Origin: Actinobacillus suis ATCC 33415
Lineage (GTDB): Bacteria > Pseudomonadota > Gammaproteobacteria > Enterobacterales > Pasteurellaceae
DNA length: 64,000 bases
Reading direction: 5' to 3'
NCBI RefSeq assembly: GCF_000739435.1
Contig: NZ_CP009159.1
Span: 558,001-622,000, forward strand
Position numbers and translations under genes: made by a program. Each line of letters opens with the position of its first letter. Position 1 is the stretch's first letter. Below the pieces are notes generated by a model. It saw nothing but the letters and a program-made list of their open reading frames with translations. It was not told where the DNA came from and did not search any database. Positions 1 through 64,000 of this stretch are shown here, piece after piece.

Positions 1-266
1 GTTATCAATTTATCTTTACTATGTACCCAAATGATCTTGTCAAAGTAAAATTGAAAAAAGAAGAATTCTTTGGTTATTACGGTGGTTTAGATCGAGCAAC
101 AGGGGCTATTGTCATAAAAGAACACGATTTAGAAAAATCCAAAGGAAAACAAGGTATTTATCGTATTGGCGTTAAATTAGCTTTGTCATTTGAAAAATAC
201 CAAGTCGATGAACTCGGTAAAAATATCCGTCCTTGTCGTCCAACTAAACGACAACACGTACGCTAA
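1..266 (+). CDS. cas9: Cas9 (type II-C), C-terminal fragment
   Basis: The window opens inside this gene; the frame is open from base 3 and gives 87 residues before TAA. The fragment reads [21 protein letters not shown], then [15 protein letters not shown], and ends [19 protein letters not shown]. This is the conserved C-terminus of type II-C Cas9 proteins of the Neisseria/Pasteurellaceae group, part of the PAM-interacting region. Cas9 is the RNA-guided endonuclease that uses crRNA and tracrRNA to cut invading DNA. The RuvC and HNH domains and the usual upstream tracrRNA lie outside the window, so nuclease integrity cannot be judged. A strong terminator-like hairpin follows the stop before cas1. 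Confidence 0.93.
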
Positions 267-270
267 CTGA

Positions 271-303
271 ATCCCTACACTCTTCGAGTGTGGGGATTTT
301 TTG
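271..303 (+). terminator. Hairpin with T-run between cas9 and cas1
   Basis: Arms ATCCCTACACTC and AGTGTGGGGAT surround a TTCG loop and are followed by six T. This has the form of an intrinsic terminator only a few bases after the cas9 stop. It could reduce cas1-cas2 transcription relative to cas9. Confidence 0.75.
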
Positions 304-320
304 TATTTAAGGAAGAAATT

Positions 321-1238
321 ATGACTTGGCGTAGTATTTTAATTAGCAAGGGCGGAAAACTTTCCTTGCAGAAAAATCAAATGTTGATTCAGCAAGAGGG
401 TAATGAATTTACTGTACCTTTGGAAGATATTGCGATTGTAGTGGTGGATAGTCGGGAAACGGTTATTACGATTCCCTTATTATCTGCTTTTGGTTTATAC
501 GGCATTACGTTTTTAACTTGTGATGAACAGTTTTTACCTTGTGGGCAATGGTTGCCATTTAATCAATATCATCGACAGCTCAAAACCTTGAAATTACAGC
601 TAGAAGCTAGCTTGCCACAAAAGAAGCAGCTTTGGCAGAAAATTGTGCAACAGAAAATCCGAAATCAAGCGACAGTGTTGAAGATTTGCAAATTTCAAGC
701 AGAATCCGACCGCTTGTCTAAAATGGCAGAGCAAGTAAAGTCGGGTGATAAAGAGAACTTGGAAGCACAAAGTGCGGTAATTTATTTTCAAACTCTATTT
801 GGTAAAGGGTTCAAACGTACCGAAGATGAGAATATGGTCAATAGTGCCTTGAATTATGGTTATACCGTAATGCGTTCTGCGGTTGCCCGTGCGCTTGTGT
901 TATATGGTTGGTTACCCCAAATCGGTTTATTTCATCGCAGTGAACTGAATGCATTTAATCTTGCAGATGATTTTATTGAGCCATTTCGTCCGTTAGTAGA
1001 TTTATTAGTGGTGCAACTTGCGAATGATGATAAGTTGGCGTTCAATTTATCGCCTATTTTAAAGCAGCGCTTAATTAAGGTATTAAATTATCAGCTTTTA
1101 TTTAAACAAGAAAAAGTGAATACCTTAACCGGTATTGAGCGAAGCGTGAGTTCATTTCAATCTGCATTAACTCAACGAAATGCAGATTTGTTAAAACTTC
1201 CTGAAATTCTACCGCTTGCGGAGCATCAATATGAGTGA
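321..1238 (+). CDS. cas1: Cas1, CRISPR adaptation integrase (type II-C)
   Basis: Cas1 forms the integrase complex with Cas2 that inserts new spacers. The protein is 305 residues, normal for type II Cas1. The expected metal-site residues are present: Glu in NLEAQSA, His in [11 protein letters not shown] and Glu in DFIEPFRP. An in-frame upstream start exists at 288, but it lies inside the terminator hairpin; the ATG at 321 has AAGGAAG at the right distance and begins [16 protein letters not shown], so 321 is chosen. The gene overlaps cas2 by 8 bases. No csn2 or cas4 is present, as expected for subtype II-C. Confidence 0.96.
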
Positions 1239-1557
1239 GAATGTGTTTATGCGTATGATTGTATTATTTGATTTACCTGTAACAACCAAAGCCAAAATGC
1301 GAGCCGCAAATCAATTTCGGCAATTTTTGCTGAAAGATGGCTACCAAATGTTACAACTTTCTATTTATACTCGAATTATTCGAGGGCGAGATTCAATGGA
1401 AAAACATCATAAAAGACTAGTAGAACATTTACCTGAAGAGGGTTCAATTCGTTGCATTTCTATTACTGAAAAACAATTCGCCAATATGGAAATTCTAGTT
1501 GGAGAGAAAAAATTGCAAGAAAAAAAGGTGAATTCGAACCAACTTTTACTGTTTTAA
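1231..1557 (+). CDS. cas2: Cas2, CRISPR adaptation protein
   Basis: Small 108-residue Cas2 with a ferredoxin-like fold; the N-terminal strand [11 protein letters not shown] carries the conserved Asp. It is the structural partner of Cas1 in spacer integration. The ATG at 1231 lies within the cas1 end, which implies translational coupling; a TTG at 1216 in the same frame would add five residues and is less likely. A bidirectional terminator follows and separates the cas operon from the convergent array. Confidence 0.95.
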
Positions 1558-1573
1558 GGCAATTTTTTTAATA

Positions 1574-1614
1574 ATAAAAAAGCCTTGAACCCTTACTGCT
1601 CAAGGCTTTTTAGA
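1574..1614. terminator. Bidirectional terminator between cas2 and the CRISPR array
   Basis: AAAAAGCCTTGA and TCAAGGCTTTTT form a hairpin with A/T-rich tails on both sides. It can stop cas transcripts from the left and crRNA transcripts coming from the array on the minus strand. Confidence 0.8.
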
Positions 1615-1620
1615 GTCCCG

Positions 1621-2646
1621 ATTATAGCACTGCGAAATGAAAAAGGGAGCTACAACCCTAAGAATGTTGTTATCAATATTGATTCAATTATAGCACTGCG
1701 AAATGAAAAAGGGAGCTACAACCACTATGTTTGCCTTATCTGCTATTGGATCATTATAGCACTGCGAAATGAAAAAGGGAGCTACAACGACAGCATTAAT
1801 ATCGCGATCCGCATCCTCATTATAGCACTGCGAAATGAAAAAGGGAGCTACAACTATAACCGATAAATTGCCAATCATCGGTAAATTATAGCACTGCGAA
1901 ATGAAAAAGGGAGCTACAACAAAACGTGAGAGAATTTATTCATTTTTGGAATTATAGCACTGCGAAATGAAAAAGGGAGCTACAACCGCTGTTGGATATT
2001 TGAGTGGCCAACACTTATTATAGCACTGCGAAATGAAAAAGGGAGCTACAACTTCGTTTACCGCATCATAGTTAAAGCCTTCATTATAGCACTGCGAAAT
2101 GAAAAAGGGAGCTACAACAAAAAATGCGAAAAATGGCAGCAATATTGAATTATAGCACTGCGAAATGAAAAAGGGAGCTACAACGGAATTTATGAGCCAT
2201 GTAATATCTATCCCATTATAGCACTGCGAAATGAAAAAGGGAGCTACAACTACACCGTTTGAGCAAGAAGTGCCCTGATTATTATAGCACTGCGAAATGA
2301 AAAAGGGAGCTACAACCTTTCGCTCTCGCTTTGGCTCGCCCCATTTATTATAGCACTGCGAAATGAAAAAGGGAGCTACAACAGTGGTTGAGGGTAATGC
2401 CTAATGTATGCGATTATAGCACTGCGAAATGAAAAAGGGAGCTACAACATTCTGACCGGGTTTAACAGATATGCTGTCATTATAGCACTGCGAAATGAAA
2501 AAGGGAGCTACAACTAGGACGGAGCTTATACCTTCGTAAAGCAAATTATAGCACTGCGAAATGAAAAAGGGAGCTACAACGCAGTGAATGAAGTGATGTA
2601 AGCATATAAAATTATAGCACTGCGAAATGAAAAAGGGAGCTACGAC
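1621..2646 (-). CRISPR. Type II-C CRISPR array: 16 repeats of 36 bp, 15 spacers of 30 bp
   Basis: Repeats start at 1621 and every 66 bases to 2611. Read on the minus strand the repeat begins GTTGTAGCTCCCTTTTTC and ends ATTTCGCAGTGCTATAAT, closely resembling the Neisseria meningitidis II-C repeat. The 3' end TGCTATAAT is a perfect extended -10 (TGnTATAAT), so each repeat probably drives transcription of the adjacent spacer, as known for Neisseria and Campylobacter II-C arrays. All repeats are identical by eye except the last at 2611-2646, which has TACGAC in place of TACAAC. Direction is inferred from repeat homology: crRNAs run leftward, converging with the cas genes. Confidence 0.98.
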
Positions 2647-2710
2647 TCCTGACGAAGTCGTGTACCAGAGTCGAATTGTAGCTATGTGAAATAACTAAGA
2701 AAGCTTATTT
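2647..2710 (-). repeat. Terminal 28-nt spacer-like segment plus decayed 17th repeat
   Basis: After the last good repeat comes a 28-base segment and then a sequence at 2675-2710 (ATTGTAGCTATGTGAAAT followed by AACTAAGAAAGC) that aligns with the repeat over most of its first 31 bases. It overlaps the stop codon of the next gene (2705). Arms ACGACT (2642-2647) and AGTCGT (2656-2661) form a hairpin that uses the single base change in the last repeat. This may be an old terminal repeat, a leader remnant or, less likely, a tracrRNA anti-repeat. Confidence 0.6.
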
Positions 2711-3160
2711 ATACACCTGTGGTATTGAGTATTCAATTTGCTGTTTGATTTGAGCGTAGATTGGTTTGAACTCTTCGCAGCGAGATTTATCAACATTAGC
2801 TTTTTGGTGGTTATATTTTTCATGCATTTGCTCAAAGTAAAGACGTGAGGATTCGTCTTTTTCGATCAATTGAGCATTGTGTTCGCCAATTAACTCTTTT
2901 AATAAATTTTGCTGGAAATAGAGCATCGTCATGCTTTCGGCAACAGACCAATTGTCATAGATTTGTTGGTAATTCGGTTTTGCAAGATCGGGGAAAAGGC
3001 ATTGTTCAATATTATTTAACTGACGAACCAAGATTTTCATATCGGTAGCGGAGATTTTGTATTTGGCGTGTTCCGTATAAGCGGTCGGATTTTCAGCAGA
3101 ATTTGCAAAACTGGTGTGGCATAAAGCTGCACAAATCAAGGTAAATAAAGTTTTTCGCAT
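2705..3160 (-). CDS. Putative periplasmic protein of unknown function
   Basis: I do not recognise a named family. The 151-residue product starts MRKTLFTLICAALCHTSFA, a typical Sec signal peptide with probable cleavage after SFA or FAN. The mature part is about 130 residues, charged and helical, with two cysteines (in EQCLF and SRCEEF) that could form a disulfide. The ATG at 3160 is preceded by AGGAA; an upstream in-frame start at 3193 would place 11 residues before the signal peptide and is rejected. The 3' end abuts the decayed CRISPR repeat, and gdhA lies upstream behind a terminator, so it is probably transcribed alone. Confidence 0.75.
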   Translation of the reverse strand: MRKTLFTLICAALCHTSFANSAENPTAYTEHAKYKISATDMKILVRQLNNIEQCLFPDLAKPNYQQIYDNWSVAESMTMLYFQQNLLKELIGEHNAQLIEKDESSRLYFEQMHEKYNHQKANVDKSRCEEFKPIYAQIKQQIEYSIPQVYK

Positions 3161-3218
3161 TGTATTTATTCCTATGTCTGTTTGGCGCAGCATAGCATAG
3201 ATCTTTTATTTCGCGCAA

Positions 3219-3249
3219 AAAATAAACCCTCCGAAGAGGGCTTATTTTA
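3219..3249 (-). terminator. gdhA terminator
   Basis: AATAAACCCTC and GAGGGCTTATTTT form a hairpin around CGAA just after the gdhA stop on the minus strand. Confidence 0.75.
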
Positions 3250-3259
3250 GTGGAAATCG

Positions 3260-4900
<1,641 letters not shown>

Positions 4901-4925
4901 AAAAAAAAGCCCACATCTGTGGGCT
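4901..4925 (-). terminator. bamE terminator
   Basis: GCCCACA and TGTGGGC form a hairpin followed on the minus strand by eight T. Confidence 0.85.
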
Positions 4926-4931
4926 AATGAA

Positions 4932-5279
4932 TTATTCCGCTTTAGTCGCTTCAATCGGTTTATCTAATTTAATATCACGAACTAAACCTTGGTTATCGAA
5001 GTAAACAAAGAGAGTATGCTGAATAGGATCGTTATACCCCTCACGTTTAATGAAAACATAATCCCAACGGTTTTGTGCAAATACGTCTTGTAACATAGGT
5101 GTGCCAAGTAAATATTGCACTTGGGTTTTATTCATACCGACTTGTACTTGATCAATTTTGTCTTGTTCTAAATAGTTACCTTGTGGAACATCAATACGAT
5201 ACACCACTTTTTTTACGGTAGAACAAGAGGTAACACCTACAGCAAGCAGTGCGATAGCTAAAAGAGATTTCATTTTCAT
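4932..5279 (-). CDS. bamE: Outer membrane assembly lipoprotein BamE (SmpA/OmlA family)
   Basis: BamE is an accessory lipoprotein of the BAM complex that folds beta-barrels into the outer membrane. The 115-residue product has a lipoprotein signal with lipobox VTSC (Cys about residue 20), then the SmpA/OmlA domain with the characteristic VGMNKTQVQYLLGTPML and NRWDYVF segments. A second protein in this window, at 44643, carries a similar N-terminal module fused to an OmpA domain. The ATG at 5279 is followed two codons later by another ATG; AAGGTC upstream supports either. Confidence 0.94.
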   Translation of the reverse strand: MKMKSLLAIALLAVGVTSCSTVKKVVYRIDVPQGNYLEQDKIDQVQVGMNKTQVQYLLGTPMLQDVFAQNRWDYVFIKREGYNDPIQHTLFVYFDNQGLVRDIKLDKPIEATKAE

Positions 5280-5349
5280 AATATTTATTGACCTTTGAAT
5301 TGTTCAAAATGATTGGATAGATAATACCCAAACTCATAAAAATTTTCCA

Positions 5350-6351
5350 TTATTTATTGCGTTCCAACTGGTCACGCAAATTTGCTGGTAACCCTTTGAT
5401 TGTTAATGTATCGTTTAGTTCATCCCAAATTAAACGTTCGCCGAGTAATTCCGCATTAAAACTAATTGTTACGCCCTTACCTGAGCCTGAATATTTGGTT
5501 AAGGTTTTTAATGCATTACGAACTGGTGGAATATTTTCTTCAAGCCCGTATTCTTGCTCTTGAGTAAATTGTGCAAAATTAACTTCGTTAAGTGTCGGTA
5601 GCGCTTCAGATAATTCACTTAAGGCGATTTCTTCGCCGCTGTTAATTTGCCCTTTACAGTATTCAAATACTTGCTTTTTCACTTCTCGAGTTTGCGGGGC
5701 AGATAATTCACCTTGATCACAGTAGTCACTCACCGCTTGTAAAAGCGTTTGATTTTGTAATTGAGGGTTAAAACCTTCTTCCGCACTCAGAAAATCCATA
5801 AAGAAGTCCGCAATTTTTCGTCCGACTCGCCCTTTAATAAAGGTGAGATAACGATTTGATTGTGCATTGATTTTTAATTCAGTCAGATTGATACGGCAAG
5901 CGATATCATACTGAGTAATATCCAAATATTCGGTGCGTTTTATGTCTAATTGATCGTCGACTAACATTGAGGTACGGCTATCAATCAATGCGATAAATAA
6001 ATAATCAGTGGCTAAAAAGTTATAACGGCAAAGGATAAAGGTTCCGCCTGATGCAAAAGGATATTTCGCTAATTCGCTAGAGAGCATTTTGGCACAACTG
6101 TGACTGAACGGTAAAAAATCAGTTTCCTGTTCTAATAAGCGATTAAGTTGCTGAGCAAAAATAGATTCATTTTTAAATATGCCGTAAGCCTTTGCTTTAC
6201 TTTGGTAAGCTTGGTGAAGCTGCAACATCATTTGCTCCACTTCAGGACTAATGGCAAGTAGATTGTCGCGAAGTACCGTATTTAACTCCGGTGTTTCACC
6301 TTCGGTTTGGTGAATCTGATGAAGGACGATTTCAGTAACATTAATGCTCAT
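5350..6351 (-). CDS. yejK: Nucleoid-associated protein YejK/NdpA
   Basis: A 333-residue member of the NdpA/YejK family (37-kDa nucleoid-associated protein). Family features include the N-terminal [11 protein letters not shown] stretch, the central [18 protein letters not shown] and [16 protein letters not shown] segments, and the C-terminal [20 protein letters not shown]. The molecular role is poorly defined; it associates with DNA. The ATG at 6351 has AAGAGAAA upstream. It is divergent from ridA. Confidence 0.93.
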
Positions 6352-6442
6352 ACTATTTCTCTTGAGATTAGGGGTAGAAATAAAAGGTGGGAGATATTAT
6401 CATTAAACGTACTATTTTTCATTACTAAAAGAAGGAATTCAT

Positions 6443-6832
6443 ATGACTAAAGTTATTCATACAGAAAAAGCACCTGCGGCAATTGGCCCATACGTACAAG
6501 CGGTTGATTTAGGCAATCTTGTTTTAACCTCAGGGCAAATTCCGGTTAATCCGCAAACAGGCGAAATCCCAACTGATATCACTCAACAAGCTCGCCAATC
6601 ATTAGAAAATGTTAAAGCGATTATCGAGCAAGCAGGTTTAAGCGTAGCGGATATCGTAAAAACAACGGTTTTTGTGAAAGACTTAAATGATTTTGCAACA
6701 GTGAATGCAGAGTATGAAGCATTTTTCCGTGAAAATAATCATCCGTCATTTCCGGCTCGCTCATGTGTTGAAGTCGCTCGTTTACCAAAAGATGTCGGTT
6801 TAGAGATTGAAGCGATTGCAGTACGCAAATAA
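6443..6832 (+). CDS. ridA: Reactive imine/enamine deaminase RidA
   Basis: RidA hydrolyses 2-aminoacrylate and related imines released by PLP-dependent enzymes, protecting other enzymes in the cytoplasm. It is 129 residues, the family size. The family signature PARSCVEVARLPKDVGLEIEA contains the substrate-carboxylate Arg. GAAGGAA precedes the ATG. The TAA stop runs directly into an uptake-signal core (AAGCGGTC). pgeF follows 27 bases later and may be co-transcribed. Confidence 0.96.
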   Translation: MTKVIHTEKAPAAIGPYVQAVDLGNLVLTSGQIPVNPQTGEIPTDITQQARQSLENVKAIIEQAGLSVADIVKTTVFVKDLNDFATVNAEYEAFFRENNHPSFPARSCVEVARLPKDVGLEIEAIAVRK

Positions 6833-6859
6833 GCGGTCATTTTTAGAGAAAATTTTGCA

Positions 6860-7597
6860 ATGAAAAACATTACGCCAAATTGGCATGCGCCTGAGCATAT
6901 TCGTGCCTTTACTACCGTCAGAATAGGCGGCGTCAGCCAAGTACCTTTTGATAGCTTTAATTTAGGTGATCATGTCGGCGATAATCCTAAGGATGTACAA
7001 CAAAATCGCCAGTTATTGGTAGAGCAGTTCGGTTTACCGCATTTTCCACTCTTTTTAACGCAAACACACAGCACTCGTGTGATTCGCCTACCGTATGACG
7101 GCGATAATTTGGAAGCAGATGCGGTTTATACCGATCAACCGAATCAGGTTTGCTTAGTGATGACGGCAGATTGTTTGCCGGTTCTTTTCTATAGTAAAGA
7201 TGGAAAAGAAGTGGCGGCGGCTCATGCCGGATGGCGAGGTTTATGCGATGGCGTATTAGAAAATACGGTTGCTAAATTCGCTTGTTCGCCGGCGGAGATT
7301 TGTGCATGGCTAGGACCAGCGATTGGTCCAACTAAATTCCAAGTCGGTAAAGAAGTGATTGAGCAGTTCTGTGCTTTTGATCCGCAAGCCGAGCTGGCAT
7401 TTATTGCGGACCCGACAACAAGCGGTAAATTTTTAGGAAATCTTTACCAAATTGCTCGACAGCGATTGAATAAACTTGGTATTACCGAAATTTCCGGTGG
7501 AGAGCATTGTACTTTTACTGAACAAGAACGCTTTTTCTCTTATCGAAGAGATAAGCAGACTGGACGTATGGCAAGCCTGATTTGGCGTTCTGAATAA
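6860..7597 (+). CDS. pgeF: Multicopper-type purine nucleoside enzyme / peptidoglycan editing factor PgeF (YfiH)
   Basis: A 245-residue YfiH/PgeF (LACC1-like, PF02578) protein. These proteins act as purine nucleoside phosphorylase/adenosine deaminase-like enzymes, and in E. coli PgeF prevents L-Ser incorporation in murein. The metal ligands are visible in TQTHSTRVIRL, VMTADCLPVLFY, AAAHAGWRGLCDGV and GGEHCTF. The ATG at 6860 has AGAGAAA upstream. The tRNA and the integrated element begin shortly after it. Confidence 0.93.
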   Translation: MKNITPNWHAPEHIRAFTTVRIGGVSQVPFDSFNLGDHVGDNPKDVQQNRQLLVEQFGLPHFPLFLTQTHSTRVIRLPYDGDNLEADAVYTDQPNQVCLVMTADCLPVLFYSKDGKEVAAAHAGWRGLCDGVLENTVAKFACSPAEICAWLGPAIGPTKFQVGKEVIEQFCAFDPQAELAFIADPTTSGKFLGNLYQIARQRLNKLGITEISGGEHCTFTEQERFFSYRRDKQTGRMASLIWRSE

Positions 7598-7693
7598 AGC
7601 ACAATTTATAGCGAGTATGTTTTTTATGCGGGTGTTCGCCTAACGCTAGACGAACACCCAAAATTTCCCTATAATCCAACCTCATTTCTTAAT

Positions 7694-7770
7694 CCCCCCT
7701 TAGCTCAGTCGGTTAGAGCAGGCGACTCATAATCGCTTGGTCACTGGTTCAAGTCCGGTAGGGGGGACCA
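7694..7770 (+). tRNA. ileX: tRNA-Ile2 (anticodon CAU, lysidine-modified)
   Basis: A 77-base cloverleaf: acceptor CCCCCCT pairs with AGGGGGG, then discriminator A and encoded CCA. The anticodon stem GCGA/TCGC holds the loop CTCATAA, so the anticodon is CAT. The anticodon arm and D-arm match E. coli ileX (tRNA-Ile2, whose C34 is converted to lysidine by TilS) rather than initiator or elongator Met tRNA. The T-arm is ACTGG-TTCAAGT-CCGGT. It is the attachment site of the element that follows; its 3' end is partly repeated at 18626. Confidence 0.9.
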
Positions 7771-7831
7771 ACTTCACTTTTCCACTCTTTCGTTTTCTTT
7801 CGTACTCTTACACTCAAGCCTTGATATTACT
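7746..7831 (+). repeat. Left attachment copy (attL): tRNA 3' end and adjoining 60 bases
   Basis: The tRNA T-arm/acceptor 3' part and the next 60 bases recur imperfectly at 18626-18709. Shared blocks include CCAACTT, ACTCTTTCGT and CTCAAGCCTTGAT. The left copy keeps the tRNA intact. I interpret it as attL of the element. Confidence 0.7.
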
Positions 7832-7901
7832 AGCTTTATCGTACTTTTTCATTATTTTTTCTTACGTATTCTTTCGCATTCATTCGTTTACAGCCGTGAA
7901 T

Positions 7902-7957
7902 TTTAGTTATACATTTAGTTATACGGAGCATATAACTAAAAAAATCGTATAACTAAA
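7902..7957. repeat. Cluster of TTTAGTTATAC sites upstream of int
   Basis: TTTAGTTATAC occurs at 7902-7912 and 7914-7924 (12-base period) and inverted at 7931-7940 (10 of 11 bases) and 7947-7957, ending 9 bases before the integrase start. The same pair with the same period recurs near the right end at 18550. These are likely integrase or AlpA arm-type binding sites and could also autoregulate int. Confidence 0.7.
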
Positions 7958-7966
7958 AGGGCTAAA

Positions 7967-9184
7967 ATGGCGAGATTAACTAAACCACTTACTAATACCG
8001 AAATAGAGCGAGCCAAAGCTAAAGAGAAGGAGTATACACTTTCTGATGGTGGCGGACTTTATCTACTTATCAAATCTAACGGCGCTAAGTTATGGCGCTT
8101 TAACTACTATAAACCGCTTACTAAGAAAAGAGCCTTAATAAGTTTTGGCCGCTATCCTGATATATCACTACAACAGGCGAGAAAACAGCGAGATGAATGT
8201 TTATCTCTATTAGCGGTAAATACTGATCCACTGGAACACCGCCAACAGATGGAAAGAGAAGAGCAAGCCAAGCTAGAAAATACCTTGTTGAAAATAGTTG
8301 AGCTATGGCATAGCAAACGCCTCGATGATGTAAAGCACGGGGAGATTCAAGCAGAAACTCTACGGAAAAACAGGGCAATCTTAGACAAGCATATTTTGCC
8401 AATGTTAGGTCATTTAGCGATAACAGAGATTAGCCCAAGAATTGTAGTCAGTGCGCTAGAGCCAGCTAAAGAAAGAGGTTTAGGCGATACTCTCAAGCGT
8501 GCTATTCGATTATTGAATGAAGTGTTAAATTTCTCAGTAAATGCAGATTTGATTGAGTTTAATAAATGCCTGAAAGTAAGCGATCATTTCAGTACGCCTA
8601 AAGCCGTGAATAACCCAACCATTCCGCCAAAAGAATTACCTGCGTTTTTAGAAGCCCTGAGGGATAGCAATTTGTCCTTACAAACGAAGTTATTGATTAA
8701 GTGGCAGTTGCTCACAATTACCCGCCCAAAAGAAGCCTGCGAAGCGTTATGGCGCGAAATTGATTGGGAAGCTAAAACCTGGACGTTACCCGCTGAAAAA
8801 ATGAAGATGAAGCGCCCGCACGTAATTCCCTTAAGTAACCAATCATTGCGCATACTTGAAAAGATGAAAAAGATTACAGGTAACAGCCCTTTCATATTTC
8901 AAAGTGAGATAAAGCCCAAGCAACCAATGAATAGCCAAACAGCAAATCGAGCAATCAAACTACTAGGCTATGAAGGGCGTTTAACTGCTCACGGTTTAAG
9001 GTCGATAGCTTCTACTTACTTGAATGAACAATTAGTCAATTATGACGTGGTAGAGGCTTGCCTTGCTCACGTTATCAAAGACCAAACCAGAAAGGCTTAC
9101 AACCGTTCTGATTATCTCGATCAACGAGTAGAAGTAATGCAACAATGGGCGGATTATGTTGAGAAGTGTTCTATTGGGATTTAG
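7967..9184 (+). CDS. int: Tyrosine recombinase/integrase, P4-like
   Basis: The 405-residue site-specific recombinase catalyses integration and excision of the element at the tRNA. The N-terminal DUF4102-type domain contains LSDGGGLYLLI and RALISFGRYPDISLQQAR. The catalytic domain carries the first Arg in TITRPKEACEALW (about residue 255), HGLRSIAST (about 341-349), His in EACLAHVIKD and the nucleophilic Tyr in RKAYNRSDY, so all expected residues are there. AAGGG precedes the ATG. A stretch near its start (8001-8030) matches CRISPR spacer 11 at 24 of 30 bases. Confidence 0.96.
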   Translation: MARLTKPLTNTEIERAKAKEKEYTLSDGGGLYLLIKSNGAKLWRFNYYKPLTKKRALISFGRYPDISLQQARKQRDECLSLLAVNTDPLEHRQQMEREEQAKLENTLLKIVELWHSKRLDDVKHGEIQAETLRKNRAILDKHILPMLGHLAITEISPRIVVSALEPAKERGLGDTLKRAIRLLNEVLNFSVNADLIEFNKCLKVSDHFSTPKAVNNPTIPPKELPAFLEALRDSNLSLQTKLLIKWQLLTITRPKEACEALWREIDWEAKTWTLPAEKMKMKRPHVIPLSNQSLRILEKMKKITGNSPFIFQSEIKPKQPMNSQTANRAIKLLGYEGRLTAHGLRSIASTYLNEQLVNYDVVEACLAHVIKDQTRKAYNRSDYLDQRVEVMQQWADYVEKCSIGI

Positions 9185-9229
9185 TAGAGCATTTTCAGAA
9201 CATGGGGGAATTAACGATTTTTACCTATA

Positions 9230-9407
9230 CTGTATAAATTTATTCCCTCCTCTCTATTAGGAAGCATATTTTTAATAGTCCAATAGTCCAAAACACCCTT
9301 TTTAAGGTATGAAATCATTATATATCAATAAGTTAGATGTAAAATTATTGGACTATCATTGGACTAAAATCACCATTTTTGGACTAAAATACCCCCTTTT
9401 TGGACTA
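9230..9407 (+). repeat. Left copy of a 178-bp direct repeat with six TTGGACTA iterons
   Basis: Near-identical to 17786-17962; differences are limited to a few bases at the left edge and one A/G near the right edge. Inside are TAGTCCAA at 9276 and 9284 and TTGGACTA at 9348, 9359, 9379 and 9400. No gene lies between int and fic apart from this. It is probably a cis site for replication, comparable in arrangement to one of the two P4 replication loci. Confidence 0.9.
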
Positions 9408-9526
9408 TTTATTGAAAATTTAGTACGGCAAATAGGATACTTTTAAGGCGAATTATATTTTACAAACTCAAATGAATACGGAATAATGCGTAAAACAACG
9501 CAATTTTAAAAAATTGAGGTATTAAA

Positions 9527-10855
9527 ATGAAAATGCCAAAACCACCAGCTTATGACGAGTTACTCCAAGCACCAGTAAACCATAATGACTTTTTCAATTA
9601 CTTAGCTGAATTTAAAGCGACGGATGAGAAAGGGCGGTATCTTGCGTGGGATAAGTTCAAGCGGGTAAATCCTAATGATAGTTTGCAAAAATGGCTGGCG
9701 GTAAAGATGAACCGCAAAACATTACAGAAAACACTTAAGATAGGCGATATTTCTTTTGCTTTTTGTGTACCTGATAGCTTACAGGCGACACTACATTTCA
9801 TTGATAAATCAACTGGCGGAAGTGTTGGCGTGAGTAGCCTCGAGGGCTTAAGTAAGCAAGAACAGGGGCGTTTTTTGTTGAAATCTTTAGTGATGGAAGA
9901 AGCGATAACCTCAGCACAGCTAGAAGGGGCGGTAACAACTCGAAAAGTAGCTAAGGAAATGTTAGAAACGGCAAGAAAGCCAAGAACAAAAGACGAAATG
10001 ATGATAGTAAATAACTATTATCTGATGCAAGAAGCCATAGCTCGTAAAGATGAACCGCTTAGCATTGAATTGATTCTTGAGCTTCATCGTATTGCAACGC
10101 ACAACGCCATTGAAAATAAAGCCGTAGCGGGAGAGTTTAGGCAAGATGATGAAATTTATATCGCTGATGAATACGGAGATAAAATCCATCAACCGCCAAC
10201 GCATACCGAGCTAAATCATTTAATGACAGCTTTTTGTGATTTTGCCAATGATGAACATACGGGAGAGAGTGGGAATTTTATTCACCCTGTAATCAAGGCG
10301 ATCATTCTTCATTTCTTGATTGGCTATATCCACCCTTTCGGAGATGGAAACGGAAGAACCGCTAGAGCCTTGTTTTATTGGTATATGCTCAAAAGCGGAT
10401 ATTGGCTATTTGAGTTTATTTCTGTAAGTAGATTACTGAAAGAAGCCCCGAAACAATACGCCATGAGCTATATAGATACGGAAACAGACGAGTTAGATAT
10501 GACGTATTTTCTTTACTATCAAGCTAATATTATTAAGCGGGCTATTGCTGATTTAGAAAACTATATCATTAATAAACAGCGTGATTTTAGTAACTTTGTG
10601 AGCGTGATAGCGGACTTTACCGCCAAGACAAAAATCAGTCATAGACAAATCCAAATTTTGCAAAAAGCGGTTAAAGAAACAGGCTATATCTTCACGGCAA
10701 AAGAAATCAGCAATGAATACGGTATATCTGAGAACACAGCAAGAAGCGATTTAAAGGCACTACTAGACTTAAATCTACTGGGACAATTCAAGATAGGAAA
10801 TGCTATCGGGTATATTTCCCCGAATGATTTACTAGAACGTCTTAAACGTGCTTAG
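9527..10855 (+). CDS. fic: Fic-domain protein (predicted AMPylase) with inhibitory helix and C-terminal winged helix
   Basis: The 442-residue protein has an N-terminal Fic_N-like region, an inhibitory motif SAQLEG (about residues 130-135, matching [S/T]xxxE[G/N]), the active-site motif HPFGDGNGRTAR (about 268-279, catalytic His first) and a C-terminal helix-turn-helix (ISNEYGISENTARSDLKAL). Fic enzymes transfer AMP or other nucleotides to target hydroxyls; the inhibitory helix placed before the Fic core makes this class II, self-restrained by its own Glu. TTGAGGT precedes the ATG. It is the main cargo gene of the element, between the left iteron block and the leader RNA. Targets are unknown; roles in phage defence, toxicity or regulation are all possible. 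Confidence 0.93.
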   Translation: MKMPKPPAYDELLQAPVNHNDFFNYLAEFKATDEKGRYLAWDKFKRVNPNDSLQKWLAVKMNRKTLQKTLKIGDISFAFCVPDSLQATLHFIDKSTGGSVGVSSLEGLSKQEQGRFLLKSLVMEEAITSAQLEGAVTTRKVAKEMLETARKPRTKDEMMIVNNYYLMQEAIARKDEPLSIELILELHRIATHNAIENKAVAGEFRQDDEIYIADEYGDKIHQPPTHTELNHLMTAFCDFANDEHTGESGNFIHPVIKAIILHFLIGYIHPFGDGNGRTARALFYWYMLKSGYWLFEFISVSRLLKEAPKQYAMSYIDTETDELDMTYFLYYQANIIKRAIADLENYIINKQRDFSNFVSVIADFTAKTKISHRQIQILQKAVKETGYIFTAKEISNEYGISENTARSDLKALLDLNLLGQFKIGNAIGYISPNDLLERLKRA

Positions 10856-10857
10856 GT

Positions 10858-10885
10858 AACTGTTTATAAAAACAGGTTTTCCTTT
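10858..10885 (+). terminator. Possible terminator after fic
   Basis: CTGTTT and AAACAG form a short hairpin followed by GTTTTCCTTT just after the fic stop. Confidence 0.5.
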
Positions 10886-10911
10886 ATTAGCACGAAAGAA
10901 AACGATATAAT
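10883..10911 (+). promoter_or_regulatory. Putative promoter of the leader RNA and coiled-coil gene
   Basis: TTTATT at 10883 and a perfect TATAAT at 10906, spaced 17 bases. The predicted start is near 10918, giving a leader of about 130 bases before the next start codon. Confidence 0.5.
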
Positions 10912-10917
10912 ACGCAA

Positions 10918-11045
10918 TATTACATAGCCTTAAATGGCTTTCCAATTTGAGCAACTAGGAGCGGACTAATTACCCGAGCCGAAAAGAAACTACCCCTATT
11001 AGCTTCCTGTTGCTCACTCTCTTAATAGGGCAACGTGTAGGGGCG
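10918..11045 (+). ncRNA. Structured leader, candidate C4-like antisense RNA
   Basis: Several complementary segments compete in this leader. GAGCAAC (10949-10955) pairs with GTTGCTC (11009-11015), extended by AGGA with TCCT. CCCTATTA (10994-11001) pairs with TAATAGGG (11023-11030). CCCCTA (10993 onward) pairs with TAGGGG at 11038-11043, which is the ribosome-binding site of the gene at 11049. This matches the logic of the phage P1/P7 C4 RNA and P4 CI RNA, in which upstream segments pair with downstream copies and occlude the first gene of an immunity operon. The assignment to that family is from memory of its architecture, not a covariance search. Confidence 0.5.
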
Positions 11046-11048
11046 TTT

Positions 11049-11924
11049 ATGGCAAAATCACAGGATTATTATAATAAATTACCTGATTGTTCAATTGTTG
11101 ATTATGAACTTATCCCACTTCCTGAAGCTTGCTTATTATGGTGCGGGGTGAGCTTTGAAGATTTAGCTGATGAAGTTAAACTTCTGACAAATATATCACA
11201 AAGTATTTATAAACACCCTTATATTCCTTGTTTAGAAAAGAAAACAAGAGTTATAAATAGGGCAATTAACGAGGGTAAATTAAGAGTAGTTAGAGAACAC
11301 GGAGAGGGTGGAGAAATTATTACAGACTATTTAGGTAACATAAAAAGAGATAATAAAGGCAATCCTTTAATTGATCACGTTGCTTATGATCGCAGGCATT
11401 TTTGGATTAAAGACTTAAAAGCTTTTATTTCTGAAAATTTCCCAAATGATCGCCCTAAAACAATTTTCTATGATGAGGAATTAAAACCATCTGTAAATGT
11501 TGAAGACAATTTAAAATTACAAGCAAAGATCAATGAACTACAAATAACACTGGCAAGCGAACAAAGCAAAATCCGTGATTATGAGTTAGCAATGCAATCA
11601 TTATCTCATCAAACCCAATTAGCTAAAACAGCACAACAGGACGCAGAGGAGCGATTAGAAAGAGGACGTGAGTTGTATCGACAATTACAAACGGCTTATA
11701 ATCAACTTAAGCTCCCCCCTGAAAGTAATATAAACTTAGATAATACCCTTTACTTACTAGGCGAAGTTATCAATGCAGTAAAATCCAAGCATAAGCAATG
11801 GACACAGTCTGCGATTATTGATGAAATTTTTACACTACGACAAGGAAAATCAATAACAGGATTAGAACAGAGAACAATCGAAGAATACTTTTCTAATGCA
11901 AATAAACGGCTAAAAGCCAAATAA
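11049..11924 (+). CDS. Phage/island protein with central coiled coil, function unknown
   Basis: The 291-residue product has three parts. An N-terminal module (residues 1-150) contains LPEACLLWCGVSFEDL, RVINRAINEGKLRVV and RRHFWIKDLKAFISE. A coiled coil follows at about 158-220 (NLKLQAKINELQITLASEQ onward). The C-terminal module includes LDNTLYLLGEVINAV and RTIEEYFSNANKRLK. I have seen this general arrangement in Pasteurellaceae and Neisseria mobile elements but know no function. An in-frame start at 11010 exists; the ATG at 11049 is preceded by TAGGGG and chosen. Its ribosome site may be masked by the leader RNA. A terminator follows. Confidence 0.8.
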   Translation: MAKSQDYYNKLPDCSIVDYELIPLPEACLLWCGVSFEDLADEVKLLTNISQSIYKHPYIPCLEKKTRVINRAINEGKLRVVREHGEGGEIITDYLGNIKRDNKGNPLIDHVAYDRRHFWIKDLKAFISENFPNDRPKTIFYDEELKPSVNVEDNLKLQAKINELQITLASEQSKIRDYELAMQSLSHQTQLAKTAQQDAEERLERGRELYRQLQTAYNQLKLPPESNINLDNTLYLLGEVINAVKSKHKQWTQSAIIDEIFTLRQGKSITGLEQRTIEEYFSNANKRLKAK

Positions 11925-11930
11925 CCGCAA

Positions 11931-11957
11931 ACGCCCAAATTATGAGGGCGTTTTTTA
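11931..11957 (+). terminator. Terminator after the coiled-coil gene
   Basis: AACGCCC and GGGCGTT form a hairpin followed by six T. Confidence 0.85.
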
Positions 11958-12092
11958 TTGCCAAAATCTCTTTATTTTCAATTAGTTATTTTCGCAACGA
12001 GAAAATCTTTTTCGGCTGCGATGACCTTTCTGACACGCTCTACCACAATACGCCCCGAATGATTAACTAATAAATCGCAAAGGAGCGTAAGA

Positions 12093-12308
12093 ATGGAACA
12101 TATCCCATCAATCGAAACTAACCAACCTCAAACTATGGCAACTCCGCCAAAGCAATTACTCAATGTTCAAGATGTGCGCACAGTAACTGGTTTATCAGTT
12201 ACTACTATCTACAAACTCGTGAAAGATGGCGCATTCCCACAGCCGAAAAAATGCGGGCGATCTACTCGTTGGCGTTTAGCGGATATTCAAGCCTATATCA
12301 ATTCGTAG
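12093..12308 (+). CDS. alpA: AlpA-family regulator / excisionase-like protein
   Basis: The 71-residue protein has a MerR-like winged helix typical of AlpA (PF05930): LLNVQDVRTVTGLSVTTIYKLVKDGAFPQP, then RSTRWRLADIQAYINS. AlpA of the E. coli CP4-57 island and P4-like Vis proteins activate excision or island transcription, and AlpA is the usual regulator in Gram-negative PICIs. AAAGGAG precedes the ATG. It begins a compact operon that runs to the broken terS. Confidence 0.92.
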   Translation: MEHIPSIETNQPQTMATPPKQLLNVQDVRTVTGLSVTTIYKLVKDGAFPQPKKCGRSTRWRLADIQAYINS

Positions 12309-12317
12309 GGGGAGCTT

Positions 12318-12698
12318 ATGAACGCTAATACTACACGTAAAGAAAAGCTAGGAAGCTATTTATTAGCAAGCCGTAACGGCTTTTCTGAACTGGACGGAAT
12401 GAGGGAATTAGGCATTACCAGCGGTCGAAACGAGATCAACGAACTAGAAGCGATTACACAGACTGAATTTATTCGTATTCAAGAACATAACCAAAACGGA
12501 GGCACATATTTTCGCTATTTCTTAGCGGATAAAACACAAGCGGAGAGATTAATCACTTTCCTAAATGGAAAAGCAGTAAGTCGTAACGCAGCGATTCCCT
12601 ATCCGCCAACGGTGGCGGAATCTGTACTTAATCAATTAGCAACGCCAACACAGGCGCAATTACAGCACAAAGTGCGTAAACCGGTGAAAGGAGTGTAA
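12318..12698 (+). CDS. Hypothetical element protein
   Basis: Unrecognised 126-residue protein starting 10 bases after alpA behind GGGGGAG. The first half (LGSYLLASRNGFSELDGMRE onward) could form a small helix-turn-helix of the type that selects alternative start signals; the C-terminus is basic and Pro/Gln-rich. Its operon position between alpA and rha suggests a regulatory or replication accessory role, but this is inference. Confidence 0.7.
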   Translation: MNANTTRKEKLGSYLLASRNGFSELDGMRELGITSGRNEINELEAITQTEFIRIQEHNQNGGTYFRYFLADKTQAERLITFLNGKAVSRNAAIPYPPTVAESVLNQLATPTQAQLQHKVRKPVKGV

Positions 12699-12713
12699 AA
12701 GGAGTGATTCAGT

Positions 12714-12989
12714 ATGAAGTGTGAAATAGCCAAGATGAATACGGTATTAATTCAGCACGCATTTGATTACTACGCTGCCGGCAATAAGAACGTATTCACG
12801 TTTAAGAGCCTGTACAACGATGAAGAACCCTACCCGCTTGAGGAGCTTATCACTTGCCTTAATACGCGCATTCAGATTTTAGAAGCGGAACAGCAAGAAA
12901 AACACACCGAGAGCCGGCAGACTTCAATCTGGCTATATGCGAAAAGAATTAAGCAATTGGAAACGATTAGAAAGGGGAAAATGAGATGA
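12714..12989 (+). CDS. Hypothetical element protein
   Basis: Unrecognised 91-residue, charged, mostly helical protein. No motif is visible. AAGGAGTG precedes the ATG, and its stop overlaps the rha start as ATGA, so it is translationally coupled to it. A second ATG (about residue 8, before NTVLIQH) is a possible start. Confidence 0.65.
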   Translation: MKCEIAKMNTVLIQHAFDYYAAGNKNVFTFKSLYNDEEPYPLEELITCLNTRIQILEAEQQEKHTESRQTSIWLYAKRIKQLETIRKGKMR

Positions 12990-13675
12990 AAGGATTAAAT
13001 GAGCAATTACCGATTGAAGCGGTATTTCCTAAAGTGTTTCGTAAAGAAACCGTTGCAATGACAAATACTCTCAAAGTAGCGGAATATTTCGGAAAACAGC
13101 ATAAAAACATTTTGCAACGTCTTGAAAATTTAGACTGTTCAGAAGCATTTAACCGGCTGAATTTTAAGCCCGTTAAGTACACCGACCAAAAGGGAGAAAG
13201 CCGGAAGATGTTCTTAATGACCCAAGACGGCTTTACGCTTTTAGTTATGGGATTTACCGGTAAAAAAGCAATGCAATTCAAAGAATCCTACATTGCAGAA
13301 TTTAACCGAATGAAAAAGCAACTTGATAGCAAAGACCGCTTAAGAGATACGTAACACTTACTTAATGAAGCGATTGATTTCAAACAGCAGACCTCTGAAA
13401 AAGAAGATCCGCACGCTTACAGCCGCGAAAATACTCTCGTTTATTGTGTAGCGTTGGGCATGAGTAAAAAGAAATGGTTATCACAGAATGGTTATCCGGC
13501 AGATGTTGAAATCCGCCAATTTCTCACACCGGAACAACTTGATTTAATCCATTTACTGGTTACGGAAAACGCTACCATGATTAAGTTAGGCTTGGAGTAC
13601 ACAGTACGTAAAAATCATTTACAAGCAAGTGCGTTGCATTACTGGCGCAAACTAGCGGCAAATAAGGAAAAATAA
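12986..13675 (+). pseudogene. rha: Rha-family phage regulator interrupted by an in-frame TAA
   Basis: The first 122 codons encode a Rha domain (PF09669: TNTLKVAEYFGKQHKNILQR, FKPVKYTDQKGESRKMFLMT, GFTLLVMGFTGKKA). A TAA at 13352-13354 then interrupts, but the same frame stays open for another 106 codons (HLLNEAIDFKQQTSEKEDPH, then SRENTLVYCVALGMSKKKWL) to TAA at 13673. The second part looks like the normal C-terminal portion, so I read this as one 229-residue gene broken by a nonsense mutation. A 122-residue Rha fragment may still be made. Rha proteins occur in lambdoid phages and interfere with infection of strains lacking IHF. Confidence 0.8.
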
Positions 13676-14105
13676 TGACAACAACCTAACACCCAAACAA
13701 GAAGCCTTTGCGCTGAAATATGTTGAATTAGGTAACGCAAGCGAAGCATACCGCCAAGCCTACAATACTGATGAAATGAAGCCGGAAACCGTCCACCGAA
13801 AAGCTAATGAGCTGATGAGTAACGGCAAGATTACGGCAAGGATTGACGAGCTAAAGGCAGAACATCAAGCACGGCACAAGCTGACCGTCGATGACTTGCT
13901 AATTGATCTAGACGAAGCGAGAAACATAGCAAAAGAGAACGGCAATGCTAATGCAATGATTTCCGCCACAATGGCAAAAGCGAAGTTATTGGGGCTTGAT
14001 AAGCCAACGTTAGAAGTAGCGGTAAATGGTACGTTAGACAATATCCCGACAGTTATCGAACTTGTTGCACCTAGCTTTGATAACTCGAATTCTTGGAGTC
14101 CATAA
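13675..14105 (+). pseudogene. terS: Terminase small subunit with N-terminal frameshift
   Basis: The ATG at 13675 overlaps the previous stop (TAATG), but its frame ends after four codons. One frame away the sequence reads NNLTPKQEAFALKYVELGN, then ASEAYRQAYNTDEMKPETV, the helix-turn-helix start of Terminase_2 small subunits, and stays open to 14105. Adding one A within GACAACAACC restores MTNNLTPKQEA. The first in-frame ATG left is at 13776, which would lose the DNA-binding part (109 residues remain). No large terminase follows. TerS in satellites redirects packaging of helper phage capsids. Confidence 0.82.
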
Positions 14106-14106
14106 A

Positions 14107-14137
14107 AACGCCCTCAAAGCGACACTAAGAGGGCGAA
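14107..14137. terminator. Hairpin after terS
   Basis: CGCCCTC and GAGGGCG enclose 13 bases. The T-run is on the minus-strand side, so on the plus strand this may be only a stabilising or weak terminating hairpin. Confidence 0.45.
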
Positions 14138-14166
14138 AACAAAAATTTAAAAAAGGTATTTAACCG

Positions 14167-14802
14167 ATGAATATTTTACAGTACATCACAACAAATAGCG
14201 ACACAATCGACAATAATCCGCAAGGTTATTTAGATATGGTTCATTCCGTACTATCGGCGGAATTTGCAAAAAATGAAGAAAATTCGACCGCTTGTAAAAA
14301 GAATTGCTTTACAAGTTTAGCGAATAAGGTTTATGCTACTCTCGCTTTCGCAAAATCGGAAGCCGAGCGTGGAAACTCGAATAATTTACTTGTGGCGAAC
14401 ACTAGCACGCCTTTCAATGACCGTGCTTTTTTTGTTCGTGGACTAAACACACCTAAAGAAAATGACCAATCCAAAAATGGATTCGTTACATTTCTCTCTA
14501 TGGTAGCGTTTAGTGGGCAACGTTTAATCGTTGGCTGTGTTCCACAAGTCGCAGTTTTCCACCCCGCTAAACGCTATCGCCAAGCCGTGGAAAGCAAAGC
14601 GATAGACTCTAAAAATTTACTTGTGGAGCTATCAGCCATGATCTACCTATTCAAAGCCGTAAGCCGTTTAGACTTACGCAACACGTCAAAACCGATTTCA
14701 TCATTCCCTTGCTATACCGTGCGTATTAAAGCCAATAGCTTAGAACAAGCTAAAGCTAAGGTCTGCCCTTTCTTTGCCGTTAAAGAGGTGGTTTATGCGT
14801 AA
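14167..14802 (+). CDS. Ash/Icd-like phage protein
   Basis: The 211-residue product has a central block FVTFLSMVAFSGQRLIVG and AVFHPAKRYRQAVESKA, and a C-terminal block YTVRIKANSLEQAKAKV. These resemble the phage Ash/Icd-like families of P4-type elements (Icd: inhibitor of cell division), a similarity recalled from family patterns and not verified. The N-terminal 80 residues look unrelated and may be lineage-specific. Its end overlaps the next gene by 8 bases. It carries one complete uptake signal at 14287-14295. Confidence 0.55.
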   Translation: MNILQYITTNSDTIDNNPQGYLDMVHSVLSAEFAKNEENSTACKKNCFTSLANKVYATLAFAKSEAERGNSNNLLVANTSTPFNDRAFFVRGLNTPKENDQSKNGFVTFLSMVAFSGQRLIVGCVPQVAVFHPAKRYRQAVESKAIDSKNLLVELSAMIYLFKAVSRLDLRNTSKPISSFPCYTVRIKANSLEQAKAKVCPFFAVKEVVYA

Positions 14803-15136
14803 CACAAATAAATTGATTGAAGATATTCGTGAGCAAACCGACAACCTCGATATGCTCCTTACCTATGCGAATAGTTTATCAAGTGCGATTAGCGTCGATC
14901 ATTCTGAGTGCATCAGTGTAGATGGCGAAAGCGAATTTACTTATAGCAGCGATATTGCCGACGGCTTACTTGCGCTTAATGATTACCTTATTGGGCAGAT
15001 TAAACAGGCACACCGCCAACGTGATCAACAGATTTATGAATTAATCAAAGTTCACGAAGCACAGACCGAAGCATTGAACGCTTACAAATTGGCGGAATGT
15101 GAACGAAAAGCGGTGGAGGTAGCGAAAGATGAGTAA
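14795..15136 (+). CDS. Hypothetical element protein
   Basis: Unrecognised 113-residue acidic protein, largely helical, with a heptad-like C-terminal half (IGQIKQAHRQRDQQIYELIK). The start ATG at 14795 lies within the end of the previous gene (ATGCGTAA overlap), and an AGAGGTGG sequence precedes it; an earlier in-frame start at 14774 lacks a site. Coupled translation with its neighbours is likely. Confidence 0.65.
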   Translation: MRNTNKLIEDIREQTDNLDMLLTYANSLSSAISVDHSECISVDGESEFTYSSDIADGLLALNDYLIGQIKQAHRQRDQQIYELIKVHEAQTEALNAYKLAECERKAVEVAKDE

Positions 15137-15332
15137 CCAACAAGCACAATTTAACGAAGGAATGGCTAAATGTTGGCAAGCGGCGACCCTATTAGATGCT
15201 ATGTCAAAATCACGTCTTCAAGATATGGATGGTGTAAGTATTAGTATAGCAATCGAAGGAATTCACGGCATTCTTATATCTGCCTTATCTGAAATGGAAA
15301 ATTTAAACTTTAAGGGAGGCGAGAATGAGTAA
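15129..15332 (+). CDS. Small hypothetical element protein
   Basis: The 67-residue product is unrecognised. It starts within the previous gene (ATGAGTAA overlap) behind GGAGG and overlaps the next gene the same way. No motif is visible. It belongs to the run of small genes ahead of the primase. Confidence 0.6.
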   Translation: MSNQQAQFNEGMAKCWQAATLLDAMSKSRLQDMDGVSISIAIEGIHGILISALSEMENLNFKGGENE

Positions 15333-15549
15333 TCTAGAAACCCTCCATTCAATCAAGCAGCCGTTAGATATGGCGAAGATATTCCTTGAGATTGCTTTAA
15401 CCGGCAACGGTGCGGTACGACGTGAAAACGGTACGCTGATGAGCAGAGATGAAATACTGGCGGAAGCCTTCCAATACTTAGATGAAGCGCACACTTACTT
15501 ACAGGAAGTGATCGAAGAGGTGGAGTATGAACAAAATCCGCTTTTATGA
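15325..15549 (+). CDS. Small hypothetical element protein
   Basis: The 74-residue acidic product (LDMAKIFLEIALTGNGAVRR, ending EVEYEQNPLL) is unrecognised. GGGAGGCG precedes the ATG. It overlaps the primase gene by 23 bases, which again implies coupling. Confidence 0.6.
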   Translation: MSNLETLHSIKQPLDMAKIFLEIALTGNGAVRRENGTLMSRDEILAEAFQYLDEAHTYLQEVIEEVEYEQNPLL

Positions 15550-17698
15550 TGACCAGTTAGCAAAAACGAACGCTTTCAACGATTGGATTATTCTAGCAGG
15601 AAGAGACGTACATAAAGCCTATTACCGATGGAATAAAGAGACTAACCATTCAGAAGCAGGCAAAGGCGAAAGATGGGCATTAATTCGTGATAGCTTCAAG
15701 CTAGGCAATGATATGATTCCGTGCTTGTTGGATAGCAAAGATTTGGGCCAATTAGACCGCTTGTTACTTGCGCCGGCAGCACAACGATTCATTAAAATAT
15801 TCCAAGTGGGGGAACTCCCCACTTTGGCGAAAGATAAAGATGATTTTCGCACCCGAGTATTGATGAACCTCGCAGAACATTGCCCGAATCTTACCGCCGT
15901 AGAATGGCTAGATGAAGGCTTTAATACGGAAAACCTAACCAGCGAATATCAGCGCATTAAGAACGGACAGCACGCTACCGCAGAGCTTTTAGAGCAACGC
16001 ACACTTAACCCCGAAGATGATACCGCTCCACGTGTAGAAATGCGTAAGCGTGGCGGATTAAAAGGCTTGTACTATGTTACTACTCGTATTGTGGACGGTG
16101 AGAAAGTCGAAAGCGAAAAATGGTTATCCGATTTTGTCGAGGTCATCGGACTAGGCAAAGGAGAAAGTGAACATTTCATTATTTTGCAAAAAGAGAAGCA
16201 AGAACGACCGCTTGTTATGCCGCTAAAAGATATTGGTGAGCGTGACGGCTGGCAGTATTTGAAACGTAATGATGTGACGGTAACTACTAAGCAAGCACTA
16301 CGGGCGGAATTAGCCGATTATTTGCAATTTAAAAGCCGAACCGCCAAGCAGTATTACATTACCGACAAAACCGGCTGGAATGAAGATTTAACCGCTTTTA
16401 CCTTGCCAAACGGGGAAACCTTAGGGCAACCGCAAACCCCGACCATTTTCCGCAATTTAACGCAGAATATCGAAGGATATAGAGTAAGCGGAACAACAGC
16501 GGACTGGGTGGAGAATATCGGGCGTTATTGCGTAGGTAATCCGTCGATGATGTTATCGATTGGCGTGGCATTAAGTGCGCCATTATTGAAACCTTTAGAG
16601 GCGGACGGCTACGGCGTACACCTTTACGAAGATTCAACATTCGGTAAAACAACCGCTTTAAATATCGCTTCCTCAATTTACGGACACCCAAGAGAAACTC
16701 GTACAGCATGGAACGCTACACCGTTGGCCTTACAGAACGAAGCCTTTAGCCGTAACGGGCTATTTATGCCGTTAGATGAAATCAGCGAAGCCAGTCCGAA
16801 AGCCGTCGCACAGACCGCTTATAGCTTGTTTAACGGACAAGGGAAGTTACAAGGTGCGAAAGAAGGTGGAAATCGCAAGTCGATTAAATGGCTAGTAGCG
16901 AATCTCTCCACCGGTGAGGAAGGTTTAGAGAGCTACCTCAAGCAACAAGGGATAAAGGTCAATGCCGGCCAATTAGTCCGCTTACTCAATATCCCGATGA
17001 AACGAGCGACAGAGTTTCACGGCTTGGCGGACGGTAAAACGCACGCTGACGCGCTCAATGCAAACGTCATGCGCTATTTTGGTGCGGTGGGTGTAGATTG
17101 GCTCACTTATCTAGTCCAAGCGGAAAAAAGCGCATTGAGAGCGTTATACGACAAAGTAAAACAATCTCGATTAAAGAGCTTGCCGGATAATTCAGAACCT
17201 CAAATTAAGCGGGTGATGGCGGATAGATTCGCCCTCATTGAAACCGCCTTATTATTGGCTAAGGATATCTTACAATGGACGGAAAAGGATATATCAAACG
17301 CTATCACGGCTAACTTCAATGAATGGGTAAACGCTTATGGCTGGCACTCGAAAAAGCATACACAGATCATTGAACAAGTGAACGGTTGGCTATTGGTAAA
17401 TGCTGATACTCGTTTTGAAGAGTTTCCACCGGACGGCACACAGAAGCCTATCAGCAATAAAGCCGGTTATCGACTGGTAGAAGATGACCGTTATTTTGTC
17501 TTCAAAAGCGTATTTGAAGATGAAGCCTTACAAGGGCAGACGAAAGAGGTTGCACTTCCGGTATTAGTTAAAGCGGGCATTCTTCATAAGGGAGAGGGCA
17601 ACGGCTACGCATACCTCCAACGAATACCACACAAGATCAACCCAAAGAGAACCCGAGCTTATCTGATAGAGATTCTCAATGAGAATAGCGACGAATAG
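15527..17698 (+). CDS. DUF927-type primase/helicase-like replication protein
   Basis: The 723-residue protein matches the DUF927 pattern: an N-terminal toprim/primase-like half, then VSGTTADWVENIGRYCVGNP and an ATPase core with Walker A region LYEDSTFGKTTAL (about residues 367-379) and Walker B region LFMPLDEI (about 412-419). The first Gly of the Walker A consensus is replaced by Glu, but GKTT is kept. Such proteins are the replication initiators/helicases of P4-like and PICI satellites. GAGGTGG lies upstream of the ATG. The 12-copy iteron cluster starts about 130 bases after its stop, as expected if it acts on that origin. Two uptake signals lie inside the gene. Confidence 0.85.
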   Translation: MNKIRFYDDQLAKTNAFNDWIILAGRDVHKAYYRWNKETNHSEAGKGERWALIRDSFKLGNDMIPCLLDSKDLGQLDRLLLAPAAQRFIKIFQVGELPTLAKDKDDFRTRVLMNLAEHCPNLTAVEWLDEGFNTENLTSEYQRIKNGQHATAELLEQRTLNPEDDTAPRVEMRKRGGLKGLYYVTTRIVDGEKVESEKWLSDFVEVIGLGKGESEHFIILQKEKQERPLVMPLKDIGERDGWQYLKRNDVTVTTKQALRAELADYLQFKSRTAKQYYITDKTGWNEDLTAFTLPNGETLGQPQTPTIFRNLTQNIEGYRVSGTTADWVENIGRYCVGNPSMMLSIGVALSAPLLKPLEADGYGVHLYEDSTFGKTTALNIASSIYGHPRETRTAWNATPLALQNEAFSRNGLFMPLDEISEASPKAVAQTAYSLFNGQGKLQGAKEGGNRKSIKWLVANLSTGEEGLESYLKQQGIKVNAGQLVRLLNIPMKRATEFHGLADGKTHADALNANVMRYFGAVGVDWLTYLVQAEKSALRALYDKVKQSRLKSLPDNSEPQIKRVMADRFALIETALLLAKDILQWTEKDISNAITANFNEWVNAYGWHSKKHTQIIEQVNGWLLVNADTRFEEFPPDGTQKPISNKAGYRLVEDDRYFVFKSVFEDEALQGQTKEVALPVLVKAGILHKGEGNGYAYLQRIPHKINPKRTRAYLIEILNENSDE

Positions 17699-17717
17699 CC
17701 ATATCATTAAACTACAT

Positions 17718-17747
17718 TCAGACCGCCATTATTGGCGGTTTTTTTGT
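17718..17747 (+). terminator. Terminator after the primase gene
   Basis: CCGCC and GGCGG with an ATTATT loop, followed by seven T. Confidence 0.85.
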
Positions 17748-17785
17748 TATGCTTTATTGTTTATAAAATGCACTTTTTATACAAC

Positions 17786-18119
17786 CTGTATAAATTTATT
17801 CTCCCTTTCTATTAGGAAGCATATTTTTAATAGTCCAATAGTCCAAAACACCCTTTTTAAGGTATGAAATCATTATATATCAATAAGTTAGATGTAAAAT
17901 TATTGGACTATCATTGGACTAAAATCACCGTTTTTGGACTAAAATACCCCCTTTTTGGACTAAATGCTTAAGCTAAAAAAATAAAAGAGCCAAAAAACAT
18001 TTAGTCCAAAAACCACCTAAAATAGTCCAAAATGTAAAAAAATAGTCCAAAAAATTTTATGTAACCTATTGAATATAAAAAGAAAAGTTGGATTTTGGAC
18101 TAATTGGACTATTGGACTA
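17786..18119 (+). repeat. Right iteron cluster, candidate replication origin: 178-bp repeat copy plus six more iterons
   Basis: The first 177 bases copy 9230-9407 with six iterons. Further TAGTCCAA lie at 18002, 18023 and 18043, and TTGGACTA at 18095, 18104 and 18112. Altogether there are 12 copies in about 290 bases of AT-rich DNA with both orientations present. Iterons plus AT-rich DNA beside a replication protein gene is the classic layout of an initiator-bound origin. Confidence 0.8.
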
Positions 18120-18139
18120 CGAATTTTTCCTTATATAAT
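18112..18139 (+). promoter_or_regulatory. Promoter overlapping the last iteron
   Basis: TTGGAC (18112-18117, part of the last iteron) and TATAAT (18134-18139) are 16 bases apart. An initiator bound to the iteron would block this promoter. Confidence 0.45.
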
Positions 18140-18155
18140 AGAGAGGGTGGAAGGT

Positions 18156-18209
18156 ATGAAAATCTTATACAGTGGTTTTATGACTGCCACTACAAAGCTT
18201 TTAGTATAA
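18156..18209 (+). CDS. Possible 17-residue leader peptide
   Basis: ATG at 18156 with GGAAGG upstream opens 17 codons (MKILYSGFMTATTKLLV) before TAA. AGTGG and CCACT inside it form a small hairpin. Its position behind the iteron-overlapping promoter is the only support for it being real. Confidence 0.25.
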   Translation: MKILYSGFMTATTKLLV

Positions 18210-18215
18210 AAGGTA

Positions 18216-18290
18216 CTCCTGAGGGGATACCCTTTCCACGGGGTTGGGGCCGCGCGGTTTTCGGCAGATTTTACGATTTTTAGGCATCAT
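18216..18290 (+). other. GC-rich segment resembling a lambda-type cos site
   Basis: Within otherwise AT-rich DNA, CACGGGGTTGGGGCCGCG followed by CGGTTTTCGGCAGATTTT resembles lambda cosN (ACGGGG, then CGCGGGTTTTCG) by eye. An imperfect dyad GGTACTCC/GGGGATACC lies just upstream. A satellite that carries terS would need a cos or pac site for packaging. Confidence 0.4.
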
Positions 18291-18549
18291 CATCATTTAA
18301 AAATATTTTCATTGAGCAATAAGCTACTACACTCTAGGAACAAGCCGGCATAAGGCTTTTACCTCATTTTATAAGAAACCTTCCATTCAGCACAAAGGCT
18401 TAAAAGATGGCGATTGATGTCGAATTAGGTATAAGCCGTCGGCTGACACCTCTCCTAAGTTAGAGGATGTTAGGAGACAAACAAAGAACTAACTTTCTTA
18501 CGCTAAAGAATTGGTTATAAAGTAGGCTAATTGGTGGGTGACTTTTTGA
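18291..18549 (+). other. Non-coding right end of the element
   Basis: I find no credible gene in these 260 bases. They carry no recognised repeat apart from what is listed separately. Confidence 0.4.
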
Positions 18550-18572
18550 TTTAGTTATACGTTTAGTTATAC
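18550..18572 (+). repeat. Right-end pair of TTTAGTTATAC arm-type sites
   Basis: Two TTTAGTTATAC copies with the same 12-base period and the same trailing CGGA as at 7902-7927, about 55 bases before the right att copy. A third, shorter TTTAGTTATA lies at 18761-18770. Confidence 0.7.
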
Positions 18573-18625
18573 GGAATAACTTTGGTTTTGCTTGGGGTGT
18601 TGTGTTGCAATGCTTTGTGTGGGTT

Positions 18626-18709
18626 GGTTCAAACTCGGTAGGGGGCCAACTTAACTTTTCTACTCTTTCGTCTTCTTACGTTTTCTTATTCTCAAGCCTT
18701 GATTTTACT
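18626..18709 (+). repeat. Right attachment copy (attR), decayed
   Basis: An imperfect copy of the tRNA 3' end (GGTTCAAACTCGGTAGGGGG then CCAACTT) and of the 60 bases following it at the left end. The tRNA part has lost bases and would not make a functional acceptor stem. Confidence 0.7.
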
Positions 18710-18775
18710 GTCTTTTATTTCTTTTTCCCGCATTGTGTTTTTGTACGTGTAACTACAAAATTTAGTTATATTTCT

Positions 18776-19006
18776 TTATTGGTTTAATGTGACCGGCAGC
18801 ATTAACGTATCAAGCACAAAACTTAGTGGTAAATCAACCACTGCCGGAATACTCAAAATTCCGCCGCTTTGGATAGCTTTGAAGTCTTTGCTGACTCCGG
18901 CATAAGCCGAATAATCGCCTTCTGATAGGCTGATGATAGTGCCGCAAGCGGTTAAATTTTGGCTAAAAATTGCAATTGCAGTGAGTTTTAGAAATAAAGT
19001 CTTCAT
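18776..19006 (-). CDS. YceK/YidQ-like small lipoprotein (DUF1375)
   Basis: A 76-residue lipoprotein with signal peptide and lipobox LTAC (Cys at residue 21), then GTIISLSEGDYSAYAGVSKD and LSIPAVVDLPLSFVLDTLML as in the YceK/YidQ family. Function is unknown. AGGGGAAC precedes the ATG. It is the first chromosomal gene to the right of the element; its stop lies about 65 bases from the attR copy. Confidence 0.85.
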   Translation of the reverse strand: MKTLFLKLTAIAIFSQNLTACGTIISLSEGDYSAYAGVSKDFKAIQSGGILSIPAVVDLPLSFVLDTLMLPVTLNQ

Positions 19007-19081
19007 TTTGTTCCCCTAATTGCCGATTATTCTAGCTCAATTTTGATAAAATCCCACCCGATAGACTGAATTTTGAGGTAG

Positions 19082-20203
<1,122 letters not shown>

Positions 20204-20224
20204 ATAGCAGATTCTTCAGTATAA

Positions 20225-20285
20225 ACAAGCGGTCGAAATGTGAAGTTTTTTTGCAAATTTCTTTCAAATTTCGACCGTTTTTCTT
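20225..20285 (+). terminator. Inverted uptake-signal terminator after leuB
   Basis: ACAAGCGGTCGAAAT and ATTTCGACCG form a stem followed by TTTTTCTTT. It is one of several paired uptake signals that double as terminators. Confidence 0.75.
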
Positions 20286-20326
20286 TATGTTTAATGTAGA
20301 AAATGATATTTAATTTATAAAATTAA

Positions 20327-20722
20327 TTAACCGTCAATTTCTTCACCTGTTTCATCCCATTTAAAGTTGAGCGCGATAGAGTTTAAGCAGAAACGTAAAC
20401 CTGTCGGCGGAGGCCCGTCATTAAATACGTGCCCCATATGCGAATCACAGTTACCGCAACGAATCTCGGTTCGATGACGACCTAAACTATAGTCATCTAG
20501 ATAACGTAATGCATCGTCTGAAACTGCTTCGTAGAAACTTGGCCAACCGCAACCGGCGTCAAATTTAGTATCAGAACGGAATAATGCATTGTGGCAACGA
20601 GCGCAACGATAAGTCCCGATGCGTTCTTCATGTAGAAATTTACCGGTAAACGGTATTTCGGTGCCGTGATTAATTAGGATTTCAACTTGTTCTTCCGTTA
20701 GTTCATCAATATCTTTAATCAT
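20327..20722 (-). CDS. msrB: Peptide methionine-(R)-S-oxide reductase MsrB
   Basis: MsrB repairs the R-epimer of methionine sulfoxide in oxidised proteins. At 131 residues it is the cytosolic single-domain form. The Zn-binding pairs CARCHN and CGNCDS, the GCGWPSF segment and the catalytic Cys in RFCLNSIAL are present. TAGGAG lies five bases before the ATG at 20722; a GTG two codons earlier is unlikely. It is divergent from gapA. Confidence 0.96.
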   Translation of the reverse strand: MIKDIDELTEEQVEILINHGTEIPFTGKFLHEERIGTYRCARCHNALFRSDTKFDAGCGWPSFYEAVSDDALRYLDDYSLGRHRTEIRCGNCDSHMGHVFNDGPPPTGLRFCLNSIALNFKWDETGEEIDG

Positions 20723-20796
20723 ATTCACTCCTAAGATAGAAATTTTTCTCCAATTCTACCGTTTTTTTACCACTTTAGCGTTACAAATTTTAAAAT

Positions 20797-20812
20797 TTTG
20801 ACATAGATCACA
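20797..20812 (+). promoter_or_regulatory. Possible CRP or FNR site upstream of gapA
   Basis: TTTGA-N6-TCACA differs from the CRP consensus TGTGA-N6-TCACA at one position and also resembles an FNR box. It lies about 80 bases upstream of the expected gapA start. Confidence 0.35.
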
Positions 20813-20849
20813 AAAAATTTATCTGTTATATTTGTTTCGGTTCTTTTAG

Positions 20850-20880
20850 TTGTAAGTCATACTGGAGTATGTGCTATAAT
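20850..20880 (+). promoter_or_regulatory. gapA promoter
   Basis: TGCTATAAT (20872-20880) is a perfect extended -10; TTGTAA at 20850 is a possible -35. A leader of about 60 bases follows. Confidence 0.6.
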
Positions 20881-20932
20881 TCAGGTACTTCTTAAAGCAT
20901 TAGAAGAACAATTTTGTTTAACTTTAATATAG

Positions 20933-21949
<1,017 letters not shown>

Positions 21950-21969
21950 TCTTAGTTAGTTTGATATAT

Positions 21970-22007
21970 TAACGCCACTCTTAGTTTAAGAGTGGCGTTT
22001 TTGTTTT
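21970..22007 (+). terminator. gapA terminator
   Basis: AACGCCACTCTTA and TAAGAGTGGCGTT form a stem followed by a T-run. Confidence 0.9.
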
Positions 22008-22139
22008 TAATCGATTGGATTTTGTTATCCAGCGGTAAATTAAGTTAAAAACTAAGCAGTTTTGCTATTCAAGAAAATTAGTCATTGAAGTCTGGTAGGC
22101 TTTTTTGTTATATTTATAAATATTTTTGCTCCTTTGTGA

Positions 22140-23246
<1,107 letters not shown>

Positions 23247-23269
23247 TTCCGCTTTTAATTGATATGAAC

Positions 23270-23312
23270 GATCATAATGGATAATGACAGTAAATGCTCA
23301 TTATCCATTGTT
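23270..23312 (+). other. Inverted repeat in the mreB-mreC gap
   Basis: AATGGATAATGA and TCATTATCCATT enclose ten bases and form a strong stem without a long T-run. It is a candidate for partial termination or RNA processing that lowers mreC expression relative to mreB. Confidence 0.6.
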
Positions 23313-23350
23313 CATTATCACTCACCTTAATTTCATTTAAAAATTTAACA

Positions 23351-24403
23351 ATGAAACCAATTTTTGCTAAAGCCCCTTCACTAGGTACTCGCCTATTTCT
23401 TGCAATCATAATCTCTATAGCGTTAATTGCCTTTGATGGACGCAGTAGTGCGCTGATCCAATTCCGAAATATGCTTGAAACTGCTATTGGCGGTTTATAC
23501 TATTTTTCAAATACACCTCGTTCGGTACTTGATGGCGTAAGTAATAATTTTATTGATAACAGTAAATTACAGTTAGAGAATCGAGCTTTAAAAGAGCAAT
23601 TACGTGAGAAAAATGCGGATCTTTTATTACTGGATCAGTTAAAAGTTGAAAACCAGCGTTTACGTTTATTACTCAGTTCTCCGCTTCGTCAAGATGAATA
23701 TAAGAAGATTACTGAAGTGTTGACTGCAGAGATGGATGCCTATCGCCAACAAGTGATTATCAATCGTGGTAAGAGCGATGGTGCTTTTGTTGGGCAGCCG
23801 GTTATTGATGAGCGTGGTGTTGTTGGTCAAGTTATCTCGGTTGGAGAAAATAGTAGCCGTGTTTTATTGATTACGGATGTGACCCATGCCGTGCCGGTAC
23901 AAGTATTGCGTAATGACGTGCGTGGTATTGCAAATGGAACGGGGCATAATGATGAGTTATTTATTGATAATTTACCTCGTTCGGTCGATGTAATTAAAGG
24001 TGATGTGCTGGTGACATCTGGTTTAGGTGGACGATTCCCTGAAGGCTATCCGGTCGCCATTGTGGAAGCAGTTAAAAATGATACGCAGAGCCAATTCGCT
24101 CGTATTGTTGCTCGACCGTTAGCTTCTTTTGATCGTTTACGCTATTTATTATTATTGTGGCCGACAAGCGAAGAGTTACGTAAAGCACAAAGTCTTTCGC
24201 CGCAGCAAGTGAGAGAGGTTGTTGAAGAACGCCGCAATAGCTTGAATCCATTAGATTTATTAAAGAAAAACAAAAAAGAGCAGATTCGAGATGAGCAGCC
24301 AAAAGAGGAGCTTCCGGAGAATAGTGATGAGCCGGTAAATCCAGCTTCTCAGCCAGAAGTTGATAATGATGAAAACCACCATACTGAACAAGGAGCGGAA
24401 TAA
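23351..24403 (+). CDS. mreC: Rod shape-determining protein MreC
   Basis: MreC is a bitopic inner membrane protein linking MreB to periplasmic elongasome enzymes. The 350-residue product has one membrane helix (about residues 8-27), a periplasmic coiled coil (about 60-100, NRALKEQLREKNADLLLLDQ) and the beta-rich MreC core with INRGKSDGAFVGQPVIDERG. The last 60 residues are charged and Pro/Glu-rich. The ATG at 23351 is preferred because the membrane helix follows directly; an upstream in-frame ATG at 23294 lies in the hairpin region. mreD starts at its stop (TAATG). Confidence 0.95.
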   Translation: MKPIFAKAPSLGTRLFLAIIISIALIAFDGRSSALIQFRNMLETAIGGLYYFSNTPRSVLDGVSNNFIDNSKLQLENRALKEQLREKNADLLLLDQLKVENQRLRLLLSSPLRQDEYKKITEVLTAEMDAYRQQVIINRGKSDGAFVGQPVIDERGVVGQVISVGENSSRVLLITDVTHAVPVQVLRNDVRGIANGTGHNDELFIDNLPRSVDVIKGDVLVTSGLGGRFPEGYPVAIVEAVKNDTQSQFARIVARPLASFDRLRYLLLLWPTSEELRKAQSLSPQQVREVVEERRNSLNPLDLLKKNKKEQIRDEQPKEELPENSDEPVNPASQPEVDNDENHHTEQGAE

Positions 24404-24891
24404 TGCGAGCGAACCCAATTTTTCAAATTTTGGTATTAATCTCGATTTTTATGATTGCGTTCGTGTTAGAGATTATGCCTTGGCCTATTGGGTTTCAAGG
24501 TTTAAGACCGAACTGGGTGGTTTTGGTTCTGATTTATTGGGCATTAGCATTGCCAAATAAGGTAAGTGTCGGAACAGCATTTGTCGCAGGAATTATTTGG
24601 GATCTTGTATTAGGATCTATTTTGGGTATTCATGCGTTAGTACTGTCAATTGCTATTTATTTTGTAGCAAAATATCATTTGATACTGCGTAATCTCTCAT
24701 TATGGTTACAAGCTATTTTAGTGATGCTGTATGTGATTGCTATTCGTTTCTTAATTTATTTCGTAGAGCTTGTATTACATAGTGCGGAATTTAATTCACA
24801 AGAAATTTTAGGTGCAATTATTAGCGGTATTTTATGGCCATGGATTTTCTTATTAATGCGCCATATTCGTCGTCAGTTAGGACTCCGCTAA
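24403..24891 (+). CDS. mreD: Rod shape-determining protein MreD
   Basis: A 162-residue polytopic inner membrane protein with about five hydrophobic segments (for example [20 protein letters not shown] and [19 protein letters not shown]). [20 protein letters not shown] is the MreD family hallmark. It is translationally coupled to mreC, with AAGGAG within the mreC end. Confidence 0.95.
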
Positions 24892-24902
24892 GGAGATGTC
24901 AA

Positions 24903-26243
24903 ATGAGTAGCTTATCTTTTGATTTTTCTGAAGATTTTCGTCCTTTACCCGCCAGAATGCGTCCACGCACTCTGGCGGAATACATTGGGCAATCCCATCT
25001 TATCGGAGAGGGGAAACCTCTCCGCCGTGCCATTGAAGCAGGGCATTCTCACTCCATGATCTTCTGGGGACCACCTGGCACAGGTAAAACCACATTAGCT
25101 GAAATTATTGCTCATCATTTTGATGCAGAAGTTGAACGTCTTTCTGCGGTAACAAGCGGTGTTAAAGAAATTCGAGAAGCAATTGAACGCGCAAAATTGA
25201 ACCGTCAAACCGGCAGACGCACTTTATTATTTGTAGATGAAGTACATCGTTTTAATAAAAGCCAGCAGGATGCGTTTTTACCGCATATTGAAGATGGGAC
25301 GATTATTTTCATCGGTGCCACCACAGAAAACCCTTCCTTTGAATTAAATAATGCGTTGCTTTCCCGAGCTAGAATTTATATTTTAAAACCATTACAAGCG
25401 GTCGAAATTCACCAAATTTTGCAAAATGCGCTATTAGATAAAGAACGTGGGTTAGGTAATGAATCTTTTGTTCTGGAAGATGATGTTTTAACGTTATTGG
25501 CTGACTATGTAAATGGTGATGGTCGTTATGCATTAAATTGTTTAGAGCTTATGTCGGATATGGCGGAACAAGGCATTCATGGCAAAATTTTAAATAAAAC
25601 GCTGCTCACAGAAGTCTTAGGTGAACGCCAAGCTCGTTTTGATAAAGGCGGTGATCGTTTTTATGATCTGATTTCCGCATTACATAAGTCGGTGAGAGGA
25701 TCTTCGCCGGATGGTGCATTGTATTGGTATGCCAGAATTTTAACTGCGGGAGGCGATCCTTTATATGTTGCACGTAGATTACTGGCGATAGCTTCCGAAG
25801 ATATCGGCAATGCAGATCCAAGAGCAATGCAAATTGCGATTAATGCTTGGGATTGTTATACCCGGGTCGGTGCTTATGAAGGTGAAAGAGCGATTGCTCA
25901 AGCTATTATTTATTTGGCAGTAGCACCTAAAAGTAATGCGGTATATAACGCTTTTAATGAAGCGAAGCAATTAGCCAAAGAGGCGAAAGATTATGATGTA
26001 CCGGAGCATTTACGCAATGCGCCAACGAAACTAATGAAGTCTTTGGGCTATGGTGCAGAATATCGCTATGCACATCATGAACCTAACGCTTATGCTGCCG
26101 GTGAGAATTATTTTCCTCCTGAATTGAAGGATACGCAGTTTTACCACCCGACAGAAAGAGGCATGGAAAAACAGATAAAAGAAAAAATGTTATGGCTGAG
26201 AGCACAAGATGCGGCAAGTGCAAAGCAACGGTATAAGCGGTAA
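24903..26243 (+). CDS. rarA: Replication-associated recombination AAA+ ATPase RarA (MgsA)
   Basis: RarA is a clamp-loader-like AAA+ protein acting at stalled replication forks. The 446-residue product has Walker [13 protein letters not shown], Walker [17 protein letters not shown] and sensor 1 [19 protein letters not shown], and a C-terminal tetramerisation domain. AAGGAG lies six bases before the ATG at 24903, 11 bases after mreD. A uptake signal lies inside the gene at about 25394, and the TAA stop itself forms part of another (AAGCGGTAA). Confidence 0.96.
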
Positions 26244-26290
26244 GATTTTTGAATTTTTTGCAAAATTTTAGTGAAATTTGACCGCTTGTT
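26235..26290 (+). terminator. Inverted uptake-signal pair after rarA
   Basis: AAGCGGT (overlapping the rarA stop) and AAATTTGACCGCTTGTTTT; weak stem, T-rich tail. Confidence 0.5.
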
Positions 26291-26332
26291 TTGGTTAAAC
26301 AATATGAATTTATAGTTTAAGAAATAGAAAAT

Positions 26333-27118
26333 ATGTTTGATATTTTGTTTCCGGCTTGGTTAGCCGGTTTATTGTTAGCAGTTATCACCGCTCCATTAGG
26401 TGCATTTGTCGTGTGGCGTAAGATGGCATATTTTGGTGATACGCTTTCTCATTCGGCTCTCTTAGGTGTGGCACTAGGTATTTTTCTCGAAATAGATCCT
26501 TATATTGCAGTTATCATTATGACGTTGATTTTGGCGTTATTACTCGTTTGGTTAGAGCATCGCACCGCTTATTCTCTTGATACGGTGTTGGGTATTATAG
26601 CTCACTGCAGTTTATCGCTCGGTGTGATTACCATTAGTTTACTGGATAATGTACGGGTTGATTTGATGTCTTATCTATTTGGTGATTTACTGGCCATTGA
26701 TTTTAATGATGTTATTTTTATCGGTATCGGCTCAGTATTAATTGCTTCAGTATTGGCATATTTTTGGAAAAAATTACTCTCGATTACGATAAGTCCGGAG
26801 CTTGCGCAGATTGAAGGTTTAAATGTTGCTCGCTTACGTTTACTTTTGATGGTGCTTACCGCATTGACCATTGCATTAAGTATGAAGTTTGTTGGGGCAT
26901 TAATTATTACATCTCTTTTAATTATTCCATCTGCTATTGCTAGACGCTTTGCTAAAACGCCTGAGGCGATGGTGGGCTATGCAATCATATTTAGCATCTT
27001 TTCTATAACCGGTGGATTATTATTTTCCGGTTGGAAAGATACACCGGCAGGGCCTTCCGTGGTCGTTTGTGCAGGAGCGTTATTTTTGCTATCTCTAGCT
27101 AAAAAGGAATCAGAATAA
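26333..27118 (+). CDS. znuB: Zinc ABC transporter permease ZnuB
   Basis: A 261-residue ABC-3 family permease with about eight membrane helices, moving zinc (or manganese) across the inner membrane with ZnuA and ZnuC. The family segments WRKMAYFGDTLSHSALLGVA near the N-terminus and SMKFVGALIITSLLIIPSAIARRFA are clear. It stands alone here; the likely ATPase partner znuC lies 12 kb away at 39563. Zinc specificity is inferred from sequence and from that partner. Confidence 0.9.
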   Translation: MFDILFPAWLAGLLLAVITAPLGAFVVWRKMAYFGDTLSHSALLGVALGIFLEIDPYIAVIIMTLILALLLVWLEHRTAYSLDTVLGIIAHCSLSLGVITISLLDNVRVDLMSYLFGDLLAIDFNDVIFIGIGSVLIASVLAYFWKKLLSITISPELAQIEGLNVARLRLLLMVLTALTIALSMKFVGALIITSLLIIPSAIARRFAKTPEAMVGYAIIFSIFSITGGLLFSGWKDTPAGPSVVVCAGALFLLSLAKKESE

Positions 27119-27315
27119 TTATCGAAGGGAATTGCCGGACATTGTCCGGCTTCTTATAGTGAAATGAATATAAAATAGCACGATAAGCTATAAGATTTTT
27201 GATCTACTTCTATTGAATTATTTTGAAGATTTGTGAAAATAGTTAGCGTTTGACCGGCTTGTCAGTCGGTCTTTCTTTTTTCCCCTACTTTTTGGTCTTA
27301 GCGAAGAATAAATTT

Positions 27316-28116
27316 ATGTGTCAACTACTCGGAATGAATTGCAATACGCCAACAGATATTACTTTTTCCTTTGAAGGATTTCGTCGCCGTGCCGGTTTAA
27401 CAGACCATCATACCGATGGTTTTGGTATCGCCTTTTTTGAAGGTAAGGGGGTGAGGATTTTCCGAGATAATCGCCCGGGGGCTTCATCTCCTATGGCGGA
27501 TTTAGTCAGCGAGTATCGTATCAAATCTTATAATGTTATTTCGCATATTCGTAAGGCGACCCGAGGTGATATTAATTTAGAAAATACTCATCCATTTATT
27601 CGTGAATTATGGGGCGAGAATTGGGTGTTTGCGCATAATGGTACGGTTGAAGATGTAAGACCTTGTCCGGATTGCCATTACCAGCCGATCGGAACAACAG
27701 ACTCTGAAGCGGCATTTTGCTGTATTGTGTCTCGTCTAAAAGAAAAATATCCGGTAAAACCCTCGGAACAACAGATTTTTGATGCGGTAGTTGAGATTAC
27801 TTCGGATATTGCAACCCATGGTGTGTTTAATTTTATTTTATCTAATGGGCATTGGATGATCGCACGTTGTTCCACAAACTTATTCTATGTCACCCGTAAA
27901 GCGCCGTTTAGTAAAGCATTACGCGATGATGATGTAGAAATTGATTTTAGTAAATACACAACACCAAATGATAAGGTGACCATTATTGCGACCCAACCAC
28001 TGACTAAAAATGAAAAGTGGACCAAAATGAAAAATGGTGGTTATGTGATGTTTAAAGATGGTGATCTGTTTCATGAGATTGAAGGTACCTTACCGGATAA
28101 CCAATCACATGTGTAA
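27316..28116 (+). CDS. yafJ: Class II glutamine amidotransferase family protein YafJ
   Basis: A 266-residue N-terminal nucleophile (Ntn) amidotransferase-like protein. The start is fixed by chemistry: Cys2 of MCQLLGMNCNTP must become the N-terminal nucleophile after Met removal, so the ATG at 27316 is correct and the earlier in-frame start at 27250 is not. Conserved segments include DHHTDGFGIAFFEGKG, SHIRKATRGDINLENTHPF and WVFAHNGTVE. The acceptor substrate is unknown. Confidence 0.93.
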   Translation: MCQLLGMNCNTPTDITFSFEGFRRRAGLTDHHTDGFGIAFFEGKGVRIFRDNRPGASSPMADLVSEYRIKSYNVISHIRKATRGDINLENTHPFIRELWGENWVFAHNGTVEDVRPCPDCHYQPIGTTDSEAAFCCIVSRLKEKYPVKPSEQQIFDAVVEITSDIATHGVFNFILSNGHWMIARCSTNLFYVTRKAPFSKALRDDDVEIDFSKYTTPNDKVTIIATQPLTKNEKWTKMKNGGYVMFKDGDLFHEIEGTLPDNQSHV

Positions 28117-28306
28117 TGTTATAGGTATGAATACATCTGAGTTATTTGGCGACAAGTAATTTTTGTTTACCAAATTTTACAATGGATACACTATTAATAA
28201 TGGCCAAAAGTAATCTATTTGCTACTAAATTATTTTTTAGTTTATCAACAAAAATTATAAAAGTAATTGATTTGCTATTTTATGAACGAATGTTCAGTGT
28301 AAATGA
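28117..28306. other. AT-rich intergenic region after yafJ
   Basis: No gene is visible in this stretch. It ends in a promoter-like sequence for the candidate small RNA that follows. Confidence 0.4.
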
Positions 28307-28334
28307 TTGCTTTTTTCTAAAATAAGTTTACAAT
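28307..28334 (+). promoter_or_regulatory. Orphan promoter
   Basis: TTGCTT (28307-28312) and TACAAT (28329-28334), 16 bases apart, with no downstream open reading frame on this strand. Confidence 0.4.
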
Positions 28335-28340
28335 ACAAGA

Positions 28341-28449
28341 CCTAAGATTCTTCAGGCTAATAAGAAGTATTTTAGACAGTCGTAGAGACAAAAATTTTAT
28401 TCATTATGCTTATAAAAAAGGCCAGACATGATGTCTAGCCTTTTTTATT
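28341..28449 (+). ncRNA. Candidate small RNA, about 105 nt
   Basis: A promoter-like sequence just upstream and a strong terminator (AAAAAAGGC, AGACAT, ATGTCT, GCCTTTTTT) at the end bracket about 105 bases without a reading frame. GATTCTTC and GAAGTATT inside could form a first stem. The terminator is also shared with ispF on the other strand, which is the alternative explanation for its presence. Confidence 0.35.
28415..28447. terminator. Bidirectional terminator, ispF side
   Basis: AAAAAAGGCCAGACAT and ATGTCTAGCCTTTTTT; usable in both directions. Confidence 0.85.
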
Positions 28450-28465
28450 TATATTAAAGTCGTTA

Positions 28466-28942
28466 TTATGCTTTAATCAATAATGCGACAGCTTCACACG
28501 CAATACCTTCACCTCTTCCGGTAAAGCCTAGTTTCTCTGTTGTAGTCGCTTTTACATTTACCTGCATCACATCACACTGTAAATCATCCGCGATAGTTTG
28601 ACGCATTTGATCGATATACGGGCGCATTTTGGGCGCTTGAGCAATAATTGTCACATCAACATTTCCGACTTTGTAGCCTTGTGCGCGAACTTGACGATAT
28701 GCTTCAATGAGTAGCTTACGACTATCTGCATTTTTATATTGCATATCCGTATCCGGAAATAGTTTGCCGATATCACCCAGAGCTACAGCACCTAATAAAG
28801 CATCAGTTAGCGCATGCAAAGCGACATCGCCATCGCTATGGGCGATGAAGCCGGTATGATAAGGTACTTCAACGCCGCAAATCATTAACGGACGATCTTG
28901 CCCGAATGCGTGTACGTCAAAACCATGTCCAATTCGTAACAT
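28466..28942 (-). CDS. ispF: 2-C-methyl-D-erythritol 2,4-cyclodiphosphate synthase
   Basis: IspF is the fifth enzyme of the MEP isoprenoid pathway and forms MEcPP with release of CMP. The 158-residue product has Zn ligands in [10 protein letters not shown] (D8, H10) and [19 protein letters not shown]; the C-terminal [19 protein letters not shown] matches the family. It starts 2 bases after the ispD stop in the ftsB-ispD-ispF operon. Confidence 0.97.
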
Positions 28943-28944
28943 TT

Positions 28945-29622
28945 CTAGTTCTCCATATAATGGGTCAAATAAAATTCAGCTAAGGCTAAGTCTTCCGGGC
29001 GAGTAATTTTCAGATTATCGCTACGCCCAGTAATTAATTGTGGTGTGTAACCGCTCATTTCCATTGCTGAAGCTTCATCAGTAATGGTATATCCATTCTC
29101 TAGCGCATATTTAATCGCTTGTTTTAGCGTGTTCACCGGAAAGAACTGAGGGGTAAGAGCATGCCATAGTGTGGAGCGATCTTCCGTTGCAATGATTTTA
29201 TTGCCATTTGCACGCTTCATCGTATCAATCACAGGCGTGGCAAGAATTGCGCCATTTGGCTCTTTGACTTGCAAAAGTTTGTCTAAATCTGACCGCTTGA
29301 GGCAAGGTCTTGCTGCGTCATGTACTAATACCCAAGCATCTTCATCAATCACTTGCAACGCATTGAATACCGAATCTGCACGAGTTTCACCGCCAAATAC
29401 GATTTGAATTTTAGGCGCGTTCAAGATAGATAGCTCGGTATAATATTGGTCTGTTTCAGAGACTGCTACTACAATTTTCTGAATATCGGGATGTTCAAGA
29501 AAAATATTGAGCGTATGTTCTAAAATTGTTTTTCCCTGTAATTTTAGATATTGTTTCGGCAGAGGCGCATTCATTCGGCTTCCGACACCGGAGGCGGGGA
29601 TTACGGCAATAATTTTTCGCAT
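28945..29622 (-). CDS. ispD: 2-C-methyl-D-erythritol 4-phosphate cytidylyltransferase
   Basis: IspD is the third MEP pathway enzyme, making CDP-ME from MEP and CTP. The 225-residue product begins [20 protein letters not shown] and contains [17 protein letters not shown] and VHDAARPCL, the expected nucleotide-binding and catalytic segments. The ATG at 29622 is preferred over an adjacent TTG at 29625. ftsB ends 12 bases upstream. Confidence 0.97.
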
Positions 29623-29634
29623 CAATGAGTTTCC

Positions 29635-29913
29635 TTACTGTGAACGAGGAACAATACGATAGAATGTTTCACTACCTTTTACCATCTCACGCTCTAAACG
29701 TGCTCGTTCTTCCAACGCATTTACACCATTTTTAAGGTCATTGATTTCTGCCGCGATTAAGCTATTACGCGCGCTTAATTTTGCATTTTCTTCCGTAAGA
29801 ACTTCCACTGCCGTTTGTGCGTCTTGGTAATCGCTCCAGCCGTTTTTACCGAACCAGAAACTATACTGAAAAAATGTCAGTAGTACGGCAAAAAAGATAA
29901 TTAGTAATCGCAT
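29635..29913 (-). CDS. ftsB: Cell division protein FtsB
   Basis: FtsB is a bitopic inner membrane protein that joins FtsL and FtsQ in the divisome. The 92-residue product has a membrane helix at residues 2-20 ([20 protein letters not shown]), then a leucine-zipper coiled coil (about 30-70). The ATG at 29913 makes the helix N-terminal as usual; an in-frame ATG at 29967 would add 18 basic residues. Linkage to ispD-ispF is conserved in gammaproteobacteria. Confidence 0.93.
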
Positions 29914-30086
29914 TCTATGTCTCTTGAGAGTTAATCGAGTAAAGCGGAATTCTACCTTATTTTGCAAAAAAATAAAAAAATCTTATCGCTTACTGTGTGA
30001 TACTTCATAAAAGGTACGAAAAATTAATAAGTAGTGCAGTTTTTCTTTGATTTCACGCAAATTTTTCAAGTAATTTTAGAGTAAAT

Positions 30087-30101
30087 CTTCAAAATTTGAA
30101 G
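30087..30101. promoter_or_regulatory. Palindrome upstream of pckA
   Basis: CTTCAAAATTTGAAG is a perfect 15-base palindrome 85 bases before the pckA start. It may be an operator; the binding protein is unknown. Confidence 0.3.
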
Positions 30102-30186
30102 TAGTTAACATTTTTTATTCCTCGAATTAGTTAGAATCGCCACAGTTATTAATTTTCAACTTTTACAATCATAAAGAGGTGATTCT

Positions 30187-31797
30187 ATGTTAAGCCGTAT
30201 TGAACAAGAACTAGCACAACTAGGTATTACTAACGTAAAAGAGATTGTACGTAACCCTAGTTATGAGCAATTATTTGAAGAGGAGATGAAGCCGGAATTA
30301 GAAGGCTTTGAAAAAGGCGTACTCACGAATTCCGGAGCAGTTGCCGTAGATACGGGGATTTTTACAGGTCGTTCGCCAAAAGATAAATATATTGTTTATG
30401 ATGAAACATCAAAAGATCACGTTTGGTGGACATCTGATGCGGTTAAAAATGACAATAAACCAATGAGTCAAACAACTTGGCAAAGTTTAAAAGAGTTAGT
30501 GACTCACCAATTATCAAATAAACGTTTATTTGTGATTGATGCATTTTGTGGTGCAAGCCCTCGCCACCGCTTAGCGGTACGAATTATTACTGAAGTAGCA
30601 TGGCAAGCACACTTTGTAAAAAATATGTTTATTCGCCCTTCTGAAGAAGAATTGGCGAATTTCGTACCGGATTTCGTGGTGATGAATGGCTCTAAAGTAA
30701 CCAATCCGAATTGGAAAGAGCAGGGCTTAAATTCAGAAAATTTTGTGGCATTCAACTTAACTGAAGCAGTGCAATTAATCGGCGGTACGTGGTACGGCGG
30801 TGAAATGAAAAAAGGTATGTTCTCTATGATGAACTATCTATTACCTTTCAAAGATATTGCGTCAATGCACTGCTCAGCGAACGTAGGCGAAGACGGTGAT
30901 GTAGCAATCTTCTTCGGTTTATCTGGTACAGGTAAAACAACACTTTCAACCGATCCGAAACGTAAATTAATCGGTGATGATGAACACGGTTGGGATGATG
31001 AAGGTGTGTTCAACTACGAAGGTGGTTGCTATGCGAAAACCATTAACCTTTCAGAAGAAAATGAGCCGGATATTTATCGTGCGATTCGCCGTGACGCTTT
31101 ATTAGAAAATGTGGTTGTTCGTGAAGATGGTTCAATTGATTTTGCCGATAAATCAAAAACAGAAAATACGCGTGTGTCTTATCCGATTTACCATATTGAT
31201 AATATTGTGGAACCGGTATCAAAAGCGGGTCATGCGAAAAAAGTAATTTTCTTAACAGCGGATGCGTTTGGTGTATTACCACCTGTATCTAAATTAACGC
31301 CTGAACAAACTAAATATTATTTCTTATCCGGCTTTACGGCAAAATTAGCGGGTACAGAACGTGGTATTACTGAACCGACACCAACTTTCTCAGCTTGTTT
31401 CGGTGCTGCATTCTTATCGCTTCACCCGACTAAATATGCGGAAGTATTAGTGAAACGTATGGAAGCAGCGGGTTCTCAAGCATACTTGGTGAATACAGGA
31501 TGGAATGGTTCAGGTAAACGTATTTCTATCAAAGATACACGTGGTATTATTGATGCGATCTTAGATGGTTCAATTGAAGAAGCAACAACACATCAATTAC
31601 CGATTTTCGATTTAGCTGTGCCGGATGCATTACCGGGAGTAGATACTGCGATTTTAGATCCACGTGATACTTATGCGGATAAAGCACAATGGCAAACTAA
31701 AGCTGAAGATTTAGCCGGTCGTTTTGTGAAAAACTTTGAAAAATATACCACAAATGATGAAGGTAAGGCTTTAGTTGCAGCTGGTCCAAAACTTTAA
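30187..31797 (+). CDS. pckA: Phosphoenolpyruvate carboxykinase (ATP)
   Basis: PckA interconverts oxaloacetate and PEP with ATP/ADP. In capnophilic Pasteurellaceae it often runs in the PEP-carboxylating direction toward succinate (known for A. succinogenes; inference here). The 536-residue product has [11 protein letters not shown], the P-loop [19 protein letters not shown] and the metal-binding [19 protein letters not shown] precedes the ATG. Monocistronic. Confidence 0.97.
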
Positions 31798-31829
31798 GAT
31801 AAAATGATTCCTGTTTGTTAGAAAGAAGC

Positions 31830-31862
31830 AAAGCGCTAAGTGAAAACTTAGCGCTTTTTATA
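31830..31862 (+). terminator. pckA terminator
   Basis: AAAGCGCTAAGT and ACTTAGCGCTTTTT with a short loop. Confidence 0.9.
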
Positions 31863-31882
31863 TAGCATGAAGAAATAATATA

Positions 31883-31939
31883 AAAGCGGTCAAATTTTGC
31901 TATTTTTTTGCAAAAAACAGTAAAAAATAACCGCTTGTT
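31883..31939. terminator. Inverted uptake-signal pair between pckA and sucD
   Basis: AAAGCGGTCAAATTTTG and CCGCTTGT flank a GCAAAA-rich loop; it lies between two convergent genes and may terminate both. Confidence 0.5.
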
Positions 31940-31940
31940 A

Positions 31941-32813
31941 CTATTTATTAAGGAGTTCGTGAAGCGCAGCTCCAATTTCCGCTAAACTTCGCACCGTTTT
32001 TACACCCGCTTGTTCTAGAGCCTTAAATTTTTCATCTGCCGTACCTTTACCTCCACTGATAATCGCACCAGCATGGCCCATACGTTTCCCTTTTGGTGCA
32101 GTAACACCGGCAATATAGCTTACAACCGGTTTGGTGACGTGCATTTTGATAAATTCAGCTGCTTCTTCTTCTGCGGTACCACCGATTTCACCAATCATTA
32201 CAATTGCCTCTGTTTCCGGATCAGCTTGGAATAATGTCAAAATATCGATGAAGCTTGATCCAGGAATCGGATCGCCGCCAATACCAACACAGGTTGACTG
32301 TCCGAATCCTTCGTCTGTTGTTTGTTTGACCGCTTCATAAGTTAATGTGCCGGAACGAGACACAATACCGATTTTTCCTTTTTTATGAATATGAGCAGGC
32401 ATAATACCGATTTTACATTCATCAGGTGTGATAATACCCGGACAATTTGGGCCAATCATTCGTACACCGCTTTCTTTTAATTTTTGTTTAACGATCAGCA
32501 TATCCAAGGTTGGAATACCTTCGGTAATGCAGACAATCAGTTGGATGCCGGCATCAATCGCTTCTAAAATCGCATCTTTACAGCCGGGTGCCGGTACATA
32601 AATGACGCTTGCGGTTGCACCGGTTTTTTCTACTGCTTCACGTACGGTATTAAATACCGGTAAGCCTAAATGGGTTGTACCACCTTTATTGGGCGAGATA
32701 CCACCGACAAGTTGAGTACCGTATGCTAATGCTTGCTCACTATGGAATGTACCTTGTCCACCAGTAAAACCTTGGCAGATAACTTTAGTATTTTTATCAA
32801 TTAAAATTGCCAT
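31941..32813 (-). CDS. sucD: Succinyl-CoA synthetase alpha subunit
   Basis: SucD carries the phosphohistidine of the ADP-forming succinate-CoA ligase in the TCA cycle. The 290-residue product has the CoA site [18 protein letters not shown] and the active His in [18 protein letters not shown]. The ATG at 32813 has AAGGAA upstream and starts [15 protein letters not shown]; a longer in-frame start at 32843 lies inside sucC. The gap to sucC is a single base. Confidence 0.97.
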
Positions 32814-32814
32814 A

Positions 32815-33981
32815 TTATTTCCCTTGTGCTGCTCTGACTGCAAATTGTGCCGCTTGTGTTAATGTAGTGGCTGCAATGAGACTTAAACCGCTGTTTGCGA
32901 GAAGCTGACGACCTAATTCGGCATTTGTTCCTTCTAAACGCACAACAACCGGAAGACTGACTCCGACTTCATTAACTGCAGCAATAATACCTTCTGCAAT
33001 TAAATCACATCTGACAATGCCGCCGAAGATATTGACCAAGACTGCTTTCACATTTTGATCGGAAAGAATTAATTTAAAAGCTTCTGCAACACGTTCTTTG
33101 GTTGCTCCACCACCGACATCTAAAAAGTTTGCCGGACGACCACCGTGTAATTTGACGATATCCATCGTTCCCATTGCTAAGCCAGCGCCGTTAACCATAC
33201 AGCCGATATTTCCATCTAACGCAACATAATTGAGCTCCCATTTTGCTGCTTCAGCTTCTCGAGGATCTTCTTGGCTTGGGTCTTGTAGAGTTTTGAGTTC
33301 AGGGTGGCGATAAAGTGCGTTGCTATCGACAACCATTTTGGCATCTAAGCAGAGTAATTGACCTTGTTTGGTCAGCACGAGAGGATTTACTTCAACTAGA
33401 GCAAGATCTTTTTCAATAAATAAATTGGCGAGTTGTACAAAAATATGTGCGAATTGTTTAATTTGATCGCCGGAGAGTCCTAATTGGAAGGCAAGTTCTC
33501 GGCCTTGAAATGCTTGAGCGCCGGTAAGCGGATCGATAGTTACTTTATGGATAAGTTCGGGCGTTTGCTGAGCGACATCTTCAATATTCATACCACCGGC
33601 ACAGGATGCCATAAATACGATTTTTTGTGATGAGCGATCAACTACTGCACCTAAGTATAATTCACGTTCGATTTGGCAAGTTTCTTCAATATAAATCGTA
33701 TTTACCGGTTGTCCATGAGCATCGGTTTGGAATGTGACTAAATGCTGCCCAAACCATTTATCGCAGAACTCACGAACGTCTGCGTCATTACGGACTAATT
33801 TAACCCCACCGGCTTTGCCTCTTCCTCCTGCATGGACTTGACATTTAGCCGCCCAAATATCTCCGTTTAATTGTTGAATGGCGGAAAGCGCCTCATGCGT
33901 ATTTGTACAGGCAATACCGTGACTCACTGGGAGTTGATATTGTGCAAAAATTTGCTTTGCTTGATATTCATGTAGGTTCAT
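32815..33981 (-). CDS. sucC: Succinyl-CoA synthetase beta subunit
   Basis: The beta subunit (388 residues) binds nucleotide and succinate. The N-terminal [15 protein letters not shown] and the ATP-grasp segments [18 protein letters not shown] and [20 protein letters not shown] are typical, as is [14 protein letters not shown] leader segment of about 170 bases separates it from the VirK-like gene, so sucCD are a unit apart from sucAB. Confidence 0.97.
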
Positions 33982-34095
33982 ATAATTTCCTGTATAGAAT
34001 CATTTTTGTTAGAAATTCTTTCAGAAATTTAATGGATCTCAGTTAAAAAAGCAAATTGAAGATAGCAGGGAAAATGCAAAAAGATATGAAAATTT

Positions 34096-34132
34096 AACCG
34101 CTTATATTTAACTTATAAGCGGTTAAAAAATA
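34096..34132 (-). terminator. Hairpin downstream of the VirK-like gene
   Basis: AACCGCTTATA and TATAAGCGGTT form a perfect stem containing the uptake-signal core. Confidence 0.6.
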
Positions 34133-34153
34133 GTGAGCCGAAGCAGATAAGTA

Positions 34154-35017
34154 TTAGGCAATTCCAAATGCCATGCGGATATTGCCTTCTATTTGTTCAA
34201 GTAGTGCAAAGCGTTTACGATACATCGAACGTTTTTTGCTTGGGATGCGTTCAAGCGATTTATCGCTCGCCACAGACATTTGCCAATAATCTTTTAGGAT
34301 TCCACCGCTTTCACTAAAAATAGCATCATAATCAACAACATAACGTTTGCTTTGGATAAATCGAGATTTATTTTGATATTTATGCGGAATACCAAGTAGC
34401 TGCTTATAGCCAAGCACGGAAGCAAGCAACTTCATACTTTCTACCATTAAATGAGCAGGGCGTAGGCCATAACATTGCTTAGTTAATTGTTTCATTAACT
34501 CTTTGGCATTGGCTTGGTTAGAGCCTTGAATCACACCGATAAGTAGTGCATTTTCAACTAGCCCAAAAGTTAATAGATATACAAGCTGTTGTGAACTTTT
34601 TTGATATAGCTCCAATGCCCAAAAACCTTCCATAGGTTGATGTTCATTGATATTCAAACGAAGCTCAAAATCCGAGATGATTTCGCCAAAGCTTATTGAC
34701 TTTTCCCATAGTGGAGGTAATTGGTATTGAGCTAATGCTTTCGGGAGAAAGGTTAAGTTATCACAAATTGCTTGAAAACGTTGTGTTGCACTAAAACGCT
34801 TATCCAAAAAACGATGCACAAGAGGATAACTATAATTAGGTCTTTGATTCAACAGAGGAATAAGTGCCGGATTCTGATTTATAAATTGAGTGAATAAATT
34901 AATTTGTTTTTGATGTAAACGAGAACGTAACCAGAAGCGTAAACGTTTAAGACGATAAGATTTTTGAGGAGTATCAGGATATATTTTGTATGCACTCGGG
35001 TAATTGTAATCAGTCAT
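34154..35017 (-). CDS. VirK/YbjX family protein (DUF535)
   Basis: A 287-residue DUF535 protein. Recognisable segments are KALAQYQLPPLWEKSISFGE, LRLNINEHQPMEGFWALELY, LLIGVIQGSNQANAKELMKQ and LLGIPHKYQNKSRFIQSKRY. Relatives include VirK of Shigella and YbjX/SrfN-like proteins; some are PhoP-regulated and linked to host-peptide resistance, but the biochemistry is unknown. No signal peptide is evident. It sits alone between sucC and sucB. Confidence 0.88.
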   Translation of the reverse strand: MTDYNYPSAYKIYPDTPQKSYRLKRLRFWLRSRLHQKQINLFTQFINQNPALIPLLNQRPNYSYPLVHRFLDKRFSATQRFQAICDNLTFLPKALAQYQLPPLWEKSISFGEIISDFELRLNINEHQPMEGFWALELYQKSSQQLVYLLTFGLVENALLIGVIQGSNQANAKELMKQLTKQCYGLRPAHLMVESMKLLASVLGYKQLLGIPHKYQNKSRFIQSKRYVVDYDAIFSESGGILKDYWQMSVASDKSLERIPSKKRSMYRKRFALLEQIEGNIRMAFGIA

Positions 35018-35096
35018 ATTTCTCTAAATTTGCTCAATAATGACGTTATAATACAATAAAATTGATTAATTTACAAAGTGTGTGTGAACTTTATTA

Positions 35097-35129
35097 AAAA
35101 ACCGCTTACAGGATGCTGTGAGCGGTTTA
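35097..35129 (-). terminator. sucAB terminator
   Basis: AAACCGCTCACAG and CTGTAAGCGGTTT (read on the minus strand) followed by a T-run. Confidence 0.85.
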
Positions 35130-35150
35130 CTTAATTAAGCTGATTAGCTG

Positions 35151-36380
35151 TTAAATTTCAAGTAATAAACGTGTCGGATCTTCTAATAAATCTTTGACAG
35201 CAACTAAGAAACCAACAGATTCACGTCCATCAATTAAACGATGGTCATAAGAAAGTGCTAGATACATCATTGGACGAATAACCACTTGGCCGTTTATGGC
35301 AACCGGGCGATCTTTAATGGCGTGCATCCCTAAAATCGCACTTTGTGGTGGATTGATGATCGGGGTAGACATTAATGAACCGAATACACCACCGTTTGTA
35401 ATGGTAAAATTACCGCCGGTTAAATCTTCTACGGTTAATTTACCGTCACGACCTTTTTCAGCAAGCTCTTTAATCGTTTTCTCAATATCCGCCATCGATA
35501 ATTTATCGCAGTTACGGATAACCGGTGTGACTAAGCCGCGAGGGGTTGAGACCGCAATACTAATATCGAAATAGTTGTGATATACCACATCATCACCGTC
35601 AATCGATGCATTGATTTCCGGATAACGTTTTAATGCTTCAACAACCGCTTTAATATAGAACGACATAAAGCCTAAACGTACACCGTGTTGTTTTTCAAAT
35701 TTTTCACCGTAAGTTTTACGTAATGTCATAATCGGCTGCATATCCACTTCATTGAATGTGGTTAACATTGCCGTTGTATTTTTCGCTTCTAACAGACGTT
35801 CAGCAATACGTTTACGTAAACGTGTCATTGGCACACGTTTTTCGCTACGTGCTGAGTAAGACACGGTACTGACAGTGCTTTGCTCTGTGTCAATAGCCTG
35901 TTTTGAAGCTTGTGTTTGACGTTGTGCTAAATGATGTTCAATATCTTCACGGGTAATTCTGCCGCCAACACCGGTACCTTTGACTAAATGAGCCTCAATA
36001 TTGTGTTCAGCCAATAAACGGCGAATCGCTGGGCCTTGAGAATCCGCATCGGAATGGTCATGCTCAATAGCTGCAGACTTACGATCCGCCGGAGTCGCTT
36101 CATTCGTTGGTTTAATCGTTTCTTGGGTGAAATCGCCTGCTTGGACGGTTGAGATTTTGCCGAGTAATTGTTTGGAAATAACAGTAGCGCCTTGAACTTG
36201 GCAGATTTCCGCTAAAATACCGTCATGCGGCGCTGGTACTTCTAATACGACTTTATCCGTTTCAATTTCAACGATTACTTCATCACGTTTAATTGCATCA
36301 CCCACATTCTTATGCCAAGTAGCAACAGTCGCATCTGCAACAGATTCGGGTAAGTCCGGCGTTAAAATTTCAATAGTCAT
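35151..36380 (-). CDS. sucB: Dihydrolipoyllysine-residue succinyltransferase (E2 of 2-oxoglutarate dehydrogenase)
   Basis: SucB is the core of the 2-oxoglutarate dehydrogenase complex. The 409-residue product has one lipoyl domain (lipoylated Lys43 in [14 protein letters not shown]), a peripheral subunit-binding domain ([20 protein letters not shown] then [11 protein letters not shown]) and the acyltransferase domain with catalytic [15 protein letters not shown] near the C-terminus. It follows sucA after about 115 bases that contain a paired uptake signal. Confidence 0.97.
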
Positions 36381-36435
36381 GATTTACGTTCCTTTATATT
36401 CGTTAACACAGTGTTTTAGCTGTGCCGATAATTTT

Positions 36436-36495
36436 GCAAGCGGTCGAATTTGATGATTTTTTTGCAAAATTTTGCTGAAATTTGACCGCTTATTT
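36436..36495 (-). repeat. Inverted uptake-signal pair between sucA and sucB
   Basis: CAAGCGGTCGAATTT and AAATTTGACCGCTTAT flank a short loop inside the operon. Read on the minus strand it may attenuate sucB transcription. Confidence 0.55.
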
Positions 36496-36496
36496 G

Positions 36497-39307
36497 TTAA
36501 AGCGTTAAAGCTTCTGCCACTAATTGTTTTTGTTGCTGAGTATGCAATGAAGTATAGCCCACCGCAGGAGATGCAGATGCAGGACGGCCTGCATAAGTTA
36601 ACTTCGCTTTTTCTGGGACTGATGCTTCAAAATTATGTTTACTGCAATACCATGCGCCTTGATTAAGCGGCTCTTCTTGACACCAAACAAAGTCTTTTAC
36701 ATGTACGTAAGGTTCTAATACTTTTTTCATATCCTCATATGGGAATGGATAAAGTTGTTCGATACGAACAATCGCTACATCAGTTTGTTCGTTTTGGCGG
36801 CGTTGTTCGAGTAAATCGTAATAAACCTTACCTGAACACATCACAACACGTTTCACTTTTTTCGCCTTGATATTACTGTCAATTTCGCCGATCACCGTTT
36901 GGAATTCGCCATCAACCAATTCTGCTAAGGAAGAAACCGCTAATGGGTGGCGTAATAACGATTTAGGTGAAATCGCAACTAATGGACGACGCATTTTGCG
37001 AATCGCTTGGCGGCGGAGCATATGGTAAACCTGTGCCGGTGTACTTGGTACACAAACTTGCATATTTTGTTGGGCACAAAGCTGCAAGTAACGTTCCAGA
37101 CGAGCGGAAGAGTGTTCCGGACCTTGTCCTTCATAACCGTGTGGAAGCAACATCACTAGACCGCACATTCTGCCCCATTTTTGTTCTCCAGAGCTGATAA
37201 ATTGGTCGATAACGATTTGTGCGCCATTGGCAAAGTCACCGAACTGTGCTTCCCAAATGGTTAATGTTTTCGGGTCGGTTGTCGCATATCCATATTCAAA
37301 GGCTAATACCGCTTCTTCGGAAAGTACCGAATCCCACACTTCAAAACGCCCTTGATTTGCGTGTAAATGAGCAAGCGGTACATAACCTGTACCGTCATTT
37401 TGGTTATGTACAACCGCATGGCGGTGGAAGAATGTACCACGACCGGCATCTTCTCCGGATAAACGCACGTGCGTACCTTCATCTAATAGGGTAGCGTATG
37501 CCATCGTTTCCGCCATACCCCAATCTAATAATTTTTTACCTTCGTACATCTCTTTACGGTCGTTATAGATTTTCTCGACGCGAGAATGTGGTCGTAAACT
37601 TTCAGGATATTCGCATACACGTTTTGCTAGAGTTTGGAAACGATCTAATGGAAATTTGCTTTCATACGGTGCTGTCCAGTCATAATTGAGGTATTGCAAC
37701 CAATCAACCGCCGCCATATCCATCTCACGCCATTCCGGTACAACACGATCACCGTTATCCAACGCATCACGATAGTTATTCATTATTTCAGTGGCTTGAT
37801 CTTGGTTTAATACGCCTTCGGCAACTAAACGATCTGCATAGACTTTACGCGGTGTCGGGTGTTTTTTAATGATGCTATACATCATTGGTTGTGTAGCTAA
37901 CGGTTCATCCGCCTCATTATGACCATGACGACGGTAAGAAATCAGATCGATAAAAATATCGCGTTTGAATAAGGTACGATATTCGACTGCCATTCGGGCA
38001 GCAAATGCGACTGCTTCAGGATCATCACCATTAACGTGAATAATCGGTGCCTGAATCATTTTGGCAATATCAGTACAGAATTCGGTTGAACGAGTGTCGT
38101 TCGGGTTAGAGGTGGTAAAACCGATTTGGTTATTGATCACGATTCGAATCGTACCGCCAACTTTATAACCTCGAGCATTAGACATATTTAAGGTTTCTTG
38201 TACTACGCCTTGACCAGCAACAGCCGAATCGCCATGTACGGTAACAGCTAAGACTTTATTATACTCAGTGTCACGTATACGTTCTTGACGTGCACGTACC
38301 GAACCGATAACCACAGGGCTTACGATTTCTAAATGCGATGGGTTAAATGCAAGGGTTAAATGCACACGTTCGCCGTCCACATCGAAATCAGATGAGAAAC
38401 CTTGGTGATATTTCACGTCACCAGTACGGTTATCATCGGCGTGTTTGCCTGCAAATTCATCAAATAATTCCGCCGGTTTTTTACCCAATACGTTTACCAA
38501 CATATTTAAACGGCCTCGGTGCGCCATCCCCATCACCACGTCTTTCATACCTTGGCGACCAGCATGACGAATGATTTCTTTCATCATTGGAATAAATGCA
38601 TCGCTACCTTCGAGTGAGAAACGTTTTGCTCCGGGGAATTTTGCGCCGAGATAACGTTCAAGACCGTCAGCAGCGGTTAATTCGGTAAGTAAATTGACTT
38701 TTTCTTCGTGCGAGAACAACGGTTTATTTAAGGTGCTTTCAATTTTTGCTTGTAGCCAGTTACGTTGTTCCATATCTTGCACGTGCATAAACTCTAAACC
38801 TATTGTACCCAAATAGGTTTGTTTTAATGCATCGGCAAGATCACTAAATTTCATTGTTTCTTTGCCATAAACATATTTACCAATCGTAACGGTTTCATTT
38901 AGATCCGCATCGGTAAAACCGTGATGGCGGTAATCTAATTCAGGTACTTGAGAGGTTTTCCAACGATAATAACCAAGAGGGTCGAGTTTTGCTTCAAGAT
39001 AACCACGGAAACGGTGAGCGTTAATCCATTGTAATAAACGAACTTGTTTGGCGCTGGCTTCCGGATCGATAACCGTAACGGATTCCGGGACATTTTCACG
39101 GGCGAGTTTACGGAAATAGTCACGCACTTGCGAATGGGGTTGTTCTACGACTTGCGTTTTCGGAAGGGTATCAAAGATGGTACACCAGCTAGCATCAACG
39201 CTAGTTGGGTCTTCAAGATATTGTTCGTAGATTTCTTCAACATAAGCTTGGTTAGAACCACCGAAAGGTGAGGAAGCTAACCAGTCTTCAAAATTTTTAT
39301 GTTGCAT
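36497..39307 (-). CDS. sucA: 2-oxoglutarate dehydrogenase E1
   Basis: Thiamine diphosphate-dependent E1 decarboxylates 2-oxoglutarate. At 936 residues it is full length. Visible are SSPFGGSNQAYVEEIYEQYL at the N-terminus, MAHRGRLNMLVNVLGK, the ThDP motif region GDSAVAGQGVVQETLNM with IVINNQIGFTTSNP, and GQGPEHSSARLERYLQL toward the C-terminus. Upstream DNA (39308-39490) should hold the sucAB promoter. No sdh or gltA genes are adjacent, unlike E. coli. Confidence 0.97.
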   Translation of the reverse strand: MQHKNFEDWLASSPFGGSNQAYVEEIYEQYLEDPTSVDASWCTIFDTLPKTQVVEQPHSQVRDYFRKLARENVPESVTVIDPEASAKQVRLLQWINAHRFRGYLEAKLDPLGYYRWKTSQVPELDYRHHGFTDADLNETVTIGKYVYGKETMKFSDLADALKQTYLGTIGLEFMHVQDMEQRNWLQAKIESTLNKPLFSHEEKVNLLTELTAADGLERYLGAKFPGAKRFSLEGSDAFIPMMKEIIRHAGRQGMKDVVMGMAHRGRLNMLVNVLGKKPAELFDEFAGKHADDNRTGDVKYHQGFSSDFDVDGERVHLTLAFNPSHLEIVSPVVIGSVRARQERIRDTEYNKVLAVTVHGDSAVAGQGVVQETLNMSNARGYKVGGTIRIVINNQIGFTTSNPNDTRSTEFCTDIAKMIQAPIIHVNGDDPEAVAFAARMAVEYRTLFKRDIFIDLISYRRHGHNEADEPLATQPMMYSIIKKHPTPRKVYADRLVAEGVLNQDQATEIMNNYRDALDNGDRVVPEWREMDMAAVDWLQYLNYDWTAPYESKFPLDRFQTLAKRVCEYPESLRPHSRVEKIYNDRKEMYEGKKLLDWGMAETMAYATLLDEGTHVRLSGEDAGRGTFFHRHAVVHNQNDGTGYVPLAHLHANQGRFEVWDSVLSEEAVLAFEYGYATTDPKTLTIWEAQFGDFANGAQIVIDQFISSGEQKWGRMCGLVMLLPHGYEGQGPEHSSARLERYLQLCAQQNMQVCVPSTPAQVYHMLRRQAIRKMRRPLVAISPKSLLRHPLAVSSLAELVDGEFQTVIGEIDSNIKAKKVKRVVMCSGKVYYDLLEQRRQNEQTDVAIVRIEQLYPFPYEDMKKVLEPYVHVKDFVWCQEEPLNQGAWYCSKHNFEASVPEKAKLTYAGRPASASPAVGYTSLHTQQQKQLVAEALTL

Positions 39308-39490
39308 ACAGACCTAACCTTGTATATTTGTGTGTTTATTGAGTTATGACGAGTATTATATACGCTAATATAAATAAAATGGATTAAAACACCATGCTAT
39401 TAGGCGATTTATAAATCAATGATGCTATTATGCCTAAAAATTTAAGTGAAGAATGTGAGCTAAGTCAGATTTTTAACAGATTGATAACAA

Positions 39491-39549
39491 ATAAGCGGTC
39501 TTTTTTGGCGAAAAATTTGCAAAAGAAATGCTAAAAAAGACCGCTTATA
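39491..39549 (-). terminator. znuC terminator built from an uptake-signal pair
   Basis: ATAAGCGGTCTTTTTT and AAAAAAGACCGCTTAT are perfect complements; the long T-run on either strand makes it a good terminator. Confidence 0.8.
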
Positions 39550-39562
39550 TTTATATTTAACA

Positions 39563-40363
39563 CTAATGACTGCAATGGCATTGTCCGCTACAGACATCAC
39601 CGTGTAAGTTGTGATGATGGTTGTGGTGGTGAGAATAAAAGGCAACATTTTTGGCAAATTGGTCACCAAAGAAATGGATAAAATGCGGATCATTGGTCAC
39701 CATTTCCGGTGTGCCGGCACAACAAATATGCTTATTCACGCATAAAACTTCATCAGTATTTGCCATTACGATGTTTAAATCGTGCGAAACCATCAAAATT
39801 GCGCAATTTAACCACGAACGAGTATTATTTAATAGTTGATAGAGTTCGGTTTGCCCTGTAATATCCACCCCTTGCATCGGTTCGTCTAAAACTAATAATT
39901 GCGGGCGATCTAAAATAGCTCGAGCAAGTAAAACGCGCTGCAATTCACCGCCGGATAATTTCTGCATACTATTTTCTGCTAAATGCGTAATAGAAAAGAG
40001 TGCAAGAGCTTCTTGAATCGCTTGTGCAGAGCAGTTCGGTTTTAGTGATAGAAATTTTTGCACCGTAATTGGCATTGAATGATCCAAATGCAATTTTTGC
40101 GGCACATAACCGATTTTAAGCCCTTTTTGATGAATAACCTTGCCCTTGGTTGGAGCAAGTAACTTGAGTAATACTTTAAGTAACGTCGATTTTCCGCCGC
40201 CATTTGGGCCGACAATCGTCGTAATAGAATTCGCATATACCGTTAAATTGATATTTTGCAAAGCTTTTTGACCACCGAAACTTACTTCAATTTGTTGAAG
40301 TTCTACAAGAGGCTCGCCCTTTTTTTTAGGCTGCGGTACAGGAGTAAGTTGTTTTATTTGCAT
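39563..40363 (-). CDS. znuC: Zinc ABC transporter ATP-binding protein ZnuC
   Basis: The 266-residue ABC ATPase has Walker [14 protein letters not shown], signature [14 protein letters not shown] and Walker [13 protein letters not shown]. It would energise ZnuB (26333). The C-terminus is rich in His and Cys ([13 protein letters not shown] then CSGQCHCSH), a probable zinc-sensing or buffering tail. It is divergent from mepM, as zinc genes are near mepM in E. coli and H. influenzae. Confidence 0.94.
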
Positions 40364-40383
40364 TATTTTAAAAAAATTAAGGG

Positions 40384-40392
40384 TATAATATA
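40384..40392. promoter_or_regulatory. Possible Zur operator core between znuC and mepM
   Basis: TATAATATA equals the core of the enterobacterial Zur box (TATAnTATA), but the outer half-sites are poor. It may simply be a -10 region. Confidence 0.25.
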
Positions 40393-40499
40393 AAGGCGAA
40401 CAAGTTAGCTGATTTTTGTGATGCTGACAAGAATGAATTTTCTAAAAGAACTTTTGTCGAATTTTTTTGTAATAAGTAAAAGATAATATAGGACATATT

Positions 40500-42005
40500 T
40501 TGCAACACGTTATTCTAGCAAGAGATCGTCGTCGAAAGAAATCCCGTTTGAAGGGATTACTTTTCTTTATGGCGCTGTTATCGATTTTTATCGGTATTGT
40601 ACTTGCTTTAAAAAATCAACCATCCATTAGCAGCGCAACAAATCAAGAACAATATGTTGTGCTTGATGAACAAACTGAAAAACATAAGGATGAGCCGGAA
40701 CAAGCTGATGTGGCGGCAGGGGATCAAACAACGGATAATGAACAAACTGATCCTAATTCAGCAGAAGAGGTTGGCGCGGAAGATGCTAATGCAACCTCTT
40801 ATGAAGATTTGCTCAATGAAAAGGATGATGAAGTAGAAGGACAAGAAGGCACGACAGTTAACAAAGAAACTGAAAAGCCAGAAGAAAAGTTATCGCCGGA
40901 AGCGGAGAAGGTATTAGATGAAATCTTAGAGGTTGCCGATGAAGCATTACGCATTCAAGATCAGTTTAGTTATACCGTCGGTCGCGGCGATAAATTAAAA
41001 GACGTTTTAGAGCAGTCTGGTTTAGGCATAAGTGTTGCGCGAGCAATGATCAAGCGCTTCCCTGAGCTTGCTAATTTAGATGGTGGACAACAATTTTACT
41101 GGATCTTAGATAACCACGGTGAATTGGAATATATGAACTGGTTGGTATCTGAAAAAGAAGAACGTATTTATGAGCGTAAAGATAACGGTAAATGGGTTTT
41201 TCAAAAGATACAGAAAAAAGGTGAATGGCGACAAGATGTTGTGCGAGGTTCGATTGATGGAAGTTTTGCAACAAGTCTTAAAAACGTAGGGTTATCTGAA
41301 CGCCAAGTCAATCAATTAGCGGTCGGATTACAATCACAAATTGCAACTAATAAACTTAAAAAAGGCGATCGTTTTGCGATCTTAGTAAAACGTGAATACA
41401 TTAATGGCACGGTAACGGATGTCGGTAATGTTGAAGGAATTTTAATTGTAAGCGGTAAAAAACGTTATTATGCGATTCAGGCAGATAACGGACGTTACTA
41501 TAGCAGCCATGGTGAGACCTTAAGCAAAGGTTTTGCTCGTATTCCATTGTTGTTCAGTGCGAGAGTTTCATCATCTTATAACCCTAGACGGGTTCACCCG
41601 ATCACACGTCGAGTGAGACCGCATAACGGTGTGGATTTCGGTGTGCCGACAGGAACTCCGATTATTGCCCCGGGTGATGGTGTAGTGGAGCATATCGCTT
41701 ATCAAGCAAGGGGAGCAGGACGTTATATTAAGATCCGGCACGGACATATTACAACCGTGTATATGCATCTAAGTAAAACGCTTGTACGTGTAGGGCAGAA
41801 CGTGAAAAAAGGTGAGCGTATTGCGCTCTCAGGAAATACTGGTGGATCAACTGGTCCGCATTTACATTATGAATTCCATATTAATGGACGACCGGTTAAC
41901 CCGATGACGGTAAAATTACCTGGTTCCAGTTCAGGTATGGCAAGCAAAGAACGACAATCTTTCTTAAAACGGGCAAAAGCTGTAGAAGCGAAGCTTAAAC
42001 TTTAA
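40500..42005 (+). CDS. mepM: M23 family murein DD-endopeptidase (MepM-like)
   Basis: MepM-type enzymes cut peptide cross-links in murein to allow sacculus growth. The 501-residue product has an N-terminal membrane anchor (about residues 17-38), a low-complexity acidic linker (about 50-140), an OapA/LysM-like region ([18 protein letters not shown]) and a LytM domain with HNGVDFG (about 376) and [10 protein letters not shown] (about 452-461), the expected Zn ligands. Translation appears to begin at TTG 40500 with TAGGA upstream; the next ATG would remove the basic start of the membrane anchor. Confidence 0.92.
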
Positions 42006-42023
42006 TTTTTTAGGGAATTTACA

Positions 42024-42710
42024 ATGAAAAAAAATGCGATTGCATTATTAGGTCTATCCATATTAAGTACATCAGTAATGGCTGATGATGCAAGCCTCAA
42101 ACGCACGTTAGAAAGAATGGGGGCAACGAATGTTAAAATCAGTGATTCGGCATTACCAGGTTTTAGAACTGCAGTTTCAAATGAGGGAGTAGTTCAAATT
42201 AGTGAGAATGGACGTTTTGTGATTCAAGGTCAGATTTTTGAACTGAAAAACGGCAAAGCGGTTGATATTACTAATAAATCCTTACTTGCTGATTTAAATT
42301 CTCTAGAAAAAGAGATGATTATTTATCCGGCGAAGAATGAAAAACATATAGTGACTGTGTTTATGGATATTACGTGTCACTACTGTCATTTGATGTTCCA
42401 ACGTATTAAAGAATATAACGATTTAGGTATTACGCTTCGTTTTCTTGCTTTCCCTCGTGGTGGTATGAATACTCAAACAGCGAAACAAATGGAAGCGATT
42501 TGGACATCAACCGATAAAGTAAAAGCGTTAAATGATGCGGAAAACGGTACTTTACCAAAAGAAGTTAAAATACCAAATATTGTGAAAAAACACTATGAGC
42601 TTGGGATTAAATTTGGCGTAACAGGGACACCAAATATGGTTGATAGTAGCGGACAATTAATTGCAGGGTACGTTGAGCCGAAAGAATTACTCAAAATGCT
42701 AAGCGAATAG
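42024..42710 (+). CDS. dsbC: Thiol:disulfide interchange protein DsbC
   Basis: DsbC is a periplasmic disulfide isomerase dimer. The 228-residue product has a signal peptide ending SVMA-DD, an N-terminal dimerisation domain and a thioredoxin domain with the active site CHYC (Cys118-Cys121) and the cis-Pro region GVTGTPNMV. E. coli DsbC has CGYC and an extra structural disulfide; here the dipeptide is His-Tyr and no other Cys is present. It lies 18 bases after mepM and shares its direction. Confidence 0.93.
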   Translation: MKKNAIALLGLSILSTSVMADDASLKRTLERMGATNVKISDSALPGFRTAVSNEGVVQISENGRFVIQGQIFELKNGKAVDITNKSLLADLNSLEKEMIIYPAKNEKHIVTVFMDITCHYCHLMFQRIKEYNDLGITLRFLAFPRGGMNTQTAKQMEAIWTSTDKVKALNDAENGTLPKEVKIPNIVKKHYELGIKFGVTGTPNMVDSSGQLIAGYVEPKELLKMLSE

Positions 42711-42726
42711 CATTAAGTTCTTGAAT

Positions 42727-42778
42727 ACAAGCGGTCTGATTTTGTAAAATTTTTGCAAAATTATACCGCTTGTTTTAT
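42727..42778 (+). terminator. Inverted uptake-signal terminator after dsbC
   Basis: ACAAGCGGT and ACCGCTTGT, then TTTTATTT; inner pairing with AAAATTTTTGCAAAATT strengthens the stem. Confidence 0.65.
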
Positions 42779-42802
42779 TTATAACGAAAAGAAGAAAATC
42801 CA

Positions 42803-44518
42803 GTGCAAAAGCTAATCAAACAACGATCTAAACTCACATCTATAAAATTATCAGAACATCCTTTACTAAATCGACTCTATCAAAGTCGTGGTATCTCTTC
42901 GCCTCAGGAGTTAGAGCGAACCTTGCAATTTTTACATAGACCCCATCAATTAGCGAATATTGATGCGGCGGTTGAGTTGTTGGTAGATGCCTATAAGCAA
43001 CAATTACGCATTATTATTGTTGGAGATTTTGACGCGGATGGTGCAACCAGTACATCATTGGCAATTTTGGCATTACGTCAATTAGGCTTTGAAAAGGTTG
43101 ATTATCTGATTCCGGATCGTTTTTCACAAGGCTACGGTCTAAGTCTGGCGGTTGCTGAAATGGTATTAGCCAAAGGTGCAGATATTGTGATGACAGTGGA
43201 TAACGGTATTTCTTCCTTTGAAGGAATTGATTTTCTAAAAGAGCACGGTATCAAAGTTTTAGTTACCGATCATCATTTACCGGCAGAAAGCTTGCCGAAT
43301 GCGGATGCGATGGTGAATCCGAATTTGGCGGATTGTACTTTCCCTTCAAAATCTTTAGCCGGAGTGGGGGTAGCGTTCTATGTGATGTTGGCACTTCGAG
43401 GCAGAATGCGTGAATTAGGATGCTTTAAAGAGCAAGAACCTAATTTAGCGGAATTATTGGATCTTGTTGCATTGGGAACAGTAGCGGATGTGGTTCCGCT
43501 TGATCATAATAACCGAATTTTAGTTCATCAAGGATTAAACCGTATTCGTTCGGGGCATTGTCGAGCAGGTATTCGTGCTTTAGCGGAAGTGTCTAAGCGA
43601 GATTTATCTTCTCTACAAGCTAGCGATTTAGGTTTTGCAATTGCCCCTCGTTTAAATGCGGCAGGACGTTTGGAAAATATGTCGTTAGGCGTAGAACTGC
43701 TCATTGCAGAGAATATGGAGATTGCACGTCAATTAGCATTTGAATTGGATAGCCTCAACCAAACCCGTAAAGAGTTTGAGCAAGAAATGAAGACGGAAGC
43801 CTTGGCAATTTGCGCAAATTTACCGAGTTTGATGCAAAAAGAACAAGCGCACGGTATTGTGTTATATCAACCGGATTGGCACCAAGGTGTGATCGGGATT
43901 TTAGCTTCACGTATTAAAGATCAATTTCATCGGCCGGTCATTGCGTTTGCACAAGAGGGTGAAAACAGTGAATATTTGAAAGGTTCGGCACGTTCAATTG
44001 CCGGATTACATATGCGTGATTTATTAGAACGTATAGATTCATTATATCCGGATTTAATTATTAAATTCGGTGGGCATGCGATGGCAGCAGGTTTAACAAT
44101 TCATCAAGAGAATTTTTTACGTTTTCAAAAAGTATTTGATGAAATTATTAATGAAATAATTGAACCGGAACAATTACAAGGTGTCATTTATACGGATGGG
44201 GAATTAGCACCATCTGAATTAAATATCGAAATAGCGGAATTATTACAGCAGGCGGGGCCTTGGGGACAAAACTTCCCAGAGCCTACGTTTGAAGGTGAAT
44301 TTCGTTTATTGCAACAGCGTATACTAGGTGGTAAACACTTAAAGTTAATGGTCGAGCAACCTAACGGTGGATTATTTGATGCAATTTGGTTTAATGCCGA
44401 TTTGCGTTATTTTCCTGATTTATCGATTAAACAAGTTAAATTGGTTTACAAACTTGATATAAATGAGTTTAGAGGGAATAAAAATTTACAATTAAGAGTC
44501 GAGACATTAATTATTTAG
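42803..44518 (+). CDS. recJ: Single-stranded-DNA exonuclease RecJ
   Basis: RecJ degrades ssDNA 5'-to-3' in RecF recombination and mismatch repair. The 571-residue product has DHH-family motifs VGDFDADGATSTSLAIL, TVDNGIS, VTDHHLP, LGTVADVVPL and the DHHA1 motif KFGGHAMAAGL. A GTG start at 42803 with GAAG upstream gives the expected N-terminus. The dsbC-recJ neighbourhood is the same as in E. coli. Confidence 0.96.
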   Translation: MQKLIKQRSKLTSIKLSEHPLLNRLYQSRGISSPQELERTLQFLHRPHQLANIDAAVELLVDAYKQQLRIIIVGDFDADGATSTSLAILALRQLGFEKVDYLIPDRFSQGYGLSLAVAEMVLAKGADIVMTVDNGISSFEGIDFLKEHGIKVLVTDHHLPAESLPNADAMVNPNLADCTFPSKSLAGVGVAFYVMLALRGRMRELGCFKEQEPNLAELLDLVALGTVADVVPLDHNNRILVHQGLNRIRSGHCRAGIRALAEVSKRDLSSLQASDLGFAIAPRLNAAGRLENMSLGVELLIAENMEIARQLAFELDSLNQTRKEFEQEMKTEALAICANLPSLMQKEQAHGIVLYQPDWHQGVIGILASRIKDQFHRPVIAFAQEGENSEYLKGSARSIAGLHMRDLLERIDSLYPDLIIKFGGHAMAAGLTIHQENFLRFQKVFDEIINEIIEPEQLQGVIYTDGELAPSELNIEIAELLQQAGPWGQNFPEPTFEGEFRLLQQRILGGKHLKLMVEQPNGGLFDAIWFNADLRYFPDLSIKQVKLVYKLDINEFRGNKNLQLRVETLII

Positions 44519-44642
44519 TTTATTCTATTTCTAACCCTAGAATAAAATAATATTGTGTTGTAAAATCTGCTCGCCTATATACCGATGGATGGTATTTAGA
44601 ACATATGAATGAAGTTTTTAATCTAACAAGGAACAACCAACG

Positions 44643-45491
44643 ATGAAAAATACGACTGTTTTTCGCGGATTGTTATTATCTGGTATCGCATTAGCCGTAG
44701 CTGCTTGTGGTAACTTAAGCAAAGTGACTGATGAAGGTACGACAGAAAATCCAGTATTCCCAAAAATCTCTGAATCAGAATTCAACCATGATGGTTCACA
44801 ATTCGGTTCATGGCCAAACTGGGAAAACGTTCGTCAAATCGAACGTGGTATGAACAAAGACCAATTATATAACCTAATCGGTCGCCCACACTTTGAAGAA
44901 GGCTTATATGGCGTTCGTGAGTGGGATTATGCATTTAACTATCGTGAGAATGGCGTGCACAAAATTTGTCAATACAAAATCTTATTTGACAAAAATATGA
45001 ATGCCCAAAGTTTCTTCTGGTATCCGAATGGCTGTAATGGTAACTCATCATTTAACTTAAGCGGTGACTTCTTATTCGATTTCGATAAAGACACATTAAC
45101 TGCGAAAGGTAAAGAAGTTGTTGATAGTGTTGCGACACAATTAAAATCATCTGGTGCGCAACAAGTTAAAGTTGCAGGTTATACAGACCGCTTAGGTTCA
45201 GAAAAATATAACTTAGATTTATCACAACGTCGTGCGAACATGGTGAAATCACGTTTAGTTCAACAAGGCGTAACAGCACAAATTAATGCTGTTGGTTATG
45301 GTAAAGCAAGCCAAGTTAAAGCGTGTGATGGTGAGTCAGGTCAAGCATTACGTGATTGTTTACGCCCTAACCGTCGTGTAGAAATTTCTGCAAACGGTGG
45401 CGTGTTAAAACAAAACGAAGGTGGTAATGTTGCAGGTCCTAACGGTCCAACGCCACTTTACCAAACTCCACAATATAACAGTAATAAATAA
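44643..45491 (+). CDS. Outer membrane lipoprotein: BamE/OmlA-like module fused to OmpA domain
   Basis: The 282-residue lipoprotein has lipobox VAAC (Cys at about 22). Residues 60-130 resemble the SmpA/OmlA fold (IERGMNKDQLYNLIGRPHFE, REWDYAFNY). Residues about 145-255 are an OmpA peptidoglycan-binding domain (FDFDKDTLTAKGKEVVDSVA, GYTDRLGSEKYNLDLSQRRA, CLRPNRRVEI). It probably tethers the outer membrane to murein. The strong codon bias suggests abundance. The true BamE is at 4932. Confidence 0.88.
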   Translation: MKNTTVFRGLLLSGIALAVAACGNLSKVTDEGTTENPVFPKISESEFNHDGSQFGSWPNWENVRQIERGMNKDQLYNLIGRPHFEEGLYGVREWDYAFNYRENGVHKICQYKILFDKNMNAQSFFWYPNGCNGNSSFNLSGDFLFDFDKDTLTAKGKEVVDSVATQLKSSGAQQVKVAGYTDRLGSEKYNLDLSQRRANMVKSRLVQQGVTAQINAVGYGKASQVKACDGESGQALRDCLRPNRRVEISANGGVLKQNEGGNVAGPNGPTPLYQTPQYNSNK

Positions 45492-45523
45492 TCTACTGTT
45501 TCGTGAGAACATAGAGTAAAATA

Positions 45524-45557
45524 TAAGGGCAATCAATTTTGATTGCCCTTATTTTTT
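45524..45557 (+). terminator. Terminator after the OmpA-type lipoprotein
   Basis: AAGGGCAATCAA and TTGATTGCCCTT followed by ATTTTTTC. Confidence 0.9.
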
Positions 45558-45585
45558 CTTACCACCCTGTAATAGGAGAATTTTT

Positions 45586-46404
45586 ATGCGTTATCAAGCG
45601 GTTGCTTTTGACTTAGATGGGACTTTACTTTCACCAAATGCGGTTATTTTAGAATCGAGTAAGCAAGCCATTCAAAAGGCACGAGAGAAAGGCGTAAAAA
45701 TTTTCTTTGTAACAGGCCGTCATCATACGGCCGTTCGTCCTTACTATGCGGAAATTGGTTTGGATACGCCAGTTGTTTGCTGCAATGGTACTTATTTATA
45801 TGATTTTCAACATGATAAAGTGCTGTCAGGTAACCCATTAACTGCAGAGCAAGCTTCCGGTTTAATTAATCAAGCGCAAGCGTTGGGTATTCATACGGCG
45901 GTATATTTTCGTGATGCAATGACTTATGAGCAGCTTAATCCGCATTTCACCAAGTTTCAAAAATGGGTACAATCTTGTCCGGAAGCTGTGCGTCCAAATG
46001 TTCATCAAGTTGAGAAATTTCAGCAAGAGATTGATAAAGGTACTACGGTTTGGAAAGTGTTAATTAGTGATACGGACTTAGCTAAAATGCAAAGTTTTGT
46101 TGAAAAATTACCGCTTGATCAATTTAGCCCGGAATGGTCTTGGGTGGATAGAGTGGATATTACCAGTGTCGGTAATAGTAAAGGCGCAATGTTGGCAGAA
46201 TTGCTAAAAATTGAAGGAATTGATCCGCAAAACGTAATTGCATTTGGTGACAATTTCAATGATATTTCTATGTTAGAACTGGTTGGTTTAGGTATCGCAA
46301 TGGGTGGTTCTGAGGCTGAAGTTCAGCAACGTGCGGATAAAACAATCGGCTCAAATAATGAAGACAGTATTGCCAAAGAATTAACGGAATTACTTAATTT
46401 ATAA
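45586..46404 (+). CDS. Cof-type HAD phosphatase
   Basis: A 272-residue HAD IIB (Cof) hydrolase. Motif I AFDLDGTLL, motif II FVTGR, the Lys in SKGAML and motif IV FGDNFNDISMLE are intact. Relatives (YidA, YbhA) dephosphorylate sugar phosphates or pyridoxal phosphate; the substrate cannot be told from sequence. TAGGAG precedes the ATG. The stop overlaps the narQ start (TAATG). Confidence 0.92.
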   Translation: MRYQAVAFDLDGTLLSPNAVILESSKQAIQKAREKGVKIFFVTGRHHTAVRPYYAEIGLDTPVVCCNGTYLYDFQHDKVLSGNPLTAEQASGLINQAQALGIHTAVYFRDAMTYEQLNPHFTKFQKWVQSCPEAVRPNVHQVEKFQQEIDKGTTVWKVLISDTDLAKMQSFVEKLPLDQFSPEWSWVDRVDITSVGNSKGAMLAELLKIEGIDPQNVIAFGDNFNDISMLELVGLGIAMGGSEAEVQQRADKTIGSNNEDSIAKELTELLNL

Positions 46405-48119
46405 TGAATAAACTGGTTAATCATCCTAAGTATTCTATTGCTCGCCGCATTGGATCTTATTTTCTCGTCATGATCGCGTTTGCCTCTTTAATTAGTGGTA
46501 TTTCATTAGGCATTATGTGGAGTAATAAATCTGATGCGGGGTTGATTAATGTTTCCGGCTCATTGCGGATGCAGAGTTATCGTTTCCTCTACGAAATGGA
46601 GCATCATCCGCAATCTATTCCGACTCGTTTAAATGAATATCGTCAAAGTTTGAATTCGCCTGAAATTCAAGATTCTTTAGCGCATAAATGCCTGTTACCG
46701 AAAGAAGTTACAGAGGCTTATGTCAAGCTGCAAGAAAGCTGGCAAGAAATGGAATCTTTTATCGTTAAGCGAGATAGAAGCTCTTATGAAGCCAATATTG
46801 AGGGGTATGCGAACCAAGTTAATAATTTCGTATGGTTGTTACAAGAATTTGTTGAGCTAAAATTAAAGGTGGCAATTGGCGTGATTGCGGTTTCTATGCT
46901 ATTGATTATTGCCTTAGCTTATTTTGGCGTATGGTACACTCGAAAACGCATTATTAGACCGCTTGACCAGCTAGTGACAGCAAGCCAACAAGTAAAAAAC
47001 GAAGATTTTGACCATATTCAGCTAGCGGTAAATGAGCCGAACGAATTAGGGTTTCTTTCTTCCGCATTTACCCAAATGGCAAGCGATTTAGCTAAATTAT
47101 ATGCTTCTCTTGAAGAGAAAGTTGAGGATAAGACCCGCCGTTTGATGTCGGTAAATCGTTCTCTGTTGGTATTATTCCAATGTTCTCAGCTGTTAACGGC
47201 AAAGCCGGTTAATCAAAACGTCTTATTTCAAGTGTTACAAACTGTGCTTGATAATGAACAATTACGTGGAATTGAGATTCAAGTGTATGGAGCGGATTAT
47301 TGGAATGTGACCATTGATAATGCACCGGCACAAGATTGGCGTTATAACGAAATCGCCATAGAAAACGAGAAAATTGCGTTATTACGTTGGAAACCATCGT
47401 TATTGTGTCCTGATGAACGTTTAATCCAAAACGTATCGGAAATGATTGGGCGTAGCCTGTATGTTGTGCAAGTGCAGAAACAGCAACAACAGTTAGTATT
47501 GATGGAAGAGCGCTCAATTATTGCACGAGAACTGCATGACTCATTAGCGCAATCACTGACGTTTTTTAAAATCCAAGTGAGTCTATTAAAACGTAATGGT
47601 GAAACCAAACAAGATTGGGAAAAACAAAAAGCGATCTTAGATGACTTTGAAAAAGCGCTGAATGAAGCATATAGTCAGTTACGAGAGTTACTTTCTACGT
47701 TCCGTTTGACTATTGAGGAGGCTAATCTTACTCATGCATTGGAGCGAGTATTAGATTCATTACGTATTCGAACATCGGCTCAAATTCGTCTGAATTGTAA
47801 ACTCCCTTCACAAATTTTTAGTGCGCAGCAACAAGTTCATGCTTTACAGATTGTGCGTGAAGCGGTGATTAATGCGATTAAACACGCTAATGCGAGCGCA
47901 ATCGATGTGATTGCTGAAACTAATGCGGATGGTGAACATTGCTTGATTATTCGTGACAACGGCAAAGGCATTGCAAGCGATATTGAGCCGGAAGGGCATT
48001 ATGGGCTGACGATCATGAAAGAACGCACCGCTGAGTTAAAAGGCGAGTTTAGTATCAAGAACCGTTTGGAAGGTGGTGTTGAGGTCATGGTTGTATTACC
48101 AAATATGATTACCGCATAA
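46404..48119 (+). CDS. narQ: Nitrate/nitrite sensor histidine kinase NarQ
   Basis: NarQ is an inner membrane kinase that phosphorylates NarP/NarL in response to nitrate or nitrite. The 571-residue product has two membrane helices (about 17-37 and 153-176) around a periplasmic domain with the P-box-like SGSLRMQSYRFLYEMEHH, a HAMP domain, a central signalling region and HisKA_3 with the phosphorylated His in RELHDSLAQSL (about 380). The ATPase domain carries NAIKHANA and DNGKGI. No response regulator is adjacent. Confidence 0.94.
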   Translation: MNKLVNHPKYSIARRIGSYFLVMIAFASLISGISLGIMWSNKSDAGLINVSGSLRMQSYRFLYEMEHHPQSIPTRLNEYRQSLNSPEIQDSLAHKCLLPKEVTEAYVKLQESWQEMESFIVKRDRSSYEANIEGYANQVNNFVWLLQEFVELKLKVAIGVIAVSMLLIIALAYFGVWYTRKRIIRPLDQLVTASQQVKNEDFDHIQLAVNEPNELGFLSSAFTQMASDLAKLYASLEEKVEDKTRRLMSVNRSLLVLFQCSQLLTAKPVNQNVLFQVLQTVLDNEQLRGIEIQVYGADYWNVTIDNAPAQDWRYNEIAIENEKIALLRWKPSLLCPDERLIQNVSEMIGRSLYVVQVQKQQQQLVLMEERSIIARELHDSLAQSLTFFKIQVSLLKRNGETKQDWEKQKAILDDFEKALNEAYSQLRELLSTFRLTIEEANLTHALERVLDSLRIRTSAQIRLNCKLPSQIFSAQQQVHALQIVREAVINAIKHANASAIDVIAETNADGEHCLIIRDNGKGIASDIEPEGHYGLTIMKERTAELKGEFSIKNRLEGGVEVMVVLPNMITA

Positions 48120-48141
48120 TTTTTATAAAGGAAGGCACTAA

Positions 48142-48660
48142 ATGCAGATTCGAAAATCGACGGAAGCGGATTTCGAAACCATTTTAAATATTTACAATCA
48201 AGCGATTCCGACTCATCAAATTACGGCGGATTTGGAATTGGCGACCCCGATTAATCGCCGAGCTTGGTTTGATTTTCATTTAACCAGCGAACAATACCCG
48301 ATTTGGACGGTAGAAGACGAAAACGGCATTGCCGGCTGGTTTAGCTTTTCGCCGTTTTACGAGCGACCGGCGTTTGTGCATACCTCTGAAATTAGTATTT
48401 ATTTAGACGGTAGTGCTAAAGGTAAAGGCTACGGTTCGAAGATCATCAAGTTTATGCAAGCGGAAATGCTGAAACATAATATTCATACTCTGATGGCATA
48501 CGTGTTCGAATTGAATCAAATCAGCCAAAATCTAATGCGTAAGCACGGCTTTGAACAGTGGGGCAGATTTCCGCATATTGCCAATATGGGCAAAGATGAA
48601 CAAGGGCAGGACAAATGGCGTACGTTATTGATGATGTCTTATCAAAAAGGCATTGAATAA
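48142..48660 (+). CDS. GNAT N-acetyltransferase, phosphinothricin-acetyltransferase-like
   Basis: A 172-residue acetyl-CoA-dependent acetyltransferase. The acetyl-CoA motif is SAKGKGYGSKIIKFMQAEM and the C-terminal MRKHGFEQWG is typical. Relatives (Pat/MnaT) acetylate amino acids such as methionine sulfone; the substrate here is unknown. AAGGAAGG precedes the ATG. The stop joins an AAGCGGTC uptake core, and rdgB follows 39 bases later. Confidence 0.9.
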   Translation: MQIRKSTEADFETILNIYNQAIPTHQITADLELATPINRRAWFDFHLTSEQYPIWTVEDENGIAGWFSFSPFYERPAFVHTSEISIYLDGSAKGKGYGSKIIKFMQAEMLKHNIHTLMAYVFELNQISQNLMRKHGFEQWGRFPHIANMGKDEQGQDKWRTLLMMSYQKGIE

Positions 48661-48699
48661 GCGGTCATTTTTTATCAAATTTTTGCAAAAGGATCATAA

Positions 48700-49296
48700 A
48701 TGGAACAAACTAAAGTCGTGTTAGCCACAGGAAATAAAGGTAAAGTCAAAGAAATGGCGGATGTATTAGCGCAATTTGGCTTTGATGTGGTGGCGCAAAG
48801 TGAATTCGGTATTGAATCACCGGAAGAAACCGGTTTGACTTTCGTTGAAAATGCGTTGTTAAAAGCACGTTATGCTTCAAAAATGACCGGATTACCGGCA
48901 ATTGCAGATGACTCAGGTTTAGCTGTAGACGCACTGGGTGGCGCACCGGGGCTTTATTCCGCCCGTTATGCAGGTGAAGACGGCAATGATGAGGCAAATC
49001 GCAAAAAATTATTAGCCGAACTGCAAAATGTTGCGGATGAAAAACGTGGGGCGAAATTTGTAAGTTGTATCGTTTTTCTGCAACACGAAACTGATCCGAC
49101 ACCGAAAATTGCCTTAGGCGAATGTTTCGGTGAAATTTTACGTGAAGAACGCGGTCAAAACGGTTTTGGTTATGATTCGCTGTTTTTCTACCCGCCTAAA
49201 AATTGTAGTTTTGCCGAGTTGGAAACCAGCGAGAAAAAGCAAATTTCACACCGTGCGATTGCATTGGATGTATTAAAACAACAGTTACTAAAGTAA
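48700..49296 (+). CDS. rdgB: dITP/XTP pyrophosphatase (RdgB/HAM1)
   Basis: RdgB removes deaminated purine nucleotides (dITP, XTP) from the pool. The 198-residue product has [16 protein letters not shown] at the N-terminus, the metal-binding [20 protein letters not shown] and the C-terminal [12 protein letters not shown] and [18 protein letters not shown] precedes the ATG. Confidence 0.97.
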
Positions 49297-49323
49297 GCGA
49301 AGTCACGTTTACGAGGAGAAAAT

Positions 49324-49644
49324 ATGATTATTACCACCACACCAACAATTGATGGTCATCAAATCACTGAATATAAAGGTTTAGTGTTTGGCGAAGTGGT
49401 TTCCGGTGCGAATTTTATTCGTGATTTTTTTGCGAGTATTACCGATGTGATTGGCGGGCGTTCGGGCGCTTACGAAAGCAAGTTAAATAGTGCCAGACAA
49501 GAAGCGTTAGCCGAATTGGAAAAAGAAGCGAAACGTGTCGGTGCCAATGCAGTGGTGGGTGTTTCAATGGAATATCAATCAATGGGCGGCGATAAAGGTA
49601 TGTTTATTGTGGTCGCAACCGGCACGGCAGTGGTGATTCGTTAA
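49324..49644 (+). CDS. ybjQ: YbjQ family protein (UPF0145)
   Basis: A 106-residue heavy-metal-binding-like UPF0145 protein with [40 protein letters not shown] and [16 protein letters not shown]. Members form pentamers; function unknown. GAGGAG precedes the ATG. Likely co-transcribed with rdgB. Confidence 0.93.
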
Positions 49645-49708
49645 ATCTAATAGATTGTACGAATCCAAGCGGTCATTTTTTACCGCTATTTTGCAAATGT
49701 TCCTATAA

Positions 49709-49738
49709 AAAATCCCCGCATTTGGCGGGGATTTTTGT
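49709..49738. terminator. Bidirectional terminator between ybjQ and fhs
   Basis: AAAAATCCCCGC and GCGGGGATTTTT around ATTTG; T-runs on both strands serve convergent genes. Confidence 0.9.
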
Positions 49739-49749
49739 AAGCGTTATGG

Positions 49750-51420
49750 TTAGAATAAACCGGTAATCAAACCGTTTTCATCCACATCAATACGATTTGC
49801 CGCCGGCACTTTCGGTAAGCCCGGCATACGCATAATGCTACCGCAAATCGCAACGATAAAGCCGGCACCGGCAGAGACGCTAATACTACGTACGGTAACA
49901 GTAAAACCGCTTGGGCAACCAAGTAATTTGGCATTATCGCTTAATGAGTATTGTGTTTTCGCCATACAAATCGGTAATTTATCTAAACCTAATTTTTCCA
50001 GATTTTTAATTTCCGCTAAGGCTTCGGCACTAAAATTCACATCATCCGCACCATAGATTTTTTGTGCGATCGCTTTGATCTTGTTTTGCACGCTTTCATT
50101 TACGTCATAGACGAAATTAAAACGGTTCTCTTGTTCATCAATCGCTTTTAACACTTTTTGTGCTAAGTCCACACCACCGGCGCCGCCTTTACCCCAAACT
50201 TCAGTGAGCGATACTTCCACGCCTTGTTTCGCACAAGCGGTCTGAATTAGGGCTAATTCTGCATCAGTATCTGACACAAAGCGGTTTAATGCGACCACAA
50301 CCGGTAAGCCGAATACATTTTTGAGGTTACTGATATGTTTAAGCAGATTAGGTAAACCTTGTTGTAAAGCGGTTAAATTTTCTTCAGCTAAATTCGCTTT
50401 TTCAACACCGCCGTTATATTTCAGCGCTTTTACCGTGGCAACGACCACCGCCACATCCGGTTTAAGATCAGCTAAACGGCATTTAATATCACAGAATTTT
50501 TCTGCACCTAAGTCCGCACCGAAACCGGCTTCTGTTACTGCATAATCACCTAAATGTAATGCTAAACGTGTTGCGGTAACCGAGTTACAACCGTGAGCGA
50601 TATTGGCAAACGGGCCACCGTGAATAAAGGCAGGGCTGCCTTCAATCGTTTGTACTAAATTCGGTTTAATCGCATCTTTTAATAATGCCGCCATTGCCCC
50701 ATGCGCATTTAAATCTTTCGCATAAACCGGCTGTTTATCTTTAGTGTAAGCGACTAAGATATTACCTAAACGCGTTTTTAAATCAGCAAGATCTTTCGCT
50801 AAACAGAAAATTGCCATCACTTCTGAAGCTACGGTAATATCGAAACCGTCCGGACGAATCACGCCATCGGTCGGATTGCCTAAACCCCCCAATACGTTAC
50901 GTAATTGACGATCATTCATATCAATAACACGTCGCCATAACACACGTTTGGTATCAATATTTAACGCATTGCCTTGGTAGATATGGTTATCCAATAACGC
51001 TGCTAAGAGGTTATTGGCACTGGTAATGGCGTGGAAATCGCCGGTAAAGTGTAGGTTGATATCTTCCATCGGCAACACTTGTGCATAACCGCCGCCGGCC
51101 GCACCGCCTTTCACGCCGAATACCGGACCTAACGACGGCTCACGTGCCGCAACCACAGCATTTTTACCAAGTTGATTTAACGCATCGGTTAAACCGATAG
51201 TGACGGTCGTTTTGCCTTCGCCTGCCGGCGTCGGGTTAATCGCAGTCACTAAAATTAATTTACCGTTTTTAGCCGGTAATTTAAACGCATCTGTAGGGTT
51301 AATTTTTGCTTTATATTTGCCGTATTGTTCAATTTGATCGGCATTTAAACCTAATTTTTCCGCAATTTTATTAATCGGCTGCATAATGGCAGCTTGAGCA
51401 ATTTCTACATCGCTTTTCAT
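49750..51420 (-). CDS. fhs: Formate-tetrahydrofolate ligase
   Basis: Fhs makes 10-formyl-THF from formate, ATP and THF, feeding one-carbon metabolism. The 556-residue product has the P-loop [19 protein letters not shown] and conserved segments [41 protein letters not shown] and the C-terminal [24 protein letters not shown] precedes the ATG. Presence of fhs fits a facultative organism producing formate by pyruvate formate-lyase. Confidence 0.97.
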
Positions 51421-51521
51421 TCATCCTCCAGTGTGGCAAACGTTTGCTTTTTAAAACTACGCTAGAATATGCTAAAATCTATCTAAAATAAAGAACTGTA
51501 ACAGCTATTTAACAAAAAAAG

Positions 51522-51968
51522 ATGACGAATCAATTAACGCCAAACTTTTGGCAGACAAAAAGCCTACTTGAAATGAATGATGCGGAATGGGAAGCATTGT
51601 GTGACGGTTGTGGAAAATGTTGTTACCGCAAATATATTCAAGGCAGAGGAAAGCGAGAGCGTTTGTATTATACTTCGGTCGCTTGTAATTTACTGGACGT
51701 GGATAACGGACGTTGTACCAATTATCCGAATCGTTTCAAAATTGAACGGGATTGTACCAAATTAACCAAGAAAAATTTGCCTGATTTCGGTTGGTTGCCG
51801 AAAACTTGTGCTTATCGTTTACTTTATGAAGGTAAGCCGTTATTTGATTGGCATCCGTTGATCTCTAACGATCCGCAATCGGTAAAAAAAGCGAATATTC
51901 TCATTCCAAACGGCATTCACGAAAAAGATGTGATAGATTGGTTTGAATTTGTGATTGATGAGGTTTAA
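51522..51968 (+). CDS. ycgN: YcgN family cysteine-cluster protein (UPF0260)
   Basis: A 148-residue UPF0260 protein with the cysteine cluster CDGCGKCCYRK (residues 28-34) and further Cys in VACNLLDVDNGRCTNY, ERDCTKL and PKTCAYR. This pattern suggests metal or Fe-S binding; the role is unknown. The ribosome site is weak (AAAAAAAG). An uptake-signal terminator follows. Confidence 0.9.
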   Translation: MTNQLTPNFWQTKSLLEMNDAEWEALCDGCGKCCYRKYIQGRGKRERLYYTSVACNLLDVDNGRCTNYPNRFKIERDCTKLTKKNLPDFGWLPKTCAYRLLYEGKPLFDWHPLISNDPQSVKKANILIPNGIHEKDVIDWFEFVIDEV

Positions 51969-51972
51969 GCTA

Positions 51973-52020
51973 ATAAGCGGTCATATTTTGTAAAAATTTT
52001 GCAAAATATGACCGCTTGTT
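51973..52020. terminator. Perfect inverted uptake-signal pair after ycgN
   Basis: AAGCGGTCATATTTTG and CAAAATATGACCGCTT are perfect 16-base arms followed by GTTATTT. Confidence 0.75.
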
Positions 52021-52058
52021 ATTTGGATAATTTTAATAATGATAAGAGGGCAAACACA

Positions 52059-52808
52059 ATGAAAACAGCATTAGTCACTGGGGCAACAGCAGGATTTGGC
52101 TTAGCCATTTGTAAATTACTGATTAAATCAGGTTATAAAGTGATTGGTACCGGCAGACGTAAAGAACGTCTTGCCGAGCTACATTCGCAATTAGGTAATA
52201 ATTTCTTACCGCTTGCATTTGATATTCGCGATGAAGAGGCAACCACTCAAGCCTTAAATAATCGCCCGGCAGGCTGGCAAACAGTCGATTTATTAGTCAA
52301 CAATGCCGGATTAGCGTTAGGGTTGGAACCAGCTTATAAAACCGATTTAAAAGATTGGTATCAAATGATCGATACTAATATTAAAGGGCTGGTGACGGTT
52401 ACCCGTTTGATTTTACCGGAAATGGTAGAACGTAATAGCGGACATATCATCAATTTAGGTTCAATCGCCGGTAATTATCCTTACCCGGGTGGTAATGTTT
52501 ATGGCGGCACAAAAGCTTTCGTTAAACAATTCAGCCTCAATTTACGTGCGGATTTAGCCGGTACGAAAGTGCGTGTAACGAATGTAGAGCCTGGTTTATG
52601 CGGCGGTACGGAATTTTCGAACGTACGCTTTAAAGGCGATGACGACAAAGCGGCAAAAGTATATGAAAACGTGAACTATGTCGCACCGGAAGATATTGCT
52701 AATATTGTGTTATGGCTGAATCAGCAACCGGAACACGTCAATATTAACCGTATTGAAGTGATGCCGACTGCGCAGACTTTCTCACCGCTTGCGGTAGCAA
52801 GAGGGTAG
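52059..52808 (+). CDS. ydfG: Short-chain dehydrogenase YdfG (NADP-dependent 3-hydroxy acid dehydrogenase)
   Basis: A 249-residue classical SDR. Cofactor motif TGATAGFGLAIC, NNAGLALG, catalytic Ser in NLGSIAGNYPYPG and YGGTKAFVKQF (Tyr/Lys) are intact. E. coli YdfG oxidises L-allo-threonine, L-serine and 3-hydroxypropionate-type acids, and reduces malonic semialdehyde. The ATG at 52059 has AAGAGGG upstream; an earlier in-frame ATG at 51999 lies in the hairpin. Confidence 0.93.
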   Translation: MKTALVTGATAGFGLAICKLLIKSGYKVIGTGRRKERLAELHSQLGNNFLPLAFDIRDEEATTQALNNRPAGWQTVDLLVNNAGLALGLEPAYKTDLKDWYQMIDTNIKGLVTVTRLILPEMVERNSGHIINLGSIAGNYPYPGGNVYGGTKAFVKQFSLNLRADLAGTKVRVTNVEPGLCGGTEFSNVRFKGDDDKAAKVYENVNYVAPEDIANIVLWLNQQPEHVNINRIEVMPTAQTFSPLAVARG

Positions 52809-52871
52809 TTCACTTACTAAAAGCGGTCTAAAACAGACCGTTTTTAAATACTAAATAAAAGAAATTTTTAC

Positions 52872-52908
52872 TTGCATATCGTAGAGTTATGTACTATTTT
52901 AATAGTAC
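52872..52908 (+). promoter_or_regulatory. trpB promoter with TrpR operator
   Basis: GTACTA-N6-TAGTAC at 52891-52908 lies in a perfect palindrome (arms TATGTACTAT and ATAGTACATA) and matches the half-sites and spacing of the E. coli TrpR operator. TTGCAT (52872) and TATTTT (52895) are 17 bases apart, so the operator overlaps the -10. Confidence 0.8.
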
Positions 52909-52936
52909 ATAATATTTCTTATAGAGAGAACACGAT

Positions 52937-54127
52937 ATGTCAGACACACTTCTTAATCCTTACTTCGGCGAATTTGGCGGAATGTATGTTCCGGAAATTC
53001 TCGTACCAGTCTTAAAACAACTCGAAGCTGCTTTTGTTGAAGCACAAAATGATCCGTTATTCCAAGCGGAATTTACCGATTTACTTAAAAACTACGCCGG
53101 TCGCCCGACCGCATTAACGCTTTGCCGTAATCTCACCAAAGGAAGTAAAACCAAACTTTATCTTAAACGTGAAGATTTATTACACGGCGGCGCACATAAA
53201 ACCAACCAAGTATTAGGACAAGCCTTGTTAGCAAAACGTATGGGCAAAACTCGCATTATTGCGGAAACCGGTGCCGGACAACACGGGGTGGCAACTGCAT
53301 TGGCGTGTGCAATGTTAGATTTACCTTGTGTGATCTATATGGGGGCTAAAGATGTGGAACGCCAATCACCGAATGTATTCCGTATGCGTTTGATGGGTGC
53401 AGAAGTGATTCCGGTACAAAAAGGCTCTTGCTCATTAAAAGATGCTTGCTGTGAAGCGATGCGTGACTGGGCGGCAAACTATGAAACAACCCATTACTTA
53501 ATTGGTACGGCGGCAGGCCCGCACCCCTTCCCGACTATGGTGCGAGAATTTCAGAAAATGATTGGCGAAGAAACGAAACGCCAAATTTTAGAAAAAGAAA
53601 ACCGCTTACCGGATGCCGTAATTGCAGCTGTAGGTGGCGGATCGAATGCAATCGGTATGTTTGCAGATTTTATTGAGGAAAAAGACGTGCAATTGATCGG
53701 TGTAGAACCGGCTGGCAAAGGGATTGAAACCGGCGAACATGGCGCACCGCTTAAACATGGTACAACCGGGATTTATTTCGGAATGAAATCGCCAATTATG
53801 CAAACTAAGGACGGACAAATCGAGGAATCTTATTCGATCTCGGCAGGTTTAGATTTCCCATCAGTCGGGCCGCAACATGCTTACCTCAATTCAATTGGAC
53901 GAGCAGAGTATGCCTCAATTACCGACCAAGAAGCGTTAGATGCTTTCCAGGCATTAGCACAACATGAAGGCATTATTCCGGCATTAGAAAGTTCACATGC
54001 ATTGGCTTATGCGCTGAAATTAATTGCACAAAATCCGGATAAAAAACAACTTTTGGTAGTCAATCTTTCAGGGCGTGGCGATAAAGATATTTTTACTGTA
54101 GATAAAATTTTAAATGGGGGAAACTAA
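52937..54127 (+). CDS. trpB: Tryptophan synthase beta subunit
   Basis: TrpB condenses indole and serine to tryptophan with PLP. The 396-residue product contains the PLP-Lys segment [35 protein letters not shown] and [12 protein letters not shown]. Preceded by a TrpR-type operator. It overlaps neither neighbour; trpA follows one base after its stop. The remaining trp genes are elsewhere, as in other Pasteurellaceae. Confidence 0.98.
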
Positions 54128-54128
54128 T

Positions 54129-54941
54129 ATGAGCCGTTTTGATACTTTGTTTGCTGATTTAAAAGCAAAAAACGAAGGGGCATTTGTGCCGTTTGTTACC
54201 CTCTGTGATCCGGATTTTGATCGTTCATTTGAGATTATCGAAACACTGATTGCTAACGGTGCAGACGCGTTAGAACTCGGTTTCCCTTTTTCTGATCCAC
54301 TGTTAGATGGGCCGGTGATTCAAGCTGCGAATAAACGTGCATTAGACGGTGGTTACAGCACCGATGCCTGTTTTGAAATGATTGCAAAAATTCGCTCAAA
54401 ATATCCTGAAATTCCGATTGGCTTGCTGCTTTGTGCTAACTTAGTCTTCGTACCAACCCAAGAAGTGTTTTTCAAGCGCTGTGCCGAAACCGGCGTTGAT
54501 GCAGTGTTAATTGCTGATGTGCCGGTACTTGCTGCCGAAGAATTTACGCAAACTGCTAAAAAACATGGTATTCAATCAGTCTTCATTTGTCCGCCGAATG
54601 CGGATCAGGCAACGATTGAACGTATTGCACGTTTAACTGAGGGCTATACCTATTTGGTTTCTCGTGCCGGTGTAACCAGTGCCGAGAACCAAGCTCACGC
54701 TAAAAATTTAGATAACCTTATTGAAAGCCTCAAGCGGTCAAATTCCGCCCCGATTTTGCAAGGCTTTGGAATTGCTAAACCTGAACAAGTCAAAGAAGCA
54801 TTAGCGCTTGGCTGTGATGGTGCGATTTCCGGATCGGCGATTGTGAAAATTATTGAAAGTCATTTAGATAATCAAACGCGTTTACTGGCAGAATTGGCAA
54901 ATTTTGTGACAGCAATGAAAAATGCGACTTATCGCACATAA
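54129..54941 (+). CDS. trpA: Tryptophan synthase alpha subunit
   Basis: TrpA releases indole from indole-3-glycerol phosphate and channels it to TrpB. The 270-residue product has the catalytic Glu in [18 protein letters not shown], Asp in [13 protein letters not shown] and the phosphate-binding [11 protein letters not shown] and SGSAIVKII. The ATG at 54129 is preceded by GGGGGAAAC within the trpB end. Confidence 0.98.
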
Positions 54942-54971
54942 ATAATAGATAAATTATTGGGTTAGCTAGAG

Positions 54972-55028
54972 AAAAAATTTGTACCTTAGTAGTGGTTGGG
55001 GTTTACTAAGGTGCAAATTTTTGTTTTT
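54972..55028. terminator. trpBA terminator, bidirectional
   Basis: AAAAATTTG, ACCTTAGTA and TACTAAGGT, CAAATTTTTG form a long stem with T-runs. Confidence 0.85.
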
Positions 55029-55071
55029 GGAAGTGTTGTCGTTAATAAAGTTTGAAATGATAAGTGGTCGA

Positions 55072-55284
55072 TTACTGACGCTCTCTTGCAAATAAGTAGC
55101 CGTTTAAACCTACAATGATCATGTTTAAAATTGCCACAATATAAGCTTTGGTTGTAAAACCATAAAGCACAAATCCTAATCCCCAAACGATATTAGAGAG
55201 ACGCAAAGTTATCATATCTCTAATAAAAAATGAAAGAATAAGAATAAGAACCGAACCATAACTAAGAAATTCAACAATGCTCAT
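55072..55284 (-). CDS. Small inner membrane protein, YgjV-like
   Basis: The 70-residue protein has three hydrophobic segments (about 8-22, 30-46 and 48-64), with RDMITLRLSNIVWGLGFVLY between them, reminiscent of YgjV/CBU_0592-type membrane proteins. Function is unknown. AGGAT precedes the ATG. It is convergent with trpA. Confidence 0.65.
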   Translation of the reverse strand: MSIVEFLSYGSVLILILSFFIRDMITLRLSNIVWGLGFVLYGFTTKAYIVAILNMIIVGLNGYLFARERQ

Positions 55285-55429
55285 CTGTTATCCTGAAATA
55301 AGCTTAAAAATTATAAGGCGGCTATTCTACACAAAAATGAAGCGTTGATATAGCATCTGAAGCTTTTAAAAGCAGTTTAAAAGGATAATTTACAAAAAAA
55401 TTGGCTAAATATTTATACAGTATTATAAT

Positions 55430-55477
55430 AAAAAGGCTGTTTGCTCATTTTGGGCAGGCAGCCTTAATGCTTTTTAT
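55430..55477 (-). terminator. Hairpin upstream of yoaA
   Basis: AAGGCTG and CAGCCTT with inner TGC/GCA pairs; read on the minus strand it ends in a T-run. It lies in the yoaA leader and could alternatively affect yoaA. Confidence 0.4.
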
Positions 55478-55481
55478 ATAT

Positions 55482-57404
55482 ATGAACAAATTAGACAATA
55501 AAATCATTCATGCTTTCAGTGAAGAAGGCTTATTAAGTAACAATATTCAAGGTTTTCGTCCTCGTGCCGCTCAACTAGAGATGGCGCAAGCGGTCGGAAG
55601 AGCAGTAAAATTTGCGACACCGACTGTGGTGGAAGCAGGGACAGGCACAGGTAAAACTTTTGCTTATTTGGTACCAGCATTGCTTTCCGGCAAAAAAACC
55701 ATTGTTTCGACCGGTTCTAAAAACCTGCAAGATCAATTATTTAATCGAGATCTGCCTACTATTCAAAAAGCTTTAAAATATAAAGGTAAAGTCGCTTTAT
55801 TAAAAGGGCGAGCCAATTACCTTTGCTTAGAACGCTTGGATCAAGTGGTGGCAATGGGCGTGCTGGGAGATAAATCAGTATTAGCGGATTTATCGAAAGT
55901 CAGCAAATGGCATACTTCAACTAAAACCGGCGATTTAAGCGAATGTATCACGATTGCGGAAGATAGCCCGATTTTACCGCAGTTAGTGAGTACTGCAGAA
56001 AGTTGCTTAGGTTCGGACTGTCCGCATTTTAAAGATTGCTATGTGGTGCAAGCTCGCCGCAAAGCTATGGAAGCGGATGTGGTGGTGGTCAATCATCATC
56101 TGTTTTGTGCTGATATGGCGGTCAAAGAAACCGGCTTCGGTGAGTTAATCCCAGAGGCGGAATTGATCATTTTTGATGAAGCACACCAATTGCCGGATAT
56201 CGCCAGCCAATATTTTGGTCAATCGCTAAGTTCTCGTCAGCTATTCGATATTTGTAAAGATACTAATATTGTTTACCGTACCGAATTGAAAGACCTCGCT
56301 CAGTTAGGCAAAGCGGCGGATCACTTACAAAAAGTGGTACAAGATTTTCGTTTGTTGATGGGGGCGGAAGGTACGATTCGTGGTAATTTGCGAGAGTTGT
56401 TTAACGACCAAAAAGTAGTGGACGGTTTAACTAAGGTTGCGGAAAACATTGATTTTTTAAGCGATGTGATTAAAAAATCACTCGGACGCTCGGAAACGCT
56501 CGATAAAATTTTCGAAAGATTGGCGGAAGTCAAAGTTCAATTAAAAAAATTGAGCGATACTACTGTCGTTGGCTATTGCTATTGGTATGAAGCCAACGGA
56601 CGTTCTTTCGGTTTACATATCACGCCGTTAACTGTGGCAGACAAATTTGGCGAACAACTCAAAAATCAGCAAATTGGTTGGGTATTTACTTCAGCAACGC
56701 TTGAAGTTGGAGGCAAATTTGATCACTTCTGTCAGCGTCTAGGCATTGAGAATGTGGAACAATTGGTGCTGCAAAGCCCTTTTGATTACGCGAATCAGTC
56801 TTTGCTTTGTGTGCCTCGTTATTTGCCGGATACCAATAAATCACACACCTTAACTGAATTAGGCAAAATGTTGATGCCCGTTATTGAAGCTAATAACGGT
56901 CGTTGCTTTTTGCTTTGCACTTCCTATTTTATGATGCGAGGTTTAGCGGATTTTCTGCGTGAACATAGTAAATTAAGCGTGTTATTGCAAGGGGAAACTA
57001 GCAAAGCCCGCTTATTGGAAAAGTTTATTGCGGAAGAAAATAGCGTATTGGTTGCCACCCAAAGTTTCTGGGAGGGAATTGATGTGCGAGGTGATGCGTT
57101 ATCATTGGTGATTATTGATAAGCTGCCATTTACTTCGCCGGATGAACCGCTGCTAAGAGCCCGTATGGAAGATTGTCGTTTACAAGGTGGAGAACCGTTT
57201 AACGATATTCAAATTCCGGAAGCGGTGATTACGCTTAAGCAAGGCGTAGGGCGATTAATTCGTGATGTAACCGATAGAGGCGTGGTGATCATTTGTGATT
57301 CACGTTTAGTGATGCGGAATTATGGTCAAACGTTCCTGAAAAGTTTGCCGCCGTCAACACGAACACGTGATTTAAATAAAGTGATTCAGTTCTTAAAAAA
57401 TTAG
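55482..57404 (+). CDS. yoaA: ATP-dependent DNA helicase YoaA (DinG/XPD family)
   Basis: YoaA is an XPD-like 5'-3' helicase that works with the clamp-loader subunit chi (HolC) in repair of stalled forks. The 640-residue product has Walker A EAGTGTGKTFAYLVPA (about 51-66), four Cys for a 4Fe-4S cluster (CLERL, SCLGSDCPHFKDC), DEAH box IIFDEAHQLP and motif VI QGVGRLIRDVTDRG. I prefer the ATG at 55482 because similarity starts there, although no clear ribosome site precedes it; an in-frame start at 55401 is possible. Confidence 0.93.
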   Translation: MNKLDNKIIHAFSEEGLLSNNIQGFRPRAAQLEMAQAVGRAVKFATPTVVEAGTGTGKTFAYLVPALLSGKKTIVSTGSKNLQDQLFNRDLPTIQKALKYKGKVALLKGRANYLCLERLDQVVAMGVLGDKSVLADLSKVSKWHTSTKTGDLSECITIAEDSPILPQLVSTAESCLGSDCPHFKDCYVVQARRKAMEADVVVVNHHLFCADMAVKETGFGELIPEAELIIFDEAHQLPDIASQYFGQSLSSRQLFDICKDTNIVYRTELKDLAQLGKAADHLQKVVQDFRLLMGAEGTIRGNLRELFNDQKVVDGLTKVAENIDFLSDVIKKSLGRSETLDKIFERLAEVKVQLKKLSDTTVVGYCYWYEANGRSFGLHITPLTVADKFGEQLKNQQIGWVFTSATLEVGGKFDHFCQRLGIENVEQLVLQSPFDYANQSLLCVPRYLPDTNKSHTLTELGKMLMPVIEANNGRCFLLCTSYFMMRGLADFLREHSKLSVLLQGETSKARLLEKFIAEENSVLVATQSFWEGIDVRGDALSLVIIDKLPFTSPDEPLLRARMEDCRLQGGEPFNDIQIPEAVITLKQGVGRLIRDVTDRGVVIICDSRLVMRNYGQTFLKSLPPSTRTRDLNKVIQFLKN

Positions 57405-57407
57405 TGA

Positions 57408-57452
57408 GCAAGCGGTTAAATTTGCAAAATTTTTTGCGGATCTGACCGCTTA
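57408..57452 (+). terminator. Inverted uptake-signal pair after yoaA
   Basis: CAAGCGGTTAAATTTGC and GCGGATCTGACCGCTTATTTT form an imperfect stem. Confidence 0.5.
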
Positions 57453-57469
57453 TTTTGGAGGATACTCAC

Positions 57470-57829
57470 ATGATTGTTCGTATGCTCAGAATGTTGATTT
57501 CCTTAGCGTTACTCTTTGCGATGCTATACGCTGGAAAATTACTTAGCATTCTGATTCCGATTGGTATTTCCGATAGTATTTGGGGAATGCTATTACTGTT
57601 TAGCTGTTTAGTTATCGGTGTTGTAAAAGTTGAATGGGTAACGCCAAGCGCAAGACCGTTAACACGTTATATGACGATCTTCTTTATTCCTATCTGTGCT
57701 GAAATTATCGAACATCTTGATACTTTACAGGTACATTTCACCTCATTTGTGTTCGCCAATATACTTAGTACCGCAGTTTCTTTAGTCTTAATTGGACTGT
57801 TTGCGCAATGGATTTTTCACCGTAAATAA
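57470..57829 (+). CDS. lrgA: CidA/LrgA family holin-like protein
   Basis: The 119-residue protein has four predicted membrane helices, including MLYAGKLLSILIPIGISDSI and IWGMLLLFSCLVIGVV. LrgA/CidA proteins modulate murein hydrolase export or transport small acids together with LrgB. GGAGGA lies 9 bases before the ATG at 57470. lrgB follows 14 bases after the stop. Confidence 0.9.
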   Translation: MIVRMLRMLISLALLFAMLYAGKLLSILIPIGISDSIWGMLLLFSCLVIGVVKVEWVTPSARPLTRYMTIFFIPICAEIIEHLDTLQVHFTSFVFANILSTAVSLVLIGLFAQWIFHRK

Positions 57830-57843
57830 TAGAAGAAGGTAAT

Positions 57844-58530
57844 ATGATATATTTTTATTCTCTCTTAACTATTTTCGCCTTTCTTGCTGGGCAGCGTATC
57901 AGCCAAAAGTTACGTTCGTCCGTACTTAATCCTTTTGTGATTGCTTTGGCAATCGTCATTTTAGTGATTGTGATGGGTAAAGTGCCTTATGCGGAATATT
58001 ATCAGGGCAATTTTCCGATCAACAATTTACTTGGTGTATCTGTTGTAGCGCTCGCCTTACCATTCTATGAGCAGTTACCGCAAATTCGTAAAAAATGGCG
58101 TCCTATTTTAGCGGTTGTTGTATTTGGAAGCGTATGTACCATGTTAACCGGTGTATTATTTGCCGTGTTACTGGGCGCAAGTCCGTCTATTCTTGCGGCA
58201 ATTGTACCTAAATCGGTTTCTACGCCGATAGCAATTGCGATTTCAAGCCAAATTGGTGCAAGTTCCGCAGTAACAGCGGTTGGCGTGCTGGTTGCTGGGC
58301 TGTTGGGCTCAGTATTTGGATTTAGCTTCTTACACTATATTGGCGTACGTAATGTCCGTGCTATTGGTTTAACGATGGGGGCAGTTTCTCATGCGTTAGG
58401 TACAGGACGTTGTATGGAATACAGTGTTAAAACCGGCAGCTATAGTTCTATCGCATTGGTATTAAGTGGCGTACTTTCGTCCGTTTTAGCGCCTTTCGTG
58501 TTCAGACTTGTATTAGCTTTATTCTATTAA
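57844..58530 (+). CDS. lrgB: LrgB/CidB family protein (YohK-like)
   Basis: The 228-residue polytopic membrane protein is the partner of LrgA. Family segments are AALPFYEQLPQIRKKW-like (ALALPFYEQLPQIRKKW), IVPKSVSTPIAIAISSQIGA and GAVSHALGTGRCMEY. GAAGAAGG precedes the ATG. Together lrgAB correspond to E. coli yohJK. Confidence 0.93.
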   Translation: MIYFYSLLTIFAFLAGQRISQKLRSSVLNPFVIALAIVILVIVMGKVPYAEYYQGNFPINNLLGVSVVALALPFYEQLPQIRKKWRPILAVVVFGSVCTMLTGVLFAVLLGASPSILAAIVPKSVSTPIAIAISSQIGASSAVTAVGVLVAGLLGSVFGFSFLHYIGVRNVRAIGLTMGAVSHALGTGRCMEYSVKTGSYSSIALVLSGVLSSVLAPFVFRLVLALFY

Positions 58531-58592
58531 TTTGGTATCTCATTCAATTCAGGGTACAATGCCCCGATTTTTGAAAATTAAGAATGGACATT

Positions 58593-60338
58593 ATGCAAGA
58601 AAAAGATCTTTCGACCTTTAAAACGTTTAAACGTTTATTTCCAACGATTGCGCCTTATAAGTGGGGACTTGTTGTCGGGGCAATCGCGCTAGTGCTGAAT
58701 GCACTGGTAGATTCGGGGCTTATCTATCTCTTAAAACCGTTGTTGGATCAAGGATTTGGTCAGGCAGATCACAGTTTTTTAAAACTTATGGCTGTGTTAG
58801 TCGTGGTATTTATTTTAGTGAGAGGTATCACGAACTATATTGCCGGCTATTGTTTAGCTTGGGTTTCGGGCAATGTTGTGATGACTTTACGTCGTAATAT
58901 TTTCCAACATTTAATGTATATGCCGGTCAGTTATTTTGACCAAAATCCGGTTGGACGCTCTCTTTCTCGTGTAACGTATGATACGGAAATGGTTGCGACT
59001 TCTTCTTCACACGCTTTAGTCACTATCGTGCGTGAAGGGGCATATTTAATTTCATTATTTGTGGTGATGATTTACACCAGTTGGCAATTATCGTTAGTGT
59101 TATTTGTTATGGCGCCCGTCATCGGTATATTAATCGGTATTGTGTCAAAACGTTTCCGTAAATTGAGCCGTCATATCCAAAGTTCAATGGGTGAATTAAC
59201 CGTAACTACCGAACAGATGTTAAAAGGGCATAAGGTTGTTTTATCATTCGGCGGTCAGCAAGTTGAAAAAGAGCGTTTTGATCGGGTAAGTAATGATATG
59301 CGCTGTAAAGGGATGAAAATCGTTTCGGCAGATGGGATTTCAGATGGCGTTGTGCAATTAATTGCGTCTTTTGCTTTATCGGTTGTTTTATATGTAGCGA
59401 CATTCCCTGAAGTGATGAGTGAAAATCTTACGGCAGGTTCGTTTACCGTGGTGTTTTCATCTATGATGGCAATGTTACGTCCGTTAAAATCGTTGACGAA
59501 TGTGAATTCACAGTTCCAACGTGGTATGGCGGCTTGTCAAACGTTATTTGAATTCCTCGATTTGAAAACAGAGAAAGATCTTGGTACTCACGAAGTTACA
59601 CGAGCAAAAGGTGATGTGGTATTCAATAATGTTTCGTTTAGTTATGAAGGTAAAGACGAACGTGCATTATATCGCATTTCTTTTGCTATTCCGCAAGGTA
59701 AAACAGTGGCATTGGTCGGTCGTTCCGGCTCAGGCAAATCAACAATTGCAAATCTATTAACGCGTTTTTATGATATTGATGAAGGTGAAATTACATTGGA
59801 TGGCGTAAATATCCAAGACTATAAATTAGCGAATTTACGTGAACAATGTTCGGTGGTTTCACAACAAGTGCACTTATTCAATGACACGATTGCCAATAAT
59901 ATCGCTTATGCAGCTACTGATAAATATAGTCGTGAGCAAATTATCGCTGCGGCGAAAGCGGCACATGCGATGGAATTTATTGAGAAGCTTGATGACGGTT
60001 TAGATACGGTGATCGGCGAAAACGGCGCCAGCCTTTCGGGCGGTCAGCGTCAACGTTTAGCGATTGCCCGTGCTTTATTACGTAATTCGCCGGTATTGGT
60101 ATTAGATGAAGCGACTTCTGCACTAGATACGGAATCCGAACGTGCAATTCAAGCGGCACTTGCTGAGTTACAAAAAGATAAAACCGTGCTTGTGATCGCT
60201 CATCGCTTATCTACGATTGAAAAGGCTGATGAAATTTTAGTCGTCGATCACGGACAAATTATCGAACGTGGTTCTCACACTCAATTACTCACACAAAACG
60301 GGGCTTATAAACAATTACATAGCCTTCAATTTAGCTAA
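58593..60338 (+). CDS. msbA: Lipid A export ATP-binding/permease MsbA
   Basis: MsbA is a homodimeric ABC exporter that flips core-lipid A across the inner membrane. The 581-residue product has a six-helix membrane domain (1-330) and an ATPase domain with [14 protein letters not shown] (about 375), [16 protein letters not shown] and [11 protein letters not shown]. The start [17 protein letters not shown] at 58593 aligns with other MsbA proteins; an ATG three codons earlier (58584) is possible. No lpxK is adjacent, although E. coli has msbA-lpxK. Confidence 0.96.
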
Positions 60339-60343
60339 TCGAA

Positions 60344-60378
60344 CGAAGTCTCCCTTTCGGGAGACTTTTCGTTTTTTA
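60344..60378 (+). terminator. msbA terminator
   Basis: AAGTCTCCC and GGGAGACTT around TTTC, then TTCGTTTTTT. Confidence 0.9.
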
Positions 60379-60436
60379 CAAGCGGTCAAAAATGGCTAAA
60401 AAATTACAAATTTTTAACAGAATTAGACCGCTTATA
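60378..60436. repeat. Inverted uptake-signal pair upstream of lolB
   Basis: ACAAGCGGTC and GACCGCTTAT are about 38 bases apart between msbA and lolB. Confidence 0.6.
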
Positions 60437-60472
60437 AGGTAGAATAGCCACTCACGTTATAAAAGGTTCGCT

Positions 60473-61105
60473 ATGAAAAAATTTTCTTTTTTAGTTTCGC
60501 TCGGCGCGATGTTAGTGTTAACGGGCTGTAATTCGGTGTTAGATGCACCTACAACTGTTCAGACACCGACCGCACAAATCCCACATGCTGATGCCAAATG
60601 GCAGCAACATCTTAATCAATTAGCGCAAATTAAGCGTTATCAAGCAAAAGGGCAATTCGGGTACATTTCACCTGAAGAGCGTTTTTCTTCACACTTTGAT
60701 TGGCAATACCAATCAGTAAATAATTTCGGCTTAGAGCTTTCATCAAATTTATCGACAAAGTCGATGAAATTACATCGTACTCAACGAGGATTAACCGTTT
60801 CGGACAGCGAAGGGCGCTCACGTACGGAAGCGGATGTTGATGCGCTGATGGAAGAAATTATCGGCGTTTCGTTTCCGATTGATCAATTTGCCTATTGGGT
60901 AAAAGGTCAGCCGGAAAAAAACGGTAATTATATTGTGAATGAAAAACGTCAACTTTCACAATTTAGTTATCTGATTAATGGTCAAGTGTGGCAAGCGAGC
61001 TATGTTGAATATCACGAAGATCGCCAACCGAACTTACCGAAGTTAATCGTATTAGAGAATGGTCAACAAACCTTAAAAATTCGTATTGATCAATGGACGT
61101 ATTAA
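60473..61105 (+). CDS. lolB: Outer membrane lipoprotein receptor LolB
   Basis: LolB accepts lipoproteins from LolA and inserts them into the outer membrane. The 210-residue product has lipobox LTGC (Cys about 19), followed by NSVLDAP and the LolB fold segments [20 protein letters not shown] and the C-terminal [25 protein letters not shown] precedes the ATG. Its stop overlaps the ispE start (TAATG), and the lolB-ispE-prs order matches E. coli. Confidence 0.94.
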
Positions 61106-61950
61106 TGAATAAAGTCACTTTACCTAGCCCGGCTAAGTTAAATCTTTTTTTATACATTACTAACAGACGCACAGACGGTTATCACGAGTTACAAACCTTA
61201 TTTCAATTTTTAGATTTTGGCGATGAAATTTCACTGGAAGTAAATCAGAGCGGTGAAATTGAATTGTTAAACGAAATTGAAGGAGTCGAAAAAGAGCAGA
61301 ACTTAATTTATCGAGCTGCAAAATTATTACAAAATCATACCGCTTGTACGAAAGGTGCCAAAATCGGCGTAACCAAACGTTTACCAATGGGTGGTGGCGT
61401 TGGCGGAGGTTCATCGAATGCGGCAACCGTACTGGTTGGATTAAATCATTTTTGGCAAACAGGCTTAAGTCTTGAAGAGCTTGCAGAACTAGGACTGAGC
61501 TTAGGTGCGGATGTACCGATTTTTGTGCGAGGCGTTGCGGCTTTTGCAGAAGGTGTCGGCGAAGTGTTAACACCTTGTGAGCCGGAAGAAAAATGGTTTG
61601 TGGTGTTAAAACCGAGTGTTTCTATTTCGACTGCCGTCGTTTTTAATGACCCTAATTTGCCTCGAAATACGCCAAAACGTAGTTTAGCAGAACTGTTAGA
61701 GAATAAATGGGCAAACGATTGCGAAAAAGTTGTGCGAGATCATTATTCAGAGGTTGAAGATCTTGTTCAAGAATTGGTAGAATATGCATCGTTTCGGTTA
61801 ACGGGCACTGGTGCTTGTATTTTTGCCGAATTTGATTCAAAAGAAGACGCGCAGAAAGTCTTCGACCGCAAACCTCAAAACGTGTGTGGTTTTGTTGCTA
61901 AAGGGCAGAACATTTCGCCTTTGCACAAAAAATTAAACTTAATTCCCTAA
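61105..61950 (+). CDS. ispE: 4-diphosphocytidyl-2-C-methyl-D-erythritol kinase
   Basis: IspE is the fourth MEP pathway enzyme, a GHMP kinase. The 281-residue product begins [20 protein letters not shown]; the ATP motif is [20 protein letters not shown] and the C-terminal [13 protein letters not shown] is typical. Coupled to lolB by TAATG. With ispD and ispF (28466-29622), three MEP genes lie in this window. Confidence 0.97.
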
Positions 61951-61981
61951 CTTCCCTTTGTAAATTCAAGGATCAATTCCA

Positions 61982-62932
61982 ATGCCAGATATCAAACTGT
62001 TTGCGGGTAACGCAACGCCAGAACTTGCAAAACGTATTGCAGAGCGCCTTTACATCTCTTTAGGCAATGCAACAGTCGGTCGTTTTAGCGACGGTGAAAT
62101 TCAAGTTCAAATTAATGAAAACGTACGTGGTTCGGATGTGTTTATTATCCAATCGACTTGCGCACCAACTAATGACAACTTAATGGAATTGATTGTGATG
62201 GTTGATGCTTTACGTCGTGCGTCTGCAGGTCGTATCACGGCTGTTATCCCTTATTTCGGTTATGCTCGTCAAGACCGTCGTGTTCGTTCAGCGCGTGTGC
62301 CGATTACGGCAAAAGTGGTTGCGGACTTCCTTTCAAGCGTAGGTGTTGACCGCGTTTTAACCTGTGACTTACACGCAGAACAAATCCAAGGTTTCTTTGA
62401 TGTACCTGTAGATAACGTATTTGGTTCTCCGGTGCTTATCGAAGATATTCTTAAGAAAACGGATTTAAATAATCCAATGGTGGTATCACCGGATATCGGT
62501 GGTGTGGTACGTGCGCGTGCGATCGCTAAATTATTAAATGACGCGGATATGGCAATCATTGATAAACGCCGTCCAAAAGCAAATGTATCACAAGTAATGC
62601 ATATTATCGGTGATGTTGCCGGTCGTGACTGTATCTTAGTTGACGATATGATCGACACTGGCGGTACGTTAGTTAAAGCTGCGGAAGCATTGAAAGAACG
62701 TGGTGCAACCAAAGTGGTTGCTTACGCAACGCATGCGGTATTCTCAGGTACTGCAGCAATGAACTTAGCGAACCCAGCATTAGATGAAGTAGTTGTAACC
62801 GATACAATTCCACTTTCTGATGAAATCAAAGCATTAAACAAAGTGCGTGCATTAACATTATCAAGCATGTTAGCAGAAGCTATTCGTCGTATTAGCAACG
62901 AAGAGTCCATTTCTGCAATGTTTGACGCATAA
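61982..62932 (+). CDS. prs: Ribose-phosphate pyrophosphokinase
   Basis: Prs makes PRPP from ribose 5-phosphate and ATP for nucleotide, His and Trp synthesis. The 316-residue product has [18 protein letters not shown], the flexible-loop and binding segments [17 protein letters not shown] and the PRPP site [26 protein letters not shown] precedes the ATG. Biased codons suggest high expression. Confidence 0.98.
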
Positions 62933-62937
62933 TTTCT

Positions 62938-62968
62938 GATAAGGGCGAGTTGAATACTCGCCCTTAGT
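62938..62968 (+). terminator. prs terminator
   Basis: AAGGGCGAGT and ACTCGCCCTT around TGAAT, then AGTTT. Confidence 0.8.
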
Positions 62969-63003
62969 TTATCTATTTCTTTCTATTAACCGAAGAGCTC
63001 ATC

Positions 63004-64000
63004 ATGTATTCCCTCATTCGTAAATGTCTGTTTGCTATGGACGCTGAAAATGCGCATAATTTTTCCGTTCAAGCGCTTAAACTTGTCGGAAAATTACCTT
63101 TTGATCCTTTACCCATTCCTCATAATCCAGTTGAGGTGATGGGGCTGCAGTTTAAAAATCCTATCGGTCTTGCCGCCGGTGCGGATAAAAACGGTGAAGC
63201 GATTGACGGTTTTGGCAAGTTAGGATTCGGTTTTATTGAAGTAGGAACGGTTACACCGGTTGCACAAGACGGTAATCCTAAGCCACGTCAATTCCGTCTT
63301 TTGGAAGCGGAGGGCATTATCAATCGTAATGGTTTTAATAATTACGGTGTGGATGTGTTGGTAGAAAATGTGAAGCGTTCCAAATATGACGGGGTACTCG
63401 GAATTAATATTGGTAAAAATGCCTTTACGCCAATTGAGAACGCTTTGGATGATTACCAAATTTGTTTACGTAAGGTGTATGAGTATGCCGATTATATTAC
63501 GGTGAATATTTCTTCACCGAATACCAAGAATTTACGTTCATTGCAATACGGTGATGCATTAGATGAATTGCTGAGTGCATTAAAGCAAGAACAATCAATA
63601 CTTTCGCAAAAGTTTGCAAAATATAAACCGCTTGTTCTGAAAATTGCACCGGATTTAACGGATGAAGAAGTTGCTTCGGTAGCGGATAGTTTGGTACGAC
63701 ATAAGATTGACGGCGTTATTGCCGGTAATACCACTTTATCTCGAGAACCGGTAGCAGGTTTAAAACATGCGGAACAGCAAGGTGGCTTAAGTGGTAAGCC
63801 ATTAAATTCGCTCAGTACCCATTTAATCCGTAGGTTGGCGAAGGAATTAAACGGGCAGTTGCCAATTATTGGTAGCGGAGGTATTCATTCTGTCTCCTCC
63901 AGTCAGGAAAAAATTGATGCGGGTGCAAGTTTATTACAAGTTTATTCGGCAATGATTTATCAGGGGCCGGCGCTGATTCAGGAGCTGGCCAAACAGATCA
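63004..64000 (+). CDS. pyrD: Dihydroorotate dehydrogenase (quinone), class 2, 3' end outside the window
   Basis: PyrD oxidises dihydroorotate to orotate at the inner membrane with quinone, in pyrimidine synthesis. The frame is open from 63004 to the window end (332 codons of about 340), so only the C-terminal tip is missing. The N-terminal [20 protein letters not shown] is the membrane-associating segment; [20 protein letters not shown], the Ser-base region [20 protein letters not shown] and GSGGIHS are present. An uptake signal lies inside at about 63629. Confidence 0.96.

Follow-up and report, generated by a model that had tools for sequence, protein, structure and literature searches.

Organization, boundaries and gene content of the island

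The window, a 64,000-nucleotide stretch of Actinobacillus suis ATCC 33415 (contig NZ_CP009159.1, positions 558,001 to 622,000), contains an element of ~10.9 kb with all genes in one direction, inserted in a tRNA gene with a CAT anticodon (7694..7770; features lie on the + strand unless stated). The first-pass annotation had described an integrase beside a tRNA-Ile2 gene. A CAT tRNA does lie next to int, but ARAGORN called it Met, and its putative identity as tRNA-Ile2 comes from similarity to ileX. The site was compared among nine congeneric genomes: it was empty in two (G001 and G008) and occupied by the element in four. These natural empty sites show that the tRNA gene, intact here, was left whole after insertion. 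The attL site (7745..7774) consists of the tRNA 3' end, and the block it has in common with attR starts at about position 7756. The attR copy (18625..18652), whose arm was identical in all four tRNA-CAT islands, was located by comparison with the empty sites, which place the right boundary there and not at 18709, as annotated previously.

Sixteen ORFs were scanned with Pfam and PHROGs. The first gene, int (7967..9184), encodes a tyrosine recombinase with an Arm-DNA-bind_3 domain and is followed by the left copy of an origin-like iteron block (9230..9407) and by fic (9527..10855), which encodes a Fic-domain protein with a C-terminal HTH. We retained the proposal that fic is cargo; among the nine genomes, a near-identical copy (99.5%) was present only in G006. 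Next lies an unknown protein of 304 aa as called (11010..11924), whose named kin are mostly from Pasteurellaceae, some adjoining terS in satellites. Downstream are alpA (12093..12308; PF05930 over cut-off), two unknown core proteins of 126 aa (12318..12698) and 91 aa (12714..12989), rha (12986..13675), a terS frame (13677..14105), an Ash (PF10554) frame that holds the immunity RNAs (14167..14802), three small unknown ORFs (14795..15549) and the DUF927 replication protein (15527..17698; phrog_1139, DNA primase). Behind the latter is an iteron cluster, the presumed origin (17786..18119), with the repeat TAGTCCAA present in 12 copies within 1200 bases after rep. No match to capsid, portal, tail, large terminase or lysis genes was found among the 16 ORFs by either scan, and the island has no late zone and no capsid gene. 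The int gene by the tRNA, alpA, the DUF927 protein and the iteron clusters were present where the first-pass annotation had put them, and the absence of capsid, portal, tail and large terminase genes was borne out. An isrK RNA, a C4 RNA, the Ash frame and a cos-like site were additions to that inventory.

Both rha and terS, listed in the first-pass annotation, are present, but both are damaged in this copy. A stop codon at 13352-13354 interrupts the rha frame, which is uninterrupted in four sibling islands (229-233 aa), and the terS frame (13677-14105) has no start codon before 13776; thus, neither gene is intact here. An intact 146-aa copy of terS occurs in G006. Damage in this copy with intact versions in relatives is a new observation. 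TerS is homologous to phage small terminases, and its matches in IMG/VR were distant relatives only (26-34%). The short terS forms were considered as functional, for which support was absent.

The core of the island consists of two small genes, the antirepressor, a small-terminase-like slot, Ash, small genes and DUF927, in that order, and this arrangement is repeated, beyond chance, in seven further islands of the genus. It was also found in tRNA-Ala and tmRNA genes with different integrases, giving three integration sites. In six loci read from other genera, int is followed by a C4-bearing Ash frame and then by DUF927.

Proposed C4 RNA immunity within the Ash frame

Within the Ash frame, Rfam identified an isrK-family RNA (14344..14433), which ends in a terminator-like hairpin followed by seven T residues, and a C4-family antisense RNA (14496..14584). 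The pairing loop of the C4 RNA (14542-14549) matches one upstream, seqA-like target (14388..14395) and one downstream, seqC-like target (14619..14627). This is the immunity arrangement of P4, whose CI-like RNA has the upstream target seqA and the downstream target seqC (PMC4825925). Judged from these matches, the island seems to keep itself silent by a small C4 RNA in the manner of P4.

C4 scored over the Rfam threshold in 8/8 islands of the genus and in 11/11 further Pasteurellaceae loci, which had been extracted around the gene for the DUF927 protein. Natural combinations of loop and site matched in 19/23 cases for the upstream site and 21/23 for the downstream site, versus 9/466 and 18/466 when swapped, and a hairpin with a T-run lay behind the upstream site in 21/23. 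The loop and both sites co-vary across about 14 specificities. Among 26 C4 RNAs, neither target was matched in L155, the upstream match was absent in L100 and L108 and just 7 nt long in L104a and L107, and the downstream match was absent in L119, L125 and L156. The L104 stretch contains two C4 RNAs, which differ from each other and are separated by about 1.1 kb. This covariation is strong sequence evidence for P4's antisense switch in these satellites. Across immunity groups, the pN/pS of Ash was 0.86 and 0.96, versus 0.08-0.11 for rep; values were also fairly high for other small island genes (two of them at 0.32-0.49), so Ash is not alone in showing relaxed protein constraint.

The replication block, the second island and the cos-like site

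The replication protein had no close relative in IMG/VR. Its residue 702 and its last residue distinguish elements in which some iterons read TGGGACTA from elements in which all read TTGGACTA; these differences adjoin the origin and may stem from a single event, and no simple rule for rep residues versus iteron type holds among the distant loci. Rfam searches of 17700-18700 gave only weak hits below threshold, which we took as chance. Over 3.6 kb of the immunity-replication block (14301-17900), a second island in the same genome matches this one with zero mismatches, so the block has been exchanged recently. Two pairs of co-resident islands were found, and both share an immunity group.

Near the right end lies a 90-base site (18207..18296) that matches sequences located before terS in Pasteurella phage Pmp14 (52 bases ahead), Salmonella phage Fels-1 (120 bases ahead) and the G007 prophage (about 50 bases ahead of a terS-like frame). 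From these matches and its position, the site is probably cos. Its flank (18297..18437, no strand assigned) is common to four sibling islands, not to the phages, and lies beside int in three of them, which resembles cosN/cosB of EcCICFT073, where the core is also common with phages and the flank is not (PMC6092414). The cos-like site was detected in 13 of the 32 satellite loci searched, including 5/8 within the genus, and not in the other 19, among them the genus loci L058, L059 and L064; an exact 27-base piece of it had no match in IMG/VR. It was present in 2/4 loci with broken terS versus 5/13 with intact terS (one of the latter being a short contig), so terS loss shows no association with the cos-like site, and a tie between the two was rejected.

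The occurrence of the site in Pmp14, Fels-1 and a congeneric prophage points to a helper of the lambda type. A search of the host genome with five marker families revealed no helper prophage. Megablast of the island against phages yielded 112 records, and the 20 listed match the tRNA end only. Fifteen spacers taken from a nearby CRISPR array had no match in the window outside the array or in the collected loci.

Classification, proposed life cycle and alternatives

We classify the element as a phage satellite built like the Gram-negative PICIs, a known type. The satellite reading of the first-pass annotation was supported by the two empty sites, the three integration sites, the lack of structural genes and the phage-shared cos-like site, and from its combined PICI/P4-type label only PICI was kept. 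As in the Gram-negative PICIs described in PMC10111431, int, alpA and the primase gene follow one another in one direction, and the zones run Integration-Bro-Replication, with int and alpA in the first, Rha and the C4 and isrK RNAs in the second, and a predicted origin after the primase gene in the third; a size of about 10 kb and a tRNA site are further likenesses. The uniform gene direction, correctly noted earlier, had been contrasted with the divergent layout usual in many PICIs; it is the rule in Gram-negative PICIs (PMC10111431), and the divergent layout belongs to Gram-positive PICIs (PMC6092414). Gram-negative PICIs lack structural and lytic phage genes, though some hold captured late genes, and none turned up among the 16 ORFs here. 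Compared with Gram-negative PICIs, the island differs in its geneless late zone, the position of terS within the Bro zone, the DUF927 protein, and the broken rha and terS. A prophage-free attachment site is listed for Gram-positive PICIs, with one shared site in E. coli (PMC6092414). Here, the same tRNA is occupied in G007 by a prophage and in G004 by a prophage-like remnant, and the island is therefore filed as PICI-type by architecture only.

Among known elements, EcCICFT073 lacks terS and carries two cos sites (PMC6092414), whereas one cos-like site and a broken terS were found here. PmCI172 of Pasteurella multocida, a PICI-type element from the same family compared through its published description, has a major capsid homologue and a Mu-like helper, whereas the island has no capsid gene (PMC6092414). 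PICMI of Vibrionaceae, as described in PMC10803314, are likewise small, with int-alpA-primase and no capsid genes, but use a fis site and a DUF3987/DUF5906 primase, unlike the tRNA site and DUF927 of the island, which places it outside PICMI.

We consider it very probable that the island is a satellite of this architecture that would be silenced by C4, induced by a helper and packaged through the cos-like site. Int has recombined the element into the tRNA 3' end, leaving the tRNA whole, as the natural empty sites show. In the quiet state, the Ash-frame transcript would be cut short by a switch like CI-seqA-seqC of P4: the C4 RNA, presumably processed from that transcript, would pair just upstream of the terminator and at a second, downstream site, causing termination. 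Upon induction, a helper phage would raise AlpA and the terminator would be overridden; Int and AlpA would then excise a circle, and the DUF927 protein would start replication at the iterons behind its own gene. Finally, the terminase of a lambda-type helper would cut the cos-like site and fill helper capsids, as homology and position suggest and as in EcCICFT073. In this copy, packaging may use the cos-like site with the helper's own small terminase, or may instead depend on the second island or be impaired.

The last possibility leads to the alternative that the island is the same kind of satellite, now locked as an unpackageable relic through its broken rha and terS. This reading, which overlaps the preferred one, is possible but distinctly less likely. 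It draws on the internal stop of rha, the missing terS start and the failure of the five marker families to reveal a resident helper, but int, alpA, rep, C4, the iterons and the cos-like site are all in place, the mismatch-free block (14301-17900) points to recent exchange with the other island, and EcCICFT073 has cos sites without TerS (PMC6092414).

A deletion remnant of a full prophage is very improbable. Comparison of the locus in relatives revealed both empty and filled sites and also, in one of the nine genomes (G007), a full prophage of ~39 kb at the same tRNA, the very sight that the first-pass annotation had named as pointing to a remnant; G004 holds an 11-kb prophage-like remnant there. 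By blastn, the sequence common to the G007 prophage and the window region was limited to 89 bases within the cos-like site and the left flank, and by tblastn the prophage matched no island gene, integrase included, save a small ORF over that site. The G004 remnant shared its flanks with the window by blastn and matched the integrase (41%) and a piece of the DUF927 protein (30%) by tblastn, which suggests that it may itself contain satellite parts. Beyond these matches and the right flank of G004, neither has further sequence in common with the island or with the DNA outside it. Since the core is complete at other sites, and the int-Ash/C4-DUF927 order recurs in the six loci of other genera, the island is not read as a prophage remnant despite the G007 prophage.

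Equally improbable is a strictly P4-like satellite. The island has the P4 markers int, alpA and epsilon (PF10554) and, like P4, a CI-type RNA with upstream and downstream targets (PMC4825925), but psu (PF07455), delta (PF04606) and alpha (PF03288), three defining genes (PMC8628076), were all absent among the 16 ORFs, and unlike P4 the island has terS. An integrated plasmid or other phage-independent replicon, which the iterons, the replication protein and the lack of a capsid gene might suggest, is the least credible reading in view of Rha, AlpA, the terS homologous to phage small terminases, the P4-type immunity and the cos-like site.

These results extend PICI-type satellites in Actinobacillus and its relatives and explain the one-way layout, and from the cos-like site it follows which kind of helper to look for. 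A broader proposal, tentative when its parts are taken jointly, is that Pasteurellaceae satellites use an RNA code of 6 to 8 nt, made up of the C4 loop and its two targets, with at least 14 immunity groups. Co-resident islands would share the code and pass on the immunity-replication-origin block, and a damaged island would be silenced, woken and replicated with its intact sibling and may ride via its own cos-like site, as a cheater on a phage-cheating satellite. The covariation predicts distinct immunity groups among these satellites, and the block swapped between two islands of one cell offers a natural setting in which to examine whether satellites need a common immunity in order to cohabit.

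Gene content and borders of the island

The island in the CAT-anticodon tRNA gene consists of genes of one orientation and is bordered by that tRNA gene (7694-7770) on the left and by an att copy (18625-18652) on the right. The genes stand in the order int, fic, a gene of unknown function, alpA, two small genes of the core, rha, terS, the Ash frame, three small genes and rep (DUF927 replication protein), followed by iterons. The first-pass annotation had described int beside the tRNA, alpA, rha, terS, DUF927 and iterons in the same orientation, with fic as cargo, and each was present; none of the 16 ORFs searched against Pfam and PHROGs matched a capsid, portal, tail, large-terminase or lysis gene. 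This architecture makes it very probable that the island is a phage satellite of the Gram-negative PICI type. The Fic protein is SoFic-type (PADLOC, 8.5e-47), with a near-identical gene copy in G006 only; a defence role for it is a guess. The unknown protein (11010-11924) had no Pfam match and has 47 database relatives, some encoded next to terS in satellites.

ARAGORN labels the CAT-anticodon tRNA as Met; we take it to be tRNA-Ile2. Its 3' end is repeated at the right border with a three-base difference, and the block common to both att copies begins at ~7756 on the left and 18636 on the right. Since the three-base difference is identical in all four islands at this tRNA, the right copy appears to be an arm belonging to the element rather than a product of decay. 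The earlier estimate of 11 kb agreed with the element length (~10.9 kb), but its right end at 18709 gave way to the att copy.

Among nine Actinobacillus genomes, the locus comparison called for earlier yielded both filled sites (four genomes: G000, which contains the window, G002, G003 and G006) and natural empty sites (G001 and G008). Beside the empty site of G001, a leuB-like gene is split over two frames (G001:C1:565964-567044). In G005, nothing remains but the left end with a portion of int, adjoining a rearrangement. The observation named earlier as pointing to a deletion remnant, a full prophage at this tRNA, was made: G007 carries a ~39-kb prophage there (GpA-type TerL by Pfam, remaining genes named by eye), and G004 holds an 11-kb prophage-like remnant, with an integrase (41%) and a piece of the DUF927 protein (30%). 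That the island is such a remnant is nevertheless very improbable, since its core is also found at tRNA-Ala (G000, G005) and tmRNA (G003, G004). The integrases of those islands are 42-48% identical to the window int. The DUF927 protein was matched in 22 of 61 genomes searched. The closest named genomes encoding this protein are those of Actinobacillus capsulatus, A. ureae and A. genomosp. 2.

rha, terS and the cos-like site

An alternative, which we consider doubtful, is that the island is a satellite of the same kind now locked as a relic with broken rha and terS. The window rha is interrupted by an internal stop; rha is uninterrupted (229-233 aa) in four sibling islands (L055, L057, L060, L064), and its position holds a different gene, antirepressor-like by eye, in L058, L059 and L063. 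The first start codon of the window terS frame, from 13677, is that of a 109-aa remnant; the G006 terS is intact (146 aa) and 98.6% identical to the window frame. Four of 17 satellite-type terS copies (window, L121, L124, L126) have no usable start over the first ~34 codons, and these forms may be plain decay. The terS slot holds another small gene in six siblings (all except L064). The single one tested, from L055, showed weak similarity to a terS profile (E 0.0048), no match in the phage collection and 68 database relatives, some annotated as terminase; named relatives come from Actinobacillus, Aggregatibacter, Rodentibacter, Avibacterium, Pasteurella and Frederiksenia.

The window terS matched 181 phage records, of which the 20 listed share 53-54% identity and are nearly all annotated as small terminase, and it was matched in 33 of 140 genomes of the family. 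A TerL-like gene follows terS in four of the 19 loci read (L069, L128, L129, L130); in the other 15, terS lies among island genes with no TerL-like gene within the ~1.5-kb flank. In a tree of 21 sequences the four prophage copies cluster (support 93/87), with the satellite copies L123 and L126 nearest to them; L127 and L131 are long branches of unsure placement.

A cos-like site at 18207-18296 matched three phage records in all at E 0.01. In Pasteurella phage Pmp14 (83%) and Salmonella phage Fels-1 (77%) the matching stretch carries no annotation; in Providencia phage PSTCR8lys the match spans 37 bases. The matches precede terminase genes, by 52 (Pmp14) and 120 bases (Fels-1) before terS, and by 192 bases before the gene preceding TerL in PSTCR8lys. 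The G007 prophage carries 89 bases of the site at 93%, lying ~50 bases ahead of a terS-like frame and the GpA-type TerL. The adjacent 140 bases (18297-18437) are common to four siblings (L055, L057, L060, L063) and absent from the matching phages and G007. A core common to phages beside a flank that is not resembles EcCICFT073, whose cosN, according to PMC6092414, is shared with the helper and whose cosB is not. The site was found in 13 of 32 satellite loci (blastn, 1e-4). We infer from its homology and position that terminase could cleave there. The site strengthens the satellite reading and weakens that of a locked relic; it also weakens another reading, an integrated plasmid or replicon independent of phage, which is very improbable.

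The G007 prophage (L065, L085), with the site before its terminase genes, offers a model of a possible helper. In G000, the five helper markers searched (Terminase_3, Terminase_6C, GpA_ATPase, Terminase_6N and Portal_Mu) had no match; Portal_Mu matched 0 of 14 control genomes and four of nine genus genomes. A CRISPR array at 1621-2646 contains 16 CRISPR-DR34 repeats, and its 15 spacers matched nothing in the loci searched with them.

C4 RNAs and the presumed replication origin

Rfam placed an isrK RNA (14344-14433) and a C4 RNA (14496-14584) inside the Ash frame. C4 exceeded the Rfam threshold in all eight genus islands and isrK in seven (exception, L063); C4 was also found in 11/11 further Pasteurellaceae loci, extracted around the gene for the DUF927 protein. 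Of 23 C4 RNAs, 19 have an upstream and 21 a downstream perfect complement (at least 8 nt) of the apical loop, versus 9/466 and 18/466 for loops against other elements' flanks, counts drawn from related elements and not from independent events. There are 14 different loop cores. A hairpin and T-run follow the upstream site in 21/23; in the remaining two (L100, L108) an upstream site is present and mismatched to the loop. Their downstream targets fit the loop, and they are possible hybrids or elements of changing specificity. Three previously unused C4 RNAs gave upstream matches in two and a downstream match in one, with L155 C4 matching neither target; overall, 25 of the 26 RNAs match one or both targets over 8 nt. 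This layout is the same as that of P4, whose CI RNA pairs with seqA upstream and seqC downstream (PMC4825925).

Between immunity groups (shared loop specificity), pN/pS of the Ash frame was 0.86 and 0.96 in two comparisons, and within one group 0.19-0.33 with few differences; rep gave 0.08-0.11 and other small genes 0.06-0.49. In the Ash frame, the RNA seems to be conserved more than the protein.

Exact 8-mers are repeated after rep in the 18 loci counted. Their numbers lie above the highest of 60 shuffles in 16 loci, L106 and L107 being the exceptions, and above those of all other same-locus windows in 12; L100, outside this count, separately has 13 copies. A second copy of the iteron block follows int in the window, G002 and G006. 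Residue 702 of rep (17630-17632) is His in five elements with TTGGACTA iterons exclusively and Arg in three also carrying TGGGACTA iterons; the residue is linked to the adjacent origin.

Co-resident islands and relation to known satellites

The second G000 island, at tRNA-Ala, has zero mismatches to the window over 14301-17900, possibly an assembly artefact. To the left, 12301-13500 diverges by 2.5-8%, while the two terS slots hold unrelated sequence; to the right, the next bins diverge by 7.5 and 14%. Both G000 islands share one immunity group, as do both G003 islands. Sharing as a rule is opposed by the small number of pairs (n = 2) and by L104, which has two C4 RNAs of different specificity; these lie ~1.1 kb apart, at 9462-9550 and 10579-10667.

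Among the matches listed in the literature, none described this island or reported C4 immunity groups for satellites of the Pasteurellaceae, subscription literature being mostly outside their scope. C4 and isrK matches in Gram-negative PICIs and satellites at tRNA-Ile2 are already reported in PMC10111431. By its architecture, the island adds a member to an already known kind of satellite.
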